In this document: positions 1 to 64,000 of the stretch, piece after piece
Numbering within the stretch: the stretch's first letter is position 1
Layout of the letters: the number at the start of each line of letters is the position of its first letter
From: Pseudarthrobacter sulfonivorans
GTDB lineage: Bacteria > Actinomycetota > Actinomycetes > Actinomycetales > Micrococcaceae
DNA length: 64,000 nt
Direction: 5' to 3'
NCBI RefSeq assembly: GCF_014712225.1
Contig: NZ_JACXBW010000002.1
Location: 62,001-126,000, forward strand
Position numbers and translations under genes: made by a program
The notes under the pieces: model-generated
What the model saw: only the letters and a program-made list of their open reading frames with translations
What the model was told of the DNA's origin: nothing
Databases searched by the model: none

Positions 1-537
1 AGTTTCGGTCCCAAAGTCCAACTCTTCCCGTAGCTGCCAGATGCCGTCAGCATCGTGCTCGTAGAGTCCCATGCTAACCACAGGGAAGGTGGCCTTGTAG
101 CTTTCGAGCACCGTTTCGGCCTCATCGAGGCTCTCCGGGGCAACATCGTGGGCGATGGTGACATGGGGGTGGTAGGAGAACGGCAGTTCCCGTTGGAGTG
201 GACCGGTTTGGAGTTTCTCGTGCAGGTCCACGCAGGCGTCGAAGCCCTCTTCAACCTTGATGTAGACCACCGGGGAGACTGGCCGGAAGGTCCCCGTGCC
301 GGAGATGGTCACCATGAACGGGGCCTGGTTGCGCGCCACCTCGTGGACGTGGGCGCGGGTGGCTTCCCAGTCGTCGGTGGGGGTGGTGGTGACCAGCGTG
401 ATGTGGGCAGGGACCACCCCGGCCATCGGATCACCGAACGAAGCCCGCCACCGCTGCAGTTCCGCCGCGATGGCAGGCGGGAACCCCAGAATGACACCGA
501 CGCTCATTCCTTCGCTGACAGTCCTCGCGGCCCGCAT
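1..537 (-). CDS. 2'-5' RNA ligase-like 2H phosphodiesterase, C-terminus cut by window edge
   Basis: The visible 179 codons are open to the left border, so the C-terminus is missing. Two HxT motifs mark the 2H phosphoesterase fold: HITLV at residues 45-49 and HVTIA at 125-129, each in the usual strand context. Family members act on 2',5' or cyclic phosphates of RNA or nucleotides; the substrate here cannot be told. The ATG at 537 lies 4 nt beyond the trpS stop, and a GGAG stands about 10 nt upstream of it. A second ATG at codon 11 has an AAGGA placed too close to serve it. The gene is probably co-transcribed with trpS. The family call is fairly secure, the function is not. Confidence 0.75.
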   Translation of the reverse strand, partial: MRAARTVSEGMSVGVILGFPPAIAAELQRWRASFGDPMAGVVPAHITLVTTTPTDDWEATRAHVHEVARNQAPFMVTISGTGTFRPVSPVVYIKVEEGFDACVDLHEKLQTGPLQRELPFSYHPHVTIAHDVAPESLDEAETVLESYKATFPVVSMGLYEHDADGIWQLREELDFGTET

Positions 538-541
538 CGCT

Positions 542-1582
542 CTAACGGACTCCGGCAAGGCGCAGCGAGGGCAGGAAACCCATCCGCTCGTAGACCTGGC
601 TGAGCGTCACCGAGGCGATCTCGCGGGCACGTTCTGCGCCCCGGGCCAGCAGCCGGTCCAGCTCGGCCGGATCCGCCATCAGCTCGTTGGTGCGGTTCCG
701 CAACGGCGTGATGAAGTCCACCATCACCTCGGCGAGGTCCACCTTCAGGTGGCCATACATCTTGCCCTGGTATTCGGCCTCGAGCTCCGCCACCGACTTG
801 CCGGTCAGGGAGGAGTAGATGGTCAGCAGGTTGGAGACGCCCGGCTTCTGTTCGAGATCAAAGCGGATCTCCGTCCCGGTATCCGTCACCGCCGACTTGA
901 TGCGCTTGGCAGCGATCTTGGGGTCCTCCAGGAGCTGGATGGAGCCGTTGGGCGATTCCCCCGTTTTCGACATCTTGGCGGTGGGGTTCTGCAGGTCGTA
1001 GATCTTCGCGCTTTCCTTGAGGATGGTGGCCTCGGGCACGGTGAAGGTCTCGCCGAAGCGGGTGTTGAACCGCTGGGCCAGGTTCCGGGTCAGCTCCAGG
1101 TGCTGGCGCTGGTCCTCACCCACCGGCACCAGGTCGGTCTGGTACAACAGGATATCGGCGGCCATCAGGGTGGGGTACGCGAACAGTCCCAGTGTGGCGG
1201 CGTCGGCGCCGGCCTTCTGGGTCTTGTCCTTGAACTGGGTCATGCGGGAGGCTTCGCCGAACCCCGTGATGCAGTTCAGCGCCCACGCCAGCTGCGCATG
1301 CTCCGGGACGTGGGACTGGACGAAGAAAATGCTTTTGTCCGGGTCAATGCCCGCGGCGATGTACTGCGCCGCCACCACACGGGTGCGGTTGCTCAGTTCC
1401 GCCGGGTCGAAGTCCACGGTGATGGCGTGGAGGTCGGGGATGAAGAAGACGGCGTCGTAGGCGGACTGCATGTCCACCCAGTTGCGGACCGCGCCGATGT
1501 AGTTGCCCAGGTGCAGGGAGTCCGCTGTGGGCTTGGCGCCGGACAGGATGCGCTTGCGGCCGTGTGAGGGTGAGCTGGTCAT
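542..1582 (-). CDS. trpS: Tryptophanyl-tRNA synthetase
   Basis: Class I aminoacyl-tRNA synthetase that charges tRNA-Trp in the cytoplasm. The 346-residue length is normal for bacterial TrpS. The HIGH-equivalent HLGN sits near residue 24, after the family motif SGAKPTAD, and the KMSKS loop appears as KMSKTGES near residue 203. The segment [17 protein letters not shown] is typical of the tryptophan pocket region. The start is ATG, with an AAGG about 9 nt upstream. The 2H phosphodiesterase gene follows after 4 nt on the same strand. Confidence 0.97.
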
Positions 1583-1600
1583 TCGTTCGAACCTTAAGAT

Positions 1601-2434
1601 TTAGAGCCGGTAGTCCACTACCAGCGGGGCATGGTCAGAGAAGCGCGTGTCCCACGAGGGCGCCCGGTCCACAACTGCCGAGAACGCGGCAGCGGCGAGG
1701 TCCGGGGTGGCCAGGTGGTAATCAATGCGCCAGCCGGTGTCGTTGTCGAACGCCTGGCCACGCTGTGACCACCAGGTGTAGGGGCCGTCCACGTCGCCTG
1801 CCAGGCCCCGGTGGACATCCTTCCAACCGATGTCCTCGCCGAAGAAGCGGTCAAAATAGGCGCGTTCGTCCGGCAGGAAGCCTGCCTTCTTGACGTTGCC
1901 CTTCCAGTTCCTGATGTCCCGTTCGGTGTGGCCAACGTTGAGGTCGCCAACCACCAGGGCGTGATCGCTGTGCTTGGTGAGCTCCGGCAGGCGGGTGCTC
2001 ATGACATCCAGGAACCGGTACTTGTCCACCTGCTTGGGGGTTCCGACTTCGCCGGAGTGCACGTAGGCGCTGGCAACGGTCAGCTGGACGGGTTCTCCGC
2101 TGGCGTCCGTCAGCCGGAAATCGGCTTCCACCCAGCGGCCGGCGGTGGCGAAATAGTCATCGCCGATGCCGTTGCGGGTGTACAGGGGTTCTTCGCGGGA
2201 CGCAATGGCGACGCCGGCGCGGCCTTTGGCTTCCGCCTCGGCGTGCAGGATGTGCCAGCCGTCGCCGAGCAACTGGCGGACAATCGCGTCAGGTGCCCGG
2301 ACCTCCTGGAGGCAGAGAATGTCCACGTCGCGAGGCTCCAGCCAGGCCGCCATGCCGTTCTTATAGGCAGCCCGGAGGCCGTTGACGTTGACTGATGCGA
2401 TGCGAAGGTGATCCTTCTTCAATGCCGAACTCAC
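1601..2434 (-). CDS. xthA: Exodeoxyribonuclease III
   Basis: Base-excision-repair AP endonuclease and 3'-5' exonuclease of the EEP superfamily. Family motifs appear in order: N-terminal IASVNVNGLRAA, catalytic Glu in LCLQEVRAP, GDLNVGHTERDI, and the C-terminal SDHAPLVVDY with the Asp-His pair. The length of about 277 residues is normal. The frame is open to a GTG at 2443, but I prefer the GTG at 2434: a TAGAGT box ends exactly 7 nt before it, which fits a leaderless transcript, and no Shine-Dalgarno is visible. That box overlaps the stop codon of the preceding membrane protein gene. Confidence 0.93.
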   Translation of the reverse strand: MSSALKKDHLRIASVNVNGLRAAYKNGMAAWLEPRDVDILCLQEVRAPDAIVRQLLGDGWHILHAEAEAKGRAGVAIASREEPLYTRNGIGDDYFATAGRWVEADFRLTDASGEPVQLTVASAYVHSGEVGTPKQVDKYRFLDVMSTRLPELTKHSDHALVVGDLNVGHTERDIRNWKGNVKKAGFLPDERAYFDRFFGEDIGWKDVHRGLAGDVDGPYTWWSQRGQAFDNDTGWRIDYHLATPDLAAAAFSAVVDRAPSWDTRFSDHAPLVVDYRL

Positions 2435-2444
2435 CCGCACCACT

Positions 2445-3008
2445 CTAGTCGATGATGGTTCCGCTGACCGGGTCCCCGGTGCTCCCGGCGGAGCGGATCA
2501 TGTCCCGGGCGTTCGTTGCGGTGATTTCGATGGTCTCCAGCGCCCGGCGGATCGTGTCCTGGTCCGCGGCCTCCCCCTTGGCCCGTTCCTGCTCCACCAC
2601 CCGGATCTGCACCTGCACGATCTTGAAGGAGTGGTCCAGCTTGAGGTCCCGGACCTCGTCCGCCCCGGTCCGCTCGGACACCACCCGGGTGCCGCCGTGG
2701 TCAGCAGAGGCCGACGACGGTGCGCGGCCGGCGGCGCTGTTAAAGGCGTTCTGGGCTTCCGTCAGTTTGGCGCCAGCCTTTTTGGCGGCCTTCTGGATGC
2801 TGAACACCACAAAGGCTGCCAGCGCGAGCCAGAAGCCGGCGATGACCGCCACAACCCAGCCCACGACGTCGTTCTGGTTGGCGGCGAAAATCACGGCAAC
2901 CAGGAAGGCGATGATAAAAACCATCATCCCCGGGCCGCTGATCCGGAGCATGGAGAAGCCGCCCTTGGACCGGCCGGACGGAGAGTGAGGGTTACCCAGA
3001 GATCGCAT
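2445..3008 (-). CDS. Conserved membrane protein of unknown function
   Basis: 187 residues. A short basic N-terminus is followed by two adjacent membrane segments (about residues 28-46 and 50-70, rich in V, I, A and W). A charged cytoplasmic tail follows, rich in Ala, Glu and Arg and probably helical, containing the stretch VQVQIRVVEQERAKGEAADQ. No enzyme motif is seen. The ATG lies 6 nt after an ACAAT box with no Shine-Dalgarno. The gene runs in the same direction as xthA, whose promoter overlaps its stop codon. The function is unknown; it looks like a small actinobacterial inner-membrane protein. Confidence 0.7.
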   Translation of the reverse strand: MRSLGNPHSPSGRSKGGFSMLRISGPGMMVFIIAFLVAVIFAANQNDVVGWVVAVIAGFWLALAAFVVFSIQKAAKKAGAKLTEAQNAFNSAAGRAPSSASADHGGTRVVSERTGADEVRDLKLDHSFKIVQVQIRVVEQERAKGEAADQDTIRRALETIEITATNARDMIRSAGSTGDPVSGTIID

Positions 3009-3076
3009 GGGTCCATTGTCTCAAACGCCGCGGCACCCTTTGCGCACCTTCCACCCCCGGCGAACACCTCCCCTCC

Positions 3077-3142
3077 CCCAACTAAGTAGCAGCAGATGTC
3101 GTTTTGGGCGCTCAAAACGACATCTACTGCTACCCAGTTGGG
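3077..3142. repeat. 66-bp palindromic repeat, copy 1
   Basis: The ends are CCCAACT and AGTTGGG. The arms of about 29 nt are nearly perfectly complementary, with an 8-nt centre (GGGCGCTC). The stem carries GTCG paired with CGAC, where copies 2 and 3 have GCCG paired with CGGC. It lies immediately downstream of the ABC permease gene ending at 3149, so it could act as a transcript-end hairpin. Other copies are at 33817, 34872 and 55789. Confidence 0.9.
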
Positions 3143-3148
3143 CAGGGG

Positions 3149-3979
3149 CTACTTCAGGAACAGCTTCCGCAGCCGCACGGTGGTGAGCAGCATGCCCAGT
3201 GCGATCATCAGCAGGTAGTAGCCGACATGGATCGCGGTGGCCGGGGTAAACACGCCCACGCTGATCTGGCGCAGCAGCTCCACGCCGTGCCAGAGCGGCA
3301 TGGCCTGGATGAGCCACTGGATGTACTGCGGGTAGACGCTGAGCGGGTAGAAGGTGGCGCTGAAGAGGAACATCGGCAGCATGATGAAGTTGATCCAGTC
3401 CATCTGCTGGAAGGTCTTCAGGAAGCTGGTGATGCCCATCCCCAGGCTGGCGAATCCGAAGGCGATGAGTAAGGATGCCGGAATCATCAGGATGGCCCAG
3501 GGCGTGGTGATCAAACCCATCAGCCCCATCACCGCGGTGAACCCGGCGGCATACATCAGGCCGCGCAGGAGCGCCAGGAAGATCTCGCCAAGTGCCACGT
3601 CGAGCGGGCCCAGGGACGTGTACAGCATGCCCTGGTAGAGCTTGGCGAAATTCATCTTGAAGAACACGTTCCAGGTGGAGTCGTACACCGCACCGTTCAT
3701 GGCCGAGACGGCCAGCAGCGCCGGCGCGATGTAGGCGGCGTAGCTGATTTCCGTTCCGTCGGGCCCCTGTACGGCGCCCACAATGGCGCCCAGGCCCACG
3801 CCCATGGAGATCAGGAACAGCACAGGCTCAAAGAAGCCGGACAGCATGACCAGCCAGTTGGTGCTCCTGGTGGCCATCAGCCCGCGCGAGATCACGGCTT
3901 GGGCGTTGCGGGAATACAGCGGCCCGAACCTCCTGTTCCGCGCCTCCTCCGTGACGCTGTGGCCGGTGACGGTGCTCAT
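3149..3979 (-). CDS. ABC-2 type exporter permease (second permease)
   Basis: 276 residues with about six hydrophobic segments after a 35-residue cytoplasmic N-terminus. It has the layout of the ABC-2 (NodJ/DrrB-like) permease family and resembles the adjacent permease in its C-terminal half, where both contain an FxxxFFPL- or FYPL-like stretch and a conserved WHGVELLR or WHGTELGR motif. Its start overlaps the stop of the upstream permease gene by 4 nt. It forms the last gene of an ATPase-permease-permease operon; the substrate is not evident. A 66-bp palindrome follows. Confidence 0.88.
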   Translation of the reverse strand: MSTVTGHSVTEEARNRRFGPLYSRNAQAVISRGLMATRSTNWLVMLSGFFEPVLFLISMGVGLGAIVGAVQGPDGTEISYAAYIAPALLAVSAMNGAVYDSTWNVFFKMNFAKLYQGMLYTSLGPLDVALGEIFLALLRGLMYAAGFTAVMGLMGLITTPWAILMIPASLLIAFGFASLGMGITSFLKTFQQMDWINFIMLPMFLFSATFYPLSVYPQYIQWLIQAMPLWHGVELLRQISVGVFTPATAIHVGYYLLMIALGMLLTTVRLRKLFLK

Positions 3980-4800
3980 TGGCCCAGCCTCCGGATGAAC
4001 TGGCGCTTCGTGAGGACCCAGCCGAGTACCGTGAGGGCCACGAGCACCACAATGTGCACCAGGGTGAGGACCGGCGGTTCCTGGTAGCCGTAGCTGAAGA
4101 CCCGGCCCAGTTCGGTGCCGTGCCAGATGGGTGAGATCCAGCCGATCCAGCGGACGGCCAGGGGCAGCGTGTCCAGCGGGAAGAACGTTCCGGAGAAGAG
4201 GAAGAGCGGCATCACGATGAAGCGCATCACCAGCGCGAACTGGCCCTTCTCATCCTTGATCGACGCCGAGTAGGCCATCAGCGGCAGGCCGAAGGCCAGC
4301 CCGGCGAGAGTGGCCACCGCGATGCCCACCCAGCCCCAGCCGGACGGCGAGGCGCCGAACCATGCCACGGCCGCGAAGTAGACGGCGGACTGCAGCAGCA
4401 GGCGGAGCGTCACAGCGATGATCTGCCCGGCGGCAATCTGTTGCGGGGTGAGCGGGGACGCGTGCGGCCCGTAATAGGTCCGGCGCCATTTGAACCCGTC
4501 CATCACGGGGAAGGTGAACTCGTTGGCAGCGGACATGACCGCGGCTGAAACCAGCAACGCCGGCGCAATGAAGGCCAGATAGCTGACCCCGCCGAAGGCT
4601 CCCGCATCCTCCGCGTCCACCAGCGCGGCCAGCCCCACACCCATGGCAAAGAGGTAGGCCACGGGTTGACCCACGCTGTACATGAGGATTGACCAGCCGT
4701 AGCCCTTCATGACGCGGAGGACCTGTTCGGCGTAGTAGAACGCACCCCAGCGGCGCGCCCTCGCCGCGGAGACCTCCGGTGCGTGAGCCCGCTCAGTCAA
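3976..4800 (-). CDS. ABC-2 type exporter permease (first permease)
   Basis: 274 residues, about six membrane segments, ABC-2 fold. The motif WHGTELGRVFSYG near residue 220 matches the WHGVELLR of the next permease, so the two probably form a heterodimeric channel for the ATPase encoded just upstream. The gene overlaps the ATPase gene by 8 nt and the second permease by 4 nt, which suggests translational coupling. The family includes NodJ and daunorubicin exporters (DrrB); the substrate is unknown. Confidence 0.88.
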   Translation of the reverse strand: MTERAHAPEVSAARARRWGAFYYAEQVLRVMKGYGWSILMYSVGQPVAYLFAMGVGLAALVDAEDAGAFGGVSYLAFIAPALLVSAAVMSAANEFTFPVMDGFKWRRTYYGPHASPLTPQQIAAGQIIAVTLRLLLQSAVYFAAVAWFGASPSGWGWVGIAVATLAGLAFGLPLMAYSASIKDEKGQFALVMRFIVMPLFLFSGTFFPLDTLPLAVRWIGWISPIWHGTELGRVFSYGYQEPPVLTLVHIVVLVALTVLGWVLTKRQFIRRLGQ

Positions 4801-5770
4801 CCAGGCTCCGGCCGGTAAGGCGCAGGAACACGTCCTCCAAAGACGACCGGCGCACCAAGGATGTCACCGGCCGGAGGCCACGGGAGGAAACCTGCTCAAG
4901 GGCGGCCTCGCCGTCGTGCGCGTAAATCAGCACCCGGTCCGGGAGTGCCTCGAGGCGTTCGCCGATCCCCTGGAGCTCCGGGCCGATGATGGCGTTTCGT
5001 TCGGAGCCGAACCGCAGCTCGAGCACTTCCCTGGTGGAGTGCTCGCGGATGAGCTGGGCGGGTGATCCCTCGGCCATGATCCTGCCCTTGTCCACCACGA
5101 TCAGCCGATCGCACAGCTGCTCGGCTTCATCCATGTAGTGCGTGGTCAGGATCAGCGTGACGCCCTGCTCCTTGAGGCGGAACAGGCGGTCCCACAGGGT
5201 GTGCCGGGCCTGCGGGTCCAACCCGGTGGTGGGTTCGTCCAGCAGCAGGATGCGCGGTTCGTTGATGAGCGACCGCGCAATGGTCAGGCGCCGTTTCATG
5301 CCGCCGGACAGCGCGTCCACCTTGGACTTGGCCTTGTCCGTGAGCTGGGCGAACTCCAGCAGCTCGTCGGCCTTCGGCCGGAGATAGCTCATGGGCAGGC
5401 CGAAGTAACGGCCATAGACCAGCAGGTTGTCGCGGACCCTGAGCTCCTCGTCCAGGTTGTCCTGCTGCGGCACCACGCCCAGGAGCGCGCGGACTTCCGG
5501 CCCATGGCTGTCCGGGTCCAAACCCATGATGCTGAGTTTCCCGGACGTGCGCTGCGTGACCGCGCCGATCATCTTCATGGTGGTGGATTTGCCGGCCCCG
5601 TTCGGGCCGAGCAGGCCGAAGGACTCCCCTGCCGGCACGCTGAACGAAATCCCGTCGACGGCGGCGACGTCGCCGTAGGTCTTGCGCAGGTCCTCCGCGG
5701 CGATGACCGTTGCCTGCCGGGCGGGGAGGCCGTCGGAAGGTGTGGAGGACACGATGGCTTTGTTGCGCAC
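4793..5770 (-). CDS. ABC exporter ATP-binding protein, NodI/DrrA type
   Basis: 325 residues. Walker A GPNGAGKST at about residues 54-62, signature LSGGMKRR near 154, Walker B ILLLDEPTTGLDP near 174, and the switch His in LTTHYMDEAEQLCDR. The 'MDEAEQLCDRL' context and C-terminal extension are typical of NodI/DrrA-like exporters. The GTG start lies 7 nt after a TAGTCT box, suggesting a leaderless mRNA. It leads a three-gene operon with two ABC-2 permeases. A NarL-type two-component system and a SHOCT protein lie upstream on the same strand and could control it, but that link is inference. Confidence 0.93.
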   Translation of the reverse strand: MRNKAIVSSTPSDGLPARQATVIAAEDLRKTYGDVAAVDGISFSVPAGESFGLLGPNGAGKSTTMKMIGAVTQRTSGKLSIMGLDPDSHGPEVRALLGVVPQQDNLDEELRVRDNLLVYGRYFGLPMSYLRPKADELLEFAQLTDKAKSKVDALSGGMKRRLTIARSLINEPRILLLDEPTTGLDPQARHTLWDRLFRLKEQGVTLILTTHYMDEAEQLCDRLIVVDKGRIMAEGSPAQLIREHSTREVLELRFGSERNAIIGPELQGIGERLEALPDRVLIYAHDGEAALEQVSSRGLRPVTSLVRRSSLEDVFLRLTGRSLVD

Positions 5771-5894
5771 CCTCCGCAGACTAGTCCGTCGTCGGATTCT
5801 GCGCCATCATTCCCGGCCGCACGCCCCGAAGCCGTGTGGTTCCGCGGCCCAGGGGTTTTTCCAGCCGAATGGTGGCGAAGAATCCGTCGGGCTG

Positions 5895-5933
5895 CTTGTC
5901 ACCGCTGCTTGTCACCGCTGACTGTCACCGCTG
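5895..5933. repeat. 13-bp tandem repeat (x3) spanning the SHOCT gene stop
   Basis: Read on the minus strand, three consecutive 13-bp units of the form CAGCGGTGACA(GT/AG) lie at 5921-5933, 5908-5920 and 5895-5907. The stop codon of the SHOCT gene (5912-5914) is in the second unit. Because 13 is not a multiple of three, the repeat shifts frame, which creates the TGA. Confidence 0.85.
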
Positions 5934-6214
5934 CGCAGGACCTCAAGGCGCTGGCGGAACTCGGTTTCGTCGATCTCGCCGCGCGCGTACCGCTCCCGCA
6001 CCACGCTTTCGGCTCCCTGGGTGGCAGTCCATTGGTGGTTCCGCCGCCAGGTCCGGCGGGCCACAAATATGAGCAGTCCGATGACCAGGAGCCAGAACAG
6101 CGGGAACAGCAGGAACCACGGCGAAAAACCGCCGTGCCACGGGCCATACACCACGGTGTCCGCCGGGACCTGTACGGCCGCGGTGGCCATCACACTGGTA
6201 AAGGAAGTCAACAT
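5912..6214 (-). CDS. Small membrane protein with C-terminal SHOCT domain
   Basis: 100 residues. One strong membrane segment (about residues 31-52, FSPWFLLFPLFWLLVIGLL), then a basic RRTWRRN anchor, then a short C-terminal SHOCT-like helix pair containing YARGEIDETEFRQRLEVL. SHOCT domains are short oligomerisation modules in bacterial membrane proteins; no enzymatic role is expected. The ATG has a GGAG 8 nt upstream. A small hairpin (GGAGCCG/CGGCTCC, 6238-6256) lies in the leader. The gene lies between the two-component system and the ABC exporter operon on the same strand. The last codons fall in a 13-bp tandem repeat. Confidence 0.8.
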   Translation of the reverse strand: MLTSFTSVMATAAVQVPADTVVYGPWHGGFSPWFLLFPLFWLLVIGLLIFVARRTWRRNHQWTATQGAESVVRERYARGEIDETEFRQRLEVLRSGDSQR

Positions 6215-6363
6215 CTCGATACTCCAGACTCTTCGTCGGAGCCGTCCTTCGGCTCCTTATCGAGTCTCGCTTCGCCGCCCCCGGAATGCGTCCGACGGCG
6301 GGAGTCACCTGGGTTGGGTTCCGTACTCCCCCGGGAGACCGGCGGATGCGCCGGAGGCGGCTT

Positions 6364-7029
6364 TCAGCCCGCCCAGCCCGGCCGCACCAGGCCGGACTCG
6401 TACGCCAGCACCACCAGCTGCACGCGGTCCCTGACCATCAGTTTGGTCATGATCCGCGATACGTGGGTTTTGGCGGTCAGCGGCGTGATGAAAAGGCGGT
6501 CCGCTATTTCGGCGTTGTTCAGGCCCTCGCCCACCAGTTGCAGCACTTCCCGTTCCCGCCCGGTGATGCCGTCCAGCACGGCGGGCCGCTCGGCCGCCCG
6601 TGAATGAACTGCCAGCTGGGCCATGATCCGCCGGGTGACGGACGGGGACAGGAGGGCGTCGCCGTCGTGCACCACACGGACGGCGCGCAGCAACTCGGCC
6701 GGCTCGGTGTCCTTGACCAGGAACCCGGCGGCGCCCGCCCGGACGGCCTCGGCAATGTATTCATCGAGCTCAAAAGTGGTGAGGATGACCACCCGCGTCC
6801 CCGCCAGCGAGGGATTGGCCAGGATCTGCCGTGTTGCCGCGAGGCCGTCGCCACCGGGCATGCGGATGTCCATCAGGACCACGTCCGGCCGGTGCTGCCC
6901 GGCGAGGCGAACGGCATCCTGGCCAGTGCCGCATTCGGCCACGACCTCCATGTCCGGTTCGGCGTCCAGCAGGGCCCGGAAGCCGGCGCGGATGAGTGTC
7001 TGGTCGTCGGCCAGCAGGACGTTGATCAT
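6364..7029 (-). CDS. NarL/LuxR-family response regulator
   Basis: 221 residues. The N-terminal receiver domain has the acidic pair in LLADDQ, the phospho-acceptor Asp in VVLMDIRMPGGDG (about residue 54), and the conserved Thr and Lys in LTTF and LVKD. The C-terminal LuxR helix-turn-helix has ITGREREVLQLVGEGLNNAE (about residues 155-174). The start overlaps the stop of the kinase gene by 4 nt, so the pair is a standard operon. Targets are unknown; the ABC exporter operon downstream is a candidate. Confidence 0.95.
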   Translation of the reverse strand: MINVLLADDQTLIRAGFRALLDAEPDMEVVAECGTGQDAVRLAGQHRPDVVLMDIRMPGGDGLAATRQILANPSLAGTRVVILTTFELDEYIAEAVRAGAAGFLVKDTEPAELLRAVRVVHDGDALLSPSVTRRIMAQLAVHSRAAERPAVLDGITGREREVLQLVGEGLNNAEIADRLFITPLTAKTHVSRIMTKLMVRDRVQLVVLAYESGLVRPGWAG

Positions 7030-8174
7030 ACCGGTCCGCCGTTACCCCCGGCAGGGAGCGGGAAAACCGCGCGGACCCGCCAGCCCGCCCCGGCCGCACG
7101 CCCCGCTTCCAGCCTGCCCAGTTCCAGCCTGCCGCCCAACGCCGCCGCCCTCTCCCGCATCCCCGTGATGCCGTTGCCTTCCGGCACTCCGGCTGCGCCC
7201 GCACCGTCGTCGTCGATTGTCACTGACAGTTCCCCCTCCCCTAAGCGGATCACGACGGCGGCTGTCACCGCCCCGGAATGCCTCACCACATTCGTCAGCG
7301 CCTCCTGCACAATCCTGTACGCGGCCTCCTGGAGCTGGGGCGGCGCTTCCTCCGCGGCGGGGTCTATATCCAGGCGGACGTCCGGCCCTGCCCGGCGGGC
7401 GTTATCGGCCAGGGCCGGCATGCGGGAAATGGTGGGCCGCTGGGTAGGGCTGAGTGGAACATCCTCCCGGAGGACGCCGAGCAGCTGGCGGACCTCCGCC
7501 AGCGACTCCTTGCTCGCGGCTTTGATGGTTTCCAGGGCAGGCCGGAACTGCCCTGGGTCCTTCTCCCCCAGGTGCAGCGCGACAGAAGCCCGGACGTTGA
7601 TCAGGGACAGCGAATGCGCCACCACGTCATGGATATCCCGGGCAAGGCCCAGCCGGTATTCGTCACGGGCAGCCTGTTCGGCGGCCTCACGCTGGCGGTG
7701 CCGTTCGGCCACCCGCTCACTTCGCAGACGGATGCCCTCACCGAACAGGACCAGGATGGCGAGCCAGGCGGCACCGGCGAAGGCCCGCAGCAGGCTGGCT
7801 TCATCGCCACTCAGGACCGCACCCAGCGTCACGGCACCAGCGCCCAGGCCAACAACTGTCCAGGCGAGTATCCGCTGTCCCGCCGATGCAGTGAGGACCA
7901 GGGCGACGGCGAAGGACAGGACCACCGGGCCCCACGCGTAGCCAAGGGCCAGGTACACCGCGGCGGCCGCCAGCGCGACCGGAAGCATTACCAGCGGCGC
8001 ACGCCGGCGGAGGGTCAGGGAGGCCGGTCCCAGCAGCAGCAAGGCGAAGGCGAGGAGATCCAGGGGCCGGTGGTCCGGCTGACGGGCCGACGCAAAGACG
8101 GTGCCCACCACCTGGATCATGGCCACCAACACCACAATGACGGCGGTGGGTGGCCCCCGGAAACGGCGCTGCAT
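7026..8174 (-). CDS. Sensor histidine kinase of the NarX/DesK (HisKA_3) type
   Basis: 382 residues. The N-terminal third has four to five membrane segments with almost no extracellular loop. The HisKA_3 dimerisation helix carries the phospho-acceptor His in LARDIHDVVAHSLSLI (about residue 178). The HATPase domain has the N-box VQEALTNVVRHSG and the G-box GNGITGMRERAAALGG. The ATG is 6 nt after a TAAGCT box, so translation is probably leaderless. It is paired with the response regulator that overlaps it. The signal cannot be read from the sequence; the short loops suggest a membrane or envelope cue. Confidence 0.93.
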   Translation of the reverse strand: MQRRFRGPPTAVIVVLVAMIQVVGTVFASARQPDHRPLDLLAFALLLLGPASLTLRRRAPLVMLPVALAAAAVYLALGYAWGPVVLSFAVALVLTASAGQRILAWTVVGLGAGAVTLGAVLSGDEASLLRAFAGAAWLAILVLFGEGIRLRSERVAERHRQREAAEQAARDEYRLGLARDIHDVVAHSLSLINVRASVALHLGEKDPGQFRPALETIKAASKESLAEVRQLLGVLREDVPLSPTQRPTISRMPALADNARRAGPDVRLDIDPAAEEAPPQLQEAAYRIVQEALTNVVRHSGAVTAAVVIRLGEGELSVTIDDDGAGAAGVPEGNGITGMRERAAALGGRLELGRLEAGRAAGAGWRVRAVFPLPAGGNGGPV

Positions 8175-8220
8175 GCTCCGAGCTTATGCCCCCGGCTGAG
8201 GAACGTCGTCTGCCTGACGA

Positions 8221-8258
8221 CGTAGGGCGCCTACTCCTGGTGGAGTAGGCGCCCTACG
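8221..8258. terminator. Strong hairpin downstream of folD
   Basis: A 17-bp perfect stem (8221-8237 with 8242-8258) around a TGGT loop, containing TAGGGCGCCTACTCC. It sits between the folD stop (8275) and the start of the kinase gene (8174), both on the minus strand. No U-run follows, so it may be a hairpin terminator without a tail or an RNA 3' stabiliser. Confidence 0.75.
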
Positions 8259-8274
8259 GTGTACGCAACGGAGA

Positions 8275-9198
8275 TCAGGCGATGCCCGGGCCGTCTTTCT
8301 GGGCCAATTGGCGTTCCGCGGCCTCGACCACGTTGGTCATCAGCAGCGCCACAGTCATGGGACCGACGCCGCCCGGGTTCGGCGAAATCCAGCCGGCCAC
8401 CTCGGCGGCAGCAGGTTCGATGTCGCCGTGGACCTTGCTCTTGCCCGTCTCAGAATCGGTTTCACGCGTGACACCAACGTCGAGCAGGGCAGCACCCGGC
8501 TTGACGTCCGCGGCCTTGACGATGTGCTTGACACCCGCGGCGCCCACAATGACGTCCGCCTGCCGCAGCAGCTCGGAAAGGTTCTTGGTACCCGTGTGCG
8601 TCAGCGTTACGGTGGCGTTCACGGACCGGCGGGTGAGCAGCAGGCCGATGGTCCGGCCGACCGTGACACCGCGCCCGACCACCACGACGTGCTTGCCGGC
8701 GAGGCTGTAGCCATTGCGTTCCAGGAGCTCGATGACGCCGCGGGGCGTGCACGGCAACGGCGAGGTGATCTCGCCGCTGACGTTGAGAACCAGCCGGCCA
8801 AGGTTGGTCGGGTGCAGGCCGTCGGCATCCTTGGCGGGGTCAATCCGCTCCAGGATGGCGTCCGTATCCAGATGCTTGGGCAGCGGCAGCTGCACAATGT
8901 ATCCGTGGCAGGCAGGGTCCGCATTGAGTTCGTCAATGAGCGCCTCAACCTGGGCCTGGGTGGCATCCGCGGGCAGCTCACGCTGGATCGAGTTCATCCC
9001 GATCGCCACGGATTGCTTGTGCTTCATGGACACGTACAGCTGGGAAGCCGGGTCCGCGCCCACAAGCACGGTAGCTATGCCGGGAGTAACGCCACGGGCA
9101 TTCAGTACGGCGACACGCTCGGCGAGCTCGGACTTGATGGCGGCGGCGGCCGCCTTGCCGTCAAGGATCTTGGCGGTCTCAGTCGCTTTTGCAGTCAC
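8275..9198 (-). CDS. folD: Bifunctional methylenetetrahydrofolate dehydrogenase/cyclohydrolase
   Basis: Interconverts 5,10-methylene-THF and 10-formyl-THF with NADP. The 307-residue length fits FolD. The catalytic YxxxK appears as YVSMK near residue 61, followed by the FolD segments [11 protein letters not shown] and [13 protein letters not shown], and the dinucleotide-binding motif [12 protein letters not shown] near residue 175. The GTG start is 3 nt beyond the glyA stop, so glyA-folD form an operon. The product feeds formyl-THF to the purine enzymes encoded elsewhere in this window. Confidence 0.96.
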
Positions 9199-9201
9199 GG
9201 A

Positions 9202-10500
9202 TCACCACTGCTCGTGCTGCGGGTACAGCGGGAAGTCGGCGGCGAGCTTGTCCACGCGGGACTGCAGGGCCTCTACGTCCGTGGCGGAACCGGCCTTCAG
9301 GGCGGTGGCGATGATCTCGGCCACCTCGGTGAATTCCGCTGCGCCGAAGCCGCGGGTGGCCAGGGCGGGGGTGCCGATGCGCAGGCCGGAGGTGACCATC
9401 GGCGGACGCGGGTCGAACGGAACGGCGTTGCGGTTGACCGTGATGCCCACGGAGTGCAGGAGGTCTTCTGCCTGCTGGCCGTCGAGCTGCGAGTTGCGCA
9501 GGTCAACCAGGACCAGGTGGACGTCGGTTCCGCCGGTGAGGACCGAGACGCCGGCTTCGGCGACGTCGGCCTGGTTGAGCCGGTCCGCGATGATCTTGGC
9601 GCCTTCGAGGACGCGCTCCTGGCGTTCCCTGAACTCCTCGGTGCCCGCAATCTTGAACGCCACGGCCTTGGCTGCGATGACGTGCATCAGCGGGCCGCCC
9701 TGCTGGCCCGGGAAGACGTTGGAGTTGATCTTCTTGGCCCACTCCTGCTTCGCCAGGATCACACCGGAGCGCGGACCGGCGAGGGTCTTGTGCACGGTGG
9801 AGGTGACGACGTCGGAGTGCGGCACCGGGCTCGGGTGCAGGCCTGCTGCGACCAGGCCGGCGAAGTGCGCCATATCGGTCCAGAGCAGCGCACCCACCTC
9901 GTCGGCGATGGAGCGGAAGGCTGCGAAGTCCAGGTGGCGGGGGTACGCTGACCAGCCGGCGATGATGACCTGCGGCTTCTCGGCGATGGCCTGCTCGCGC
10001 AGCTTGTCCATGTCCACGCGGAAGTTGTCTTCCTCCACCTGGTAGGCAGCCACGTTGTACAGCTTGCCGGAGAAGTTCAGCTTCATGCCGTGGGTCAGGT
10101 GGCCGCCGTGGGCCAGGGACAGGCCCAGGATCTTGTCGCCCGGGGTGATCATGGCGGACAGTGCTGCGGCGTTGGCCTGCGCACCGGAGTGCGGCTGGAC
10201 GTTGGCGTATTCGGCACCGAACAGTGCCTTGACGCGGTCGATGGCCAACTGCTCGGCGATGTCCACATATTCGCAGCCACCGTAGTAGCGGCGGCCCGGG
10301 TAACCCTCGGCGTACTTGTTGGTCAGGACCGAGCCCTGGGCTTCCATCACGGCGCGCGGCGCGAAGTTTTCGGAGGCGATCATTTCCAGGGTGCCGCGCT
10401 GGCGGCCAAGTTCCTGGTCGAGGACTGCAGCGATTTCGGGATCCAGCTCGGCCAGCGACTGGTTGCTGACGGCGGCTGTTGTGGTGGCGGTAGTAGTCAC
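9202..10500 (-). CDS. glyA: Serine hydroxymethyltransferase
   Basis: PLP enzyme that converts serine and THF to glycine and methylene-THF. 432 residues, the normal length. The PLP lysine is in [13 protein letters not shown] near residue 240; the segments [21 protein letters not shown] and [10 protein letters not shown] are family signatures. The start is GTG, with an AGGAG 7 nt upstream. It is the first gene of glyA-folD, transcribed away from purU; a TAGCCT box about 50 nt upstream is a possible -10. Confidence 0.97.
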
Positions 10501-10771
10501 GAAAACTCCTGGCTAGGGATACGGGCACTGCTAAGGTCAGGCTACCGGCTGGCGCGCACAACCGCCCCTAAATGACAGGGCGTGAAAGTGCGGGAAAGTG
10601 GCTGTTTCCCTCAGGGTTGCAGCACTTGTCCGGCAAGACATGACCCTCGGCCCAGGCGTACGATCCGTGGTCTTCGTGATTGCCGCTCCCTGGTGGTTAA
10701 GCCACCCAACGCCAGTTGCGACCTGCCAAGACTACCAAAACCTTCGGTGGCGCGCGGGTAGGCTGGTAAGC

Positions 10772-11632
10772 GTGAGTGATGAGCAGCTGAACCAGTCGTA
10801 TGTTGTAACCCTGTCCTGCCCGGACCGCCCCGGAATCGTCCACGCCGTGGCCGGCGCCCTGCTGGTAGCCGGCTGTAATATTTTGGACTCACAGCAGTAC
10901 GGCAGCCCCGCCACCGGCAACTTCTTTATGCGCGTGGAAGCCACGACGACGGCCTCCCGGGCCGAGCTCAAGGCCGCCCTTGAACCGGTGGTGGCGGCCT
11001 TCGGCATGCAGTGGAGCCTGAACGCCGTCGGCCAGAAAGTGCGGACCCTGCTGATGGCCAGCACCTCGGCGCACTGCCTCAACGACATCCTCTTCCAGCA
11101 GCGCTCCGGCACCCTGCCGATCGAAATCCCCGCCATCGTCTCGAACCACCGGGACCTCGCCGGCCTTGCCGAGTTCTACCGCATTCCGTTCCACTACATC
11201 CCGGTCACGCCGCAGACCAAGGCGGAAGCCGAGGACAAACTTCGTGCCCTCATGGCCGAACACGACATCGAACTCACCGTGCTGGCCCGCTACATGCAGA
11301 TCATTTCCGATGACCTCTGCGCGGAGCTGACCGGCAAGGCCATCAACATTCACCACTCGTTCCTGCCCTCCTTCAAGGGCGCCAAGCCGTACCACCAGGC
11401 CCATGCGCGCGGGGTGAAGCTGATAGGCGCCACCGCCCATTACGTCACGGCCGCCCTGGACGAGGGCCCCATCATTGAGCAGGAAGTCATCCGGGTGGAC
11501 CACGCCCGGACCCCGGAACAGTTTGTGCAAATGGGCCGGGACGTCGAGGGCCGGACACTGACCCAGGCAGTCCAGTGGCACGCCGAGCACCGGGTGCTGC
11601 TGGATGGCAACCGGACCGTGGTCTTCAACTAG
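10772..11632 (+). CDS. purU: Formyltetrahydrofolate deformylase
   Basis: Hydrolyses 10-formyl-THF to formate and THF, balancing the one-carbon pool. An N-terminal ACT domain (about residues 8-85) is followed by the formyltransferase fold with the catalytic Asn-His in INIHHSFLPSFKGA and Asp in ALDEGPIIEQ. I take the GTG at 10772 (286 aa) rather than earlier in-frame starts: it begins at the normal N-terminus SDEQLNQSYVVTLSCPDRPG, and a TAGGCT box ends 7 nt before it, suggesting a leaderless message. It is divergent from glyA-folD. Confidence 0.95.
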   Translation: MSDEQLNQSYVVTLSCPDRPGIVHAVAGALLVAGCNILDSQQYGSPATGNFFMRVEATTTASRAELKAALEPVVAAFGMQWSLNAVGQKVRTLLMASTSAHCLNDILFQQRSGTLPIEIPAIVSNHRDLAGLAEFYRIPFHYIPVTPQTKAEAEDKLRALMAEHDIELTVLARYMQIISDDLCAELTGKAINIHHSFLPSFKGAKPYHQAHARGVKLIGATAHYVTAALDEGPIIEQEVIRVDHARTPEQFVQMGRDVEGRTLTQAVQWHAEHRVLLDGNRTVVFN

Positions 11633-11650
11633 CAGCCACCTCCTGACCCG

Positions 11651-12112
11651 GTGCGGCGCAACGACATGGAGCATCCGGCGGCACCCGGGCGGGACGCGGA
11701 GCGCGGCCGGTTCATCAGCCTCCTCAAGGCGGAAGGCCGGCACAACGTCCTGGAAGTCGACGCCGGCCAGGGCCTTGACGGTGTGCAGTTTGTCCGCGCC
11801 GGCATCCATTACACGGGAGTGGACCCCTCCGAAGAGAACGTCCATCTGGCCCGCGCCAGGGACCTGGACGTCACCGTGGCAGATGCGCGGGACCTGCCCT
11901 TCGCGGACGGAACGTTCTCTTCCGCCTGGACCACAAGCACGCTGCTGCACAGTCCCGGTACCGACATCGACGCCGTCCTGCGCGAACTGGTTCGCGTGAC
12001 GGCACCCGGGGCGCCCATCGCCGTCGTACTTTCGTCAGGTGGGGATGACGACCCTGCCCGGACGCCGCACCACCACTTCCTGCTTCTCCGCACCCCCTCC
12101 TCCCCAACGTAG
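11651..12112 (+). CDS. Short, degenerate class I SAM-dependent methyltransferase-like protein
   Basis: 153 residues, shorter than typical Methyltransf_11 proteins (about 200-250). Motif I reads VLEVDAGQGLDG where GxGxG is usual. A motif II-like GVDPSEENV and a DARDLPFADGTF stretch with its downstream helix are present, so the fold is recognisable. The C-terminus stops soon after the VLRELVRVTAPGAPI strand, without the last strands. The start is GTG, or ATG at codon 6, with no clear Shine-Dalgarno. It follows purU after 18 nt. It may be a remnant or a divergent enzyme. Confidence 0.6.
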   Translation: MRRNDMEHPAAPGRDAERGRFISLLKAEGRHNVLEVDAGQGLDGVQFVRAGIHYTGVDPSEENVHLARARDLDVTVADARDLPFADGTFSSAWTTSTLLHSPGTDIDAVLRELVRVTAPGAPIAVVLSSGGDDDPARTPHHHFLLLRTPSSPT

Positions 12113-12135
12113 CTCGATGTCCTAGGCTTGGCCGT

Positions 12136-12654
12136 ATGGCTCCTCTTCACACTTTCGCCGGCCATGCTCCGGCCGTCCACGAAACCGCGTTCATCGCCCC
12201 CACCGCGTCCATCATCGGCAACGCCTCCCTCGCCCAGGACTCCAGCGCCTTCTACGGGGTATCCGTCCGGGCCGACACGGCGGCGATCATGGTGGGCCGG
12301 GGCAGCAACCTGCAGGACAACGTGGTGCTGCATGCTGACCCGGGATTCCCCTGCACCATCGGCGCCGGGGTCAGCGTGGGGCACGCGGCGGTGGTGCATG
12401 GCTGCACCGTGGAGGATGACTGCCTGATCGGCATGGGCGCCACGGTACTGAACGGCGCGATCATCGGCACCGGCTCGCTGGTGGCGGCCGGCGCCGTGGT
12501 TCTGGAGGGGACTGTTGTGCCGCCCCGCTCGCTGGTGGCAGGTGTCCCGGCCAAGGTGCGGCGCGAACTCACCGACGAGGAGTTCGAGGGCGTGAAACAG
12601 AACGCCGCGCGCTACGTGGAACTGGCCCGCGCTCACCGGGACCTGCATGGCTAG
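12136..12654 (+). CDS. Gamma-carbonic-anhydrase-like hexapeptide-repeat protein (YrdA/PaaY type)
   Basis: 172 residues of left-handed beta-helix. Repeating hexads with I, V or A at every sixth position run from about residue 18 to 130, then a C-terminal helix (DEEFEGVKQNAARYVELAR). His residues in NVVLHADPG and SVGHAAVVHG match the metal ligands of gamma-carbonic anhydrases, and the AGVPAKVRREL ending is typical of the YrdA/CaiE family. Carbonic anhydrase activity is possible but unproven for most members. A TAGGCT box 7 nt before the ATG suggests leaderless expression. Confidence 0.88.
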   Translation: MAPLHTFAGHAPAVHETAFIAPTASIIGNASLAQDSSAFYGVSVRADTAAIMVGRGSNLQDNVVLHADPGFPCTIGAGVSVGHAAVVHGCTVEDDCLIGMGATVLNGAIIGTGSLVAAGAVVLEGTVVPPRSLVAGVPAKVRRELTDEEFEGVKQNAARYVELARAHRDLHG

Positions 12655-12665
12655 GTTACTCCTAC

Positions 12666-12708
12666 TTGCGTTAACTTCTTGACCGCAACTGCCAGAGTAG
12701 GGCAATCT
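12666..12708 (+). promoter_or_regulatory. Promoter and candidate ROK operator before the repressor gene
   Basis: An inverted repeat TTGCG (12666-12670) and CGCAA (12684-12688) embraces a -35-like TTGACC (12679-12684). A CAATCT -10-like box follows at 12703-12708. The same TTGCGTTAA...CTTGAC pattern recurs before mmsA, so both sites may bind the ROK repressor. The operator assignment is inference. Confidence 0.55.
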
Positions 12709-12715
12709 TCTTTCT

Positions 12716-13906
12716 ATGTCCCCCACACCGCGCTCGACGAAGAGCAGGCCAAAAAATCCGGGGTCCCAGTCCGCCCTCAGGCAGCTGAACCAGCAGCGGA
12801 TCATCGAGACCCTGATGAGCGGCCCGTCAACCCAGGCCGAGCTAGCCCGGCAGACCGGGCTGTCCACCGCCACGGTCTCCAACATCGTCAAAATCATGCA
12901 GGACGCAGGTCTGGCGTCCACCGAGCCGACCACCAGCTCCGGCCGCCGGGCGCTCAACGTCCGGCTCAACAGCAACGGCGCCGTGGCGGTGGGGATCGAC
13001 TTCGGGCGGCGACATCTCCGGGTAGTCCTTGCATCGCTGAGCTACCACGTCATCGCGGAAGAATCAGTACTGCTTCCCCTCGGCCACCAATCTGATGAAG
13101 GCATCCGGGCTGCTGTCCTGCTGCTGGACAAACTCCTGGCGGAAAGCGGCGTGGACCGCACCGCCGTGGTGGGTGCCGGCGTCGGGATCCCTGGCCCCAT
13201 CGACCGCCGGACGGGCACCGTGGCCCAGGGTGCCATCCTCCCGGAATGGGTGGGCATCAACATCCTCCAGCACCTGGAGGAAACTCTTGAGATGCCCGTA
13301 TTCGTTGACAACGACGCCAATCTGGGCGCCTGGTCCGAGGTGACGTGGGGACCCCATACGGGGATCAGCAACCTAATGTTCCTCAAGATCGGATCGGGCA
13401 TCGGCGCGGGCCTGATCCTCAACGGGGCCCCCTATTACGGCACGGTGGGAATCACCGGCGAAATAGGCCACGCCACCATCCACGAGCACGGCCTCGTCTG
13501 CCGGTGCGGTAACCGCGGCTGCCTGGAGACCATCGCCTCCACCACCACAATGATCGAACTGCTGGGCCGTGGGGAGGACCCGCCCCTGAGCCCTGCGGAC
13601 ATCGTGCGGAAGGCCCTTGCACGGGACTCCGCCACACTGCGCGTGGTGGACGACGCCGGCCTGGCCGTGGGGCGCGCCCTGGGCAACGTGGCCAACCTGA
13701 TCAACCCGGAAGTGATCGTGGTGGGTGGCCCACTCGCGGGGCTTGGCGAGTTGCTGCTTGATCCGATCAGGCGGGGCCTGATCCGGCACGCCGTGCCCGT
13801 GGTCGGTGAGACCACCACCTTGACAATGTCCTCACTGGGGGACCGTGCGGAAGCCCTGGGTGCCGCCGCACTGGTGTTCCAACACGCGGGGATCCGCCGC
13901 AGCTAG
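12716..13906 (+). CDS. ROK-family sugar-responsive transcriptional repressor
   Basis: 396 residues. An N-terminal winged helix-turn-helix (about residues 22-80, AELARQTGLSTATVSNIVKIM) is followed by a ROK sugar-kinase-like domain. That domain has the nucleotide loops GIDFGRRHL and GAGVGIPGPID, VDNDANLGAWSE, and the zinc-binding CRCGNRGCLET cluster (about residues 263-273). This is the XylR/NagC architecture. It lies directly before an ABC importer for monosaccharides on the same strand, and both upstream regions share an inverted TTGCG element, so it likely represses the importer and itself until sugar binds. Confidence 0.92.
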   Translation: MSPTPRSTKSRPKNPGSQSALRQLNQQRIIETLMSGPSTQAELARQTGLSTATVSNIVKIMQDAGLASTEPTTSSGRRALNVRLNSNGAVAVGIDFGRRHLRVVLASLSYHVIAEESVLLPLGHQSDEGIRAAVLLLDKLLAESGVDRTAVVGAGVGIPGPIDRRTGTVAQGAILPEWVGINILQHLEETLEMPVFVDNDANLGAWSEVTWGPHTGISNLMFLKIGSGIGAGLILNGAPYYGTVGITGEIGHATIHEHGLVCRCGNRGCLETIASTTTMIELLGRGEDPPLSPADIVRKALARDSATLRVVDDAGLAVGRALGNVANLINPEVIVVGGPLAGLGELLLDPIRRGLIRHAVPVVGETTTLTMSSLGDRAEALGAAALVFQHAGIRRS

Positions 13907-13927
13907 ACCAATCTGTTATCCATCCAA

Positions 13928-13970
13928 TTGCGTTAAAGACTTGACGACAACCGCCGTGATCAAGTTTACT
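13928..13970 (+). promoter_or_regulatory. Promoter and candidate ROK operator before mmsA
   Basis: TTGACG (13941-13946), an 18-bp spacer and TTTACT (13965-13970) form a plausible sigma-70-type promoter. TTGCG at 13928-13932 and a weaker GACAA half-site at 13946-13950 repeat the arrangement seen before the ROK repressor gene. If the repressor binds here it would cover the -35 box. Confidence 0.55.
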
Positions 13971-14038
13971 TTTTCATCAGACGCCCCTGCGTTTTGCCGG
14001 GCGGACAAAGAAGTCATGCATTGGAGGCGTAAGGGCAA

Positions 14039-15628
14039 ATGACGTCCCACACCACGCAAACTGACCCGCCGGTTATTCTGGAGATGCGTTCCATCACCAA
14101 GGAATTTCCCGGCGTCAAAGCACTGTCCGAAGTAAGCCTCCTGGTCAAGGCCGGTGAGATCCACGCCATCTGCGGCGAAAACGGTGCCGGCAAGTCCACA
14201 CTGATGAAGGTGCTCTCCGGGGTCTACCCCTATGGCACCTACGACGGCGACATCATCTATCAGAATGAGGTCCAGCAGTTTAAGGACATCCGGGCCAGCG
14301 AGGCCGCCGGAATCGTGATCATCCACCAGGAGCTGGCACTGATCCCGGAGCTGTCCATCATGGAGAACATCTTCCTGGGCAACGAACCCACCAAACGCGG
14401 CGTCATCAACTGGGGCGAGGCGCGCCTGAGGTCCACCGAGCTGCTGGCGAGGGTGGGTCTCCGCGAGGATCCGGACACCCCCATCAAGGAAATCGGCGTC
14501 GGCAAGCAGCAGCTCGTGGAAATCGCCAAAGCGCTGAACAAGTCCGTGAAGTTGCTCATCTTGGACGAGCCCACTGCCGCCCTGAACGAATCCGACTCGC
14601 AGCACCTGCTGGATTTGATGCTCGGCCTGAAAGGCAAGGGCATCACCTCGATCATCATTTCCCACAAACTCAATGAGATCGAACAGATCGCGGACGAGAT
14701 CACCATCATCCGCGATGGAAAATCCGTTGAAACGCTCAACATCGTCAAGGACGGTGTGGACGAGGACCGGATCATTAAGGGGATGGTCGGCCGCTCGCTC
14801 GAGTCGCGCTTCCCCGAGCACGTCCCAGAGATCGGCGACGTGCTTTTCGAAGTCCGAAACTGGACAGTCGGGCACCCCCAGGTCGCAGACCGGCTGGTCT
14901 GCAAGAACTCGAACTTCACGGTCCGGCGTGGTGAGATTGTCGGTTTCGCCGGGCTGATGGGCGCAGGCCGGACGGAACTGGCCCGCTCACTGTTTGGGCG
15001 CTCCTACGGGAACTTCATTTCCGGCCAGGTCTTCAAGAACGGCAAGGAAATCCACATCCGGAACGTTCCCCAAGCCATCAAAGCCGGACTGGCCTACGTC
15101 ACCGAAGACCGCAAGAGCCTGGGCTTGAACCTCCTGGACGACATCAAGACCACCACAGTCTCGGCCAATCTTAAGGCCATCACCAAGGGCCTCGTGGTGG
15201 ACAAACGCAAGGAATTCACGGTGGCCGAGGGGTACCGCAAGAGCCTGCGCACCAAGGCACCCACGGTCAACGAAGGCGTGGCCAAGCTCTCCGGCGGAAA
15301 CCAGCAGAAAGTAGTGCTGGCCAAATGGATGTTTACGGATCCTGACCTGCTGATCCTGGACGAACCCACTCGTGGAATTGACGTCGGCGCCAAGTACGAG
15401 ATCTACGGCATCATCCAGCAGCTGGCCCAGCAAGGAAAGGGAGTCATCGTGATCTCCTCCGAGCTGCCCGAGCTGCTCGGGCTTTCGGACCGGATCTACA
15501 CCATCTTCGAAGGTGCCATAACTGGCGTGCTGGACAAAGAACACGCAAGCCAGGAAAGCCTGATGCGCCTGATGACTTCAGCCAACCGCAACGGCACCCC
15601 TGCCGCCCCCACTGCACAAACCGCATAA
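14039..15628 (+). CDS. mmsA: Multiple-monosaccharide ABC importer, double ATP-binding protein
   Basis: 529 residues with two fused ATPase domains, as in XylG/RbsA/GguA. The first has Walker [10 protein letters not shown] (near residue 45), signature [10 protein letters not shown] and Walker [14 protein letters not shown]. The second has the usual degenerate Walker [20 protein letters not shown] and [12 protein letters not shown]. It drives sugar uptake with the permease and binding protein encoded next. The C-terminal tail is Ala/Thr-rich. A good promoter with a candidate ROK operator stands upstream. Confidence 0.95.
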
Positions 15629-15646
15629 GCCCGAGGACGGAACACT

Positions 15647-16936
15647 ATGAATGCACTCAAAAGGATTTTCGGCGGTGACACCCGCCAGTTCGGCATGATC
15701 ATTGCCCTCGTGGCACTTGTGCTGTTCTTCCAGCTATTTACGGGCGGCAAGGTCCTGACGCCGACCAACATGATCAACCTGTTCAACGGCAACTCCTACA
15801 TCCTGGTCCTGGCCATTGGCATGGTGCTGGTCATTATCGCCGGCCACATCGACCTTTCCGTGGGCTCCGTCGCGGCGGCGGTGGGCATCGTGGTGGCAAT
15901 CGCCATGCGGGACTGGGGAATCCCTTGGTACCTGGGCATCGTCCTAGGCTTGGTATTGGGCGCCGTGATCGGAGCCTGGCAAGGCTTCTGGGTTGCCTAC
16001 GTAGGAATTCCCGCCTTCATCGTCACCCTGGCCGGCATGCTGCTGTTCCGTGGGGCCAACCAGTTTGTGGGCAAGTCCCTCACCGTTCCCGTGCCGGAGG
16101 AATTCCGTGCCATGGGTGCAGGCTTCCTGCCGGAAATTGGCGATTTCGCCCGCTACAACGCCCCCACGGTCATTCTCGGCTTCCTGTTGATCGCGTTCGT
16201 GGTCTTCTCTGAGTTCCGCAACCGCCGCATCGAGGCGCGCACAGGTGCGACGCCGGATCCGATCTGGGTGCCAATCACCCGGCTCGTACTGCTGGCAGGC
16301 GCCGTCCTCTATGTCACGTGGCTCTTCTCGACCGGCCGCTACGGAACCTCGTTCCCTGTCTCCGGCCTGATCCTGGTGGGGCTGGTGGCGATCTACGTCT
16401 TCATTACCACCAAAACCGTCCTTGGCCGCCACGTCTATGCCGTGGGTGGCAATCGCCATGCCGCAGAACTCTCTGGCGTGCAATCCAAGAAGGTCAACTT
16501 CCTGGTCATGATGAACATGTCCATCCTCGCGGCACTGGCCGGCATGATGTTCGTTGCCCGGTCCACCAGTTCCGGCCCGGCCGACGGTGTTGGCTGGGAG
16601 CTTGACGCCATTGCTGCCGTCTTCATTGGTGGCGCCGCCGTCAGCGGCGGCGTCGGCACCGTCATCGGCTCCATTGTGGGTGGCCTCGTGATGGCCGTCC
16701 TGAACAACGGTCTCCAGCTGCTCAGTGTCGGAGCTGACATGCAGTCGATCATCAAGGGCCTGGTCCTCCTGATCGCGGTCGCCATCGACGTCTACAACAA
16801 GAGCCAGGGACGCCGGTCCCTCATCGGGATGATGATGAACGGACTCCGTACCAACCAGCCGCCCACCACGGACAAGGAAATCTCCAAAACCTCCGAGATC
16901 ATCACGCCGGCAGAACCTGCCGAAACCTCCAAATAG
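15647..16936 (+). CDS. mmsB: Multiple-monosaccharide ABC importer permease
   Basis: 429 residues, BPD_transp_2 family (XylH/GguB), with about ten membrane segments. Family motifs include AGHIDLSVGSVAA near residue 65, the EAA-like GNRHAAELSGV loop, and FIGGAAVSGGVGTVIGS. It is longer than XylH by an internal segment and a C-terminal hydrophilic tail, as in GguB/MmsB proteins. It starts 18 nt after mmsA, preceded by a GAGGA-type ribosome site. Confidence 0.94.
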   Translation: MNALKRIFGGDTRQFGMIIALVALVLFFQLFTGGKVLTPTNMINLFNGNSYILVLAIGMVLVIIAGHIDLSVGSVAAAVGIVVAIAMRDWGIPWYLGIVLGLVLGAVIGAWQGFWVAYVGIPAFIVTLAGMLLFRGANQFVGKSLTVPVPEEFRAMGAGFLPEIGDFARYNAPTVILGFLLIAFVVFSEFRNRRIEARTGATPDPIWVPITRLVLLAGAVLYVTWLFSTGRYGTSFPVSGLILVGLVAIYVFITTKTVLGRHVYAVGGNRHAAELSGVQSKKVNFLVMMNMSILAALAGMMFVARSTSSGPADGVGWELDAIAAVFIGGAAVSGGVGTVIGSIVGGLVMAVLNNGLQLLSVGADMQSIIKGLVLLIAVAIDVYNKSQGRRSLIGMMMNGLRTNQPPTTDKEISKTSEIITPAEPAETSK

Positions 16937-16991
16937 ACCGCGACGGCGGCCGGCTCCCCCGGCCGCCTAGGACCCAGAAAGAGAAAATCAC

Positions 16992-18086
16992 ATGCGAAAA
17001 ATCGCAAAGACCCTGACCGTCCTCGCGGCCGTCGCAACACTCTCCCTGACAGGGTGCGGCAGGTCCGACGTCGACGCTGAAGCGGCCAAGGCGGGCACGG
17101 CCCTGTCTGGCTTCCCACAGGACTCCGTGATCGGCGTTGCCCTCCCCAAGAAAACCAGCGAAAACTGGACGCTAGCAGAGAAACTGTTCAACGATGGCCT
17201 CACCGCCTCGGGATTCAAGGCAAACGTGCAGTTCGCCAACAACGGTGTTTCAGAGCAGCAGAACCAGATCTCCACGATGATCACCTCCGGTGCCAAGGTG
17301 ATTGTGGTGGGCGCGGTGGACGGTGCCCAGCTGGGCACGCAGCTCCAGCAGGCCAAGGACGCCGGTGCGGTCATCATCGCGTACGACCGCATGTTGACCA
17401 ATACCAAGGCCATTGACTATTACGTCGCCTACGACAACTTCAAGGTTGGCGAGCTGCAAGGCCAGGCATTGCTGGAAGGAATGCAGGCGAAGAAGGCAGG
17501 TCCGTACAACGTGGAACTCTTCGCAGGTTCGCCGGACGATGCCAACTCGAAGGTGTTCTTTGACGGCGCCATGAGCGTCCTGCAGCCGAAGATCGACGAC
17601 GGCACGCTGAAGGTTGTTTCAGGCCAGGCTGACTTCCAGAGGGCGGTAACGCAGGACTGGAAGCCGGAAAACGCCCAGCGCCGCATGGATGCCCTGCTCT
17701 CCGGCAGCTACGCGTCCTCTGAACTGGACGGCGTCCTGTCCCCGAACGACACGCTGGCGCGGGCCGTCATCACCTCCATCAAGAGTGCCGGCAAGTCCGT
17801 CCCTGTTGTAACCGGGCAGGACTCCGAGGTGGAATCCGTGAAGTCCATCATGGCCGGTGAGCAGTACTCCACCATCAACAAGGACACCCGCAAGATCGTT
17901 GAGCACACCATCACCATGGTTAAGGACCTCCAGCAGGGCCTTGCTCTGGAAATCAACGACAACCGCAACTACAAGAACGAGTTCAAGCGGGTTCCGGCGT
18001 ACCTGTTGCCGCCGGCCATCGTCACCGCGGCCAATGTGAAGACGGCCTACGTGGACGATCCGGTCCTCGGCCCGATCACCAAGTAG
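16992..18086 (+). CDS. chvE: Sugar-binding lipoprotein of the importer, ChvE type
   Basis: 364 residues. The signal peptide ends in the lipobox LTGC (Cys near residue 22), so it is a membrane-anchored binding protein, as expected in a Gram-positive organism. The mature part is a Peripla_BP_4 domain: IGVALPKKTSENW, ITSGAKVIVVGAVDG, and the ChvE-like pocket segments AYDRML and TGQDSEVESVKSI. ChvE-class proteins bind xylose, arabinose, glucose or galactose; the exact sugar cannot be read. The stop codon lies in a tandem repeat, and a terminator follows. Confidence 0.94.
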   Translation: MRKIAKTLTVLAAVATLSLTGCGRSDVDAEAAKAGTALSGFPQDSVIGVALPKKTSENWTLAEKLFNDGLTASGFKANVQFANNGVSEQQNQISTMITSGAKVIVVGAVDGAQLGTQLQQAKDAGAVIIAYDRMLTNTKAIDYYVAYDNFKVGELQGQALLEGMQAKKAGPYNVELFAGSPDDANSKVFFDGAMSVLQPKIDDGTLKVVSGQADFQRAVTQDWKPENAQRRMDALLSGSYASSELDGVLSPNDTLARAVITSIKSAGKSVPVVTGQDSEVESVKSIMAGEQYSTINKDTRKIVEHTITMVKDLQQGLALEINDNRNYKNEFKRVPAYLLPPAIVTAANVKTAYVDDPVLGPITK

Positions 18087-18138
18087 GCCCGTTCACCAAG
18101 TAGGACCGTTCACCAAGTAACCTGCACCAAGTAACCTG
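18076..18138. repeat. Tandem repeat spanning the chvE stop codon
   Basis: TCACCAAGTAGG(C/A)CCGT is repeated at 18076-18092 and 18093-18109 (17 bp each). CACCAAGTAACCTG then appears twice (18111-18124 and 18125-18138, 14 bp). Every unit repeats the last codons ACC AAG plus a TAG or TAA. The true stop is in the first unit. Confidence 0.9.
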
Positions 18139-18146
18139 CACCACCG

Positions 18147-18184
18147 GGCCCCGGCCCGCCGGCAACGGCGGACCGGGGCCTTTT
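18147..18184 (+). terminator. Rho-independent terminator of the sugar importer operon
   Basis: A GC-rich hairpin (GGCCCCGGCCCGCCG, GCAA loop, CGGCGG-A-CCGGGGCC) is followed directly by TTTT (18181-18184). It has one internal mismatch and the classic stem plus U-run layout, 61 nt after the chvE stop. Confidence 0.85.
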
Positions 18185-18198
18185 GCTGTCCCCTCCAG

Positions 18199-18274
18199 AC
18201 GCTCTCTCACTTAATGCACGTTTTCCGGCAACGCTCTCTCACTTAATGCGGGAAATTTTCGAACGCTCTCGCAC
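18199..18274. repeat. 32-bp-period direct repeat, intergenic
   Basis: ACGCTCTCTCACTTAATGC occurs at 18199-18217 and 18231-18249, and a third partial copy ACGCTCTCGCAC at 18263-18274. The unit starts are exactly 32 bp apart each time. The rest of each unit is less conserved. It lies in the gap of about 295 bp between chvE and the MacB-like permease, which holds no ORF. Confidence 0.85.
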
Positions 18275-18382
18275 TCGTGGATTCACAGCCCACGCATAGG
18301 AACGCCACCGCAGGTGCACAGCAGCGCTCAGCAGTGTGGGAGCAGAGGCCCGCACCAGGCAGGCCATGTCCCGAGGAGTACA

Positions 18383-19876
18383 GTGAGCGTCCTTGCCCGG
18401 AGTGTTGGCAACGCCTTTAGAAACAAAGTCCGAACAGCTGCGGTGGTAGCGGTCCTGGCCGTTGCCATCGGACTTGCGCTGTCCATGCTGGTGGCCAATC
18501 AGGCCGTCGGCGCGAAAGTCCAGGAGCTGAATGCCTCCGTGGGAACCGTCCTGACCGTCAACCCCGCTGGCGGCCAGGGCTTCGAAGGCGGCGGCGAACC
18601 GCTGACGGCCGGGCAGGCCGCAACCGCAGCCGCCGTCCCCAACGTGAGCTCCGTCGTCGGGACCAGCTCCCTGCGGCTGCGGAACGGCACCGAGGCGGCG
18701 GCGCAGGCAGCCGCGCAGGCGGCAACCGGCACGCAGACCGGCCCCGGCGGCGGGCAGGGAGGCGCGGGCGGCCCCGGCGGCGCATCCGCGGCCACCCTGA
18801 CCACCAGCCTCACCGCCGCCATTGATGCCGGCACGCTGGGCGGCCGGAACCAGGCCGCCAACGGCACCACGGGGTCCACCGGCACCACCGCGGCGCAGCC
18901 GGCCCGCTCGCTTCCCATCACCGCCACCGGCACCGGCGGCGAAGTGGACAGCACCGGCAAGGCCCTGACCATCACCGAGGGCACCGGCCTGGGCGACTAC
19001 ACGGCTGAATCCGCCAACGCCCTCCTGGGCACCACCCTGGCCGAGAAGAACAGCCTCACCGTCGGGTCCACTTTCACCATCAATAACCAGACGTTTACCG
19101 TGGCTGGCCTGTTCGACGCCGGAACCACGTTTGGCAACAACGCCCTCTACGTCACCCTGCCCACGGCCCAGACCCTCGCGGAACTCCCCGGCGAACTGTC
19201 CTCCATGATCGTCACGGTCAACAGCCTGGACAACGTCGAATCCGCCAAAACCGCGCTCCAGTCGGCACTTGGCACGGACACCGCCGACGTCACCCAGGGC
19301 CAGAACCTCGAATCCGCCGTCAGCTCCCTCGGCAGTGTCAAGAACATCTCATTCATCGCCTTCGTCGCGGCCCTCGGCACCGCCGGACTGATCATCCTGC
19401 TGATCATGGTGATGCTGGTCCGCGAGCGCCGGCGCGAAATCGGCGTCCTGAAGGCGATCGGCGCACCCAACCGCACCATCGGCCTGCAGTTTGTGCTGGA
19501 AGCGCTGGTACTCGTGGCCATGGGCAGCGTGGTGGGTGCCGCCGTCGCGTCCTTTGCCAGCGGTGGCATCGCTTCCGCGCTGATCAGCACCAACACGAGT
19601 ACGACGACGGCGACCACCGTCGGTCGCGCGGCTGGCGGTCCGGGCGGAGCCGGCTTCCCCGCCGGCGGAGCGGGAATGCCTGGCGGCGGCGGGTTCCCCG
19701 GCGGGAATCCGCTGGGCGGGGCGTCACAGTTGCTGACCTCGGTCACGGCGAGCGTCTCCCCCGGCGTCATCGCCGCCGGCATCGCCGCGGTGTTCGGTGT
19801 GGCCATCATCGGCGCGCTGGTCCCGGCGCTGCTCACCGCGCGCATCCGTCCCATCGAAGTCCTGCGAGGAGAATAA
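18383..19876 (+). CDS. MacB/FtsX-type ABC transporter permease with Gly-rich inserts
   Basis: 497 residues from the GTG at 18383, which has a GAGGAG 6 nt upstream; an earlier in-frame start has no such site. One membrane segment near the N-terminus (about 17-38) precedes a long extracytoplasmic region. Three C-terminal segments follow in FtsX layout, with [21 protein letters not shown] after the second. Two low-complexity inserts stand out: an Ala/Gly/Thr-rich stretch (about residues 105-190) in the external domain, and a [20 protein letters not shown] stretch before the last membrane helix. It pairs with the ATPase that follows after 2 nt. The role is unknown (export or envelope signalling). 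Confidence 0.88.
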
Positions 19877-19878
19877 CC

Positions 19879-20568
19879 ATGATTGAAGTCAAGAACCTGG
19901 TCCGCACTTTCAACTCCGGCGACCGCACCATCAAACCCGTCAACGACGTCAGTTTTGTCCTTGAGCAGGGCACCCTGGCGTCCATTGTGGGCAAGAGCGG
20001 CAGCGGCAAAAGCACCCTGTTGTCCCTCCTCGGTGCGCTGGACAAACCCACCAGCGGAGACGTCGTCGTAAACGGCGTAAGCCTGGCCCGAATGCCGGAC
20101 GGCAAGCTGACCGAGTACCGGCGCCGGGACATTGGTTTTGTGTTCCAGCAGTTCAACCTCATCCCGAACCTCTCCGCGGTGGACAACGTGATGCTCCCCA
20201 TGGAGTTCGCCGGCGTCCGCAAGGCCGAGCGGCTGCAGCGGGCAAAGGATCTGCTGGAGCAGGTCCAGCTGGACCCGGAGAAGCAGGCGCGGCGCATCAA
20301 CCGGCTCTCCGGCGGCGAGCAGCAGCGCGTGGCGATTGCCCGTGCGCTGGCCAACGAACCGAAGCTGATCCTCGCGGACGAGCCCACCGGCAACCTCGAT
20401 GAGCAGACGGGTGACCACATCATCGCGCTGCTCAGCGCGCTCAGCCGTGACCACAACACCACCATCCTGGTGGTGACGCACGACAGGGCACTGGCCAACA
20501 AGACGGACCGTCGCTTCAGGCTCCAGCAAGGCAGGCTCACGGAAGAACCGGTCCGGGCCATGGTCTGA
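19879..20568 (+). CDS. MacB/LolD-type ABC transporter ATP-binding protein
   Basis: 229 residues, one ATPase domain. Walker [10 protein letters not shown] (about 36-44), signature [13 protein letters not shown], Walker [13 protein letters not shown] and the H-loop VTHD. The [17 protein letters not shown] stretch is typical of the LolD/MacB class that works with FtsX-type permeases. It starts 2 nt after the permease stop, with GAGGAG upstream, so the two are translated together. Confidence 0.94.
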
Positions 20569-20602
20569 CGTATGGGCTGTTCGGGGTGAGAGGATGGGCA
20601 CC

Positions 20603-21673
20603 ATGAGCGCGCCAATTGCCACGCCGTGGTTGTCCAGCCAGCCTGACCAGGACCCCCGGTCCGCCACCGGAAAGCCGTTGCGCTGGGGCGTCATCGCCAC
20701 CGGCGGTATTGCCCGTTCGGTGTCGCGGGACCTGGCGCTGCTGGCGGACGCCGAGCTCTACGCCGTCAGTTCCCGCGGCCGGGACACGGCGGAGAGCTTC
20801 GCCGCCGCTTACGATTTCGCCCGGGCCTACTGGGACGACGGCGGCGTCTCCGGCTACCATCATTTGCTGGCCGACGATACGGTGGACGTCGTCTACGTCG
20901 CCACGCCGCACGCACAGCACCACCAGATCGTGCTTGCGGCGCTGAATGCCGGCAAGCACGTCCTGTGCGAAAAGGCCTTCACCATCAACGCACGTGAGGC
21001 CAGCGAGCTTGTGGCCGTGGCGCGTGAGCGGAAGCTCTTCCTGATGGAGGCCATCTGGAGCCGGTTCCTGCCGGGGATGCAGCGGGTCTTCGAGATCGCC
21101 GCATCCGGCGAACTGGGTGATGTTCACTGGGTGACTGCCGACCTGGGCTTCCCCGCCCCGTACTCCCCGACCTCACGGCTGTGGGCGCGGCAGGACGGCG
21201 GCGGTGCCCTCCTGGACATCTCGGTGTACCCGTTGCTGTGGGCCGTGGGGACGCTGGGGTTCCCCCAAACGGTCAGTGCCACAGGGTTCATTAACGACGA
21301 CGGCGTGGACGCCCAGAATGCGTTGACGCTCGGCTACAACCACGGTGCCCAGGCCCAGCTGACGTCCTCGCTCCTGGCGTTTGGCCCCCGGACTGCCACA
21401 GTGGCGGGAGGCCTGGGCTACCTGCAGAGCGTGGGCTCCATCAACAATCCGCGGGAACTGGTGATCGGCGTCGGCCTTGGCGAGCTGCGCACGGAACCGT
21501 TCGACGTCGTGGGCCTCGGCTACACCTACGAGCTCCGCGAGGTGACGCGCTGCATCCAGCACGGCCTCACTGAAAGTCCGGTCATGCCGTTGGAGGATTC
21601 GCTCAAGACCATGCGTCTCTTTGACGGGGTCCGCGGGCAGCTGGGGGTCAGCTACCCGAACGATGCCCACTAA
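20603..21673 (+). CDS. Gfo/Idh/MocA-family NAD(P)-dependent oxidoreductase
   Basis: About 356 residues. N-terminal Rossmann fold with [16 protein letters not shown] (about 26-41), ATPHAQHH, and the [11 protein letters not shown] loop that in this family follows the cofactor fold (usually EKP). The C-terminal alpha/beta domain has [13 protein letters not shown] and the catalytic-region His/Tyr spacing. It resembles dihydrodiol dehydrogenase-like members; the substrate is unknown. I prefer the ATG at 20603 because GAGAGG lies 9 nt upstream, while the ATG at 20594 touches it. Confidence 0.9.
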
Positions 21674-21810
21674 CCGAGGGTCAGCTGGCAACACGGCAGA
21701 TTAGTAAGTTTGCTTTATTTATTTTCCGGTTTCCCTAGACTCGCTGCAAGGTGCGGTCTTAGGCTGTAGCCATCGTTCGGTCTCAACGGTATGTACTGGG
21801 GGTGGTACGC

Positions 21811-22776
21811 GTGGCAAAGGTTCGTTCGCCATGGCGTCTGCTCCGGCCGCTTTTCCTCGCAGGAGCGGTCACCGCCACCTGGCTGACACTTTCTTCGTCC
21901 GCGGCAATGGCGGACACTTCCACGGAATCCGGCTCCGTGCTGGGCGGGGTCACGTCCTCCGTCTCATCGCTGACGGCCCCGCTGACCGGTGTCACTCCCC
22001 CCGTCGACGCCAAGTCCCCCGTTGCCTTTGCTGCTCCCGCCGCGCCGGCGGCCACGCCCACCGGACTCCTGCAGCCGTTGGCTGGCAGCCTGGCAAACAC
22101 CACTGATCAGGTCGCGGCAGCCGTCCCCGTTGTGGGAAGCATTGTTCCTTCAGGAACAGTCTCCACTGTGGCCGTTCCCCTTGCCGCCGCTGCCGATGGC
22201 GCCGTGACCGGCCTTGTCGACGTGGCCGTGCCTCCGCTCGTCGAAGCCGTTCCCGTTCTTGAACCCGTTGTGCAGCCTGTTGCCGACCTCGTAACGGGCG
22301 CAACTCCCCTGCCTGCTGTGCTGCCCGGTGTTCCGGATGCTTCAGGCGATCTGCCCGAGGCGTTGGCGTTGGACACGGCAGCGCCAACTACGGGCTCTGC
22401 TGTGACGCGCTCTGCTGTATCGGCGCACGCCGTTCCGGACCATGCCGCAACTGCCGTCGATGCGGTCATAGGTTCTTCACGAGCATCGCTGGCCCATACA
22501 GGTTCCCCCGCCGCAGGAACACCCGGCGCATCTCTTCATCAAGCTGCCACGCATGCACCGGTGACTGAGGACCCGTCGCCCTCGAGGGTTCCGGCACCGG
22601 CAGCTCCTGGTTCGGGCGCGGGAGGCGGCGCATCGCCGTCCGGCCCGTCAGGCGCTGCCGCCTGGCTCAATGACTTTGAACTTAACCTGCCGTTCTCGGG
22701 CACCCACCCGATCACTGGAACATCCGAGCATGCCCCCGCACCGGTGTCATTCGACCCCGGTTCCTCTCCTGACTAG
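21811..22776 (+). CDS. Secreted Ala/Val/Pro-rich protein of unknown function
   Basis: About 321 residues. A basic N-terminus, a hydrophobic stretch (LFLAGAVTATWLTLSSSA) and an AMA cleavage-like site form a signal peptide of about 35 residues. The mature part is low-complexity, rich in A, V, P, T and S, with loose repeats of the VPVL-EPVVQPV-ADLV type and no Cys. No enzyme domain or sorting motif is seen at the C-terminus. The start is a GTG at 21811 or three codons upstream; GGGGG lies 9 nt before 21811. It directly precedes the LAxTG wall protein and may be co-expressed. Confidence 0.72.
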   Translation: MAKVRSPWRLLRPLFLAGAVTATWLTLSSSAAMADTSTESGSVLGGVTSSVSSLTAPLTGVTPPVDAKSPVAFAAPAAPAATPTGLLQPLAGSLANTTDQVAAAVPVVGSIVPSGTVSTVAVPLAAAADGAVTGLVDVAVPPLVEAVPVLEPVVQPVADLVTGATPLPAVLPGVPDASGDLPEALALDTAAPTTGSAVTRSAVSAHAVPDHAATAVDAVIGSSRASLAHTGSPAAGTPGASLHQAATHAPVTEDPSPSRVPAPAAPGSGAGGGASPSGPSGAAAWLNDFELNLPFSGTHPITGTSEHAPAPVSFDPGSSPD

Positions 22777-22863
22777 TTGAGCCCCTCTGCCTTCTTCATG
22801 GCAGAACACGGCCATCGGGTTGCTGCAATGCCGCCCACATCAACTTTTCAGGAGACAACCATC

Positions 22864-24249
22864 ATGCATTCCAACCTTCGCAGAGGGCTGCTTGGCACCC
22901 TCTTTGCCGGCGGGCTCTTAGCCTTCGGCGCCACCGCAGCCAGCGCAGCGGACACAACCAGCGGACAGGACCTTACGGCCTCCGCACTGGTCTCAGCGGC
23001 GACATCCGCAAACACGACGACGTTGGGCCTGCTGGGTGGCTCAACGCAGTCGGACACCACGGATGTCGCCGCTGCGCTCGACGTCAACCTGAACCTCGGG
23101 GACGGCCTCCTCGGTGGCACCAACGGCACCACCACTGACAACGGCGGCACCACCGCCGATGTCGCAGCCGCAGCCGACGTCAGCATTGGCGGCACCGACG
23201 GCACCACTGACGGCGGCACCACCGCCGACGTCGCGGCCGCAGTCGACGTCAACCTCGGCGGCACCAACGGCCTCCTCGGCAACAGTGATACCGCTGCCGA
23301 CGTCGCAGCCGCAGTCGACGTCAACCTCGGCGGCACCAACGGCCTCCTCGGCAACAGTGATACCGCTGCCGACGTCACGGCCGCAGTCGACGTCAACCTC
23401 GGCGGCACCAACGGCCTCGCCAGCGGCACCAGCAGCACCACCGACGGCGGCACCACCGCCGTCGTCGCGGCCGCAGTCGACGTCAACCTCGGCGGCACCA
23501 ACGGCACAACCGACGGTGGAACCACCACCGACGGCGGCACCACCGCCGACGTCGCGGCCGCAGTCGACGTCAACCTCGGCGGCCCCAACAGCACCACCGA
23601 CGGCGGCACCACCGCGGACGTCGCGGCCGCAGTCGACGTCAACCTCGGCGGCACCAACGGCCTCCTCGGCAACACCAACAGCACCACCGACGGCGGAACC
23701 ACCACCGACGTCGCGGCCGCAGTCGACGTCAACCTCGGCGGCACCAACGGCCTCCTCGGCAACACCGATGGCGGCTTGGATGCCGCAGTCGATCTCGGTC
23801 TGGGCCTGGACGCCTCCGGGCCTTTGAATGACTCTGGCGTGGGTGTCGGTGGTTCGGTAATCATCGGCGGATCCACGGATGGCGCCGAGACTCCGGGCAC
23901 GACGGATCCGGGCACCACAGACCCGGGCACCACGGATCCCGGCACAGGCACGACGGGTGGCACGGACACCCCGGCTGACGGAACGGATACCCCGGGCAAC
24001 GGAACGAACACAGCTGACACTTCAGGGTCGGCAACAACGGGCATCACCGTAGCTCCTGCCGGAACCATCACCGGTGTCGCAACAACGGGAGAAGCAGCAG
24101 CCGCAGGTGCTGCGGCAGCAAGCTCACCCACGCAGGGTGGCAGCGAAACGCTGGCCAAGACAGGTCTTGACGCCTCACTGATCCCGGTCGCGCTGATCCT
24201 CCTGGTGGCCGGCGTGCTGCTGCTGCTCAGGCGCCGCCGGACCTCCTAA
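22864..24249 (+). CDS. Repeat-built cell-wall surface protein with LAxTG sorting signal
   Basis: 461 residues from the ATG at 22864 (AGGAGA 9 nt upstream). Signal peptide about residues 1-34, ending in ASA-AD. About nine repeats with the core DVAAAVDVNLGGTNG run over roughly residues 67-310, separated by GLLGN, STTDGG or GGTTA linkers. Then comes a TDPGTTDPGT stalk, and the C-terminal signal LAKTG, a hydrophobic helix and RRRRTS. LAxTG is the motif of class E sortases in high-GC Gram-positives. No sortase gene is in the window. The repeats are almost identical in DNA, suggesting recent expansion. The ligand is unknown. Confidence 0.85.
   Translation: MHSNLRRGLLGTLFAGGLLAFGATAASAADTTSGQDLTASALVSAATSANTTTLGLLGGSTQSDTTDVAAALDVNLNLGDGLLGGTNGTTTDNGGTTADVAAAADVSIGGTDGTTDGGTTADVAAAVDVNLGGTNGLLGNSDTAADVAAAVDVNLGGTNGLLGNSDTAADVTAAVDVNLGGTNGLASGTSSTTDGGTTAVVAAAVDVNLGGTNGTTDGGTTTDGGTTADVAAAVDVNLGGPNSTTDGGTTADVAAAVDVNLGGTNGLLGNTNSTTDGGTTTDVAAAVDVNLGGTNGLLGNTDGGLDAAVDLGLGLDASGPLNDSGVGVGGSVIIGGSTDGAETPGTTDPGTTDPGTTDPGTGTTGGTDTPADGTDTPGNGTNTADTSGSATTGITVAPAGTITGVATTGEAAAAGAAAASSPTQGGSETLAKTGLDASLIPVALILLVAGVLLLLRRRRTS
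23062..23790. repeat. Intragenic tandem repeats of the wall protein
   Basis: Near-identical blocks with the DNA core GCGGCCGCAGTCGACGTCAA recur through the gene at variable spacing, encoding the DVAAAVDVNLGGTNG units. Seven are close copies and the first two are divergent. Such arrays usually vary in copy number between strains. Confidence 0.88.
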
Positions 24250-24381
24250 GGTCCTTCCCCCAGAGGAACCTGGGACACACGAACCGATCCCTTCGCCGAA
24301 TGACCGTTCGCGCTACACGTGAGCGGCCCTGAAAGGAGGTGGGCCACCGCAGAGCCCCATTACCAGCACTCATCCTTGTTA

Positions 24382-24430
24382 CCGAGGGTCCGGCTGGGAA
24401 GTCCCTACAACTTCCCAACCGGGCCGTCGG
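24382..24430. terminator. Long imperfect hairpin between the wall protein and kinase genes
   Basis: CCGA...TGGGAAGT at 24382-24402 pairs with ACTTCCCA...TCGG at 24409-24430, with small bulges and a short CCCTAC-type loop. No U-run follows. It may end the wall-protein transcript or lie in a processed leader. No known riboswitch class was recognised. Confidence 0.4.
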
Positions 24431-24478
24431 TGTGCGCCGCGAGCAATGCACAGTAGCCTTAGCTTCACGGTTCGCCGG

Positions 24479-24484
24479 TATAAT
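24479..24484 (+). promoter_or_regulatory. TATAAT -10 box of the kinase gene
   Basis: A perfect TATAAT lies 44 nt before the kinase ATG. No good TTGACA is seen 16-18 nt upstream (GCCTTA at 24456). The kinase start itself has GGGAGG 8 nt upstream. Confidence 0.5.
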
Positions 24485-24528
24485 TTGTCGTACAACAGTG
24501 CCGCAGCGCACACCGGGAGGAACGGGTC

Positions 24529-25668
24529 ATGGGGGCGGAATCGCCTAGCTCCATCAAGGATGAAGTGGTCGGCGGACGGTACCGTTTGGGTGAGGTGATT
24601 GGCCGCGGCGGCATGTCCACCGTCTACTGTGCCCATGACGAAAACCTAGGCCGGGACGTGGCCCTGAAGCTTTTTGCTCCGCAAGCCCCCGATGCAGACG
24701 AGCTGAAACGCCAGGAAGCGGAAGTCCAACTTCTCGCCACGCTCAACCATCCAAGCCTGGTCACCCTGTTCGACGCCGGAATCGACACCCGGCTGCCGGA
24801 CGAACCGAGGCCGTTCCTGACCATGGAACTGGTGGACGGGCAGGACCTTCGCAGCCGCATCAGGCATAGCCCCGTCCCCCTCGATGAGCTCGCCGTGATC
24901 GGGGCCGGCATTGCCGACGCACTGGCCTACGTTCACGGCTTGGGCATCATCCACCGCGACATCAAGCCCGGCAACATCCTGTTGGTACAGATCCGACCGG
25001 GCGAACCCCTGCGGCCCAAGCTGACAGACTTCGGCATAGCCAGGATCGAGGACTCAACACGACTCACCGCCACCGGAACCATGGTGGGCACCGCGGCGTA
25101 CCTCAGCCCGGAGCAGGCCCTGGGCTCGCCGCTGACTCCCGCCACGGACATCTACTCCTTCGGGCTCGTCCTGCTGGAGTGCATCAAGCAAACAGTGGAG
25201 TTCCCGGGCAACGCTGTCGAGTCTGCCGTGGCAAGGCTGCACCGAGCGCCCGAAATACCGGACGATCTCCCTTCCGAATGGGCTGACCTGATCCGCTCCA
25301 TGACGGCAATCGAACCCCTGGAGCGTCCTGCCGCTGCCGACGTCGAAACTGTGCTCCGCCAGGCATTGGTCTCGCCGGCATCCACTCCCGGGGAACTCGC
25401 GCCGGAGACCACCCGCGTGCTCCCGGCCATGCCTTTCAGGCCGCCCTCCATCGCCGTCACCGCCGAATCTGAGCTGCCCCGCGTGCACAGCCGGGGAAGG
25501 CGTTTCTGGCTCGCCGTTATTGTGGGGCTTCTCGCCGTCGTGGCTGCCGCGACGGCACTGACCGTCAGCCTCGCCGCACAGCAAACGCCCGACGTCGTCC
25601 CCTACCGCACAGTCACCGGCAGCTTGGGCGACCATCTCCAGGAACTGCAGAAAAGCGTGGAACCATGA
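24529..25668 (+). CDS. PknB-like Ser/Thr protein kinase with one membrane helix
   Basis: 379 residues. The Hanks-type kinase domain covers about 14-280: glycine loop VIGRGGMSTV, catalytic Lys in VALKLF, HRDIKPGN (near 142), DFGIAR, and activation loop TGTMVGTAAYLSPEQA. A basic juxtamembrane SRGRRF is followed by one helix (about 325-350) and a short external tail of about 28 residues with no PASTA repeats. The stop overlaps the start of a lipoprotein gene (ATGA), so a kinase inside and a lipoprotein outside are made together. The lipoprotein may be its sensor partner (inference). Confidence 0.93.
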   Translation: MGAESPSSIKDEVVGGRYRLGEVIGRGGMSTVYCAHDENLGRDVALKLFAPQAPDADELKRQEAEVQLLATLNHPSLVTLFDAGIDTRLPDEPRPFLTMELVDGQDLRSRIRHSPVPLDELAVIGAGIADALAYVHGLGIIHRDIKPGNILLVQIRPGEPLRPKLTDFGIARIEDSTRLTATGTMVGTAAYLSPEQALGSPLTPATDIYSFGLVLLECIKQTVEFPGNAVESAVARLHRAPEIPDDLPSEWADLIRSMTAIEPLERPAAADVETVLRQALVSPASTPGELAPETTRVLPAMPFRPPSIAVTAESELPRVHSRGRRFWLAVIVGLLAVVAAATALTVSLAAQQTPDVVPYRTVTGSLGDHLQELQKSVEP

Positions 25669-26180
25669 CAGTAGAGCGGAACCCCGGCCGGGGCCGCGGC
25701 GCCTTCCGCTGCATGTCAGCGGCAGCGGCGGCCCTCATGCTGTCGGGCTCCCTGGCAGCATGCGGCCCTGCGGACTCGGGCCTGAAACAGGACACCGCGG
25801 CGCAACTCCAGCAGCGCGTCCTCACCGTCAGCCAGGCGGCCGCGGGCAATGACCCCACCGGCGCCCTGACCGCTTTGGCAGCCCTCGAGGCGGACCTGGC
25901 AGCAGCGACCAGCAACGGGAAGGTGTCCGACGACCGCCGGCGGTCGATAGTAACCGCGGTTGCGGCCGTCCGCGCAGACCTGAATGAAGCCGTGGCAACG
26001 GCCGCAGCCGCCGCGAAAAGTGCCGAAGATGCCGCCGCGGCGCAACGGCAGGCCGAAGCGGATGCCGCCGCTGCAGAGGCCAACAGCGTCGCCCCGGCCC
26101 CCGTGGCACCTGCCCCGGCGCCCGCCGACAACAAAGACAACAAAGGCAACAACGGAAAGGGCAAGGGCAAGGACGGCTAG
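25665..26180 (+). CDS. Ala-rich coiled lipoprotein coupled to the Ser/Thr kinase
   Basis: 171 residues. The signal peptide ends in the lipobox LAAC (Cys near residue 33). The mature part is predicted helical, with a long Ala/Glu/Asp/Arg coil (about 60-140, including AAAAKSAEDAAAAQRQAEADAAAAEA). A Pro/Ala linker and a KDNKGNNGKGKGK tail follow, which could bind the anionic wall. The ATG overlaps the kinase stop by 4 nt. No known family was recognised. Confidence 0.8.
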   Translation: MTVERNPGRGRGAFRCMSAAAAALMLSGSLAACGPADSGLKQDTAAQLQQRVLTVSQAAAGNDPTGALTALAALEADLAAATSNGKVSDDRRRSIVTAVAAVRADLNEAVATAAAAAKSAEDAAAAQRQAEADAAAAEANSVAPAPVAPAPAPADNKDNKGNNGKGKGKDG

Positions 26181-26228
26181 GGTCACCATGCTTGATCCTG
26201 CACCCGCATCCTGGACCCGCCAACAACA

Positions 26229-26264
26229 AAGCGCGGCGCCCCGGTTTCCCGGGGCGCCGCGCTT
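26229..26264. terminator. Bidirectional hairpin terminator between the lipoprotein and icd genes
   Basis: A 16-bp perfect stem (26229-26244 with 26249-26264) starting AAGCGCGGCGCC, with a TTTC loop. The flanking AAA and TTG give it modest symmetry. It lies between convergent genes ending at 26180 (+) and 26295 (-). Confidence 0.85.
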
Positions 26265-26294
26265 GTGTTCCGCGCCTCTGGGGCGCGGTGCCTC

Positions 26295-28514
26295 TTAGTT
26301 CAGGGTCGCGATGACCTTGTTCAGCGTGGCCGAGGGGCGCATGACTGCCGAGGCCTTGGCCTCGTCCGGACGGTAGTAACCGCCGATGTCCACCGGTGAA
26401 CCCTGGACCGCGGCGAGTTCGCCAACGATGGTCTCCTCGTTGGACACCAGCTCGCCGGCCACAGCGGAGAACGATGCTGCAAGCTCAGCGTCCTCGGTCT
26501 GCTGTGCCAGTTCCTCGGCCCAGTAGCGGGCCAGGAAGTAGTGGCTGCCGCGGTTGTCCAGCTCGCCTGCGCGGCGGCTAGGGGACTTGTTTTCCAGCAG
26601 GAAGGTTCCCGTTGCCTTGTCCAGGGTGTCAGCCAGCACTTGGGCGCGGGCGTTGTCCGTGGTGGTGGCCAGGTGCTCGAAGCTCACTGCGAGGGCGAGG
26701 AACTCGCCCAGGCTGTCCCAGCGGAGGTGGTTTTCCTTGAGCAGCTGCTGGACGTGCTTGGGGGCGGATCCGCCGGCGCCGGTCTCGAAGAGTCCGCCGC
26801 CGTTCATCAGGGGAACAACGGAGAGCATCTTGGCACTGGTGCCCAGTTCCAGGATGGGGAACAGGTCCGTCAGGTAGTCACGGAGCACGTTGCCGGACAC
26901 GGAGATGGTGTCCTCACCCTTGCGGATGCGCTCCAGGGTGAAGGCCGTTGCCTTCTCCGGGGACATGATCTCGATCTGCAGGCCCTCGGTGTCGTGGTCC
27001 TTGAGGTACTCGTTGACCTTGGCGATGAGGTTGGCGTCGTGGGCGCGGGTCTCGTCAAGCCAGAACACGGCGGGGGTCTTGGAGGCACGCGCGCGGGTCA
27101 CGGCCAGCTTGACCCAGTCGCGGATGGGAGCGTCCTTGGTCTGGCAGGCCCGCCAGATGTCACCGGGGGCAACGTCGTGTTCGATCAGCACCTTGCCGGA
27201 ACCGTCTACGATCTGCACCGTGCCGGCTTCCTGGATTTCGAACGTCTTGTCGTGGCTGCCGTATTCCTCGGCCGCCTGGGCCATCAGGCCAACGTTGGGA
27301 ACTGTGCCCATGGTGGTGGGATCGAAGGCTCCGTTGGCGCGGCAGTCGTCCACCACAACCTGGTAGATGCCGGCGTAGGAGCTGTCCGGGAGCACTGCCA
27401 GCGTGTCGGCTTCCTTGCCGTCCGGACCCCACATGTGGCCGGAGGAGCGGATCATGGCCGGCATGGAGGCGTCCACGATGATATCGGACGGCACGTTGAG
27501 GCTGGTGATGCCCTTGTCAGAGTCCACCATGGCCAGGGCGGGACCTTCTTCGAGGCCCTTCTTGATGAGGTTCTGCACGCCGTCGCGCACGTCCTCGGGA
27601 AGGTCCTCCAAACTGCTGAGGATGGCGGCCAGGCCGTTATTGGGGCTGATGCCCGCGGCGGCGAGCTGCTTGCCGTAGGTCTCGAAAAGCTCGGAGAAGT
27701 AGGCCTTCACCACGTGGCCGAAGATGATGGGGTCCGAGACCTTCATCATGGTGGCCTTCAGGTGTGCGGAGAAGAGGACGCCTTCTTCCTTGGCGCGTGC
27801 AACCTGGGCCGTCAGGAACTCGTCAAGGGCAGCCGCGCGCATGACGGTGCCGTCGATGACCTCGCCGGCCAGGACCGGGAAGGCCTTCTTCAGGACCTTC
27901 ACGGAACCGTCTTCGCGGACCAGCTGGATGGCGATGGTGCCCTCGGACTCGATGACAACGGACTTCTCGTTGGAGCGGAAGTCGTCCTTGCCCATGGTGG
28001 CCACGTTGGTTTTGGAGTCCGCGGACCAGGCGCCCATGGAGTGCGGGTTCTGGCGGGCGTAGTTCTTCACGGACAGCGGCGCACGGCGGTCCGAGTTGCC
28101 TTCACGCAGGACCGGGTTCACTGCGGAGCCCTTGATCTTGTCGTAGCGGGAGCGGACGGCGGTCTCTTCGTCGGAGGAGGGGTTGTCCGGGTAATCCGGC
28201 AGGTTGTAGCCCTGGCCCTGAAGCTCGGCAATGGCGGCCTTCAGCTGCGGGATGGATGCGCTGATGTTCGGCAGCTTGATGATGTTGGCTTCCGGCGTCT
28301 TCGCCAGTTCACCGAGTTCGGCAAGGGCGTCACCGGTCTGCTGCTCCGGGGTGAGGTAGTCACCGAAGACGGAGATGATGCGGCCTGCGAGCGAAATGTC
28401 ACGGGTCTCCACCTCCACACCTGCAGTCGAAGCGAACGCCTCGATGATCGGCAAGAACGAATAAGTAGCCAGCATCGGCGCTTCGTCGGTGTGGGTATAG
28501 ATAATCTTGGACAT
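26295..28514 (-). CDS. icd: Monomeric NADP-dependent isocitrate dehydrogenase
   Basis: 739 residues, the size of the monomeric IDH class and not the dimeric class of about 400 residues. It makes 2-oxoglutarate, CO2 and NADPH in the TCA cycle. Characteristic stretches are [20 protein letters not shown] at the N-terminus, [38 protein letters not shown] (substrate phosphate site), and the C-terminal [18 protein letters not shown]. The ATG has AGGGAGA upstream. The neighbouring hairpin at 26229 ends its transcript. Confidence 0.97.
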
Positions 28515-28655
28515 GCGCGGGCGTCTCCCTAGAGGTCGGCTGTGGAAATTTGGTCTATTTCACCACGCCTAACTTACCCGAGGACACGGCTTTGAGCCCT
28601 ACCCGGGACGGCCGAAGGCCCCGTATTACCGCAGGTTTGGGGAGTACCGGACAGG

Positions 28656-28700
28656 GCACGACGGCGGCAGGCACCTCGGTGGGGCCCGTCGCCGTCGTGC
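28656..28700. terminator. Hairpin downstream of the 92-residue hypothetical gene
   Basis: GCACGACGGCG (28656-28666) pairs perfectly with CGCCGTCGTGC (28690-28700) around a GC-rich loop that can pair further. It lies between the stop of the small minus-strand gene (28738) and the icd start. Confidence 0.6.
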
Positions 28701-28737
28701 ATTACTTCCGGCAGCAGCCGCCGAAGGTGACTGTTAG

Positions 28738-29016
28738 TCAGCGCCGCTTGTGGGGAATGTCACTCGGCCAGAGCGGCACGTATTTGGGGTCCTGGCGGCG
28801 CAGCTCTTCGGTGGCGGTGAACGTATGGACCGGGTCGACGTCCCGCAGCTGGAGAGCCGCGGTGAAGGCCTCCATATCGGGAACAGCGGCCACTGCTCGC
28901 TGTTCGGCAGCAAGCTGCCTGCCGTTGGCTGCGGTTTTTTTGGCGGACTTCCAGAAAGCAAGCACGATGGGGCCCCAACTTCGCTCGGAGTCCGGAGCCC
29001 AGATCGGACAAGTCAT
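28738..29016 (-). CDS. Small hypothetical protein
   Basis: 92 residues, soluble, with no signal peptide or membrane segment. The middle is an Ala-rich helix (KSAKKTAANGRQLAAEQRAV), and the C-terminus PKYVPLWPSDIPHKRR is Pro/Trp-rich and basic. The frame has good GC3 bias and is followed by a hairpin, which supports a real gene. The start is not well supported: there is no Shine-Dalgarno near the ATG. No family was recognised. Confidence 0.5.
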   Translation of the reverse strand: MTCPIWAPDSERSWGPIVLAFWKSAKKTAANGRQLAAEQRAVAAVPDMEAFTAALQLRDVDPVHTFTATEELRRQDPKYVPLWPSDIPHKRR

Positions 29017-29174
29017 TGATAAGAGAAAAGTACCCGCTGACCTCAGCTTTTACCAGAGTGACGCGCCACTCGAGACGGTACTACTATTTACAAAAGTCGT
29101 GTTGCATCGGTAGGTTCTACTGGTCACGGGCGGGCTCTCCGAGGCCGCCCTCTACCCGTTCAGACAGGACAATC

Positions 29175-30149
29175 ATGACGCGTACCAGGTCCCTGGCGGC
29201 CAGTCTCCTTAGCCTTTCGGCGGCTGCCGCGTTGGCGCTGGTTGGCGCCGGTACCGCGACTGCTGCTCCGGCGGCGTCGGAAGATAATTCATCCCCCGTG
29301 GTTGCCAGCGCCAGGGTGGACAGCACAGGTGCAGCGGAATACTGGACGGCGGACCGCATGCGCGCCGCGCTTCCCGGCGATGCCCTGGCGGGCGCCACGC
29401 CCGAACGCCTTACTACTGCCAGTGACACCGTGGAGAAGGGGAACAACACCAAGGTCAAGCCCAGCAAGGCAAAAAAAGCCAACAGCAGCGGCCCTAAGTT
29501 AGCCCGTGAGGCGGACACGGTGGACCACATCGGCAAGGTCTTCTTCACGATGGGCGGGTTCAACTATGTGTGTTCCGGCAACGCGGTCACCTCTGTGAAT
29601 GAAAGCACCGTGGCCACAGCAGGCCACTGCGTCAACGAAGGTCCGGGCGCGTACGCCACCAACTTCATCTTTGTTCCCGGCTATGACAATGGCGACGAAC
29701 CCAACGGCAAGTGGACGGCCAAGGCCCTGCACACCACCCCGCAGTGGAAGGACCGGGGAGACATCGCCTTTGACACCGGCTTTGCGGTCATGAACCTTAA
29801 TGCGGCGGGCGAGACCCTCACCGACGTGGTTGGGGGCTCCGGCGTTGAATTCGGTGCCGCCCGCGGCGTGCAGTACACCGCTTATGGCTACCCTGCCTCC
29901 TTGCCCTATAACGGCGAACAGCTGTGGAGTTGCAAGGGCAAGGCATCGAATGACAACACACACCCTGAGTTCAATACTCAGGGAATCCCGTGCACCATGA
30001 ACGGCGGCTCCTCGGGCGGCCCGTGGCTCCTCGGCAACGGCCTGCAGAACTCGATCAACAGCTATGGCTACACCGGCTCCAACGTGATGTACGGCCCATA
30101 CTGGGGCGCTGACATCCAGAACACTTACAACATTGCCCAGGCAGCCTAA
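29175..30149 (+). CDS. Secreted trypsin-like serine protease (S1/V8 type) with propeptide
   Basis: 324 residues from the ATG at 29175, where a signal peptide begins (MTRTRSLAASLL... to ATAAPA, about 32 residues). A propeptide of about 85 residues follows, with the EYWTADRMRAALP motif common in actinobacterial proteases. The catalytic triad is visible: His in TAGHC, Asp in GDIAFDTGFAVM, Ser in GGSSGGPW. Two Cys pairs are likely. It acts outside the cell; the specificity is unknown, possibly glutamyl. The last five codons overlap a 73-codon ORF in another frame. Confidence 0.92.
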   Translation: MTRTRSLAASLLSLSAAAALALVGAGTATAAPAASEDNSSPVVASARVDSTGAAEYWTADRMRAALPGDALAGATPERLTTASDTVEKGNNTKVKPSKAKKANSSGPKLAREADTVDHIGKVFFTMGGFNYVCSGNAVTSVNESTVATAGHCVNEGPGAYATNFIFVPGYDNGDEPNGKWTAKALHTTPQWKDRGDIAFDTGFAVMNLNAAGETLTDVVGGSGVEFGAARGVQYTAYGYPASLPYNGEQLWSCKGKASNDNTHPEFNTQGIPCTMNGGSSGGPWLLGNGLQNSINSYGYTGSNVMYGPYWGADIQNTYNIAQAA

Positions 30150-30354
30150 AAAGTCGCCTGCCCCGGCGCCCCGCCCTGGCAAGGAGCCGGCCAAAGGTTC
30201 CGCCAGCCACAGCGAATCGGACCAGACGCAGGAGGAGATCCTCGCGTACTGGACCCCGCAGCGGATGGCGGAGGCAAAGCCCCGGGAGATCCGGCTTCCG
30301 GAACCCGCTTCAAGTCCGAAGGACGACAACGACCCGGCACCGAATAATTCCTGA
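30133..30354 (+). CDS. Small ORF carrying a protease-propeptide-like YWTxxRM motif
   Basis: 73 residues, Pro-, Lys- and Glu-rich, with no signal peptide. The middle reads EEILAYWTPQRMAEAKP, which matches the motif in the propeptide of the protease encoded just before it (YWTADRMRAALP). It starts at a TTG inside the protease gene with no Shine-Dalgarno, so translation would need reinitiation after the protease stop. A hairpin follows. It could be a free propeptide-like chaperone or inhibitor, a remnant of a duplicated protease gene, or a frameshifted extension. Expression is unproven. Confidence 0.45.
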   Translation: MPRQPKKSPAPAPRPGKEPAKGSASHSESDQTQEEILAYWTPQRMAEAKPREIRLPEPASSPKDDNDPAPNNS

Positions 30355-30371
30355 ATACCCGATAACGAACG

Positions 30372-30406
30372 ACGGCGCCTCTCCCCTCTGCGGGGACAGG
30401 CGCCGT
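30372..30406 (+). terminator. Hairpin after the protease/small ORF unit
   Basis: ACGGCGCCT (30372-30380) pairs with AGGCGCCGT (30398-30406), and the internal CCCC pairs with GGGG. It lies 18 nt after the stop of the 73-codon ORF. No clear U-run follows. Confidence 0.6.
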
Positions 30407-30542
30407 CGGGCGTTCCAAGACTCATCGACTGATCCCCACCGGCCCCCTCGCCTCGCAAGCTCGGCCAGGGAACCCTGCCGGAGTGGGCCCTGCGCCGTTT
30501 TCAGTCATGAAAAGGGCCCTGCTGGAGCAATCGATGAAAGGG

Positions 30543-32243
30543 TCAGTGGAAGAAGTGGCGGGCACCCGTGAAGTACATGGTGATGCCGGCCGCGTTGGCT
30601 GCGGCGATGACTTCCTCGTCCCGGACGGAGCCGCCCGGCTGGACCACGGCGCGCACGCCGGCGTCGATCAGGATCTGCAGGCCGTCGGCGAACGGGAAGA
30701 ACGCGTCTGAAGAAGCCACGGCGCCGCGTGCACGCTGGGGTGCGCCGCTCACGCCTGATTCTGTTGTTCCGACGTTGGACGCACCGCCGGCGCCGTCGAC
30801 GTCGGACTCCACCGTGACGCCGAGGGTGTTGGCCCGCTCCACGGCGAGGCGGCAGGAGTCCAGGCGGTTGACCTGGCCCATGCCGATGCCCACGGCAGCG
30901 CCGTTGTCGGCGAGCAGGATGGCGTTGGACTTGGCGGCGCGGCAGGCGGTCCAGGCGAAGGAGAGGTCCGCGAGGGTCTTTTCGTCCGCGGCCTCACCGG
31001 CGGCGAGGGTCCAGTTGGCGGGGTTGTCGCCGTCGGCGTCCACCTTGTCGGTCGCCTGGACCAGCATGCCGCCGGAGACCTGGCGGAACTCCGTGGGGTA
31101 CCGGCCGTAGCCCTCGGGGAGGGCCAGCAGGCGGATGTTTTTCTTCTTGGAGAGGATTTCCACGGCTTCGGGTTCGAAGGCCGGGGCGATGACCACCTCG
31201 GTGAAGATGCCGGCGACGGTGCGGGCCATGCCGGCCGTCACGGTGCTGTTGGCAGCGATGACGCCACCGAATGCGGAGACCGGATCGCAGGCATGGGCTT
31301 TGGCGTGGGCGTCGGCGATCGGGTCTTCAGCATCGGCCGACCCCACGGCCACACCGCACGGGTTGGCGTGCTTGATGATGGCGACGGCGGGCTCGGCGAA
31401 GTCGAACGCGGCGCGCAGGGCGGCGTCGGCGTCGACGAAGTTGTTGTAGCTCATGGCCTTGCCGTGCAGCTGGTCGGCCTGGGCGATGCCGGCGGGAGCG
31501 GCCTTGTCCACGTAGAGTGCGGCCTGCTGGTGCGGGTTTTCGCCGTAGCGGAGGACCTCGGAGCGTTCCAGGGACAGCCCGGCGTAGGCGGGCCAGTCGA
31601 TGATGCCGTCGCCGTCCTCATCCTTGAACTGGCTGGCCGTCCACGTGGCAACCGCGTTGTCGTACGCGGCGGTGTGTGCGAACGCCTTGGCGGCCAGCCG
31701 GCGTCGGGTCTTCAGGTCAAAGCCGCCTTCAGCCGCGGCGGTGACCACCTGGCCGTAGAAGCCGGGGTCCACCACAATGGCGACGGCGGCGTGGTTCTTC
31801 GCTGCCGAACGCACCATGGCGGGGCCGCCGATGTCGATCTGCTCCACCACGTCATCCTGCGCGGCGCCGGACTTGACCGTCTCCACGAACGGGTAGAGGT
31901 TCACCACCACGAGGTCGAAGGTCTCGATCTCCATGCCGGCGAGGGTTTCCATGTGTGCCGGGACGCGGCGGTCCGCCAGGATGCCGCCGTGGACGCGGGG
32001 GTGCAGGGTCTTGACGCGGCCGTCGAGCATCTCCGGGGAGCCGGTGACTTCCTCGACTCCCTGGACGGGGATGCCGGCCGCGGCGATCTTCTTGGCTGTT
32101 GAGCCGGTGGAGACAATCTTCACGCCTGCTGCGTGCAGCCCTTTGGCGAGCTCCTCCAGACCGGTCTTGTCGTAGACCGAGATCAGGGCCCGGCGGATGG
32201 GAACACGGTCGATGGATACACGTTCAGGCTGCGTGAAGCTCAC
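30543..32243 (-). CDS. purH: Bifunctional AICAR transformylase/IMP cyclohydrolase
   Basis: Last two steps of IMP synthesis, using 10-formyl-THF. 566 residues. The N-terminal MGS-like IMP cyclohydrolase domain (about 15-150) has [24 protein letters not shown] and [13 protein letters not shown]. The AICARFT domain has [25 protein letters not shown] and the C-terminal [12 protein letters not shown] and TGARHFFH. A linker of about 30 residues, [16 protein letters not shown] and flanks (about 480-510), is an insert relative to typical PurH. The start is GTG. In most actinobacteria purN lies next door; here two genes intervene. Confidence 0.96.
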
Positions 32244-32434
32244 AAAAAGTCTCCGTCTTATGTCGCGGACCAGTGCCGCGGGTGGGCCGCGGGTGGTGGG
32301 GATAGGGTCAGTTTATCGTGTTGTACCTTGCCTCCGTTTGCGCGGCGGCTTCTTCCGGCCGCAGACGCACGAATCGGTTCAAAGCGGGCCGCCCGCAACT
32401 TCGCATGCCTCTAAGATTTAGGCAGGAGGCTGCG

Positions 32435-33787
32435 ATGAATATCTACACCACTGTGCCCAGCGGCGAACAGGTGGTCCAGGAACTGCCGTGGCGGTGGAAG
32501 GTCCAGGGCCGGATCTTCGTGATCGGCGGCCTCGGCTTTATGTTTGACGCGTGGGACGTGACGCTCAACGGCATCCTCATCCCGTTACTCTCCACCCACT
32601 GGGCCCTGTCGGCCGGTGAAGTCGCCTGGGTTGGTGCGGCCAACCTGATCGGCATGGCGCTGGGCGCTTTTGTGTGGGGAACCATTGCGGACACCATCGG
32701 GCGGAAAAAGGCGTTTACGGCCACGCTGCTGATCTTCTCGCTGTTCACCGTGCTGGGCGCCTTCTCCCCCGACTTCGTCTGGTTCTGCGTGTTCCGGTTT
32801 ATGGCCGGCTTTGGTTTGGGCGGCTGCATTCCCGTGGACTATGCGCTGGTCGGCGAGTTCACTCCCCGGAAGCAGCGCGGCAAGGTCCTCACCGCGATGG
32901 ACGGCTGGTGGCCGGTGGGCGCTGCCCTGGCCGGCTTTGTATCCGCTGCCTTGGTGGGCATTTTCGGGGACTGGCGGCTGACCATGCTGGTGATGGTGCT
33001 GCCGGCGCTCCTGGTGTTCTGGATCCGGCGCAGCGTTCCGGAGTCTCCGCTGTTCCTGATCCGGAAGGGCCGCCGGGAGGAAGCCGCCAAGGTCATTGAC
33101 GACCTCGTGGCAGCCACCGGCGCCGAACCCCGCGCGTACAGCCTGCCCGACGCGCAGGATGTTCCGCGGCTGTCCGCCGGCAGCGCGTGGCATCAGCTGC
33201 GGCTGGTGTGGCAGTTCAACTGGAGGATCACGACGACCGCGTGGGCCCTGTTCTTCAGCATCCTGCTGGTCTACTACCTGTCCCTGACGTGGATGCCGAG
33301 GATCCTGATCGGTGCCGGGTTCGCCGAGTACAAGGCCTTTGTGACCACGGCGTCCATGTCGGCTGTGGGCCTGTTGGGCGTAGTGGTGGCGGCCCTGTTG
33401 GTGGAGCGTGTCGGCCGCAAGTGGATCCTGGCCATCACGGGCCCGCTCGCCGCCCTGACCCTGGTGATCGTGGCGTTTGTGGTGGATATCCCGTCGGCTG
33501 CGATCTTCTGGCTGCTCGTGTTCGGCTTTGTGGTCCAGGTGGCCATCCCGGTGCTCTACGCCTATGTGTCCGAGCTGTACCCCACGGAATTGCGCGGCAC
33601 GGGCTTCGGCTGGGCATCCACGTTCTCCCGGCTGGGCGCAGGCTTCGGGCCGCTCATCTTCGCGAACTACTTCTGGCCGGAGCTGGGCCTGGCCACATCC
33701 TTCGCCCTGGCCGGCGGCCTGGTCCTGGTGGCAGTGCTCTGGATGGCGTTCTTCTCCCCCGAAACGAAGCTGCGCCGCCTCGACTAA
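32435..33787 (+). CDS. MFS sugar/aromatic-acid-type transporter
   Basis: About 450 residues with 12 membrane segments. The start is the ATG at 32435, with an AGGAGG 8 nt upstream. MFS signatures: GTIADTIGRKKAF between helices 2 and 3, PVDYALVGEFTPRKQRG near helix 4-5, and LLVERVGRKWIL between helices 8 and 9. ELYPTELRGTGFG near helix 10-11 is typical of the sugar porter and AAHS-like branch (SV2/niacin transporter-like). The substrate is unknown. The gene is divergent from purH and convergent with the DUF559 gene, with a 66-bp palindrome between. Confidence 0.9.
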   Translation: MNIYTTVPSGEQVVQELPWRWKVQGRIFVIGGLGFMFDAWDVTLNGILIPLLSTHWALSAGEVAWVGAANLIGMALGAFVWGTIADTIGRKKAFTATLLIFSLFTVLGAFSPDFVWFCVFRFMAGFGLGGCIPVDYALVGEFTPRKQRGKVLTAMDGWWPVGAALAGFVSAALVGIFGDWRLTMLVMVLPALLVFWIRRSVPESPLFLIRKGRREEAAKVIDDLVAATGAEPRAYSLPDAQDVPRLSAGSAWHQLRLVWQFNWRITTTAWALFFSILLVYYLSLTWMPRILIGAGFAEYKAFVTTASMSAVGLLGVVVAALLVERVGRKWILAITGPLAALTLVIVAFVVDIPSAAIFWLLVFGFVVQVAIPVLYAYVSELYPTELRGTGFGWASTFSRLGAGFGPLIFANYFWPELGLATSFALAGGLVLVAVLWMAFFSPETKLRRLD

Positions 33788-33816
33788 GTGGCCCGCCCCA
33801 CTCCCCAGCTCCCCCA

Positions 33817-33882
33817 CCCAACTAAGTAGCAGCAGATGCCGTTTTGAGGGCTCAGAACGGCATCTGCTGCTACTTACTTGGG
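33817..33882. repeat. 66-bp palindromic repeat, copy 2
   Basis: Same layout as copy 1, with centre GAGGGCTC and the GCCG/CGGC stem variant. The right end overlaps the last codons of the DUF559 gene: its AAG TAA lies in the repeat arm. It is located between convergent genes. Confidence 0.9.
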
Positions 33883-34815
33883 CAGCCAGCCGCGGCTGAG
33901 CAGCGCTGAGCGGACCTTGGCGACGGCGGCCCGCGCTTCGTTCTGCATGTGGCGTTTGGAGATCCTGACCAGCAGCCAGCCAGCTCGCGCGAAGTCCTCT
34001 TCACGGGCTATGTCCTTGACGATCTGTGCCACGTCCGAATGGCCCTCGCCCTCATACTCAACCCCAACCTTTTGTTCCGGATAGGCAAGATCCGGTTGAC
34101 GTACGACGCCGGCGCCCAGTTCCGTGCGCACATTCAGTTGCGGTTCCGGCAGCCCTGCATACTCCAGTGCCAGCCGCAGTTTCGTTTCCGGGGCGGAGTC
34201 GGATCCGATCCGCGCCTGTTCAAGGGCAAGCCGGGCTTTCCGGATTCCAGGAGTTCCCTTATGTCGGTCAAGCATGCCGGCAAGGTCGTCCGGAGTTGCA
34301 TACGGTTCAGACCGCCCCTCGAACTCCGGCCTAGGAATCCGCAGCAGGTGGTCGGCCACCACAGTCAGCTCGTCGATGCTCATCCTCCGGGAACAGTCCA
34401 GCCAGGTGCGGGTCCGCGAAGTGATCAGCAGGCCATTTACGCTGACAATCTCGTCGCCAAAGAACTGCCCTCGATGCCCCCGCACTCCCGCCCGACGCGG
34501 CATTGCCATGGTATCGGGCCGGGAAATGTGAGTGATGGAAGCATCTGTGCCCGGGAGGAAGCCCGGGAACGACCATAACTTGAAGGCCGTCGCATGGGAC
34601 GCGGCCGAGAATTCCGTGACCAGGGTCAGCGGCCGGACCACGGCCGGTTGTCCGCTGGACGTCTCGCCCAGCAGCTGCCTGATCCCCCTGCTCGGAGTAA
34701 TCAACGAAGGGTGACGCAGCCGCCGAACTGTTGCACCGGCGTCGGCCGCTTCTTGGAAGGTAAACGCTGCGGAAGGCAGCCGTTCCGGCAGTGGCTGCGG
34801 AGTCTTCATGGGCAT
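33874..34815 (-). CDS. DUF559/Vsr-like nuclease-fold protein with N-terminal AbiEi-like region
   Basis: 313 residues. The N-terminal half holds a helix-rich region of the type in AbiEi-like proteins (LTLVTEFSAASHATAFKLW, then VNGLLITSRTRTWLDCSRRM). The C-terminal part (about 205-300) has the DUF559 pattern related to Vsr: ETKLRLALEYAGLPEP, RQPDLAYPEQKVGVEYEGEGH, and KDIAREEDFARAGWLLVRIS, giving a PD-(E/D)xK-like core (Glu, Asp, and VEYEG). Function is not established for these actinobacterial proteins. The gene is bracketed by 66-bp palindromes at 33817 and 34872, and its stop codon lies inside the first. Confidence 0.82.
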   Translation of the reverse strand: MPMKTPQPLPERLPSAAFTFQEAADAGATVRRLRHPSLITPSRGIRQLLGETSSGQPAVVRPLTLVTEFSAASHATAFKLWSFPGFLPGTDASITHISRPDTMAMPRRAGVRGHRGQFFGDEIVSVNGLLITSRTRTWLDCSRRMSIDELTVVADHLLRIPRPEFEGRSEPYATPDDLAGMLDRHKGTPGIRKARLALEQARIGSDSAPETKLRLALEYAGLPEPQLNVRTELGAGVVRQPDLAYPEQKVGVEYEGEGHSDVAQIVKDIAREEDFARAGWLLVRISKRHMQNEARAAVAKVRSALLSRGWLPK

Positions 34816-34871
34816 ATCGTGGCAAATTTTGCGCCGCGCCGTGAAAGTTATCCACAGGTGCGCCCCACCGG

Positions 34872-34937
34872 CCCAACCAGGTAGCAGCAGATGCCGTTTT
34901 GAAGGCTCAAAACGGCATCTGCTGCTACTTACTTGGG
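34872..34937. repeat. 66-bp palindromic repeat, copy 3
   Basis: Same orientation as copy 2 (centre GAAGGCTC) and the same GCCG/CGGC stem. It lies between the start of the DUF559 gene and the end of purN. The left end reads CCCAACC in place of CCCAACT. Confidence 0.9.
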
Positions 34938-34957
34938 TGGGTACTCACTTGGGTGGG
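34926..34957. repeat. 16-bp tandem duplication spanning the purN stop
   Basis: TACTTACTTGGGTGGG (34926-34941) and TACTCACTTGGGTGGG (34942-34957) differ at one base. On the minus strand each reads CCC ACC CAA G plus TAA or TGA context. The purN stop (34945-34947) lies in the second unit, and the first merges with palindrome copy 3. Confidence 0.85.
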
Positions 34958-35517
34958 GTGGCGGCGAGGGCTGCCAGGGTCTGGACGAGGAGGCGGCGCT
35001 CGACCACCTTGATGCGCTCGTGCAGGGTTTCTTCGCTGTCGGCCGGCTCAATGGTGACGGCTTCCTGGGCAATGATGGGGCCCGTGTCCACGCCGGCGTC
35101 GGCCCAGTGCACCGTACAGCCGGTGACCTTCACGCCGTAGGCCATGGCATCGCGGACGCCGTGAGCACCGGGGAACGCGGGCAGCAGGGCGGGGTGGGTG
35201 TTGAGGTACTTGCCGTCGAAGGCATCGATGAAGTCCGGGCTCACAATCCGCATGAACCCGGAGGAGACCACCACGTCCGGGGCGTAGGAAGCCACTTTCG
35301 CCGTCAGCGCGGCATCCCATTCGTCGCGCGTGGGGAATGAGTTGAAGTTGACCACGAAGGTGTCCAGCCCGGCTTCGGAGGAGCGCTCGACGCCGTAGGT
35401 CCCCTCGCGGTCGGCACCCACCGCCGCGATCTCCACGTCCAGCTCCCCTGACTTAACGGCGTCGATGACGGCCTGGAGGTTGGAGCCGGTACCGGAAACG
35501 AGGACTACGATGCGCAT
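34945..35517 (-). CDS. purN: Phosphoribosylglycinamide formyltransferase
   Basis: Third step of purine synthesis, using 10-formyl-THF. 190 residues, normal for PurN. N-terminal IVVLVSGTGSNLQAVIDAV; catalytic Asn-His in NTHPALLPAFPGAHG near residue 107; Asp in WADAGVDTGPIIAQEAV. A TAAGCT box ends 6 nt before the ATG, indicating a leaderless start. The next gene upstream on this strand is perM's neighbour at 36012. The stop codon is in a 16-bp tandem duplication next to a 66-bp palindrome. Confidence 0.96.
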   Translation of the reverse strand: MRIVVLVSGTGSNLQAVIDAVKSGELDVEIAAVGADREGTYGVERSSEAGLDTFVVNFNSFPTRDEWDAALTAKVASYAPDVVVSSGFMRIVSPDFIDAFDGKYLNTHPALLPAFPGAHGVRDAMAYGVKVTGCTVHWADAGVDTGPIIAQEAVTIEPADSEETLHERIKVVERRLLVQTLAALAATPPK

Positions 35518-35556
35518 GGGTCTAGCTTATGGGTAGGCTCGCGTAGGCTGGAATCC

Positions 35557-35985
35557 ATGACTACTCCCCCGGAACCAGCTGGCCAGCAGCGGACAAAACC
35601 GCAGCTCAGCGAGGCCGCAAAGACCTCACTCAGCAAGACCCGCAACCTGTTCCGGATCTTCATCCTCACCGTTCTCGGCGCCTATTTCGTCTACCAGCTG
35701 GACGTCAGCTACCTCTGGCTCACCGGCATCCTGACCGCCGCGAGCTTTGTCCTGGGAATCATGCTGCTGGTCCGGTCGGCGAAGCTGAAGGAGTCCAAGC
35801 TGGTCCTTGTCGGCACCATCGCGGGCCTGGTGGTTTCCCTCATCATGCTGCTGGTCATCCTGGCTTCGGCGGTGTTCTTCAGCCAGGTCCAGGAATTCCA
35901 GGCCTGCCAGCGGCAGGCCCTGACGGACCGGGCGCTGTCCAGCTGCCGCGTCCAGTTGGAGCAGTCACTGCCCAGCCTGCGCTAG
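35557..35985 (+). CDS. Small membrane protein of unknown function
   Basis: 142 residues. Three hydrophobic segments (about 32-48, 51-70 and 88-112) follow a polar Pro/Gln/Lys-rich N-terminus of about 30 residues. The external C-terminus has a Cys pair (FQACQRQALTDRALSSCRVQ) that could form a disulfide. This is like the DUF4190-type actinobacterial membrane proteins, but I cannot name a family. A TAGGCT box lies 7 nt before the ATG, so expression is probably leaderless. It is divergent from purN, 39 nt away. Confidence 0.75.
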   Translation: MTTPPEPAGQQRTKPQLSEAAKTSLSKTRNLFRIFILTVLGAYFVYQLDVSYLWLTGILTAASFVLGIMLLVRSAKLKESKLVLVGTIAGLVVSLIMLLVILASAVFFSQVQEFQACQRQALTDRALSSCRVQLEQSLPSLR

Positions 35986-36011
35986 GGGCTTGAACCCGCG
36001 CGGGTACTCCG

Positions 36012-36536
36012 CTACCGGTACCAGCCCACCGCACGGTCGTAACGGCACTCAAGCGATCCAGTGCCGGGTTCGACGCCGCCGCCGGCAGGGAAGTAGATGG
36101 CACCGAAGTCGGCCCCCTCAGCCTCGATCCGCCCCTTCGCCCAGATCTGAGCCTGCTCAAGATCCTTTTCCGGGATGGCCTCCCGGGTGCTGTGGTCCGC
36201 GCTGAGGTGGATGTCCAACTGGTACTCCCCCGGCTGGGAAGTTCCGGCATGGCTTTCGGGGTCACCCTCATCGCGTCTGCTGATCAGGACCTGCGCAGAA
36301 GCGTGAAGACTGGACGGCTTGCTGGCAGGGGTGCCCTGCTGCTGCTGTTTGATCCGCAGACCCGACGCTACGCTCTCGACGGTATCGTCGTCGGTGACAG
36401 CGTAGGCGGATCCACTGACGTCGGCTTCTGAACCCCCGACGCTGATCAAGTGCTGGCCGAACTGCTCTGAGCTGGATTGGCTGGAGCTGGATTGGCTGGA
36501 GCTGGATTGGTTGGAGCTGGATTGGCTGGAGCTCAT
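36012..36536 (-). CDS. Hypothetical protein with an N-terminal SSSQ repeat tail
   Basis: 174 residues from the ATG at 36536, which has GGGAGG 7 nt upstream; the frame is open further but lacks signals. The first 22 residues are almost only Ser and Gln, in SSSSQ-type units encoded by a 15-bp tandem repeat. The rest is soluble, with a beta-rich C-terminus (GEYQLDIHLSADHSTREAIP, ADFGAIYFPAGGG, ECRYDRAVGWYR) that may be a small alpha/beta domain. No family was recognised. It lies between perM and purN on the same strand as both. Confidence 0.65.
   Translation of the reverse strand: MSSSQSSSNQSSSSQSSSSQSSSEQFGQHLISVGGSEADVSGSAYAVTDDDTVESVASGLRIKQQQQGTPASKPSSLHASAQVLISRRDEGDPESHAGTSQPGEYQLDIHLSADHSTREAIPEKDLEQAQIWAKGRIEAEGADFGAIYFPAGGGVEPGTGSLECRYDRAVGWYR
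36469..36533. repeat. 15-bp tandem repeat encoding the SSSQ tail
   Basis: TGGAGCTGGATTGGC-type 15-bp units are repeated about four times in the + strand text, reading SSSQS/SSNQS on the minus strand. The period is a multiple of three, so copy number changes would keep frame. Confidence 0.85.
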
Positions 36537-36690
36537 GCACCCTCCCTGAGGGTATTCGCGGCGGTTGCCGACCTCTGCAACACTAGCCCCAAAACACCCG
36601 GCGTAACCGGTTGGCCCTGGATAACTTTCGCCGCCGAAACGCGAGTCTCCAGGCGGTGACCGCCTGCCAACCCTGCGGATCACGCGCCAG

Positions 36691-38001
36691 CTAGGCGACC
36701 AGTTCCGTGTCCTCTTCCACCTGCTGCTGGCGTTCCAGCCACGGCCCCGCCGCGTAACCGATCACGACGCCGATCCCCACTTCCGCGGCCAGCCAGAGTC
36801 CCAGCCACAAGGGGTCGGGTCCGATGTCGGTGAGGCGTCCCAGCCCGGCAGAGCCGCGGGTCAGCCAGGCCAGTCCGGCCGCGAGCAGCCCCGATACGGC
36901 ACCGATCAGGACCCCGAGCGCCAGCGTGGATGCGGTGGCGGTGAACCAGCGGGCGTGCACTTTGATGGACAGCCATTCATCGAAGTGGTTCTCGCCTTCG
37001 CGCAGGAACCACCAGCCAGCGAGCACACCGGCCAGGACCGGAACCACCAGCGCAACAAATCCGTAGTCGAGCGGGCCCGACGGGATCGCGGCGAAGACCG
37101 GGATGGCGGGCAGGGGTCCGGTGGCGGTGCCCAGCGGCCCCACCTGGGAGCCGATGCCCATGGCGAAACCGGATCCGGAGACCCACGCCAGCGCAAAAAC
37201 CGCGAGGTTGGGCAGGTAGCCGAGCTGCGCGACGGTGAGCGCCGCACCCCCTACGGCGCCGGCGTCGACCGCTTCATACACTGCCAGCACCAGGTTCCAG
37301 TGGACGAAGACGTCCACGGCCAGGAGCGCACAGGCTAGCGCCAGTGCGGACATCAGGGCCAGGACGCCGGCCTTCGCGGCGGACCCGAGGTAGGATCCGG
37401 CCCAGCGCGAATGCTGGCTGGTGCGCGAAATCCAGTCCACGGCGTCCACGCCGATCAGGCGGCTCCACGAACCGGCCTCGCGGCGCGCCCCGATGGCCAT
37501 GCCCAGCGCGAACGGGATCAGGGGGATCACCATGGCGTGCCAGATGTTAATGACGACGTCGGGCGTGCGGCACACAAAACCGGTGGCCGCGCCGAAGGCC
37601 GAATAGACCAGCCAGGAACCGAGCAGTGCCTGCCACAGCTGGTCCGTATAGGAGGCCCGGGCCAGCCGCCGCCCCGCACGCCAGGCGAGCAGGAACGGGA
37701 TCAGGGTGAGCCCCAGCGGAATGAGGGTGAGTACGCCTGAGCTCGCGCTGCTGGCCGCACCGGTTCCCACCTCGGCCAGTTCCAGCGGAACGCCGTGGAC
37801 CAGGAGCCAGGCCTGGCCGGCGAGCCGGGCCAGAGCGTCGAAAGCGGTGTTCTGGAAGCCGCCCGTCGCCCAGACGGCGACGATCGGAACGAGCACCAGA
37901 AGCGCCGAGATGATGGCCGCCTGCGCCGTTTCGAGGGCGCCCTGCAGCCATAAGGGCATGGGAAGGCCACGGTCTCCGGTCTGATCAGCGCGCAGTTTCA
38001 T
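36691..38001 (-). CDS. perM: PerM-like polytopic membrane protein (DUF6350)
   Basis: About 436 residues and some ten to twelve membrane segments, rich in A, L, G and W, with a short charged C-terminus (ERQQQVEEDTELVA). In actinobacteria a DUF6350 protein of this size (Rv0955/PerM in mycobacteria, linked to cell division) stands just before purN and purH. The same order is kept here, although other genes have entered. I take the ATG at 38001; a GTG at 38019 is in frame, and neither has a strong ribosome site. The assignment rests on synteny and topology. Confidence 0.75.
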   Translation of the reverse strand: MKLRADQTGDRGLPMPLWLQGALETAQAAIISALLVLVPIVAVWATGGFQNTAFDALARLAGQAWLLVHGVPLELAEVGTGAASSASSGVLTLIPLGLTLIPFLLAWRAGRRLARASYTDQLWQALLGSWLVYSAFGAATGFVCRTPDVVINIWHAMVIPLIPFALGMAIGARREAGSWSRLIGVDAVDWISRTSQHSRWAGSYLGSAAKAGVLALMSALALACALLAVDVFVHWNLVLAVYEAVDAGAVGGAALTVAQLGYLPNLAVFALAWVSGSGFAMGIGSQVGPLGTATGPLPAIPVFAAIPSGPLDYGFVALVVPVLAGVLAGWWFLREGENHFDEWLSIKVHARWFTATASTLALGVLIGAVSGLLAAGLAWLTRGSAGLGRLTDIGPDPLWLGLWLAAEVGIGVVIGYAAGPWLERQQQVEEDTELVA

Positions 38002-38187
38002 CGTGTCCCATGGTGTCACGGCCGGACCCGCCAGCCGCTCTGCGACAGGCTCATTCGGCGAGGAGACGCGCCTGACCAGAGTTCACAGCCCGTGGCGGCG
38101 GGTGTCCCATGGGTGCCCTTCCGGCGCTTTTTCCACAGCTCCGCCGTAAAATTGGATTGTCCGCAATCAGTGGTTGGAGGCAGAAAA

Positions 38188-38649
38188 ATGACTACCGCAT
38201 CCCCACATGCACACGGCATTCATTTCGGGCGCGCAGACGTCCAGAATGCGGGCATGGGTGTAGGTATCCTCATGTTGGCGGTGGGTGTCCTGGGCTTTAT
38301 CCCCGGCATCACCACCCGGTACAGCGAATTGATGTTCCTTGGGCCTGATTCCCACGCCATGTTCCTCGGTGTGTTCCAGGTGTCCATGCTGCTCAATATT
38401 GTGCAGCTGGCCATCGGCGCCACAGGCTGGGCGATGTCCCGGACCGAACACGGTGCGCGTAATTTCCTTATGGGCGCCGGTGCGCTGTACATCATCCTCA
38501 GCATTTTCGGTCTCAGTGTCGGTGTCGGGTCGGCGGCCAATTTCCTGTCGCTGAACATGACGGACAACTGGACCCACCTGGTGCTGGGCGTAGCGATGAT
38601 CGCCTGCGGCTGGCTGCTGTCCCGCAACAGGACCGGGGACAGGGCATAG
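38188..38649 (+). CDS. DUF4383 membrane protein
   Basis: 153 residues with four membrane segments. The order matches DUF4383 proteins: AVGVLGFIPGITT in the first loop, then HAMFLGVFQVSMLLNIVQLAIGATG, a helix with GALYIILSIFGL, and a last helix ending DNWTHLVLGVAMIACGWLL. The conserved N-H-L-like HLVLG is present. The role is unknown. The start is the ATG at 38188, with TGGAGG about 8 nt upstream. A terminator hairpin follows at 38724. Confidence 0.87.
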   Translation: MTTASPHAHGIHFGRADVQNAGMGVGILMLAVGVLGFIPGITTRYSELMFLGPDSHAMFLGVFQVSMLLNIVQLAIGATGWAMSRTEHGARNFLMGAGALYIILSIFGLSVGVGSAANFLSLNMTDNWTHLVLGVAMIACGWLLSRNRTGDRA

Positions 38650-39025
38650 CCCGGAAAGACAAGCCGGGACACAGGAGCCGCGCATGAGGAATGATCCGTA
38701 AATTCTGAATATTCGTCCTACTCGCCGGTGCAGTTGGCGCGGTTCCGCGAACGCTGCACCGGCTTCTTTGTGCCCGGAAATCCATCCCCAGGCCGCCCAG
38801 GCCGCCGGAACGGCACAGGCTCGCGGGGGCGCCGGGCGAGCCAGCAGCGTTCGGGCGTCCCCGCGACATTCCGGCGATCCCGCCGCCCATGACTCCCACA
38901 GCCACCGACGTCGGCCCTGCAGTCCTCGAGGTCCCGGACTACGAGGCCGGGCTCGCCGCCATCCCCTTTTGCTTGTCCGGGCCTTCCTGCTGCTGCCCGG
39001 GCCGCCCCGCTGGAACAATGGGCCC
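38650..39025. other. Intergenic stretch of about 375 bp
   Basis: It holds the terminator at 38724-38767 and no long ORF of its own. A 46-codon ORF from the ATG at 38889 has coding-like composition at its start (TATDVGPAVLEVPDYEAGLA), continues upstream without a stop, and ends in an ATGA overlap with the endonuclease start. It may be a gene remnant. An AACAAT box lies 6 nt before the endonuclease ATG. Confidence 0.4.
38724..38767 (+). terminator. Rho-independent terminator after the DUF4383 gene
   Basis: GCCGGTGCAG (38724-38733) pairs perfectly with CTGCACCGGC (38754-38763) around an inner CGCGGTTCCGCG hairpin. TTCTTTG follows. Confidence 0.8.
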
Positions 39026-39883
39026 ATGAGCGCCGTCATCCTGGGCTGGGACCCTGCCCGCTGGAACCATTGGAACTACCCCGCTGTTGTTCAACAGGTC
39101 GGCGTTTCAGGGCTCCACCTGGAGCCCTGGAGCATGACCCGGGATCTTGCCGCCGGCACTGATGTGTGGTTGCTTCTGCTGGGGGTGCACGGTCCGGGCC
39201 TTCTCGGCCATGGCGTCGTCCTTTCGGACCGGCAAGAGTCCGCAGCCCACCGGGACGCCACGAAGATCACTGTGCAGGTGGCGTTCGATGCGCTCCTGCC
39301 CCTGGGCGACCAGGTACCTGCCGGCCTTCTCACCGAGGCGGTGCCTGGCTTGGCGTGGCACCACGCCGGCACCGAAAGCGTGGAGCTGGGGCCTGGCGAT
39401 GAGCTCAACATCCGGGACCTCTGGGCCCGCCTCGGGCCGGGCCAGGAGGCCGATCCGACCCAACCAGCACCCGGCACCTACCCGGGGAGCGCCGTCGCCC
39501 GCGTTGCCGTCAACCGGTACGAACGGGACCCCGAAGCGCGGCGGGCCTGCATCGCGCACCGCGGCATCAACTGCGCGGTCTGCGGGTTCTCCTTCGAAGT
39601 GGCTTACGGCGAAATCGGCGCGGACTTCATCCACGTCCACCACACGGTACCCGCGTCGCAGCTCGGCACCAACTACCAGCTGGACCCACTCACCGATCTG
39701 GTCCCGCTCTGCGCCAATTGCCACGCCATGGCCCACTACGGGGTGAGCACCGCGAGGACTGAGGTGGAACTCCGGCGGGCCATCGCCAGCGCAGGACACC
39801 TGACCGGAGCAGTGGTGACCCCCACGGAACTTGAGGCACAGCGCGTGGCCCGGGAACTGCTGGGCCCTGGCCAACCGGATTAG
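39026..39883 (+). CDS. EVE-like plus HNH endonuclease, probable modification-dependent nuclease
   Basis: 285 residues. The N-terminal part (about 1-150) reads like an EVE/PUA-type modified-base reader: VILGWDPARWNHW at the start, then GTDVWLLLLGVHGPGLLGHGVVLS, VQVAFDALLPL. The C-terminal part (about 180-245) is an HNH nuclease with CAVCGFSF, FIHVHHTVPAS and LCANCHAMAHYG (zinc Cys pairs plus catalytic His). This pairing is known from type IV-like restriction enzymes that cut modified DNA. No methylase is nearby, which fits. The start is the ATG at 39026, with no Shine-Dalgarno but an AACAAT box 6 nt upstream. Confidence 0.8.
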   Translation: MSAVILGWDPARWNHWNYPAVVQQVGVSGLHLEPWSMTRDLAAGTDVWLLLLGVHGPGLLGHGVVLSDRQESAAHRDATKITVQVAFDALLPLGDQVPAGLLTEAVPGLAWHHAGTESVELGPGDELNIRDLWARLGPGQEADPTQPAPGTYPGSAVARVAVNRYERDPEARRACIAHRGINCAVCGFSFEVAYGEIGADFIHVHHTVPASQLGTNYQLDPLTDLVPLCANCHAMAHYGVSTARTEVELRRAIASAGHLTGAVVTPTELEAQRVARELLGPGQPD

Positions 39884-39920
39884 CAGGCTAAAGCGAGCGA
39901 CGCCGGGAACCCCCAAGGCT

Positions 39921-40319
39921 TCATGCGCCGTACTTGCGCAGCCCACCGCGGTTGCCCGTGTCCCCTGGATCCGAGTCGCCGCGGGCTTCGGAGTAGGTCC
40001 GGGCGCCCCTCTCGTAGTGGGTGTACAGGCGGTCCTCCTCCTCGGGTTCGAGGTGTCCGTCCGTATCCACCCGCGGAGCATCCTTGACTTGGTCCTTGGT
40101 GTACGGAACCACAAGGTCGCCGCCGTCGATCCTGGCTCCTTCAACCGGGACAAAGGACTGCGAGGTGCCGAACAGCCCCGTTGTGACCGTGACCCAGGTG
40201 GGCTCACCCGTGTCGTCATCGGCGTAGAGCTGGCCGATCGACCCAATCTTCCCGCCGTCGGACCCGACAATGTTGCCGCCCTTCCGGAGCAGCTCTTCAA
40301 TGTTTTCCCTCGTAAGCAT
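39921..40319 (-). CDS. PRC-barrel domain protein
   Basis: 132 residues. The PRC-barrel (about 1-80) begins with a short helix (MLTRENIEELLRKGG) and has strands IVGSDGGKIGSIGQLYAD, PTWVTVTTGLFG and FVPVEGARIDGGDLVVPY. A charged, disordered tail with YERGARTYSEARG follows. PRC-barrels of this type occur in actinobacterial stress proteins, often with a DUF2382 partner that is absent here. Cytoplasmic. The ATG has AAAGGAGA 7 nt upstream. Confidence 0.88.
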   Translation of the reverse strand: MLTRENIEELLRKGGNIVGSDGGKIGSIGQLYADDDTGEPTWVTVTTGLFGTSQSFVPVEGARIDGGDLVVPYTKDQVKDAPRVDTDGHLEPEEEDRLYTHYERGARTYSEARGDSDPGDTGNRGGLRKYGA

Positions 40320-40578
40320 GACGTCTCCTTTGATGTGTTGGGATGTGTGCTTGCGGTGGCCGGACGTGCGGGAAGGCTCCTTGCCGCCGGCTGCGGCCTG
40401 GCCCCGACTGCTTGAGGCTCAGGTGCTGCCGCCCCCTTACCGTAGGCAGGCCTGCCAGTTAAAAGAAAGGGTGCTTACTAAATTTCTCACCTTGCATCCT
40501 CCCCCTGTTCACCCAACCTTTCCCTCCGCTCAACCCGCGTGACCCCGCATCGTCAAGCGGCGGGCGCACCGTGGAGGG

Positions 40579-41760
40579 GTGAGGATCGCAATTGTTGCCG
40601 AATCATTCCTGCCATTGATGAACGGGGTGACCCACTCCATCCTGCGGGTGCTTGAGCACCTGGAGGGCCAGGGCCACGACGTCCTGGTCATCGCCCCGTC
40701 AACCCACGCGGTCGCCGATGCCATGGCCGAGTTCGTGGGGCCGGCCGAGGTGGTTCACGGCGCGAAGGTGCACCGCGTTCCCGCGGTTCCGTTGGCGGGT
40801 TACACGAACGTCAGGGTGGCGATGGGCGGTGTGTATCGGGTCAAGCGAATCCTTGCCGACTACGCTCCGGACGTCGTCCACCTCGCCTCGCCGTTTATCC
40901 TCGGCTGGCGGGCAGTGCAGGCAGCGCATCAGCTGCGGATCCCCACCGTAGCCATCTACCAGACCGAGGTGCCCAGCTACGCCGCCCGGTATGGCGTGCC
41001 GTTCCTGGAGAACTGGGCGTGGAACCGGGTGGAGAACATCCACCTGCTGGCCACCCGGACCCTGGTGCCCTCCACGTTCGCGCTGAACCAGTTGCGCGGC
41101 CGCGGAATCCCGCGGGTGGGCATGTGGCGGCGAGGGGTGGATACCGCCCGGTTCTCGCCGGAAAAGCGCGACGCCGGGTGGCGGGCTGTTGTGGCGCCCG
41201 GCGGTGAGTGGATCATCGGCTACGTCGGCCGGCTGGCCGTCGAAAAGCAGGTGGAGGACCTCGCCGCGCTCGCAGGCGTCCCCAACTCCAAGGTGGTGAT
41301 AGTGGGCGACGGCCCGCAGCGGGCGGCCCTGCAGGGAGCACTGCCGGACGCCCATTTCACGGGGTTCCTCGGCGGCGAGGAGCTGGCGAAGGCGGTAGCG
41401 TCCTTCGATCTCTTTGTCCATCCCGGCGAGTTTGAGACGTTCTGCCAGACCATCCAGGAGGCCATGGCCTCGGGCGTTCCCGTGGTTGCCACCGGCCGCG
41501 GCGGGCCCCTGGACCTGGTGGAGAACTCCCGCACCGGCTGGCTGTACCAGCCCGGGGACCTGGCAGGTTTCCGCGCCCGCGTGATGGACCTGATGGGCGA
41601 CGACGCCAAGCGCCGCGCGTTCGCCGAAGCGGCCCATGCCTCGGTCCAGGACCGGACCTGGCCCGCGCTGTGCGCCCAGCTTGAGGAGCAGTACGGCGAA
41701 GTTGTTTCAAGCCATCCGGTCATCCGGCCGGCCGCGTACAAACGAGGAGTGTCCCTGTGA
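40579..41760 (+). CDS. GT4-family glycosyltransferase, GDP-mannose-dependent mannosyltransferase type
   Basis: 393 residues, GT-B fold. The N-terminal MRIAIVAESFLPLMNGVTHSI and the later HLASPFILGWRA are typical of the MgtA/PimB-like branch that mannosylates glycolipids. The C-terminal donor domain has GYVGRLAVEKQVEDLAAL and the E-x7-E site in EFETFCQTIQEAMASGVPVV. Its stop overlaps the start of a UDP-glucose dehydrogenase gene by 4 nt, so the two act in one glycan or glycolipid pathway. The start is a GTG with GGAGGG close upstream. Confidence 0.88.
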   Translation: MRIAIVAESFLPLMNGVTHSILRVLEHLEGQGHDVLVIAPSTHAVADAMAEFVGPAEVVHGAKVHRVPAVPLAGYTNVRVAMGGVYRVKRILADYAPDVVHLASPFILGWRAVQAAHQLRIPTVAIYQTEVPSYAARYGVPFLENWAWNRVENIHLLATRTLVPSTFALNQLRGRGIPRVGMWRRGVDTARFSPEKRDAGWRAVVAPGGEWIIGYVGRLAVEKQVEDLAALAGVPNSKVVIVGDGPQRAALQGALPDAHFTGFLGGEELAKAVASFDLFVHPGEFETFCQTIQEAMASGVPVVATGRGGPLDLVENSRTGWLYQPGDLAGFRARVMDLMGDDAKRRAFAEAAHASVQDRTWPALCAQLEEQYGEVVSSHPVIRPAAYKRGVSL

Positions 41761-43124
41761 AAATATCCGTGATCGGCTGCGGCTACCTTGGCGCCGTGCA
41801 CGCTGCCACGCTCGCGTCCATGGGCCATACCGTGGTGGGCATCGATGTGGACGCCGCCAAAGTGGACCAGCTGGGCCGCGGCGCGGCGCCCTTCTTCGAG
41901 CCGGGCCTGGACGAACTCCTCCGCGACGGACAAACCACCGGCCGCCTGACCTTCTCCACGGACTTCGCCGCCGCCGCGGGTGCCCAGGTCCACTTCCTGT
42001 GCGTCGGGACGCCGCAGTCCAAGACGTCCGACGGCGCCGACCTCACCTTCCTGGTGGCCGCCACCGAGGCGCTGCTCCCGCACCTGGCGAGGGGCGCCGT
42101 CGTCGTCGGCAAATCCACGGTGCCCGTGGGCACGGTGGACATGCTCGGCGGAGTCCTGGCGGGACGGCCGGACGTGCAGCTGGGCTGGAACCCGGAGTTC
42201 CTGCGCCAGGGCACGGCGGTGAAGGACACGCTGGTGCCGGACCGGCTGGTGTACGGCGTCGAGGGCGGGCGGGCCGCCGCCTTCAACCCCGGCACGGGTG
42301 CGCCGGGCGGGGTGACGGCTGCCCTGGATGCCGTCTACGAGCCCCTGCTGAACGCCGGCATTCCCCGCCTGGTGTGCAACTTCGCCACGGCGGAGCTGAT
42401 CAAGTCGGCAGCCAACGCGTACCTGGCCACCAAGGTCAGCTTCATCAACGCCATCGCCGAACTCTGCGACGCGTCCGGGGCGGACGTGGCCGAACTCAGC
42501 GAGGCGATGGGCATGGACCCGCGGATCGGGAACCGCTACATGCATGCCGGGCTGGGCTTCGGCGGCGGGTGCCTGCCCAAGGACATCCGCAGCCTCCGCA
42601 GCCAGGCGGCCGCGCTGGGTGTGGGCCCGGTGGATGACTGGATGGGCGTGGTGGACGCGATCAACGTCCGCCAGCGCACCCGGACCGTGTCCCTGGCCGC
42701 AGAACTGTGCGGCGGAGCGGTTTCCGGCCGGGCGATCACCATTCTCGGGGCCGCCTTCAAGCCGGAGACCGATGACATCCGTGACTCCCCCGCGTTGGAC
42801 GTCGCCGCCCGGCTGGCAGCAGCGGGCGCGCACGTGACGGTGACCGATCCGAAAGCCGTGAACCACGCCTGGCTGCGCTACCCCCAGCTACGGTTCGAGG
42901 CCTCCACGCCGCGGGCTTTGGACGGCGCCGAACTGGTGCTGCTGCTCACCGAGTGGGACGAATACCGGCGGCTGTGCCCTGCCGCTGCGGGCGGACTCGT
43001 CCGACGCCGGGTGGTCCTGGATGCGCGGAACGTGCTGGATGCTGTGGCCTGGCAGGCCGAGGGCTGGGTGGTCCGCGGGCTGGGCACCTCCGCGCCGGCA
43101 GCGCCGGCCACGCTGCCGGTCTGA
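41757..43124 (+). CDS. UDP-glucose/GDP-mannose dehydrogenase family (UDP-glucose 6-dehydrogenase)
   Basis: 455 residues. N-terminal NAD fold ISVIGCGYLGAVHAA, then VGKSTVPVGTVD and NPEFLRQGTAVKD; the catalytic Cys lies in GFGGGCLPKDIR near residue 265; the C-terminal domain has AFKPETDDIRDSPALDVA. It oxidises a sugar nucleotide to its uronate, most likely UDP-glucuronate. It is coupled to the GT4 gene by a 4-nt overlap; GAGGAG lies 8 nt before the GTG. The last codons and the downstream DNA form imperfect tandem repeats. Confidence 0.92.
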   Translation: MKISVIGCGYLGAVHAATLASMGHTVVGIDVDAAKVDQLGRGAAPFFEPGLDELLRDGQTTGRLTFSTDFAAAAGAQVHFLCVGTPQSKTSDGADLTFLVAATEALLPHLARGAVVVGKSTVPVGTVDMLGGVLAGRPDVQLGWNPEFLRQGTAVKDTLVPDRLVYGVEGGRAAAFNPGTGAPGGVTAALDAVYEPLLNAGIPRLVCNFATAELIKSAANAYLATKVSFINAIAELCDASGADVAELSEAMGMDPRIGNRYMHAGLGFGGGCLPKDIRSLRSQAAALGVGPVDDWMGVVDAINVRQRTRTVSLAAELCGGAVSGRAITILGAAFKPETDDIRDSPALDVAARLAAAGAHVTVTDPKAVNHAWLRYPQLRFEASTPRALDGAELVLLLTEWDEYRRLCPAAAGGLVRRRVVLDARNVLDAVAWQAEGWVVRGLGTSAPAAPATLPV

Positions 43125-43198
43125 CTGCCGGCCACGCTGCCGGCATGGCTGCCGGGCTGACTGCAGGCAGGGCTGGCGGGCTGACTGCCAGGCTGACC
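43104..43198. repeat. Imperfect tandem repeats spanning the dehydrogenase stop
   Basis: A 24-bp direct repeat beginning GCCGGCCACGCTGCCGG lies at 43104-43127 and 43128-43151. Shorter blocks ending in CTGA follow. TGA recurs at the end of four blocks, and the true stop is in the first. Confidence 0.75.
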
Positions 43199-43351
43199 AA
43201 AATGCGTCAGTCTTCGCCCCCCTGCCTGCGCCGCGGGCGAGGAAAAGCGCGGAATCCCGGGACCGCGTTTTCCGTAACCGGCGCGAAAGTCACGCATTTT
43301 CGTTCAGATATGACGGCCCGCACTTTATGATGTGCACGGGGGTGGTTGGGC

Positions 43352-45490
43352 ATGGGGAGATCCCGGCGGCAAAACAACGAATTCGCGGCACCGGCCTTCG
43401 ACGTGTTCCTTGAGGCCAGCCCGGACGCGCTCCTGGCCTTGGATGAGGACGGCGCCATCCTGATCGCGAACGCGTCGGCCAGCCGGCTTTTCGGCTATTC
43501 CCGTGATGAGCTGATCGGCAGCAACCACTGGATGCTCCTGTCGGAGGGGTTCCGCAACGAGACAGATCTGCTCCATGCGCGTCTGGTGGCTCAGCCCGAC
43601 GAACCGCAGCCGCCGCGCGAGGTGTATGGCCGGCACCGGGACGGCACCGAGTTCGCTGCCGAAATTGCCGGTTCCCTGCTCGACGACGTCGGCTCGCCAG
43701 TCCTGCTGCTCTCGGTCCGAAGCACCGCGCACCGGACAGGCCCGGACGCTGACCTCAATGAAGCGATGTCGCTTCTGGCCGCCACGCTGGAATCGACGGC
43801 GGACGGAATTCTGGTCATCAGCTCGGAAGGCAAGATCGCCGGCCTGAACGAGCAGTTCCTCACGATGTGGAGCATACCGCCGGAGCTGATGAAGGCCGCG
43901 TCCGACGAACCCGCCATGAGGGTGATCCTTGGCCAGGTGAAGGACCCCGAGTCCTTTCTGGCCCGCGTGATGGACCTGACCAAGGACGCCGACGCGGAAA
44001 GCCACGACACCATCGATTTCCTGGATGGCCGGACGTTTGAGCGGTATTCGCGTCCGCAGAAAGTGGGCGACCGGATAGTGGGCCGGGTCTGGAGTTTCCG
44101 CGATGTCACCCCGCGCCGGATGGCCCAGGAGCAGGCCGAGCAGGCACTGGCTGACCTGGCGGCGCAGGCCGAGCAGCTGCGGGCCATGGCGTTCAAGGAC
44201 CCGTTGACCGGCCTGGCGAACCGGGCGGTGTTCAACGCTGAACTCGTCCGTGCCCTGAAGGAACCGCGGCTCAAATCCGTGGACGTCCTCCTGCTGGATC
44301 TGGACGACTTCAAGGAGGTCAACGACATTCTCGGCCACCAGGCCGGTGATGACATGCTGGTGGAAGTTTCACGCCGGCTCCGCGGCTGCCTCCCCAACGC
44401 AGATGTGGTGGCCAGGCTGGGCGGTGATGAGTTTGTGGTGCTGCTGACGGCGTGCCCGGATGTGGAAGCCATCGCCGAGTGCATTGTCCGTTGCCTGCAC
44501 GTGCCGTTCTCCATCGAGGGCACCGTGCTGCGCCCCAGCCTGAGCATGGGACTGGCCTCCATCGGAAAGGATGCCCGGGGCGCTTCCGAACTGCTGCGCG
44601 AGGCGGATGTCGCCATGTATGCGGCCAAGGCTGCGGGAAAGAACCGTTTCCTGCGGTTCCACCCTGACATGATGACGGCCCTGGTCCGGCGGACCGATCT
44701 GGAGGCGGGCCTCCAGCTGGCAATTGCCCGCGGTGAGATCTCCGTGGACTTCCAACCCATCGTCTCGCCGCGGATGGGCCGGGTGGTCGAGTTTGAAGCA
44801 CTGGCGCGGTGGAACCGCGAGAACCACCGTGTCCCGCCGGCCGTGTTCATTCCGCTGGCCGAGCGCAGCGGCCTCATCAACGAAATCGGCACCGAAGTGA
44901 TGGCGCAAAGCCTGCAGCATCTGGCCTCCTGGCTGAGTGAGGATCCGTCGCGGTCACTGTCCATGAACGTCTCCGGAGTCCAGCTGCAGGAACTCGACTT
45001 CGCGGAGAATGTCCTGCGGCTTGCGGAAACCAGCGGCGTGGGCGCCTACCAGCTGGTGATGGAGGTCACCGAGAGCGTCTTCTTCGACGCCGACTGCAAC
45101 GTGATCAAACAGCTGAGCCGGCTGCGGGCGGCCGGGGCACGGGTGGCGCTGGACGATTTTGGTACCGGTTACTCCTCGCTGGGGCGGCTCCAGGACCTGC
45201 CGGTGGACATCGTCAAGATCGACAAAACCTTTGTGTCCATGGTGCGCACCGGTGCCGAGCGCCTTCCCATCCTGAGCTCCATGATCAACATGGCGCACAG
45301 CCTGGGGTTGACCGTCACGGCTGAAGGCATCGAAACCGAGGAGCAGGCGAACTACCTCATCGCCCTCGAGTGCGACTCGCTGCAGGGCTACCTGTTCTCG
45401 CACCCGGAACCTGCCGACCGGTTCGAGCATGCGCTGAAGAACGCAGGAGAGTCGCTCGACGTACTGGCAAGCCGCTCCGGGCCCAGCTAA
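43352..45490 (+). CDS. PAS-PAS-GGDEF-EAL cyclic-di-GMP signalling protein
   Basis: About 712 residues, with no membrane segment. Two PAS domains (about 15-120, with ASPDALLALDEDG, and 140-250, with ESTADGILVISSEG). The GGDEF domain (about 280-440) keeps an intact RLGGDEFVVLL but has no RxxD inhibitory site five residues before it. The EAL domain (about 450-700) keeps EFEALARW, DDFGTGYSSLG, VDIVKIDK and TAEGIETEEQ, so phosphodiesterase activity is likely. It could work both ways, switched by the PAS input. The ATG at 43352 is preferred over a TTG two codons earlier; GGGGGTGG is upstream. Confidence 0.93.
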   Translation: MGRSRRQNNEFAAPAFDVFLEASPDALLALDEDGAILIANASASRLFGYSRDELIGSNHWMLLSEGFRNETDLLHARLVAQPDEPQPPREVYGRHRDGTEFAAEIAGSLLDDVGSPVLLLSVRSTAHRTGPDADLNEAMSLLAATLESTADGILVISSEGKIAGLNEQFLTMWSIPPELMKAASDEPAMRVILGQVKDPESFLARVMDLTKDADAESHDTIDFLDGRTFERYSRPQKVGDRIVGRVWSFRDVTPRRMAQEQAEQALADLAAQAEQLRAMAFKDPLTGLANRAVFNAELVRALKEPRLKSVDVLLLDLDDFKEVNDILGHQAGDDMLVEVSRRLRGCLPNADVVARLGGDEFVVLLTACPDVEAIAECIVRCLHVPFSIEGTVLRPSLSMGLASIGKDARGASELLREADVAMYAAKAAGKNRFLRFHPDMMTALVRRTDLEAGLQLAIARGEISVDFQPIVSPRMGRVVEFEALARWNRENHRVPPAVFIPLAERSGLINEIGTEVMAQSLQHLASWLSEDPSRSLSMNVSGVQLQELDFAENVLRLAETSGVGAYQLVMEVTESVFFDADCNVIKQLSRLRAAGARVALDDFGTGYSSLGRLQDLPVDIVKIDKTFVSMVRTGAERLPILSSMINMAHSLGLTVTAEGIETEEQANYLIALECDSLQGYLFSHPEPADRFEHALKNAGESLDVLASRSGPS

Positions 45491-45534
45491 GCAATCACTG
45501 GCCACGTGGGAATCCGGGCGGGGACAATGACCTT

Positions 45535-46857
45535 ATGGAGGTTGTTGTCATTGAAACCCGGCCGCTCGGCGACCGCAGCTACGTGGTCCACGACGGCGGT
45601 GTGGCCCTGGTCATCGATCCGCAGCGGGACACGGACCGGGTGGAGGCCGCGGCGGCCCAAGCGCACGTCCGGATCACCCATGTTGCCGAGACGCACCTGC
45701 ACAACGACTACCTCAGCGGCGGTCTCATCCTGGCCCGCGCCCATGGCGCCGTGTATCTCGTGAACGGGGCGGACGCCGTCGGGTTCGAGCGCACGCCCAT
45801 AGCCGACGGCGGCACGGTCCGGGTGGGCCGGCTCACCGTGAAGGCGATAGCCACGCCGGGCCACACCCACCACCACCTCAGCTACGTGGTGACTGACGGG
45901 CAGGACCAGGCGGTGTTTTCCGGCGGCAGCCTTCTGTATGGGTCGGTGGGCAGGACGGACCTGGTTTCCCCGGCGGACACCGTCCCGCTCACCCACGCAC
46001 AGTATTCCTCGGTGCGCCGGCTCACCGCCGAGGCCCGGCCGGAGGCCGCCCTCTACCCTACCCACGGGTTCGGCTCCTTCTGTTCGTCCGGGCCGGCGTC
46101 GAGCGCGCACGCGTCCACTATCGGCGAGCAGCAGCAGAGCAACCATGCCTTCACGGACCCGGATGAGGACCACTTTGTGCAGGAGCTCATCAGCAACCTG
46201 AGCGCCTACCCTTCGTACTACGCACACATGGCCCCGGCCAACATGACGGGGCCGGGGCCGGCTGACCTCGCCGTGCCCGAATCCGTTGATCCGGACGAAC
46301 TCAGCCGCCGGCTCGCGGCCGGCGAGTGGGTGGTGGACCTGCGCCGGCGGGTGGCGTTCGCGGCCAGCCACCTGAAGGGATCCGTGAGTTTCGAGTACGG
46401 CCGCGGGTCCAGCTTCACCGCCTACCTCGGGTGGGTCCTCCCCTGGAACCGGCAGCTCACCCTGCTCGGAGCGGAAGGCGACGTTGAGAATGCCATCCGC
46501 GACCTGTCCCGCATCGGCATCGACTCCCCCGACGCCGCGCTCGGAACCGACCCGTCGGCACTCGCGCCGGGCACCGCCGTCGTGCATTATCCGCGGGTGG
46601 ACTGGCACGGGCTGAGGCAGGGCAGTCTCAGGGATGTGGTGCTGGACGTGCGCCGGACGGACGAGTACGACGCCGGCCATCTCGCCGGGGCGGTGAACAT
46701 TCCGCTGCATGAGCTGCTGCTGAGGATGCCTGAGATCCCGGCCGGAAAAGTGTGGGTGCACTGCGCCTCGGGATACCGGTCCGGGGTGGCGGCCAGCCTG
46801 CTTCAGCGCGCAGGCCGCGACGTTGTTCATGTTGACGCGAAGTACCCTCCGTCCTGA
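45535..46857 (+). CDS. Metallo-beta-lactamase-fold plus rhodanese sulfur-metabolism protein
   Basis: 440 residues. The N-terminal MBL domain (about 1-235) has ETHLHNDYLSGG, GHTHHHLSYVV and YPTHGFGSF, the metal ligands of the persulfide dioxygenase/glyoxalase II branch (HxHxDY form). Two rhodanese-like domains follow. The first (near 265-340) lacks a catalytic Cys; the second has WVHCASGYRSGVAASLL with Cys near 409. It probably handles persulfide or thiosulfate in the cytoplasm. An ACAAT box stands 6 nt before the ATG, with no Shine-Dalgarno. It sits between c-di-GMP genes, with no clear link. Confidence 0.88.
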   Translation: MEVVVIETRPLGDRSYVVHDGGVALVIDPQRDTDRVEAAAAQAHVRITHVAETHLHNDYLSGGLILARAHGAVYLVNGADAVGFERTPIADGGTVRVGRLTVKAIATPGHTHHHLSYVVTDGQDQAVFSGGSLLYGSVGRTDLVSPADTVPLTHAQYSSVRRLTAEARPEAALYPTHGFGSFCSSGPASSAHASTIGEQQQSNHAFTDPDEDHFVQELISNLSAYPSYYAHMAPANMTGPGPADLAVPESVDPDELSRRLAAGEWVVDLRRRVAFAASHLKGSVSFEYGRGSSFTAYLGWVLPWNRQLTLLGAEGDVENAIRDLSRIGIDSPDAALGTDPSALAPGTAVVHYPRVDWHGLRQGSLRDVVLDVRRTDEYDAGHLAGAVNIPLHELLLRMPEIPAGKVWVHCASGYRSGVAASLLQRAGRDVVHVDAKYPPS

Positions 46858-46958
46858 GGTGTGAGCGATACCATAGGTAAGCGTCTTCGCCCAGGTCTCG
46901 GGCGGGCCCAAGTCTCAGAATTTCAGGGTTTGCGGCGCACCGATGGGGAGGACACCGC

Positions 46959-50452
<3,494 letters not shown>

Positions 50453-50456
<4 letters not shown>

Positions 50457-51361
50457 AAGTCCTGGTGGCAGATGACGATCCGGGCTCACTCATGGTGGCC
50501 AGGGCCGCCGTCGAACGTTCCGGGCATGACTGCCTGACGGCGGCGGACGGCGACGAGGCGTGGGCGCTGTACCTCGAGCACCAGCCGGACGTGGTGGTCA
50601 CGGACTGGATGATGCCGGGGATGGACGGGCTGGCGCTGTGCCGGGCCATCCGGGCGCGCGAGGCGGACCTGTACACGTACATCGTGATGCTGACGTCGCA
50701 GGGGTCACGGGACGACGTGCTCGCGGGACTCGAGGCCGGCGCAGACGACTACGTCACCAAGCCCCTGGATCCGTTTGTCCTGCACGCGCGGCTGCTCGTG
50801 GCCCTCCGGATCACCACGCTGCACGCTGATCTGGCGCACTACCGGAAAGTGCTGTCGCAGCAGGCGCGGACCGATCCGCTGACCGGCCTGAACAACCGGC
50901 TCAAGCTGTCGGAGGACCTGGAGCAGCTGCATGGCCGGAGCCATCGGTACACGGAAGGGTACTGCGTGGCCATGTGCGATGTGGACAACTTCAAGAGCTA
51001 CAACGACATCTACGGGCACCAGGCTGGCGATCTTGCGCTGCGGACGGTGGCTGCGGCATTGGTGGGTGCCGCCCGGAAGACCGATGGTGTGTACCGGTAC
51101 GGCGGCGAGGAGTTCCTGCTGGTGCTGCCCAACCAGTCGCAGGTCGGCGCCAAGGCGTCCATGGAACGGGCCCTTGATGCGGTGCGGGAGCTGAACATTC
51201 CGCATTCCGGGGATCCCACGGGACGGCTGACGCTGAGCGCCGGGATTTCCGCGTTCACCGCTGAGCACAGGGCCGACGCCGATACTCTCCTGGGCGAGGC
51301 GGACGCCGCACTCTACGCGGCCAAGGCGGCCGGGCGGAACCGGGTGGAGCTGGCGCTGTAG
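50453..51361 (+). CDS. Response regulator diguanylate cyclase (REC-GGDEF)
   Basis: 302 residues. The receiver (about 1-120) has LVADDDPGSL, the phospho-Asp in VVTDWMMPGMDG and a Lys in VTKPLDP. The GGDEF domain (about 140-300) has DPLTGLNNR and an intact RYGGEEFLLVLP. RKTD stands five residues before GGEEF, the RxxD product-inhibition site. It makes c-di-GMP when phosphorylated (PleD/WspR type). The GTG start overlaps the hybrid kinase stop by 4 nt, so the kinase HPt is its likely phosphodonor. Confidence 0.95.
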
Positions 51362-51413
51362 GCGGGGGCGCTAAGTGGCCGGGGTGCGGCCGCCGGGGAC
51401 GGCCCTCTGGCCG

Positions 51414-51953
51414 CTACGCGGCGGTCTTGCGCTGATTGGTCTGCTTTTTGGCGGGCTGGTGCGTGGCCGGGCGGTACTGAACCTGCTGCGTCGTTGGGGT
51501 GGACTGTCCGGGGGCTTCCGGAGCGGACTGCCCTGGAGTCTCAGGGGCGGCCTTCTCGGGTGCTTCGGGGGTGGCCTGCGGGTCCTGCGCCAGTTCGGTT
51601 TCGGCGACCTCGTCTGGCGACCCTTCCTGGTCCGCCAGTTCGGTTTCGGCGACCTCGTCCGGCGACAGTTCGTCGTTGGCCCATTCATAGTCGGCCAATT
51701 CGTCCTGCGCGTACTGGCGGTTGCGGCGCCAGCGTCGGACCAGGTCTGCGGCGGCGATGATGCCTGCCAGCGGGGTCAGGACTGCCGCGCCGTAGACAAA
51801 CAGCATCCAGGTCAGGGTGGCCATGGGCGGCTGATTGTTGTGCAGGAGGGAGAGGCCGCCAAACATGGCGATGGTCCAGAACAGCACCACGACCGTCAGC
51901 ACAGCCGCCGCCGGAAAATACTGGTTGCTCACGATTTTTTTCAGGGTTTCCAC
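51414..51953 (-). CDS. Two-helix membrane protein with acidic and Pro-rich repeated tail
   Basis: 179 residues from the GTG at 51953 (AGGAGGA 6 nt upstream; longer frames lack signals). Two membrane segments (about 13-35 and 45-68) are followed by a basic RRWRRNR and a long tail. The tail holds two near-identical units, SPDEVAETELA (42-bp DNA repeat), then Pro/Glu/Thr/Gln stretches (APETPGQSAPEAPGQS) and a basic KKQTNQRK end. No family was recognised. It could be a membrane-tethered scaffold. The gene is convergent with the cyclase gene. Confidence 0.7.
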   Translation of the reverse strand: METLKKIVSNQYFPAAAVLTVVVLFWTIAMFGGLSLLHNNQPPMATLTWMLFVYGAAVLTPLAGIIAAADLVRRWRRNRQYAQDELADYEWANDELSPDEVAETELADQEGSPDEVAETELAQDPQATPEAPEKAAPETPGQSAPEAPGQSTPTTQQVQYRPATHQPAKKQTNQRKTAA

Positions 51954-52172
51954 GCACTTCCTCCTGCCTGGCCGGGGCGCAGCGCAAGGCCGCATAGAGA
52001 CAAGTATGAGCCTGCAGGGCCGTGGATTCGCGCAACACGCAGGCAGTGGTGACGAACATAACTTGACCAGCCGCCCTTTGACGCCCTTCCCCATTGGCGG
52101 GCTGCAGAATACCGTGGACTTGTCCGGCGCGTCCGCCGGCCTGCACTGCAGCCAGAACCCTTGGAGGTCCTC

Positions 52173-52724
52173 ATGCGTAAAGTCACGTCCGGCCTGTTCC
52201 ACTCCGTTGACGGTGTGGTGTCAGATCCGAATCTCTGGCAGTTCGACAGCTTCGATGACGATCTGGGCAAGGGCCTCACCGGTGTAATGGAGCGGGTGGA
52301 TACCGTCGTGTTGGGACGGGTGAGCTACCAGGAGTGGGCAGGTTACTGGCCCACCGCGTCCGCCGATCAGGATTTCGCCGGCTTCATCAACTCCGTGGAC
52401 AAGTTTGTGGCCTCCCGGACGCTCAAGGAACCGCTGGAGTGGCAGAACTCGCACGTGATCGAGGGTCCGCTGGAGGAATTCGTGACCGGCCTGAAAGAGA
52501 GCGACGGCGGCGAGATCGCCGTCATGGGCAGCATCTCGGTGGTGCGCCAACTGCTGTTCGCCGGACTGCTGGACGAGCTGACCCTCATGACCCACCCGGT
52601 GGTGGCAGGCAGCGGCCGTCGCCTGTTCGAAGCCGGCGACCCCACCACCCGGCTCAGCCTGACGGACCAGTACCGCACCGCCAAGGGCAACGTGGTCAGC
52701 ACCTACAGCCTGCTCGGCGAATAG
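52173..52724 (+). CDS. Dihydrofolate-reductase-like protein (RibD C-terminal domain)
   Basis: 183 residues. RibD_C fold: N-terminal KVTSGLFHSVDGVVSDP, a VLGRVSYQEWAGYWP helix, the nucleotide-binding VMGSISVVRQLLFAGLLDEL, and the C-terminal HPVVAGSGRRLFE. Such stand-alone proteins are abundant in actinobacteria and their substrates are mostly unknown. The start is the ATG at 52173, with TTGGAGG 6 nt upstream. The gene is divergent from the 51414 membrane protein and convergent with the MocR regulator. Confidence 0.88.
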   Translation: MRKVTSGLFHSVDGVVSDPNLWQFDSFDDDLGKGLTGVMERVDTVVLGRVSYQEWAGYWPTASADQDFAGFINSVDKFVASRTLKEPLEWQNSHVIEGPLEEFVTGLKESDGGEIAVMGSISVVRQLLFAGLLDELTLMTHPVVAGSGRRLFEAGDPTTRLSLTDQYRTAKGNVVSTYSLLGE

Positions 52725-52740
52725 GGCGCCGGCCTGGCGA

Positions 52741-54153
52741 TCAGCCCCCGTTCCGCTCCAGCATCCGGCCGATAATCCGGGCGCCCTCGGGGAAGGCGCC
52801 CGGATTCGTGCCCGAGTAGTTGAGCCGGATGAACGGGCCAGCCGGCTCGGCGGGGAACCATTCCCGCCCCGCGGCAATGATCACCCCGGCGGTCTCGCAG
52901 TCGCGGGCCAGCCTGTCCAGGTCCGTCCCGTCCGGCAGCCGAGCCCAGAGGTTCAGCCCTCCCTTGGGAATCTGTTCGAGGTGGGCCTGCGGAACGTGTT
53001 CGCGCAGGCTGGTGACCAGGAGATCGCGGCGGGACTGGAGCTGGTGGCGGAGGCCGCGAAGGTGCGTCTGCCACGCGGGCTGCGTCACGACGTCGAGCGC
53101 TGCCGCCTGGAGCAGCCCGCTGACGTACATCGACTCCGCCGCCCGGTCCGCCAGGATGCGCTCCCGGGCGGGTCCGCGCGCGATCACCGCTGCGATCCGG
53201 ATGGAGGGCGAGACGCTCTTGGTCAGCGAGCGCAGGTAGACCACATGGCCGGAGTCGTCCCGGGAGGCCAGGGGCATCGGGTTGGAGGTAATGCCGAAGT
53301 CGTGGGCCCAGTCGTCCTCCACAAGGAAAGCGCCCTTAGCGCGCACCACGTCCAGGACCTCCTCGGCGCGTTCCGCCGACCATTGGGCGCCGGTGGGGTT
53401 CGCGTAGTTGGGCTGCGCGTAGAAGAGCCGGGCGCCGGTTTCGTCGAACGCCCGGGCCAGTTCCACCGGGTCGGGACCTTCGGGACCGCTGGGCACCGGG
53501 ACAACCTGCACACCCGCCTGCGCCGCGGCCAGGATGGCGCCCCAGTAAGTGGGCGATTCCATCAGGAGCGGCCGCCCGCTGCCGGCGAGCGCGGTGAAGA
53601 TGGAGCTGAGGCCGCTTTGGCTGCCGGGAAGTACGACGACGTCGCTCGGGTTCGGCGGTGCGGTCCCCGCCGGCGCGGAGGCACCGAGTTCGTGGGCGAA
53701 CCAGGACTGCAGTTCCGGCAGGCCCGCGGCCGCCGCGCGGAACAGGGCGGCGTCGCCGCGGGCGGCGCGCGTGAGGGCGGCGCGCACCAGCCGCTCGGGC
53801 AGGAGTTCGCGGGCCGGGTAACCGGAATGGAAGGCGATGGCGTCATTCGGCACGTCGCGCATGGTGCCGGAAGCGGACGGAAGGGGTGCCTGCGGTGACC
53901 GCAGGGCGGAAGTCTGCCAGCCGTAGTCGGACGGGCGGGCAGACCGGACAGCCCCCACGAACGTCCCGACGCCGGGCCGGCTTTCAATGAGGCCCTGCGC
54001 TGTGAGGGTCTGCAGGGCCTTTTGCACCGTGACGGGACTGGCCTGGTATTCGGCCACGAGCGACCGTGTGGACGGCAGCTTGGCACCGGGCGCCGCGGCT
54101 GCGATCAACTTTTTCAGATGCACCACGATCCGCGAGCTGCTATCGTTGTTCAT
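52741..54153 (-). CDS. MocR-family regulator (GntR helix-turn-helix plus aminotransferase domain)
   Basis: 470 residues from the ATG at 54153; the frame extends further but without function. A GntR winged helix (about 10-75: KLPSTRSLVAEYQASPVTVQ) is joined to a class I aminotransferase fold (about 100-465). The latter has VVLPGSQSGLSSIF, the Asn and Tyr of YAQPNYANPTG, VEDDWAHDF, and the PLP lysine in LRSLTKSVSPSIR. It is probably a PLP-responsive regulator of the divergent EamA and PaiB-like genes. A TACTGT box lies 8 nt upstream, inside a perfect 12-bp palindrome. Confidence 0.92.
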   Translation of the reverse strand: MNNDSSSRIVVHLKKLIAAAAPGAKLPSTRSLVAEYQASPVTVQKALQTLTAQGLIESRPGVGTFVGAVRSARPSDYGWQTSALRSPQAPLPSASGTMRDVPNDAIAFHSGYPARELLPERLVRAALTRAARGDAALFRAAAAGLPELQSWFAHELGASAPAGTAPPNPSDVVVLPGSQSGLSSIFTALAGSGRPLLMESPTYWGAILAAAQAGVQVVPVPSGPEGPDPVELARAFDETGARLFYAQPNYANPTGAQWSAERAEEVLDVVRAKGAFLVEDDWAHDFGITSNPMPLASRDDSGHVVYLRSLTKSVSPSIRIAAVIARGPARERILADRAAESMYVSGLLQAAALDVVTQPAWQTHLRGLRHQLQSRRDLLVTSLREHVPQAHLEQIPKGGLNLWARLPDGTDLDRLARDCETAGVIIAAGREWFPAEPAGPFIRLNYSGTNPGAFPEGARIIGRMLERNGG

Positions 54154-54177
54154 GAGAGATAACAGTAGCGCTACTAT
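54152..54177. promoter_or_regulatory. Shared promoter and palindromic operator for mocR-like and eamA genes
   Basis: AGTAGCGCTACT (54164-54175) is a perfect palindrome. It contains a -10-like TACTAT for the plus strand (54172-54177) and TACTGT for the minus strand (54170-54165 region). A regulator bound here would cover both promoters. The ATG of the MocR gene lies only 11 nt away. Confidence 0.55.
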
Positions 54178-54190
54178 CCTTTTTCGGCCA

Positions 54191-55129
54191 GTGGTATCGT
54201 CCCGTTCCGCTGCAGGCCTGTGGTGGGGCCTCGTCGGAGTAGCGGCCTTTTCATTCACCGTGCCGTTCACCAAGATCGCGGTGGCTGGACTCTCGCCTTT
54301 GTTCATCGGGTCCGGCCGGGCGGTGGTGGCCGCCATCCTCGCTGCCGCGGCCTTGGCACTCACCCGGCAGCGACTCCCCCGTGGTTCGCAGTGGGGCCGG
54401 CTGGCACTCGTGGCGGGCGGCGTCGTCGTCGGCTTTCCCCTCCTCACCTCCTTCGCGCTCACCGCCACCCCGGCCAGCCACGGCGCGGTGGTGATCGCGC
54501 TGCTCCCGGCCGCGACCGCGACGGCGGCAGTCCTCCGCGGGCGCGAACGTCCCCCGACGGCGTTCTGGCTCATCACCGGCGTGGGAGCGCTGGCAGCCAT
54601 CGGCTTCGCATCCATGCAATCCGGCGGTTTCGGGCAGCTGCACCGGGCGGACGTGCTGCTCCTCGGCGCGGTTGTGGCCGCGGCCATCGGCTACGCGGAA
54701 GGCGGACTGCTGGCCCGCGAGCTCGGCGCCTGGCAGACCGTGTCCTGGGCCCTGGTCCTGGCCTCGCCGCTGATGGTGTTCCTCGCCGCGGTTTCCGTGG
54801 CGCAGCAGCCGCCGTCGGCCAGCCCGGCCCAGTGGGCGGCGTTCGCCTACCTCGGTGTGATCAGCATGTTCCTGGGCTTCTTCGCCTGGTACCGCGGCCT
54901 GGCCATCGGACCCATGGCGCAGGTCAGCCAGATCCAGCTCGTCCAGCCGGTGCTGAGCATCTGCTGGGCGGGCCTCCTGCTCGGCGAGGCCCTGACCTGG
55001 ACCACCATCGTCGGCGGCGTCGCCGTGATCCTGTGTGCCGGCGCCGCCGTCCGGGTCAGGCTCAGGCCGGCGGCGGCTCAACCTGCCGAAGTAACCGCCA
55101 CCCCATCGCTCCAGACTGTAAAGGACTAG
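54191..55129 (+). CDS. EamA-family (DMT) transporter
   Basis: About 312 residues with ten membrane segments in two EamA repeats (AAGLWWGLVGVAAFSFTVPF opens the first; LGVISMFLGFFAWYRGLAIG lies in the second). Members export metabolites, amino acids or drugs. An in-frame ATG at 54152 would start inside the MocR gene and upstream of the likely promoter, so I prefer the GTG at 54191, 13 nt after the TACTAT box. It is followed after 4 nt by the PaiB-like gene and is likely controlled by the divergent MocR regulator. Confidence 0.88.
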   Translation: MVSSRSAAGLWWGLVGVAAFSFTVPFTKIAVAGLSPLFIGSGRAVVAAILAAAALALTRQRLPRGSQWGRLALVAGGVVVGFPLLTSFALTATPASHGAVVIALLPAATATAAVLRGRERPPTAFWLITGVGALAAIGFASMQSGGFGQLHRADVLLLGAVVAAAIGYAEGGLLARELGAWQTVSWALVLASPLMVFLAAVSVAQQPPSASPAQWAAFAYLGVISMFLGFFAWYRGLAIGPMAQVSQIQLVQPVLSICWAGLLLGEALTWTTIVGGVAVILCAGAAVRVRLRPAAAQPAEVTATPSLQTVKD

Positions 55130-55133
55130 CACC

Positions 55134-55763
55134 ATGTACGTTCCAGCCCATTTCGAAGCCGGCCCGGACGCCGTCCAGGGCCTCCTCACCCGGCCGGGTG
55201 CAGCCAATCTGGTCACCATGACCTCGAAGGGCCTGCTGGCCACGCTGCTGCCGTTCGTCTTCACCCCGTCGGTGGGCGAACACGGCGCCCTGCAGACGCA
55301 CGTCGCCCGGAACAACCAGCAGTGGTCTGAACCGGCAATCGGGGAAGCGCTCATGATCATCCAGGGTGCGGACGCTTATGTCTCGCCGTCCTGGTACGCG
55401 TCGAAGGCCGAGCACGGGCGGGTAGTGCCCACGTGGAACTACTCGACGGCCCATGTCTACGGAAAGCTCGTGGTCCACGACGATCCGGAATGGCTCGGTG
55501 GCCAAGTCAGGCGGCTGTCCGGCATCAACGAGGCCGGCTTCGACCACCCCTGGAGCGTGGACGATGCACCGGAGCGCTACATCTCAGGGCAGCTGCGGGC
55601 CATCGTGGGGCTTGAACTGGTCATCACGCGGATCGAGGCCAAGGCCAAGCTCAGCCAGAACCGCCCCGACGCCGACATCGACGGTGTCGTAGCCGGGCTC
55701 CGTGCGCAGGGTCAGTCGGAGAGCGCGGCCGACGTCAGCCAAGCCCGGCCTGCCAAGGCTTAG
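55134..55763 (+). CDS. PaiB-like FMN-binding split-barrel protein
   Basis: 209 residues, the normal length of FMN-binding negative transcriptional regulators (PaiB family). N-terminal MYVPAHFE, then LPFVFTP, HVARNNQQW, ALMIIQGADAYVSPSWYASK and VPTWNYSTAHVYGKL are family blocks. The fold is related to pyridoxamine-phosphate oxidase; true DNA binding is doubtful for most members. It follows the EamA gene after 4 nt and forms a unit with it and the PLP-type MocR regulator. A 66-bp palindrome follows. Confidence 0.92.
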   Translation: MYVPAHFEAGPDAVQGLLTRPGAANLVTMTSKGLLATLLPFVFTPSVGEHGALQTHVARNNQQWSEPAIGEALMIIQGADAYVSPSWYASKAEHGRVVPTWNYSTAHVYGKLVVHDDPEWLGGQVRRLSGINEAGFDHPWSVDDAPERYISGQLRAIVGLELVITRIEAKAKLSQNRPDADIDGVVAGLRAQGQSESAADVSQARPAKA

Positions 55764-55788
55764 GTCCCGGCCCACCTAATACACCGCG

Positions 55789-55854
55789 CCCAACTAGGTA
55801 GCAGCAGATGTCGTTATGAGCCCTCAAAACGACATCTGCTGCTACCTAGTTGGG
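55789..55854. repeat. 66-bp palindromic repeat, copy 4
   Basis: CCCAACT and AGTTGGG ends. The centre GAGCCCTC is the reverse complement of the centre of copy 2, so this copy is inverted. It has the GTCG/CGAC stem as in copy 1, and a T-to-A change in one arm makes a mismatch. It lies between convergent genes. Confidence 0.9.
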
Positions 55855-55878
55855 ATCCTGAACCGGCACCGGCAGAAC

Positions 55879-56697
55879 TCAGCGTGCGACGAGCGCCTCG
55901 CTGGCCTCCCACAAACCCTGCGCCAGTTCCGCGTCGTAGGCCTGGGCGTTGGCTTTGGCGAGGGCGCGTTTGGCGTAGTAGGCGCCGGAGACCCAGTCGG
56001 TGCCGGCGGTGCCGTTGATGAGCCAGAGGAGGGTGTCGGCGCCCTGGTCCGGGGTGAGCATGAAGCGGTTGAGCAGCGTCTTGTAGGCATGCCGCCACGG
56101 GGTGGTGGAGTCCGCCGCGAAGTTGGTGCGGACCACGCCTGGGTGGAACGCCGCCGTCGTAATTCCCTGCTCGCCGAAGCGGCGGTGCAGCTCGCTGGTG
56201 AAGAGGATGTTGGCCAGTTTCGCCGTGCCGTAGGCGCGGTTGGTGGAGTAGCTGTGCTCGGCGTTGAGGTCGAAGAGGTCGATTTTGCCGAAGTTGTTGG
56301 CGCCGCTTGAGGTGTTGATGACCTTGGCCTTGCTGGCGATGAGGACGTCCATGAGCTCGGTGGTGAGCAGGAACGGCGCCAGGTGGTTGATTTGGAACGT
56401 GGATTCGTTGCCGTCCACGGTGAGCTGGTGTTTGCCCCTGATGCCGCCGGCGTTGTTGGCCAGGACGTCGATCCGTTCATAGTCGTCCCGCAGCTGCGCG
56501 GCGAGCGTGCGGACCTGGTCCAGTTCGGCGAAGTCGCTCACGAAGTAGTCGGCGTCGAGCTCCTTGGCGAGTGCGCGCGTCTTCTCCGCGGAACGCCCGA
56601 CGACGACCACCCGGTCCCCTGCCGCGGCCAGTGTCCGTGCGGCTGCCGCGCCGATGCCGTCGCTGGCGCCGGTGATCACAATGGTGCGAGGAGTCAA
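55879..56697 (-). CDS. Short-chain dehydrogenase/reductase
   Basis: 272 residues from a TTG at 56697 with AAAGGA 9 nt upstream. The fold begins at residue 4: IVITGASDGIGAAAA (TGxxxGxG), NNAGG near 85, the catalytic Ser in INTSSGANN, and YxxxK as YGTAK near 165. It resembles retinol-dehydrogenase or oxidoreductase-like SDRs; the substrate is unknown. NADP preference is suggested by the Arg in VVVGRSAEKT. Confidence 0.9.
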   Translation of the reverse strand: MTPRTIVITGASDGIGAAAARTLAAAGDRVVVVGRSAEKTRALAKELDADYFVSDFAELDQVRTLAAQLRDDYERIDVLANNAGGIRGKHQLTVDGNESTFQINHLAPFLLTTELMDVLIASKAKVINTSSGANNFGKIDLFDLNAEHSYSTNRAYGTAKLANILFTSELHRRFGEQGITTAAFHPGVVRTNFAADSTTPWRHAYKTLLNRFMLTPDQGADTLLWLINGTAGTDWVSGAYYAKRALAKANAQAYDAELAQGLWEASEALVAR

Positions 56698-56896
56698 GGG
56701 GTGTCCTTTGGTTGGGGGTGGTGCGCTCGGGTGGAACACGCTGCCTCTGGCACAACGACGGCGGAGCGGCCAGTGTTCCCCGGCGGCCCCGCACTGGGCC
56801 GAGCCGCCCGGGCAATCCGACCCTGTACCCGCCGCCCCCGCGGGCATATTCTGCAGTCAGATCCTCAGGAAACTCTGTCATAGGAAGTGGACACCC

Positions 56897-57298
56897 GTGG
56901 AAATGCCTAAGGCCTCAGATGAGGACAAGGAGCGGTTCCGTACCGTGGTGCCGGACCACCCGGACGTGACCATCAAGCCGATGTTCGGCAACCTCGGCGC
57001 CTTCGTCAACGGCAACATGTTCGCCGGCTTGTTCGGCCCCACCATCGGCGTCAAGCTCGCCGACGCGGACAAGCAGGAACTTGAGGGCACCGAACGGACC
57101 GTCCCGTTCGGCCCGCCGGAGCGGCCGATGGGCGGCTACACGGGACTTCCGGAAATGTGGAACGCCGAAGGTGACGGCGACGACGCCCGGGCACGGGCCT
57201 GGACGGAGAAGGCGTACGCCCACGTGTCGGCGCTCCCGCCGAAGGCACCCAAAGCTGCAGCGTCGAAGGCCGCGGCACCCAAGGCCACCAGGAAGTAG
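56897..57298 (+). CDS. TfoX/Sxy N-terminal-domain protein
   Basis: 133 residues. The TfoX_N fold (about 10-105) shows VTIKPMFGNLGAFVNGNMFAGLFG, followed by GVKLADADKQEL and the PMGGYTGLPEMW block. A Lys/Ala-rich basic tail (PKAAASKAAAPKATRK) could bind nucleic acid. No competence genes are near. The start is a GTG (or ATG two codons on), with AGGAAG upstream. It is followed after 1 nt by a flavin monooxygenase gene. Confidence 0.88.
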   Translation: MEMPKASDEDKERFRTVVPDHPDVTIKPMFGNLGAFVNGNMFAGLFGPTIGVKLADADKQELEGTERTVPFGPPERPMGGYTGLPEMWNAEGDGDDARARAWTEKAYAHVSALPPKAPKAAASKAAAPKATRK

Positions 57299-57299
57299 C

Positions 57300-58574
57300 A
57301 TGTCCCCCGGCAGAGGCACATCCGGCGAGGTGGACACGCTGGTGATCGGCGCCGGCCAGGCCGGCCTGGTCATGAGTTACTGGCTCACACACCACGGCGC
57401 GGAGCATGTGCTGCTGGAGCGGCGAAGCACGCTGGGCGGCGCCTGGCTGGATCGGTGGGATTCGTTTTACCTGAACACGCCCAACTTCGCCCTCAGCCTT
57501 CCCGGCTCGCCCTACGAAGGGCACGACCCGGACGGTTTCATCTCCCGGGACGCCGCCGTCGAATTCTTCCGGAACTATGCGGGACGGGTTGCCGCACCCG
57601 TCCAGCTGGAAACAGAAGTCACACGGGTCGCCCGGGACGGGGACCGCCTTACCGTGGAGTCAAATCAGGGCACATGGTCTGCCCGGCACGTGGTGCTGGC
57701 AAACGGCGCCTTCCAGGAACCCCGCGTCCCTGCCGCTGCCCGGACGATCCCGCAGCATGTCCTTCAGTTGCACAGCCACGACTACCGCAATCCGCAGCAA
57801 CTGCCCGCCGGCGCCGTCCTGGTGGTGGGGACGGGCCAGTCGGGCGGGCAGATCACCGAGGACCTGCTGGCCGCCGGCCGAGAGGTGCATTTGTCCGTTG
57901 CGATGTGCCCGGAAGCGCCGCGGCGGTACCGTGGCCAGGATGTGTTCCACTGGATCCTGCAGGTCAACCTGCACGGCCCGGAGCATGGCATCAACGGCCT
58001 CATGGTGGACCACCTCCCCTCGCCCGCCGCACGCTTCGCGTGCAACCCGCTGCTCTCGGGGAACGACGGCGGCCACGGCATCCACCTGCGGGATCTGGGA
58101 CGCCGGGGCGTCCGGCTGCACGGTCACCTGGAGGCAGCCGACGACGGCGATCTCGTCTTCACCGATGACCTCCCCCAGCGGCTGGCGATGGTGGAGGCCG
58201 GATTCGGGCAGCGGCTCAAGCTCATGGCGGACGCCTACATCGCGGCAGCCGGCATCAACGCGCCAGAGCCCGAAGCTCCGCCGCCGGACGCCTGGCTGCC
58301 CAGTACGTCAGGCTCCCGCCTCAGCCTGGAGGCCGAGAACGTTACGTCGGTCATCTGGGCCACCGGGTACAGGCTGGACAACAGCATTCTGGACATGCCC
58401 GTGCTGGATGAGTGGAATTATCCGCGCCACACCCGCGGCGTCACCGAGGTGCCGGGGCTATACGCCGTCGGGCTACCCTGGCTCACCCGGCATTTTTCGG
58501 CAGCCCTTCCGGGGGTGGGCCCGGACGCCGAGTTCATTGCGGAGCATATCGCCGACGGCCGGGCTCAGGGCTGA
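57300..58574 (+). CDS. Flavin-containing monooxygenase-like oxidoreductase (CzcO type)
   Basis: 424 residues. FAD-binding VIGAGQAGLVMSYWL at about 14-28, RWDSFYLNTPNFALSLPG, the NADPH-binding VVGTGQSGGQITEDLL near 175, and WATGYRLDNS near 350. This is the group of flavoproteins annotated as CzcO or putative monooxygenases. The substrate is unknown. The ATG lies 1 nt after the TfoX-like stop, with AGGAAG upstream, so the pair is an operon. Confidence 0.9.
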   Translation: MSPGRGTSGEVDTLVIGAGQAGLVMSYWLTHHGAEHVLLERRSTLGGAWLDRWDSFYLNTPNFALSLPGSPYEGHDPDGFISRDAAVEFFRNYAGRVAAPVQLETEVTRVARDGDRLTVESNQGTWSARHVVLANGAFQEPRVPAAARTIPQHVLQLHSHDYRNPQQLPAGAVLVVGTGQSGGQITEDLLAAGREVHLSVAMCPEAPRRYRGQDVFHWILQVNLHGPEHGINGLMVDHLPSPAARFACNPLLSGNDGGHGIHLRDLGRRGVRLHGHLEAADDGDLVFTDDLPQRLAMVEAGFGQRLKLMADAYIAAAGINAPEPEAPPPDAWLPSTSGSRLSLEAENVTSVIWATGYRLDNSILDMPVLDEWNYPRHTRGVTEVPGLYAVGLPWLTRHFSAALPGVGPDAEFIAEHIADGRAQG

Positions 58575-58603
58575 GGTCGGCCCGCTGTCCCGGCGCTACC
58601 CCG

Positions 58604-60007
58604 CTAACCGGCTATACCGGCGAGCCCGAAGATCGCGGCCGCGATGGCGAAGCCCATAACGCCGATGAGCGTCTCCATGACGGTCCAGGTCTTCAGCGTG
58701 GTCTTGACGTCCATGCCGAAGAACCGGCCGACCATCCAGAAGCCGGCGTCGTTCACGTGCGATACCACCACGGAGCCGGCGGCCGCCGCGATGACCATGG
58801 CGGCCACCTGCATGCCGGTCAGCCCCGCGGCCGCCACGGCCGGGGCGATCAGGCCGGCGGTGGTGGTCAGGGCCACGGTGGCAGAGCCCTGGGCGATACG
58901 CAGGATGGACGAAATCAGGAAGGCTGCCAGGATGAGCGGGATGCCCATGTTGCCCAGCACGTCCGCCAGCGCGGCGCCGATGCCCGAGGCGCGGAGCACG
59001 CCGCCGAACATGCCGCCCGCACCGGTGATGAGGATAACGGAACAAACCGGGCCCAGCGAAGATTCGAGCAGGTTTTCCAGGACGCCGTTGTGGATTCCGC
59101 GCCGGGCGCCGAGGACATACATCGCCACAAAAACAGTGATGAGCAGAGCCACCGGAGTTTCACCGAGGGTGCGCAGCACCTGGAACCACTGCTCGTTCTT
59201 GACGGCGTCGGACAGCACTCCGGCAGACGCCAGCGTGTTCAGGCCCGTGTTGATGAAGATCAGTGCCAGCGGCAGGAGCAGCAGCCCGATGATGGTGCGG
59301 AACCGCGGCGGGTGGGACTCGGCTTCGGCGGTGGCGTGCCCCAGCAGTTCCGGAACCGGGAGTTCGAGCTTCTTGCCGGTCCACAGGCCGAACAGGTAAG
59401 CGGTGATGTACCACGTAGGAATGGCCGTCAGCAGGCCGGCAATCATGACCAGGCCGATGTTCGCGTCGAAGAACGCGGCGGCGGAGACCGGTCCCGGGTG
59501 CGGCGGCAGGTAGATGTGCATCACGGAGAACGCGCCCGCAGCCGGCAGGCCATAGCGGAGGACTCCCCCGCCCAGGCGGTGGGCGACCGCGAAGACCACG
59601 GGGAGCATGACCACCAGGCCGGCGTCGAAGAAGATGGGGAAGCCGAAAATCAGCGAGGCCAGGCCAAGCGCGAACGGTGCACGCTTCTCCCCGAAGACGC
59701 CGATCATGTAATCCGCCAGGACCTTCGCGCCGCCGCTGGTTTCCACAATGCGGCCCAGCATGGCGCCCAGGCCGACGAGCAGGGCCACGGTTCCGAGGGT
59801 GTCGCCGAATCCGTGGACCAGCACCGGCACCACCTTGCTGGCGGGAATTCCGGTGGCAAAGGCCGTCGCGAGGCTGACCACGATTAGCGCAAGGAGCGCA
59901 TGCATGCGCAGCCTGATGATCAGGATCAGCAGGACGGCGATTGCCGCGGCTGCGATGAGCAGCAGGGGTCCTGCGCCCATCGTCTGGGTCCATCCGTCGA
60001 TGGTCAT
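58604..60007 (-). CDS. gntP: Gluconate:H+ symporter
   Basis: 467 residues with about 12-14 membrane segments, GntP family. Blocks: LHALLALIVVSLATAF-like (RLRMHALLALIVVSLATAF), GFGDTLGTVALLVGLGAMLGR, FGFPIFFDAGLVVMLPVVFAVA and HIYLPPHPGPVSAAAFF. The start is the ATG at 60007, with AAAGGAGA 6 nt upstream. It lies 99 nt downstream of gntK on the same strand, and a divergent GntR-type regulator lies beyond gntK. It imports gluconate for phosphorylation by GntK. Confidence 0.94.
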   Translation of the reverse strand: MTIDGWTQTMGAGPLLLIAAAAIAVLLILIIRLRMHALLALIVVSLATAFATGIPASKVVPVLVHGFGDTLGTVALLVGLGAMLGRIVETSGGAKVLADYMIGVFGEKRAPFALGLASLIFGFPIFFDAGLVVMLPVVFAVAHRLGGGVLRYGLPAAGAFSVMHIYLPPHPGPVSAAAFFDANIGLVMIAGLLTAIPTWYITAYLFGLWTGKKLELPVPELLGHATAEAESHPPRFRTIIGLLLLPLALIFINTGLNTLASAGVLSDAVKNEQWFQVLRTLGETPVALLITVFVAMYVLGARRGIHNGVLENLLESSLGPVCSVILITGAGGMFGGVLRASGIGAALADVLGNMGIPLILAAFLISSILRIAQGSATVALTTTAGLIAPAVAAAGLTGMQVAAMVIAAAAGSVVVSHVNDAGFWMVGRFFGMDVKTTLKTWTVMETLIGVMGFAIAAAIFGLAGIAG

Positions 60008-60053
60008 GGTTCTCCTTTGAAACAAAAACTTAGGGATTACGGAAAGCGGGGGG

Positions 60054-60118
60054 CTCAGCGAGCCGGTCCAGCGGGCCGGTTCAGCGAGCCGGGTCACTGT
60101 GCCGGCTCAGCGAGCCGG
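60054..60118. repeat. 13-bp tandem repeat (x5) spanning the gntK stop
   Basis: Five 13-bp units of the form CCGGCTCGCTGAG on the minus strand lie end to end with no gaps (starts every 13 bp from 60118 down to 60054). Four of them contain TGA and one has TGG. The gntK stop (60107-60109) is in the first unit, so the others lie in the gntK-gntP gap. Confidence 0.92.
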
Positions 60119-60643
60119 TTCGGCTTGAACTTTGAGTGCGGCAATCACGGCGGCCACGATCTTCTCAGGCGGCAGCGAGATGTCCAGGCGGAGGCTGCCG
60201 GCCGCGAGTTCGCCGTCGGTCAGTGGTTCCAGGGTGGCCAGCTGGCTGGGCAGGAGGGTGGGCGGCATAAAGTGGCCTTCGCGGCCCTGCATGCGCTGGC
60301 TGATCAGGTCCGCCCCGCCGTCGAGGTGGATGAACAGCACCCGGCCGTCCGCTTCGGAAAGGAGCTGACGGTAGCTCTGCTTGAGCGCGGAGCAGGTGAG
60401 CACGGTGCTCTTGCCGGCGGCGGCCTTGGCTGTCATCCAGCCCTGGATCTCCTGCAGCCAGGGCCAGCGGTCCCCGTCCTGCAGGGGAATGCCCCGGGAC
60501 ATCTTGCTGATGTTGGACTGCGGGTGGAACTCGTCGGCCTCGGCACAGGCCCAGCCGAGCTGCTGCGAAAGGGCCGCTGCGATGGTGGACTTGCCGGAAC
60601 CGGCTACGCCCATCACCACCAGGTGCGTGGGTGGATGCTGCAT
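60107..60643 (-). CDS. gntK: Gluconokinase
   Basis: Phosphorylates gluconate to 6-phosphogluconate with ATP. 178 residues, normal for the small AAA-like gluconokinases. Walker A GVAGSGKST at about 12-20, ADEFHPQSNISKMSRGIPL (substrate-binding block), and CSALKQSYRQLL. It stands between a divergent GntR regulator and the gntP symporter. The C-terminal codons (EPAR) are part of a 13-bp tandem repeat that continues past the stop. Confidence 0.95.
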   Translation of the reverse strand: MQHPPTHLVVMGVAGSGKSTIAAALSQQLGWACAEADEFHPQSNISKMSRGIPLQDGDRWPWLQEIQGWMTAKAAAGKSTVLTCSALKQSYRQLLSEADGRVLFIHLDGGADLISQRMQGREGHFMPPTLLPSQLATLEPLTDGELAAGSLRLDISLPPEKIVAAVIAALKVQAEPAR

Positions 60644-60833
60644 GTTCTACCTCCGAAGAAGACGCCATTGGCTAAGTGAAGAAACCTCGTGGGCAGCTCA
60701 CTAAGGAACTGCGCCGGGAGATAAGGTATCACCATTTCAAGCCACAGATACTATCTTTGAGTGTCACAAGTCATACCTTTGGCTGGGTTTGGGTATCCTG
60801 TAAGTGCGCTCCGGCGCAGGAGAGGCAGGAACA

Positions 60834-61568
60834 ATGTCGACGGCGACAGTACAGGGCGCGGATACCGCGGACGACGGCGGGGCCTCCCCCGCGATGCATG
60901 AACGCGTTCTCGAGGCGGTCGGCGTCGCCATCGCGTCCGGGAAGCTTCCCCCGGGAAGCAGGCTCACGCTGGAGGGCCTCCAGCACGACTACCGGATTTC
61001 CCGCACGGTGGCACGGGACACCATGAAAGTCCTCGAGTCCATGAACCTGGTGTATTCGCGGCGGCGGGTGGGCATCGTGGTGCAGGAGCCCAACCTGTGG
61101 AACGTCTTTGATCCCAAGCTGGTGCGCTGGCGCCTCGCCTCAGATCGGCGCGAACTCCAGTACAGCAGCCTCACGGAGCTGCGCATCGCCGTCGAACCCA
61201 TAGCGGCGGCCGGTGCTGCCCGCAGGGCGAGCGCCGCAGAACGCGCCAAGCTGGTCGGCCTCGCAGCCGAGCTGCGGGGGCTGGGCGAGGCCGGCGACCT
61301 CGAGGCGTTCCTGGCGGTTGACATTGAGTTCCACCGCCTGCTGCTCCACAGCTGCGGCAACGAAATGTTCAGCACACTGGAAAGCATGGTGGCCGAGGTG
61401 CTGACCAGCCGGACCCAGCAGGGGCTGATGCCGTTCAAGCCGCGGAACGAAGCCCTGCAGGCGCACGAGGATGTTGCCGCGGCCGTGGCCCGCGGTGACG
61501 CTGTGATGGCGGAGACCGCCGTCCACCGCATCCTGAACGAAGTCCGGACCGCGATGGGCCTGTCCTAG
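60834..61568 (+). CDS. GntR/FadR-subfamily regulator of gluconate genes
   Basis: 244 residues from the ATG at 60834 (GGCAGGAAC upstream). The N-terminal winged helix (about 20-85) has GKLPPGSRLTLEGLQ and ISRTVARDTMKVLESMNLV. The C-terminal FCD domain (about 110-235) has helices with LRIAVEPIAA and a metal/ligand His set (DIEFHRLLLHS, HEDVAAAV, VHRILNEV). It is divergent from gntK, with about 190 bp between. That gap contains several GGTATC/GATACT-like words that could be operators. It is likely the gluconate-responsive repressor. Confidence 0.9.
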   Translation: MSTATVQGADTADDGGASPAMHERVLEAVGVAIASGKLPPGSRLTLEGLQHDYRISRTVARDTMKVLESMNLVYSRRRVGIVVQEPNLWNVFDPKLVRWRLASDRRELQYSSLTELRIAVEPIAAAGAARRASAAERAKLVGLAAELRGLGEAGDLEAFLAVDIEFHRLLLHSCGNEMFSTLESMVAEVLTSRTQQGLMPFKPRNEALQAHEDVAAAVARGDAVMAETAVHRILNEVRTAMGLS

Positions 61569-61576
61569 CCGTCCCT

Positions 61577-61619
61577 CTGGCTGAGCCTGTCCGGTCCGCT
61601 GGTTGAGCTCGTCGGAACC
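61577..61619. repeat. Degenerate direct repeat (CTGG-TTGAGC type)
   Basis: CTGGCTGAGCCTGTCCGGTCC and CTGGTTGAGCTCGTCGGAACC stand next to each other between the GntR gene and ctaD. They look like diverged copies of a dispersed actinobacterial intergenic word. No other copy is seen in this window. Confidence 0.5.
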
Positions 61620-61716
61620 TCCCTCTTCCCGCACCCCTGTTTCCTGAGTAGCCTGCAATTAGGGGCTCATGTAACGGGCCCACCAGTGCCGGGCAGAAGT
61701 ATCTGGAAGGTGAAAG

Positions 61717-63462
61717 ATGGCCATCACCGGACAATCAAGAATAGGGACCGCAGCCCCTGAGGTAGTACCTCGGCGCAAAGGCAACATGGTGGTCAGATGG
61801 ATCACCTCCACCGACCACAAGATCATCGGGTACATGTACCTGATCGCGTCGTTTGTGTTCTTCTGCCTGGGCGGCGTGATGGCGCTGCTGATCCGTGCCG
61901 AGCTGTTCGAGCCCGGCATGCAGATCCTGCAGACCAAGGAGCAGTACAACCAGCTGTTCACGATGCACGGCACCGTGATGCTGCTGATGTTCGCCACCCC
62001 GCTGTTCGCGGGCTTCACCAACGTGATCATGCCGCTGCAGATCGGCGCGCCTGACGTCGCGTTCCCGCGGCTGAACGCGCTGGCGTTCTGGTTCTTCCTC
62101 TTCGGCTCCACCATCGCCGTGTCCGGGTTCATCACCCCCCAGGGCGCGGCGGCGTTTGGTTGGACAGCGTACGCACCATTGAACAACACCACCTTCACCC
62201 CCGGAATCGGCGGGGACCTGTGGGTCTTCGGCCTGGCGCTGTCCGGTTTCGGCACCATCCTGGGTGCGGTCAACTTCATCACGACCATCATCTGCATGCG
62301 TGCGCCGGGCATGACCATGTGGCGCATGCCGATCTTCACCTGGAACGCTTTTATCACTTCCGTGCTGGTCATCATGGCGTTTCCGCCGCTGGCTGCGGCC
62401 CTGTTTGGCGTCGGCGCGGACCGCCGCTTCGGGGCCCACATCTATGACCCGGAAAACGGCGGCGCCATTCTCTTTCAGCACCTGTTCTGGTTCTTTGGCC
62501 ACCCCGAGGTCTACATCATTGCGCTGCCGTTCTTCGGCATCGTGTCGGAGATCTTCCCGGTCTTCAGCCGCAAGCCGATCTTCGGCTACAAGGGCCTGGT
62601 CTACGCCACCATCGCCATCGCCGCCCTGTCCGTGACCGTGTGGGCGCACCACATGTACGTCACCGGTTCGGTGCTGCTGCCGTTCTTCGCCTTCATGACC
62701 ATGCTCATCGCGGTGCCCACCGGCGTGAAGTTCTTCAACTGGATCGGCACCATGTGGCGGGGGTCCCTGACGTTCGAAACCCCGATGCTGTGGAGCATCG
62801 GCTTCCTCATCACGTTCCTCTTCGGTGGGCTGACTGGCATCATACTGGCCTCGCCGCCGCTGGACTTCCACGTCTCGGATTCCTATTTCGTGGTGGCTCA
62901 CTTCCACTACGTGGTCTTCGGCACCGTGGTGTTCGCGATGTTCGCCGGCTTCTACTTCTGGTGGCCGAAGTGGACGGGCAAGATGCTCAACGAGCGCCTC
63001 GGCAAGATCCACTTCTGGATGCTGTTCCTGGGCTTCCACGGAACGTTCCTCATCCAGCACTGGCTGGGCGTCGTGGGCATGCCCCGGCGGTACGCCGACT
63101 ACCTGGTGGAGGACAACTTCATGTGGATGAACCAGTTCTCGACTATTTCCTCGTACCTGCTCGGTGCTTCACTGATCCCGTTCTTCTGGAACGTCTACAT
63201 CACCTGGCGCAGCCATGAAAAGGTTGAGGTGGATGACCCGTGGGGCTTCGGCGCCTCGCTGGAGTGGGCCACCTCGTGCCCGCCGCCGCGGCACAACTTC
63301 ACCTCGCTGCCCCGGATCCGTTCGGAACGTCCGGCCTTGGACCTGCACCACCCGGAGCTCCGCGTCCGCGAGCACGAAACCACCCACAGTCCCGCAGCCG
63401 CCGCCCTGGGCGCGGCCGATATCGGCGACAAGGACGTCCGCAGTCCAAACCCGGATGAGTGA
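61717..63462 (+). CDS. ctaD: Cytochrome c oxidase subunit I
   Basis: Haem-copper oxidase catalytic subunit, 581 residues with 12 membrane segments. Haem and copper ligands are visible: [26 protein letters not shown] (His and Tyr of the cross-link region), [10 protein letters not shown] and [12 protein letters not shown] hydrophilic C-terminal tail of about 65 residues follows. The ATG has GGAAGGTG upstream. No other oxidase subunit gene is near, so subunits II and III must be encoded elsewhere. A strong terminator follows. Confidence 0.97.
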
Positions 63463-63501
63463 GCAGGGTCGCGGAGACGCACAAACACAGGTGGGTTAAC
63501 G

Positions 63502-63536
63502 AAAGCAGGGCCGGTCAGAATGACCGGCCCTGCTTT
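63502..63536. terminator. Bidirectional terminator between ctaD and the cold-shock gene
   Basis: A 16-bp perfect stem (63502-63517 with 63521-63536), AAAGCAGGGCCGGTCA and its complement, around a GAA loop. The A-run on one side and T-run on the other allow it to work for both convergent genes. Confidence 0.9.
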
Positions 63537-63574
63537 GAAATATGAAACCCTAAGGCCCCAGAATCTCTAAGGAA

Positions 63575-63778
63575 TTAGAGGGACTGGATGTTTACGGCCT
63601 GGGGACCCTTGGGGCCCTGCTCGGTTTCGAAGGAGACCTTCTGGTTCTCTTCGAGTGAGCGGAAGCCGGAGGAAGCGATCGCAGAGTAGTGTGCGAAAAC
63701 GTCCTGTGAGGAGTCATCGGGGGAAATGAAGCCGAAGCCCTTTTCAGCGTTAAACCATTTGACGGTACCAGTAGCCAT
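63575..63778 (-). CDS. cspA: Cold-shock-domain RNA-binding protein
   Basis: 67 residues, a single cold-shock domain. RNP1 is KGFGFI and RNP2 VFAHY, with the usual [14 protein letters not shown] start and a C-terminal PQAVNIQSL. It acts as an RNA chaperone. The start has GAAGGA 9 nt upstream, part of a small hairpin, and a long AT-rich leader of more than 100 nt precedes it, typical of genes controlled at the mRNA level. Confidence 0.95.
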
Positions 63779-63960
63779 TATTTTTGTCCTTCGTGAAGGT
63801 GGAGGAAAAGTCCCGACTTTCGGGTCCTCCGGTGTGGGGTGTTCAAAACCGCTACTTCAGAAGAACGCGGACTTTCGACCGCGCGTACTGCCTGAACTAC
63901 CAACTGCATAAACACAACAACAGGATCAACAGTACAGGAGTTTTCGGGCGTTATTTACCA
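63779..63960 (-). promoter_or_regulatory. Structured 5' leader of the cold-shock gene
   Basis: Read on the minus strand it has GGAGGA...TCCTCC closing a CCCGA/TCGGG hairpin (63801-63830). CCTT/AAGG then closes a CACG loop (63788-63799), so that the GAAGGA ribosome site is partly paired. A TACTGT box near the 63940 region is a possible -10. The leader likely folds differently with temperature. No ORF is seen in it. Confidence 0.55.
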
Positions 63961-64000
63961 ACAGCAACCAACAGCCGCCCGGGGGGCCCGCAGCTGAGGC

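Follow-up and report, generated by a model that had tools for sequence, protein, structure and literature searches.

A palindrome-bracketed gene for a predicted AbiEi-nuclease fusion and its dispersed palindrome partners in Pseudarthrobacter sulfonivorans and relatives

Sequence comparison strongly supports a partnership between a nuclease-like gene and a genome-wide family of palindromes, replicated across lineages and within one genome. The reading that we favour, and hold to be rather probable, is that of a palindrome-reading nuclease with 66-bp palindromes as its non-autonomous partners, which would spread or be rewritten in a homing-like manner.

The window analysed here is a stretch of 64,000 nucleotides (G000:C12:62001-126000) from the 4.93-Mb genome under study, G000. 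Repeat finding located four 66-bp palindromes in the window, two of which stand alone while the other two, 1055 bp apart, bracket the nuclease-like gene (Table 1). For the upstream one, the repeat finder returned arms at 34867-34902 and 34907-34942 that are 86% complementary; the arms of the downstream one are 94% complementary, and the gene's stop codon, TAA, occupies positions 33874-33876 within it. Both the bracketing and the placement of the stop codon, as given in a preliminary description of this DNA, are confirmed. Two arguments that accompanied them fared worse. The same orientation of the two copies carries little meaning, because the elements are near-perfect palindromes and their loops vary among relatives. 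The break in the purN-purH adjacency is made by the MFS gene, which lies between purN and purH also in relatives that have no nuclease there. The second in-frame ATG (codon 3) of the nuclease-like gene is the usual alignment start of its homologues. Elsewhere in the window, an Rfam search at gathering scores had as its sole match a ZMP/ZTP riboswitch away from the locus (RF01750, 41.1 bits; window 10643-10729, minus strand). Repeats with a spacing of mostly 69-90 bp at 23101-23802 possibly belong to a repetitive protein, and a GC-rich, terminator-like inverted repeat at 30364-30414, near purH, has similar counterparts near purH in many relatives.

Table 1. Features of the locus and of the solo palindromes, in window coordinates.
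Feature	Position	Strand	Remarks
5' palindrome, upstream end of element	34872..34937	.	66 bp, type A core CAGCAGATG
3' palindrome	33817..33882	.	66 bp, type A; holds the gene's stop codon
Nuclease-like gene, 313 aa	33874..34815	-	Predicted AbiEi-like DNA-binding part and Vsr/I-Bth0305I-fold nuclease part
AbiEi-like part, residues 5-202	34210..34803	-	PADLOC AbiEi and fold match 6y8q
Nuclease-fold part, residues 205-311	33883..34203	-	Fold matches 3r3p, 1cw0; conservation
DnaA-box-like site TTATCCACA (TGTGGATAA in the gene's direction)	34848..34856	+	Between 5' palindrome and start codon
Solo palindrome, type A	3077..3142	.	Orthologous position in G057: type B palindrome
Solo palindrome, type A	55789..55854	.	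G057: partly decayed, B-like; G013: absent
MFS transporter gene	32474-33787		Neighbour of the nuclease-like gene; purN on the other side

The 313-residue protein is predicted to be an AbiEi-like DNA-binding part joined to a nuclease of the Vsr/I-Bth0305I fold. In PADLOC, AbiEi models are the only ones that match, in the N-terminal part (E 9.2e-10). An AlphaFold2 model, built from an alignment of 43 sequences (A2), has a mean pLDDT of 87.9, and its comparison with the PDB matched residues 205-311 to the catalytic domain of I-Bth0305I (3r3p; Z 12.7, rmsd 2.5, 95 aligned), NGO0050 (3hrl; Z 11.1) and Vsr (1cw0; Z 10.1). Residues 5-202 matched the Streptococcus agalactiae AbiEi antitoxin (6y8q; Z 11.0, rmsd 4.5, 174 aligned) and Rv2827c (1zel; Z 7.7, a level that can be unspecific). 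Foldseek E-values for the model are weak, the best for 3r3p being 0.044; searching PDB sequences with a profile yielded a single match, at chance level, and an NCBIfam search of three proteins returned no family. None of the 43 aligned sequences departs from E210, D242, E253, H259 and D268; these residues would form an EDxHD motif, and their role is presumed to be catalytic. The earlier label of a DUF559 nuclease-like protein needs a correction: the Pfam model DUF559 (PF04480) scores 14.3 bits (E 0.039), below its curated cut-off of 20.6 bits, as does MTES_1575 (PF18741) with 23 bits (E 8e-5) under a cut-off of 38.2 bits. Both models are matched at E up to 1 by all 43 members of A2. According to PMC7319586, AbiEi recognises its own promoter through two inverted repeats of 23 bp that are separated by 3 bp; this binding of paired inverted repeats gave a first hint that the 313-residue protein may read palindromes.

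The unit of gene and palindromes is conserved in relatives. Protein matches were found in 150 of 150 genomes of the genus, some of them very weak (G091, G119); G000 holds one copy of the nuclease subfamily, and at least six of the 150 genomes hold two full-length copies at an identity of at least 66%. In a set of 80 named loci, a palindrome was scored when 22 or more of its 33 arm positions were paired. By this threshold, one was found upstream of the gene in 73, downstream in 62 and on both sides in 58, a clear palindrome being missing from one or both sides in 22. A stricter threshold gave 62, 56 and 48 loci, respectively. Random positions in the same loci reached the palindrome score in three of 320 cases. 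Within an element, the 5' and 3' palindromes mismatch at 17% of positions, versus 43% between different elements. The 3' palindrome has the own 5' palindrome as its closest match in no more than 28 of 58 loci.

Across the genus, the parts keep a fixed order: a palindrome, the DnaA-like box, the gene and a second palindrome. The motif TGTGGATAA, whose inverse corresponds to the DnaA-box consensus (TTATCCACA or TTGTCCACA), lies within 200 bp upstream of the gene in 73 of the 80 named loci and occurs 74 times in their 526,233 bp; in the window it is found only at the site before the gene. It stands 47 or 48 bp before the aligned coding match in 58 of the 73 loci, in a single orientation throughout. 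Among the seven loci without TGTGGATAA, four have TGTGGACAA and two have near-matches; in the last, L160, which has neither the motif nor the upstream palindrome, purN reaches as far as the gene. All of 20 further loci (18 of type E, described below) carry a DnaA-like site at -42 to -49.

The gene mostly stays beside purN. An orthologue of 68-82% identity adjoins purN in 11 of the 20 purN loci fetched, with an alignment that covers only 172 of 313 residues in L128 and a longer interval in L125. The MFS gene lies on its far side in ten of these 11 (in L131, the contig ends there), and the nuclease gene is inverted relative to purN in two (L119, L120). L135 has a 39% homologue at the purN site. 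Eight of the 20 loci have no nuclease gene between purN and the MFS gene; in two of the eight (L117, L132), a 35-37% homologue lies between the MFS gene and purH. The purN-MFS place is clean in G093 and G143, and holds a lone palindrome of family F in G041 and G095. Family F palindromes (CGAATGCTCTATCACTTACGGTCG...) were located alone between purN and the MFS gene at L121:8516-8575 and L122:9086-9149. A differently built palindrome (around CCCTCAAAAC / GTTTTGAGGG) was seen at L119:16203-16271, L281:2875-2939, L284:15688-15756 and L123:15499-15541.

Across the 80 named loci, 50 lie beside purN or the MFS gene and two more near purH only; eight share a second flank context, 11 a third, and nine are single, which amounts to up to 12 contexts, a number in which diverged flanks could hide common ones. 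No target-site duplication was evident at aligned filled and empty sites, whose flanks have diverged too far to allow a firm conclusion. The collections searched give few indications that plasmids or phages carry the gene: six plasmid records matched, with three Arthrobacter replicons (0.75-1.35 Mb) covering most of the protein, and one phage record matched at 36% identity. One copy, 69% identical, lies at NZ_AP024648.1:847123-848055; the replicon that carries it, 1.35 Mb in size, belongs to Arthrobacter sp. StoSoilB13 and is recorded as a plasmid. A 57% identical gene without clear palindromes was found on a scaffold labelled Sporosarcina beigongshangi (L226), either by transfer or by contamination.

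The palindromes that bracket the gene belong to a dispersed family. Allowing up to three mismatches, the half-site pattern was found in G000 44 times forward and 41 times in reverse, whereas the reversed pattern occurred 5 and 7 times. These half-sites resolve into 41 palindrome places (four unpaired matches omitted) with the consensus arm CCCAACTAGGTAGCAGCAGATGTCGTTTTGAGC, and at least 22 of 33 arm positions are paired in 39 of the 41, the exceptions being C34:144286 with 21 and C1:55849 with 13. Given about 41 copies in the genome and the three hits at 320 random positions, the bracketing palindromes are not a product of chance. Two palindromes of C34 lie 0.8 kb apart, and inspection of the open frames between them recognised no nuclease.

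Palindrome types follow the resident nuclease. At the 30 best orthologues, the own gene among them, three core types were distinguished, A (CAGCAGATG-like), B (CGCTAAGTG/CGCTATCTG) and C (CGCATTTGTTG), beside single others; some of these loci pass the strict palindrome finder on one side only. Half-sites of each type were counted in 28 genomes, forward plus reverse with up to two mismatches, and these counts include up to four from the gene-flanking copies. Type A half-sites number 13-101 in 11 genomes with an A gene, 1-11 in eight with a B gene and 5-16 in nine with a C gene, a slight overlap, as G138 (A gene) has 13 and C-gene genomes have up to 16. Type B half-sites number 25-115 in the eight B-gene genomes, 0-17 in A-gene and 0-3 in C-gene genomes; type C half-sites, 80-165 in the nine C-gene genomes and 0-1 in those with an A or a B gene. 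The Mann-Whitney test gave P values of about 1e-5 (A), 2e-5 (B) and 4e-6 (C); these are too small, because nuclease types partly follow species groups and the tests are not independent. Left out of the type tests were G048 (A-like; 13, 1, 1) and G110 (another type; 2, 1, 58). Ten other genomes lack a close nuclease, and nine of them have 11 or fewer half-sites of any type. The tenth, G119, with a very weak nuclease match, has 43 of type A, and G093 has a B-like palindrome and no close nuclease. Possibly G119 lost its nuclease gene while the palindromes survived.

The in-genome replicate is a paralogue of 45-50% identity in G000 (C57:59582-60508), flanked by another palindrome family, E. At E-type loci, a palindrome was found upstream in 17 of 18 and downstream in 15 of 18. 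E half-sites (up to three mismatches) were counted in 20 genomes that have the paralogue (8-31) and in 20 taken to lack it (0-17; P 1e-6). The latter include G035, where two E palindromes at a distance of about 1.05 kb may enclose a divergent element. A third similar palindrome lies about 370 bp past the end of the E-type element at L136:2930-2989 and L149:1059-1118. More distant nucleases were represented by 26 loci, 23 from other genera and three distant paralogues within the genus: the own downstream flank was the best of 29 matches to the upstream flank in 17 of them, and in 15 the own-flank match scored above the 99th percentile for mismatched pairs, although the long end repeats of L250 and L254 may have another cause. 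Whether other DUF559 genes carry the same element, as had been asked, has an answer other than the one foreseen. The second nuclease has family E instead; two of the five DUF559 hits of G000, L004 and L005, lie between separate end repeats that match each other, with scores of 79 and 65 against 25 or less for mismatched flanks, and L001-L003 have none. In the distant DUF559-type genes L004 (C11) and L005 (C1), these end repeats span about 65-77 bp, yet are of other sequences, and a DnaA-like box lies upstream of each gene.

Dispersed palindromes change type at shared positions. The orthologous place of the solo palindrome at 3077 is of type B in G057, mixed in G076 and of type A in G089; a second dispersed site is B-like in G120 and G093, A-like in G089, of another kind in G029 and without a palindrome in G041, G143, G138 and G095. 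A systematic comparison set the 41 places of G000 against 33 palindrome loci in G057, of which 27 came from the type B search and six from the type A search, leaving out the two palindromes at G057's own nuclease gene. It revealed 22 common positions, 20 by both flanks and two by one, with flank identities of 82-94% (74% for one flank). At 15 of these common positions, a type A core in G000 stands against a B or B-like one in G057, with both arms switched at 13; at the other seven, the core is unswitched. Among the 15 switched pairs, outer arms are more similar between true partners than between permuted ones (0.859 versus 0.831, P 0.012), whereas the core (0.463 versus 0.461 permuted), the inner part and the loop retain no site-specific memory. 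Idiosyncratic outer bases are common to both genomes at some switched sites (C34:143480, C1:382904). This pattern, statistically weak and drawn from one genome pair, fits a conversion of the middle of an existing palindrome. The switching of cores in place suggests a homing-like conversion, and a homing endonuclease is the nearest fold match of the nuclease part. Of the mobile cassette that had been proposed, there remains a palindrome-bounded unit, found in up to 12 contexts and inverted in two of 11 purN-site orthologues; travel by transposition is not shown, the gene mostly staying at purN and the dispersed palindromes looking rewritten in place and not freshly inserted.

In these alignments, the N-terminal half of the protein tracks palindrome divergence better than the nuclease half. 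Across 38 purN-site loci, the distances between palindromes correlate with those between nucleases (r 0.40) and between purN genes (r 0.31). Given purN as the species control, the partial Mantel r is 0.32 for the whole nuclease (P 0.0005), 0.58 for the N-terminal half (P 0.0005) and 0.07 for the C-terminal part, the last third (P 0.21); for the N-terminal half given that C-terminal part, it is 0.71 (P 0.0005). A correlation with purN given the nuclease still persists (r 0.19, P 0.003). A search for specificity-residue columns and sliding windows over 57 loci were exploratory: the windows, which lack a species control, have broad peaks at residues 25-61 and 97-133, with a partial r of at most 0.34 anywhere and an unadjusted r of 0.30-0.48 with the core in the nuclease part.

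From these comparisons, we infer a mechanism that would involve cutting, conversion and a coupling to replication. The N-terminal AbiEi-like part would bind the palindrome arms, and the C-terminal part, of Vsr or homing type, would cut or nick the palindrome, perhaps during replication, in an extruded or single-stranded state. Through repair from a further copy, the current type could then enter old palindromes and occasionally new sites, while the DnaA-like box before the gene would link its expression to the initiation of replication. Taken as a whole, the system could represent a new class of intragenomic drive, in which a fusion of AbiEi with a homing-endonuclease-like part rewrites palindromes to the current type, timed by a DnaA box, across Micrococcales and with one palindrome family per nuclease lineage; this wider proposal we advance tentatively, with slightly more doubt than belief.

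The main rival holds that the palindromes are binding sites under selection, that is, operators or chromosomal sites, each of which mutated after the protein had changed its specificity, with no movement involved and with the 5' palindrome as an autoregulatory operator, as in AbiEi. The control that AbiEi exerts on its own gene by way of paired inverted repeats immediately before it, described in PMC7319586, agrees with this view, as do the near-fixed distance of the 5' palindrome before the gene, the tracking of the palindrome by the N-terminal half and the age of many palindrome positions, common to relatives. We nonetheless regard it as unlikely, because several core positions changed at 15 sites, in both arms at 13, which would need selection at each, and because it accounts neither for the palindrome that overlaps the stop codon, nor for those at sites which the genomes do not share, nor for half-site numbers that range from 13 to 165.

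Less probable still is a RAYT-like transposition, in which palindromes are copied into hot spots and old copies are lost, so that types differ at orthologous positions. Such copying would account for palindromes that are present in one genome and absent from the same place in others (three sites), as for family F, where G095 aligns with G093 and G143, which have none, with a gap of 0. The idiosyncratic outer bases shared at C34:143480 and C1:382904 point instead to the same palindrome altered in place, and 22 of 41 positions are common to one relative. A role in defence or self/non-self marking, by which the nuclease would attack DNA according to its palindrome content while chromosomal palindromes protect or recruit, seems very improbable. 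It draws on the PADLOC match of the AbiEi-like part and on a nuclease fold related to Vsr and to 5hmC-specific restriction enzymes, but no AbiEii toxin or defence gene was found among the three neighbouring genes tested (purN, purH, MFS), only AbiEi models match in PADLOC, the purN location is mostly stable, and neither the similarity of the palindromes within an element nor the in-place switching is explained; the defence cassette of the preliminary description is thus not borne out. That ordinary intergenic palindromes, such as terminators, stand beside the gene by chance has a negligible probability: some copies do closely follow a stop codon (e.g. C34:143480), but 58 of 80 loci against three of 320 random positions and the type-specific partnership with the nuclease speak against it.

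Among known systems, AbiE is the closest to the N-terminal part: residues 5-202 match the AbiEi fold and the PADLOC AbiEi models, and AbiEi too binds repeats before its own gene, according to PMC7319586. Here, in contrast, no AbiEii (DUF1814) toxin adjoins, the AbiEi part is fused to a nuclease, a second palindrome covers the gene end, and dozens lie elsewhere in the genome. The nuclease part shares its fold with I-Bth0305I and Vsr, and spread by cutting and conversion serves as a working analogy; unlike a homing endonuclease gene, the gene here stands alone between two intact palindromes, outside any intron or intein, and does not interrupt its presumed target. As to DUF559 and MTES_1575, both matched by the A2 members at permissive E-values, the window protein falls below both cut-offs; among the open-access papers listed for DUF559, none names palindromes as partners in its title or abstract opening, and searches of an open-access library gave no earlier description of this nuclease-palindrome system.

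REP-like palindromes occur in many bacterial genomes, and REPs flank RAYT genes; to our knowledge, the partner enzymes known for REP-like palindromes are HUH transposases (RAYTs). According to PMC8049555, RAYTs are single-copy genes that pass on vertically and duplicate REPINs. The likeness lies in that the nuclease gene is mostly single-copy and vertical and mostly stays put, and the dispersed palindromes match those that flank it. A RAYT/REPIN system proper was considered and rejected: the Y1 (HUH) transposase model PF01797 has no match in G000 at E 0.001, whereas 5 of 14 control genomes match. As the defining enzyme is unmatched in the genome, the system appears to work like RAYT/REPIN without being one. 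The enzyme here is an AbiEi-nuclease fusion unrelated to RAYT, the palindrome is one continuous 66-bp inverted repeat, and its cores change type where they stand. That the system is new is suggested by the unrelated enzyme together with this switching of cores, and a cautious reader could place it in the REP-partner kind. If true, the core switching between related species would make the concerted evolution of dispersed DNA directly testable, a function would be suggested for a set of unnamed AbiEi-nuclease fusion proteins, and a second, unrelated partner enzyme, found in three natural types and one in-genome replicate, would mean that such partnerships arose repeatedly.
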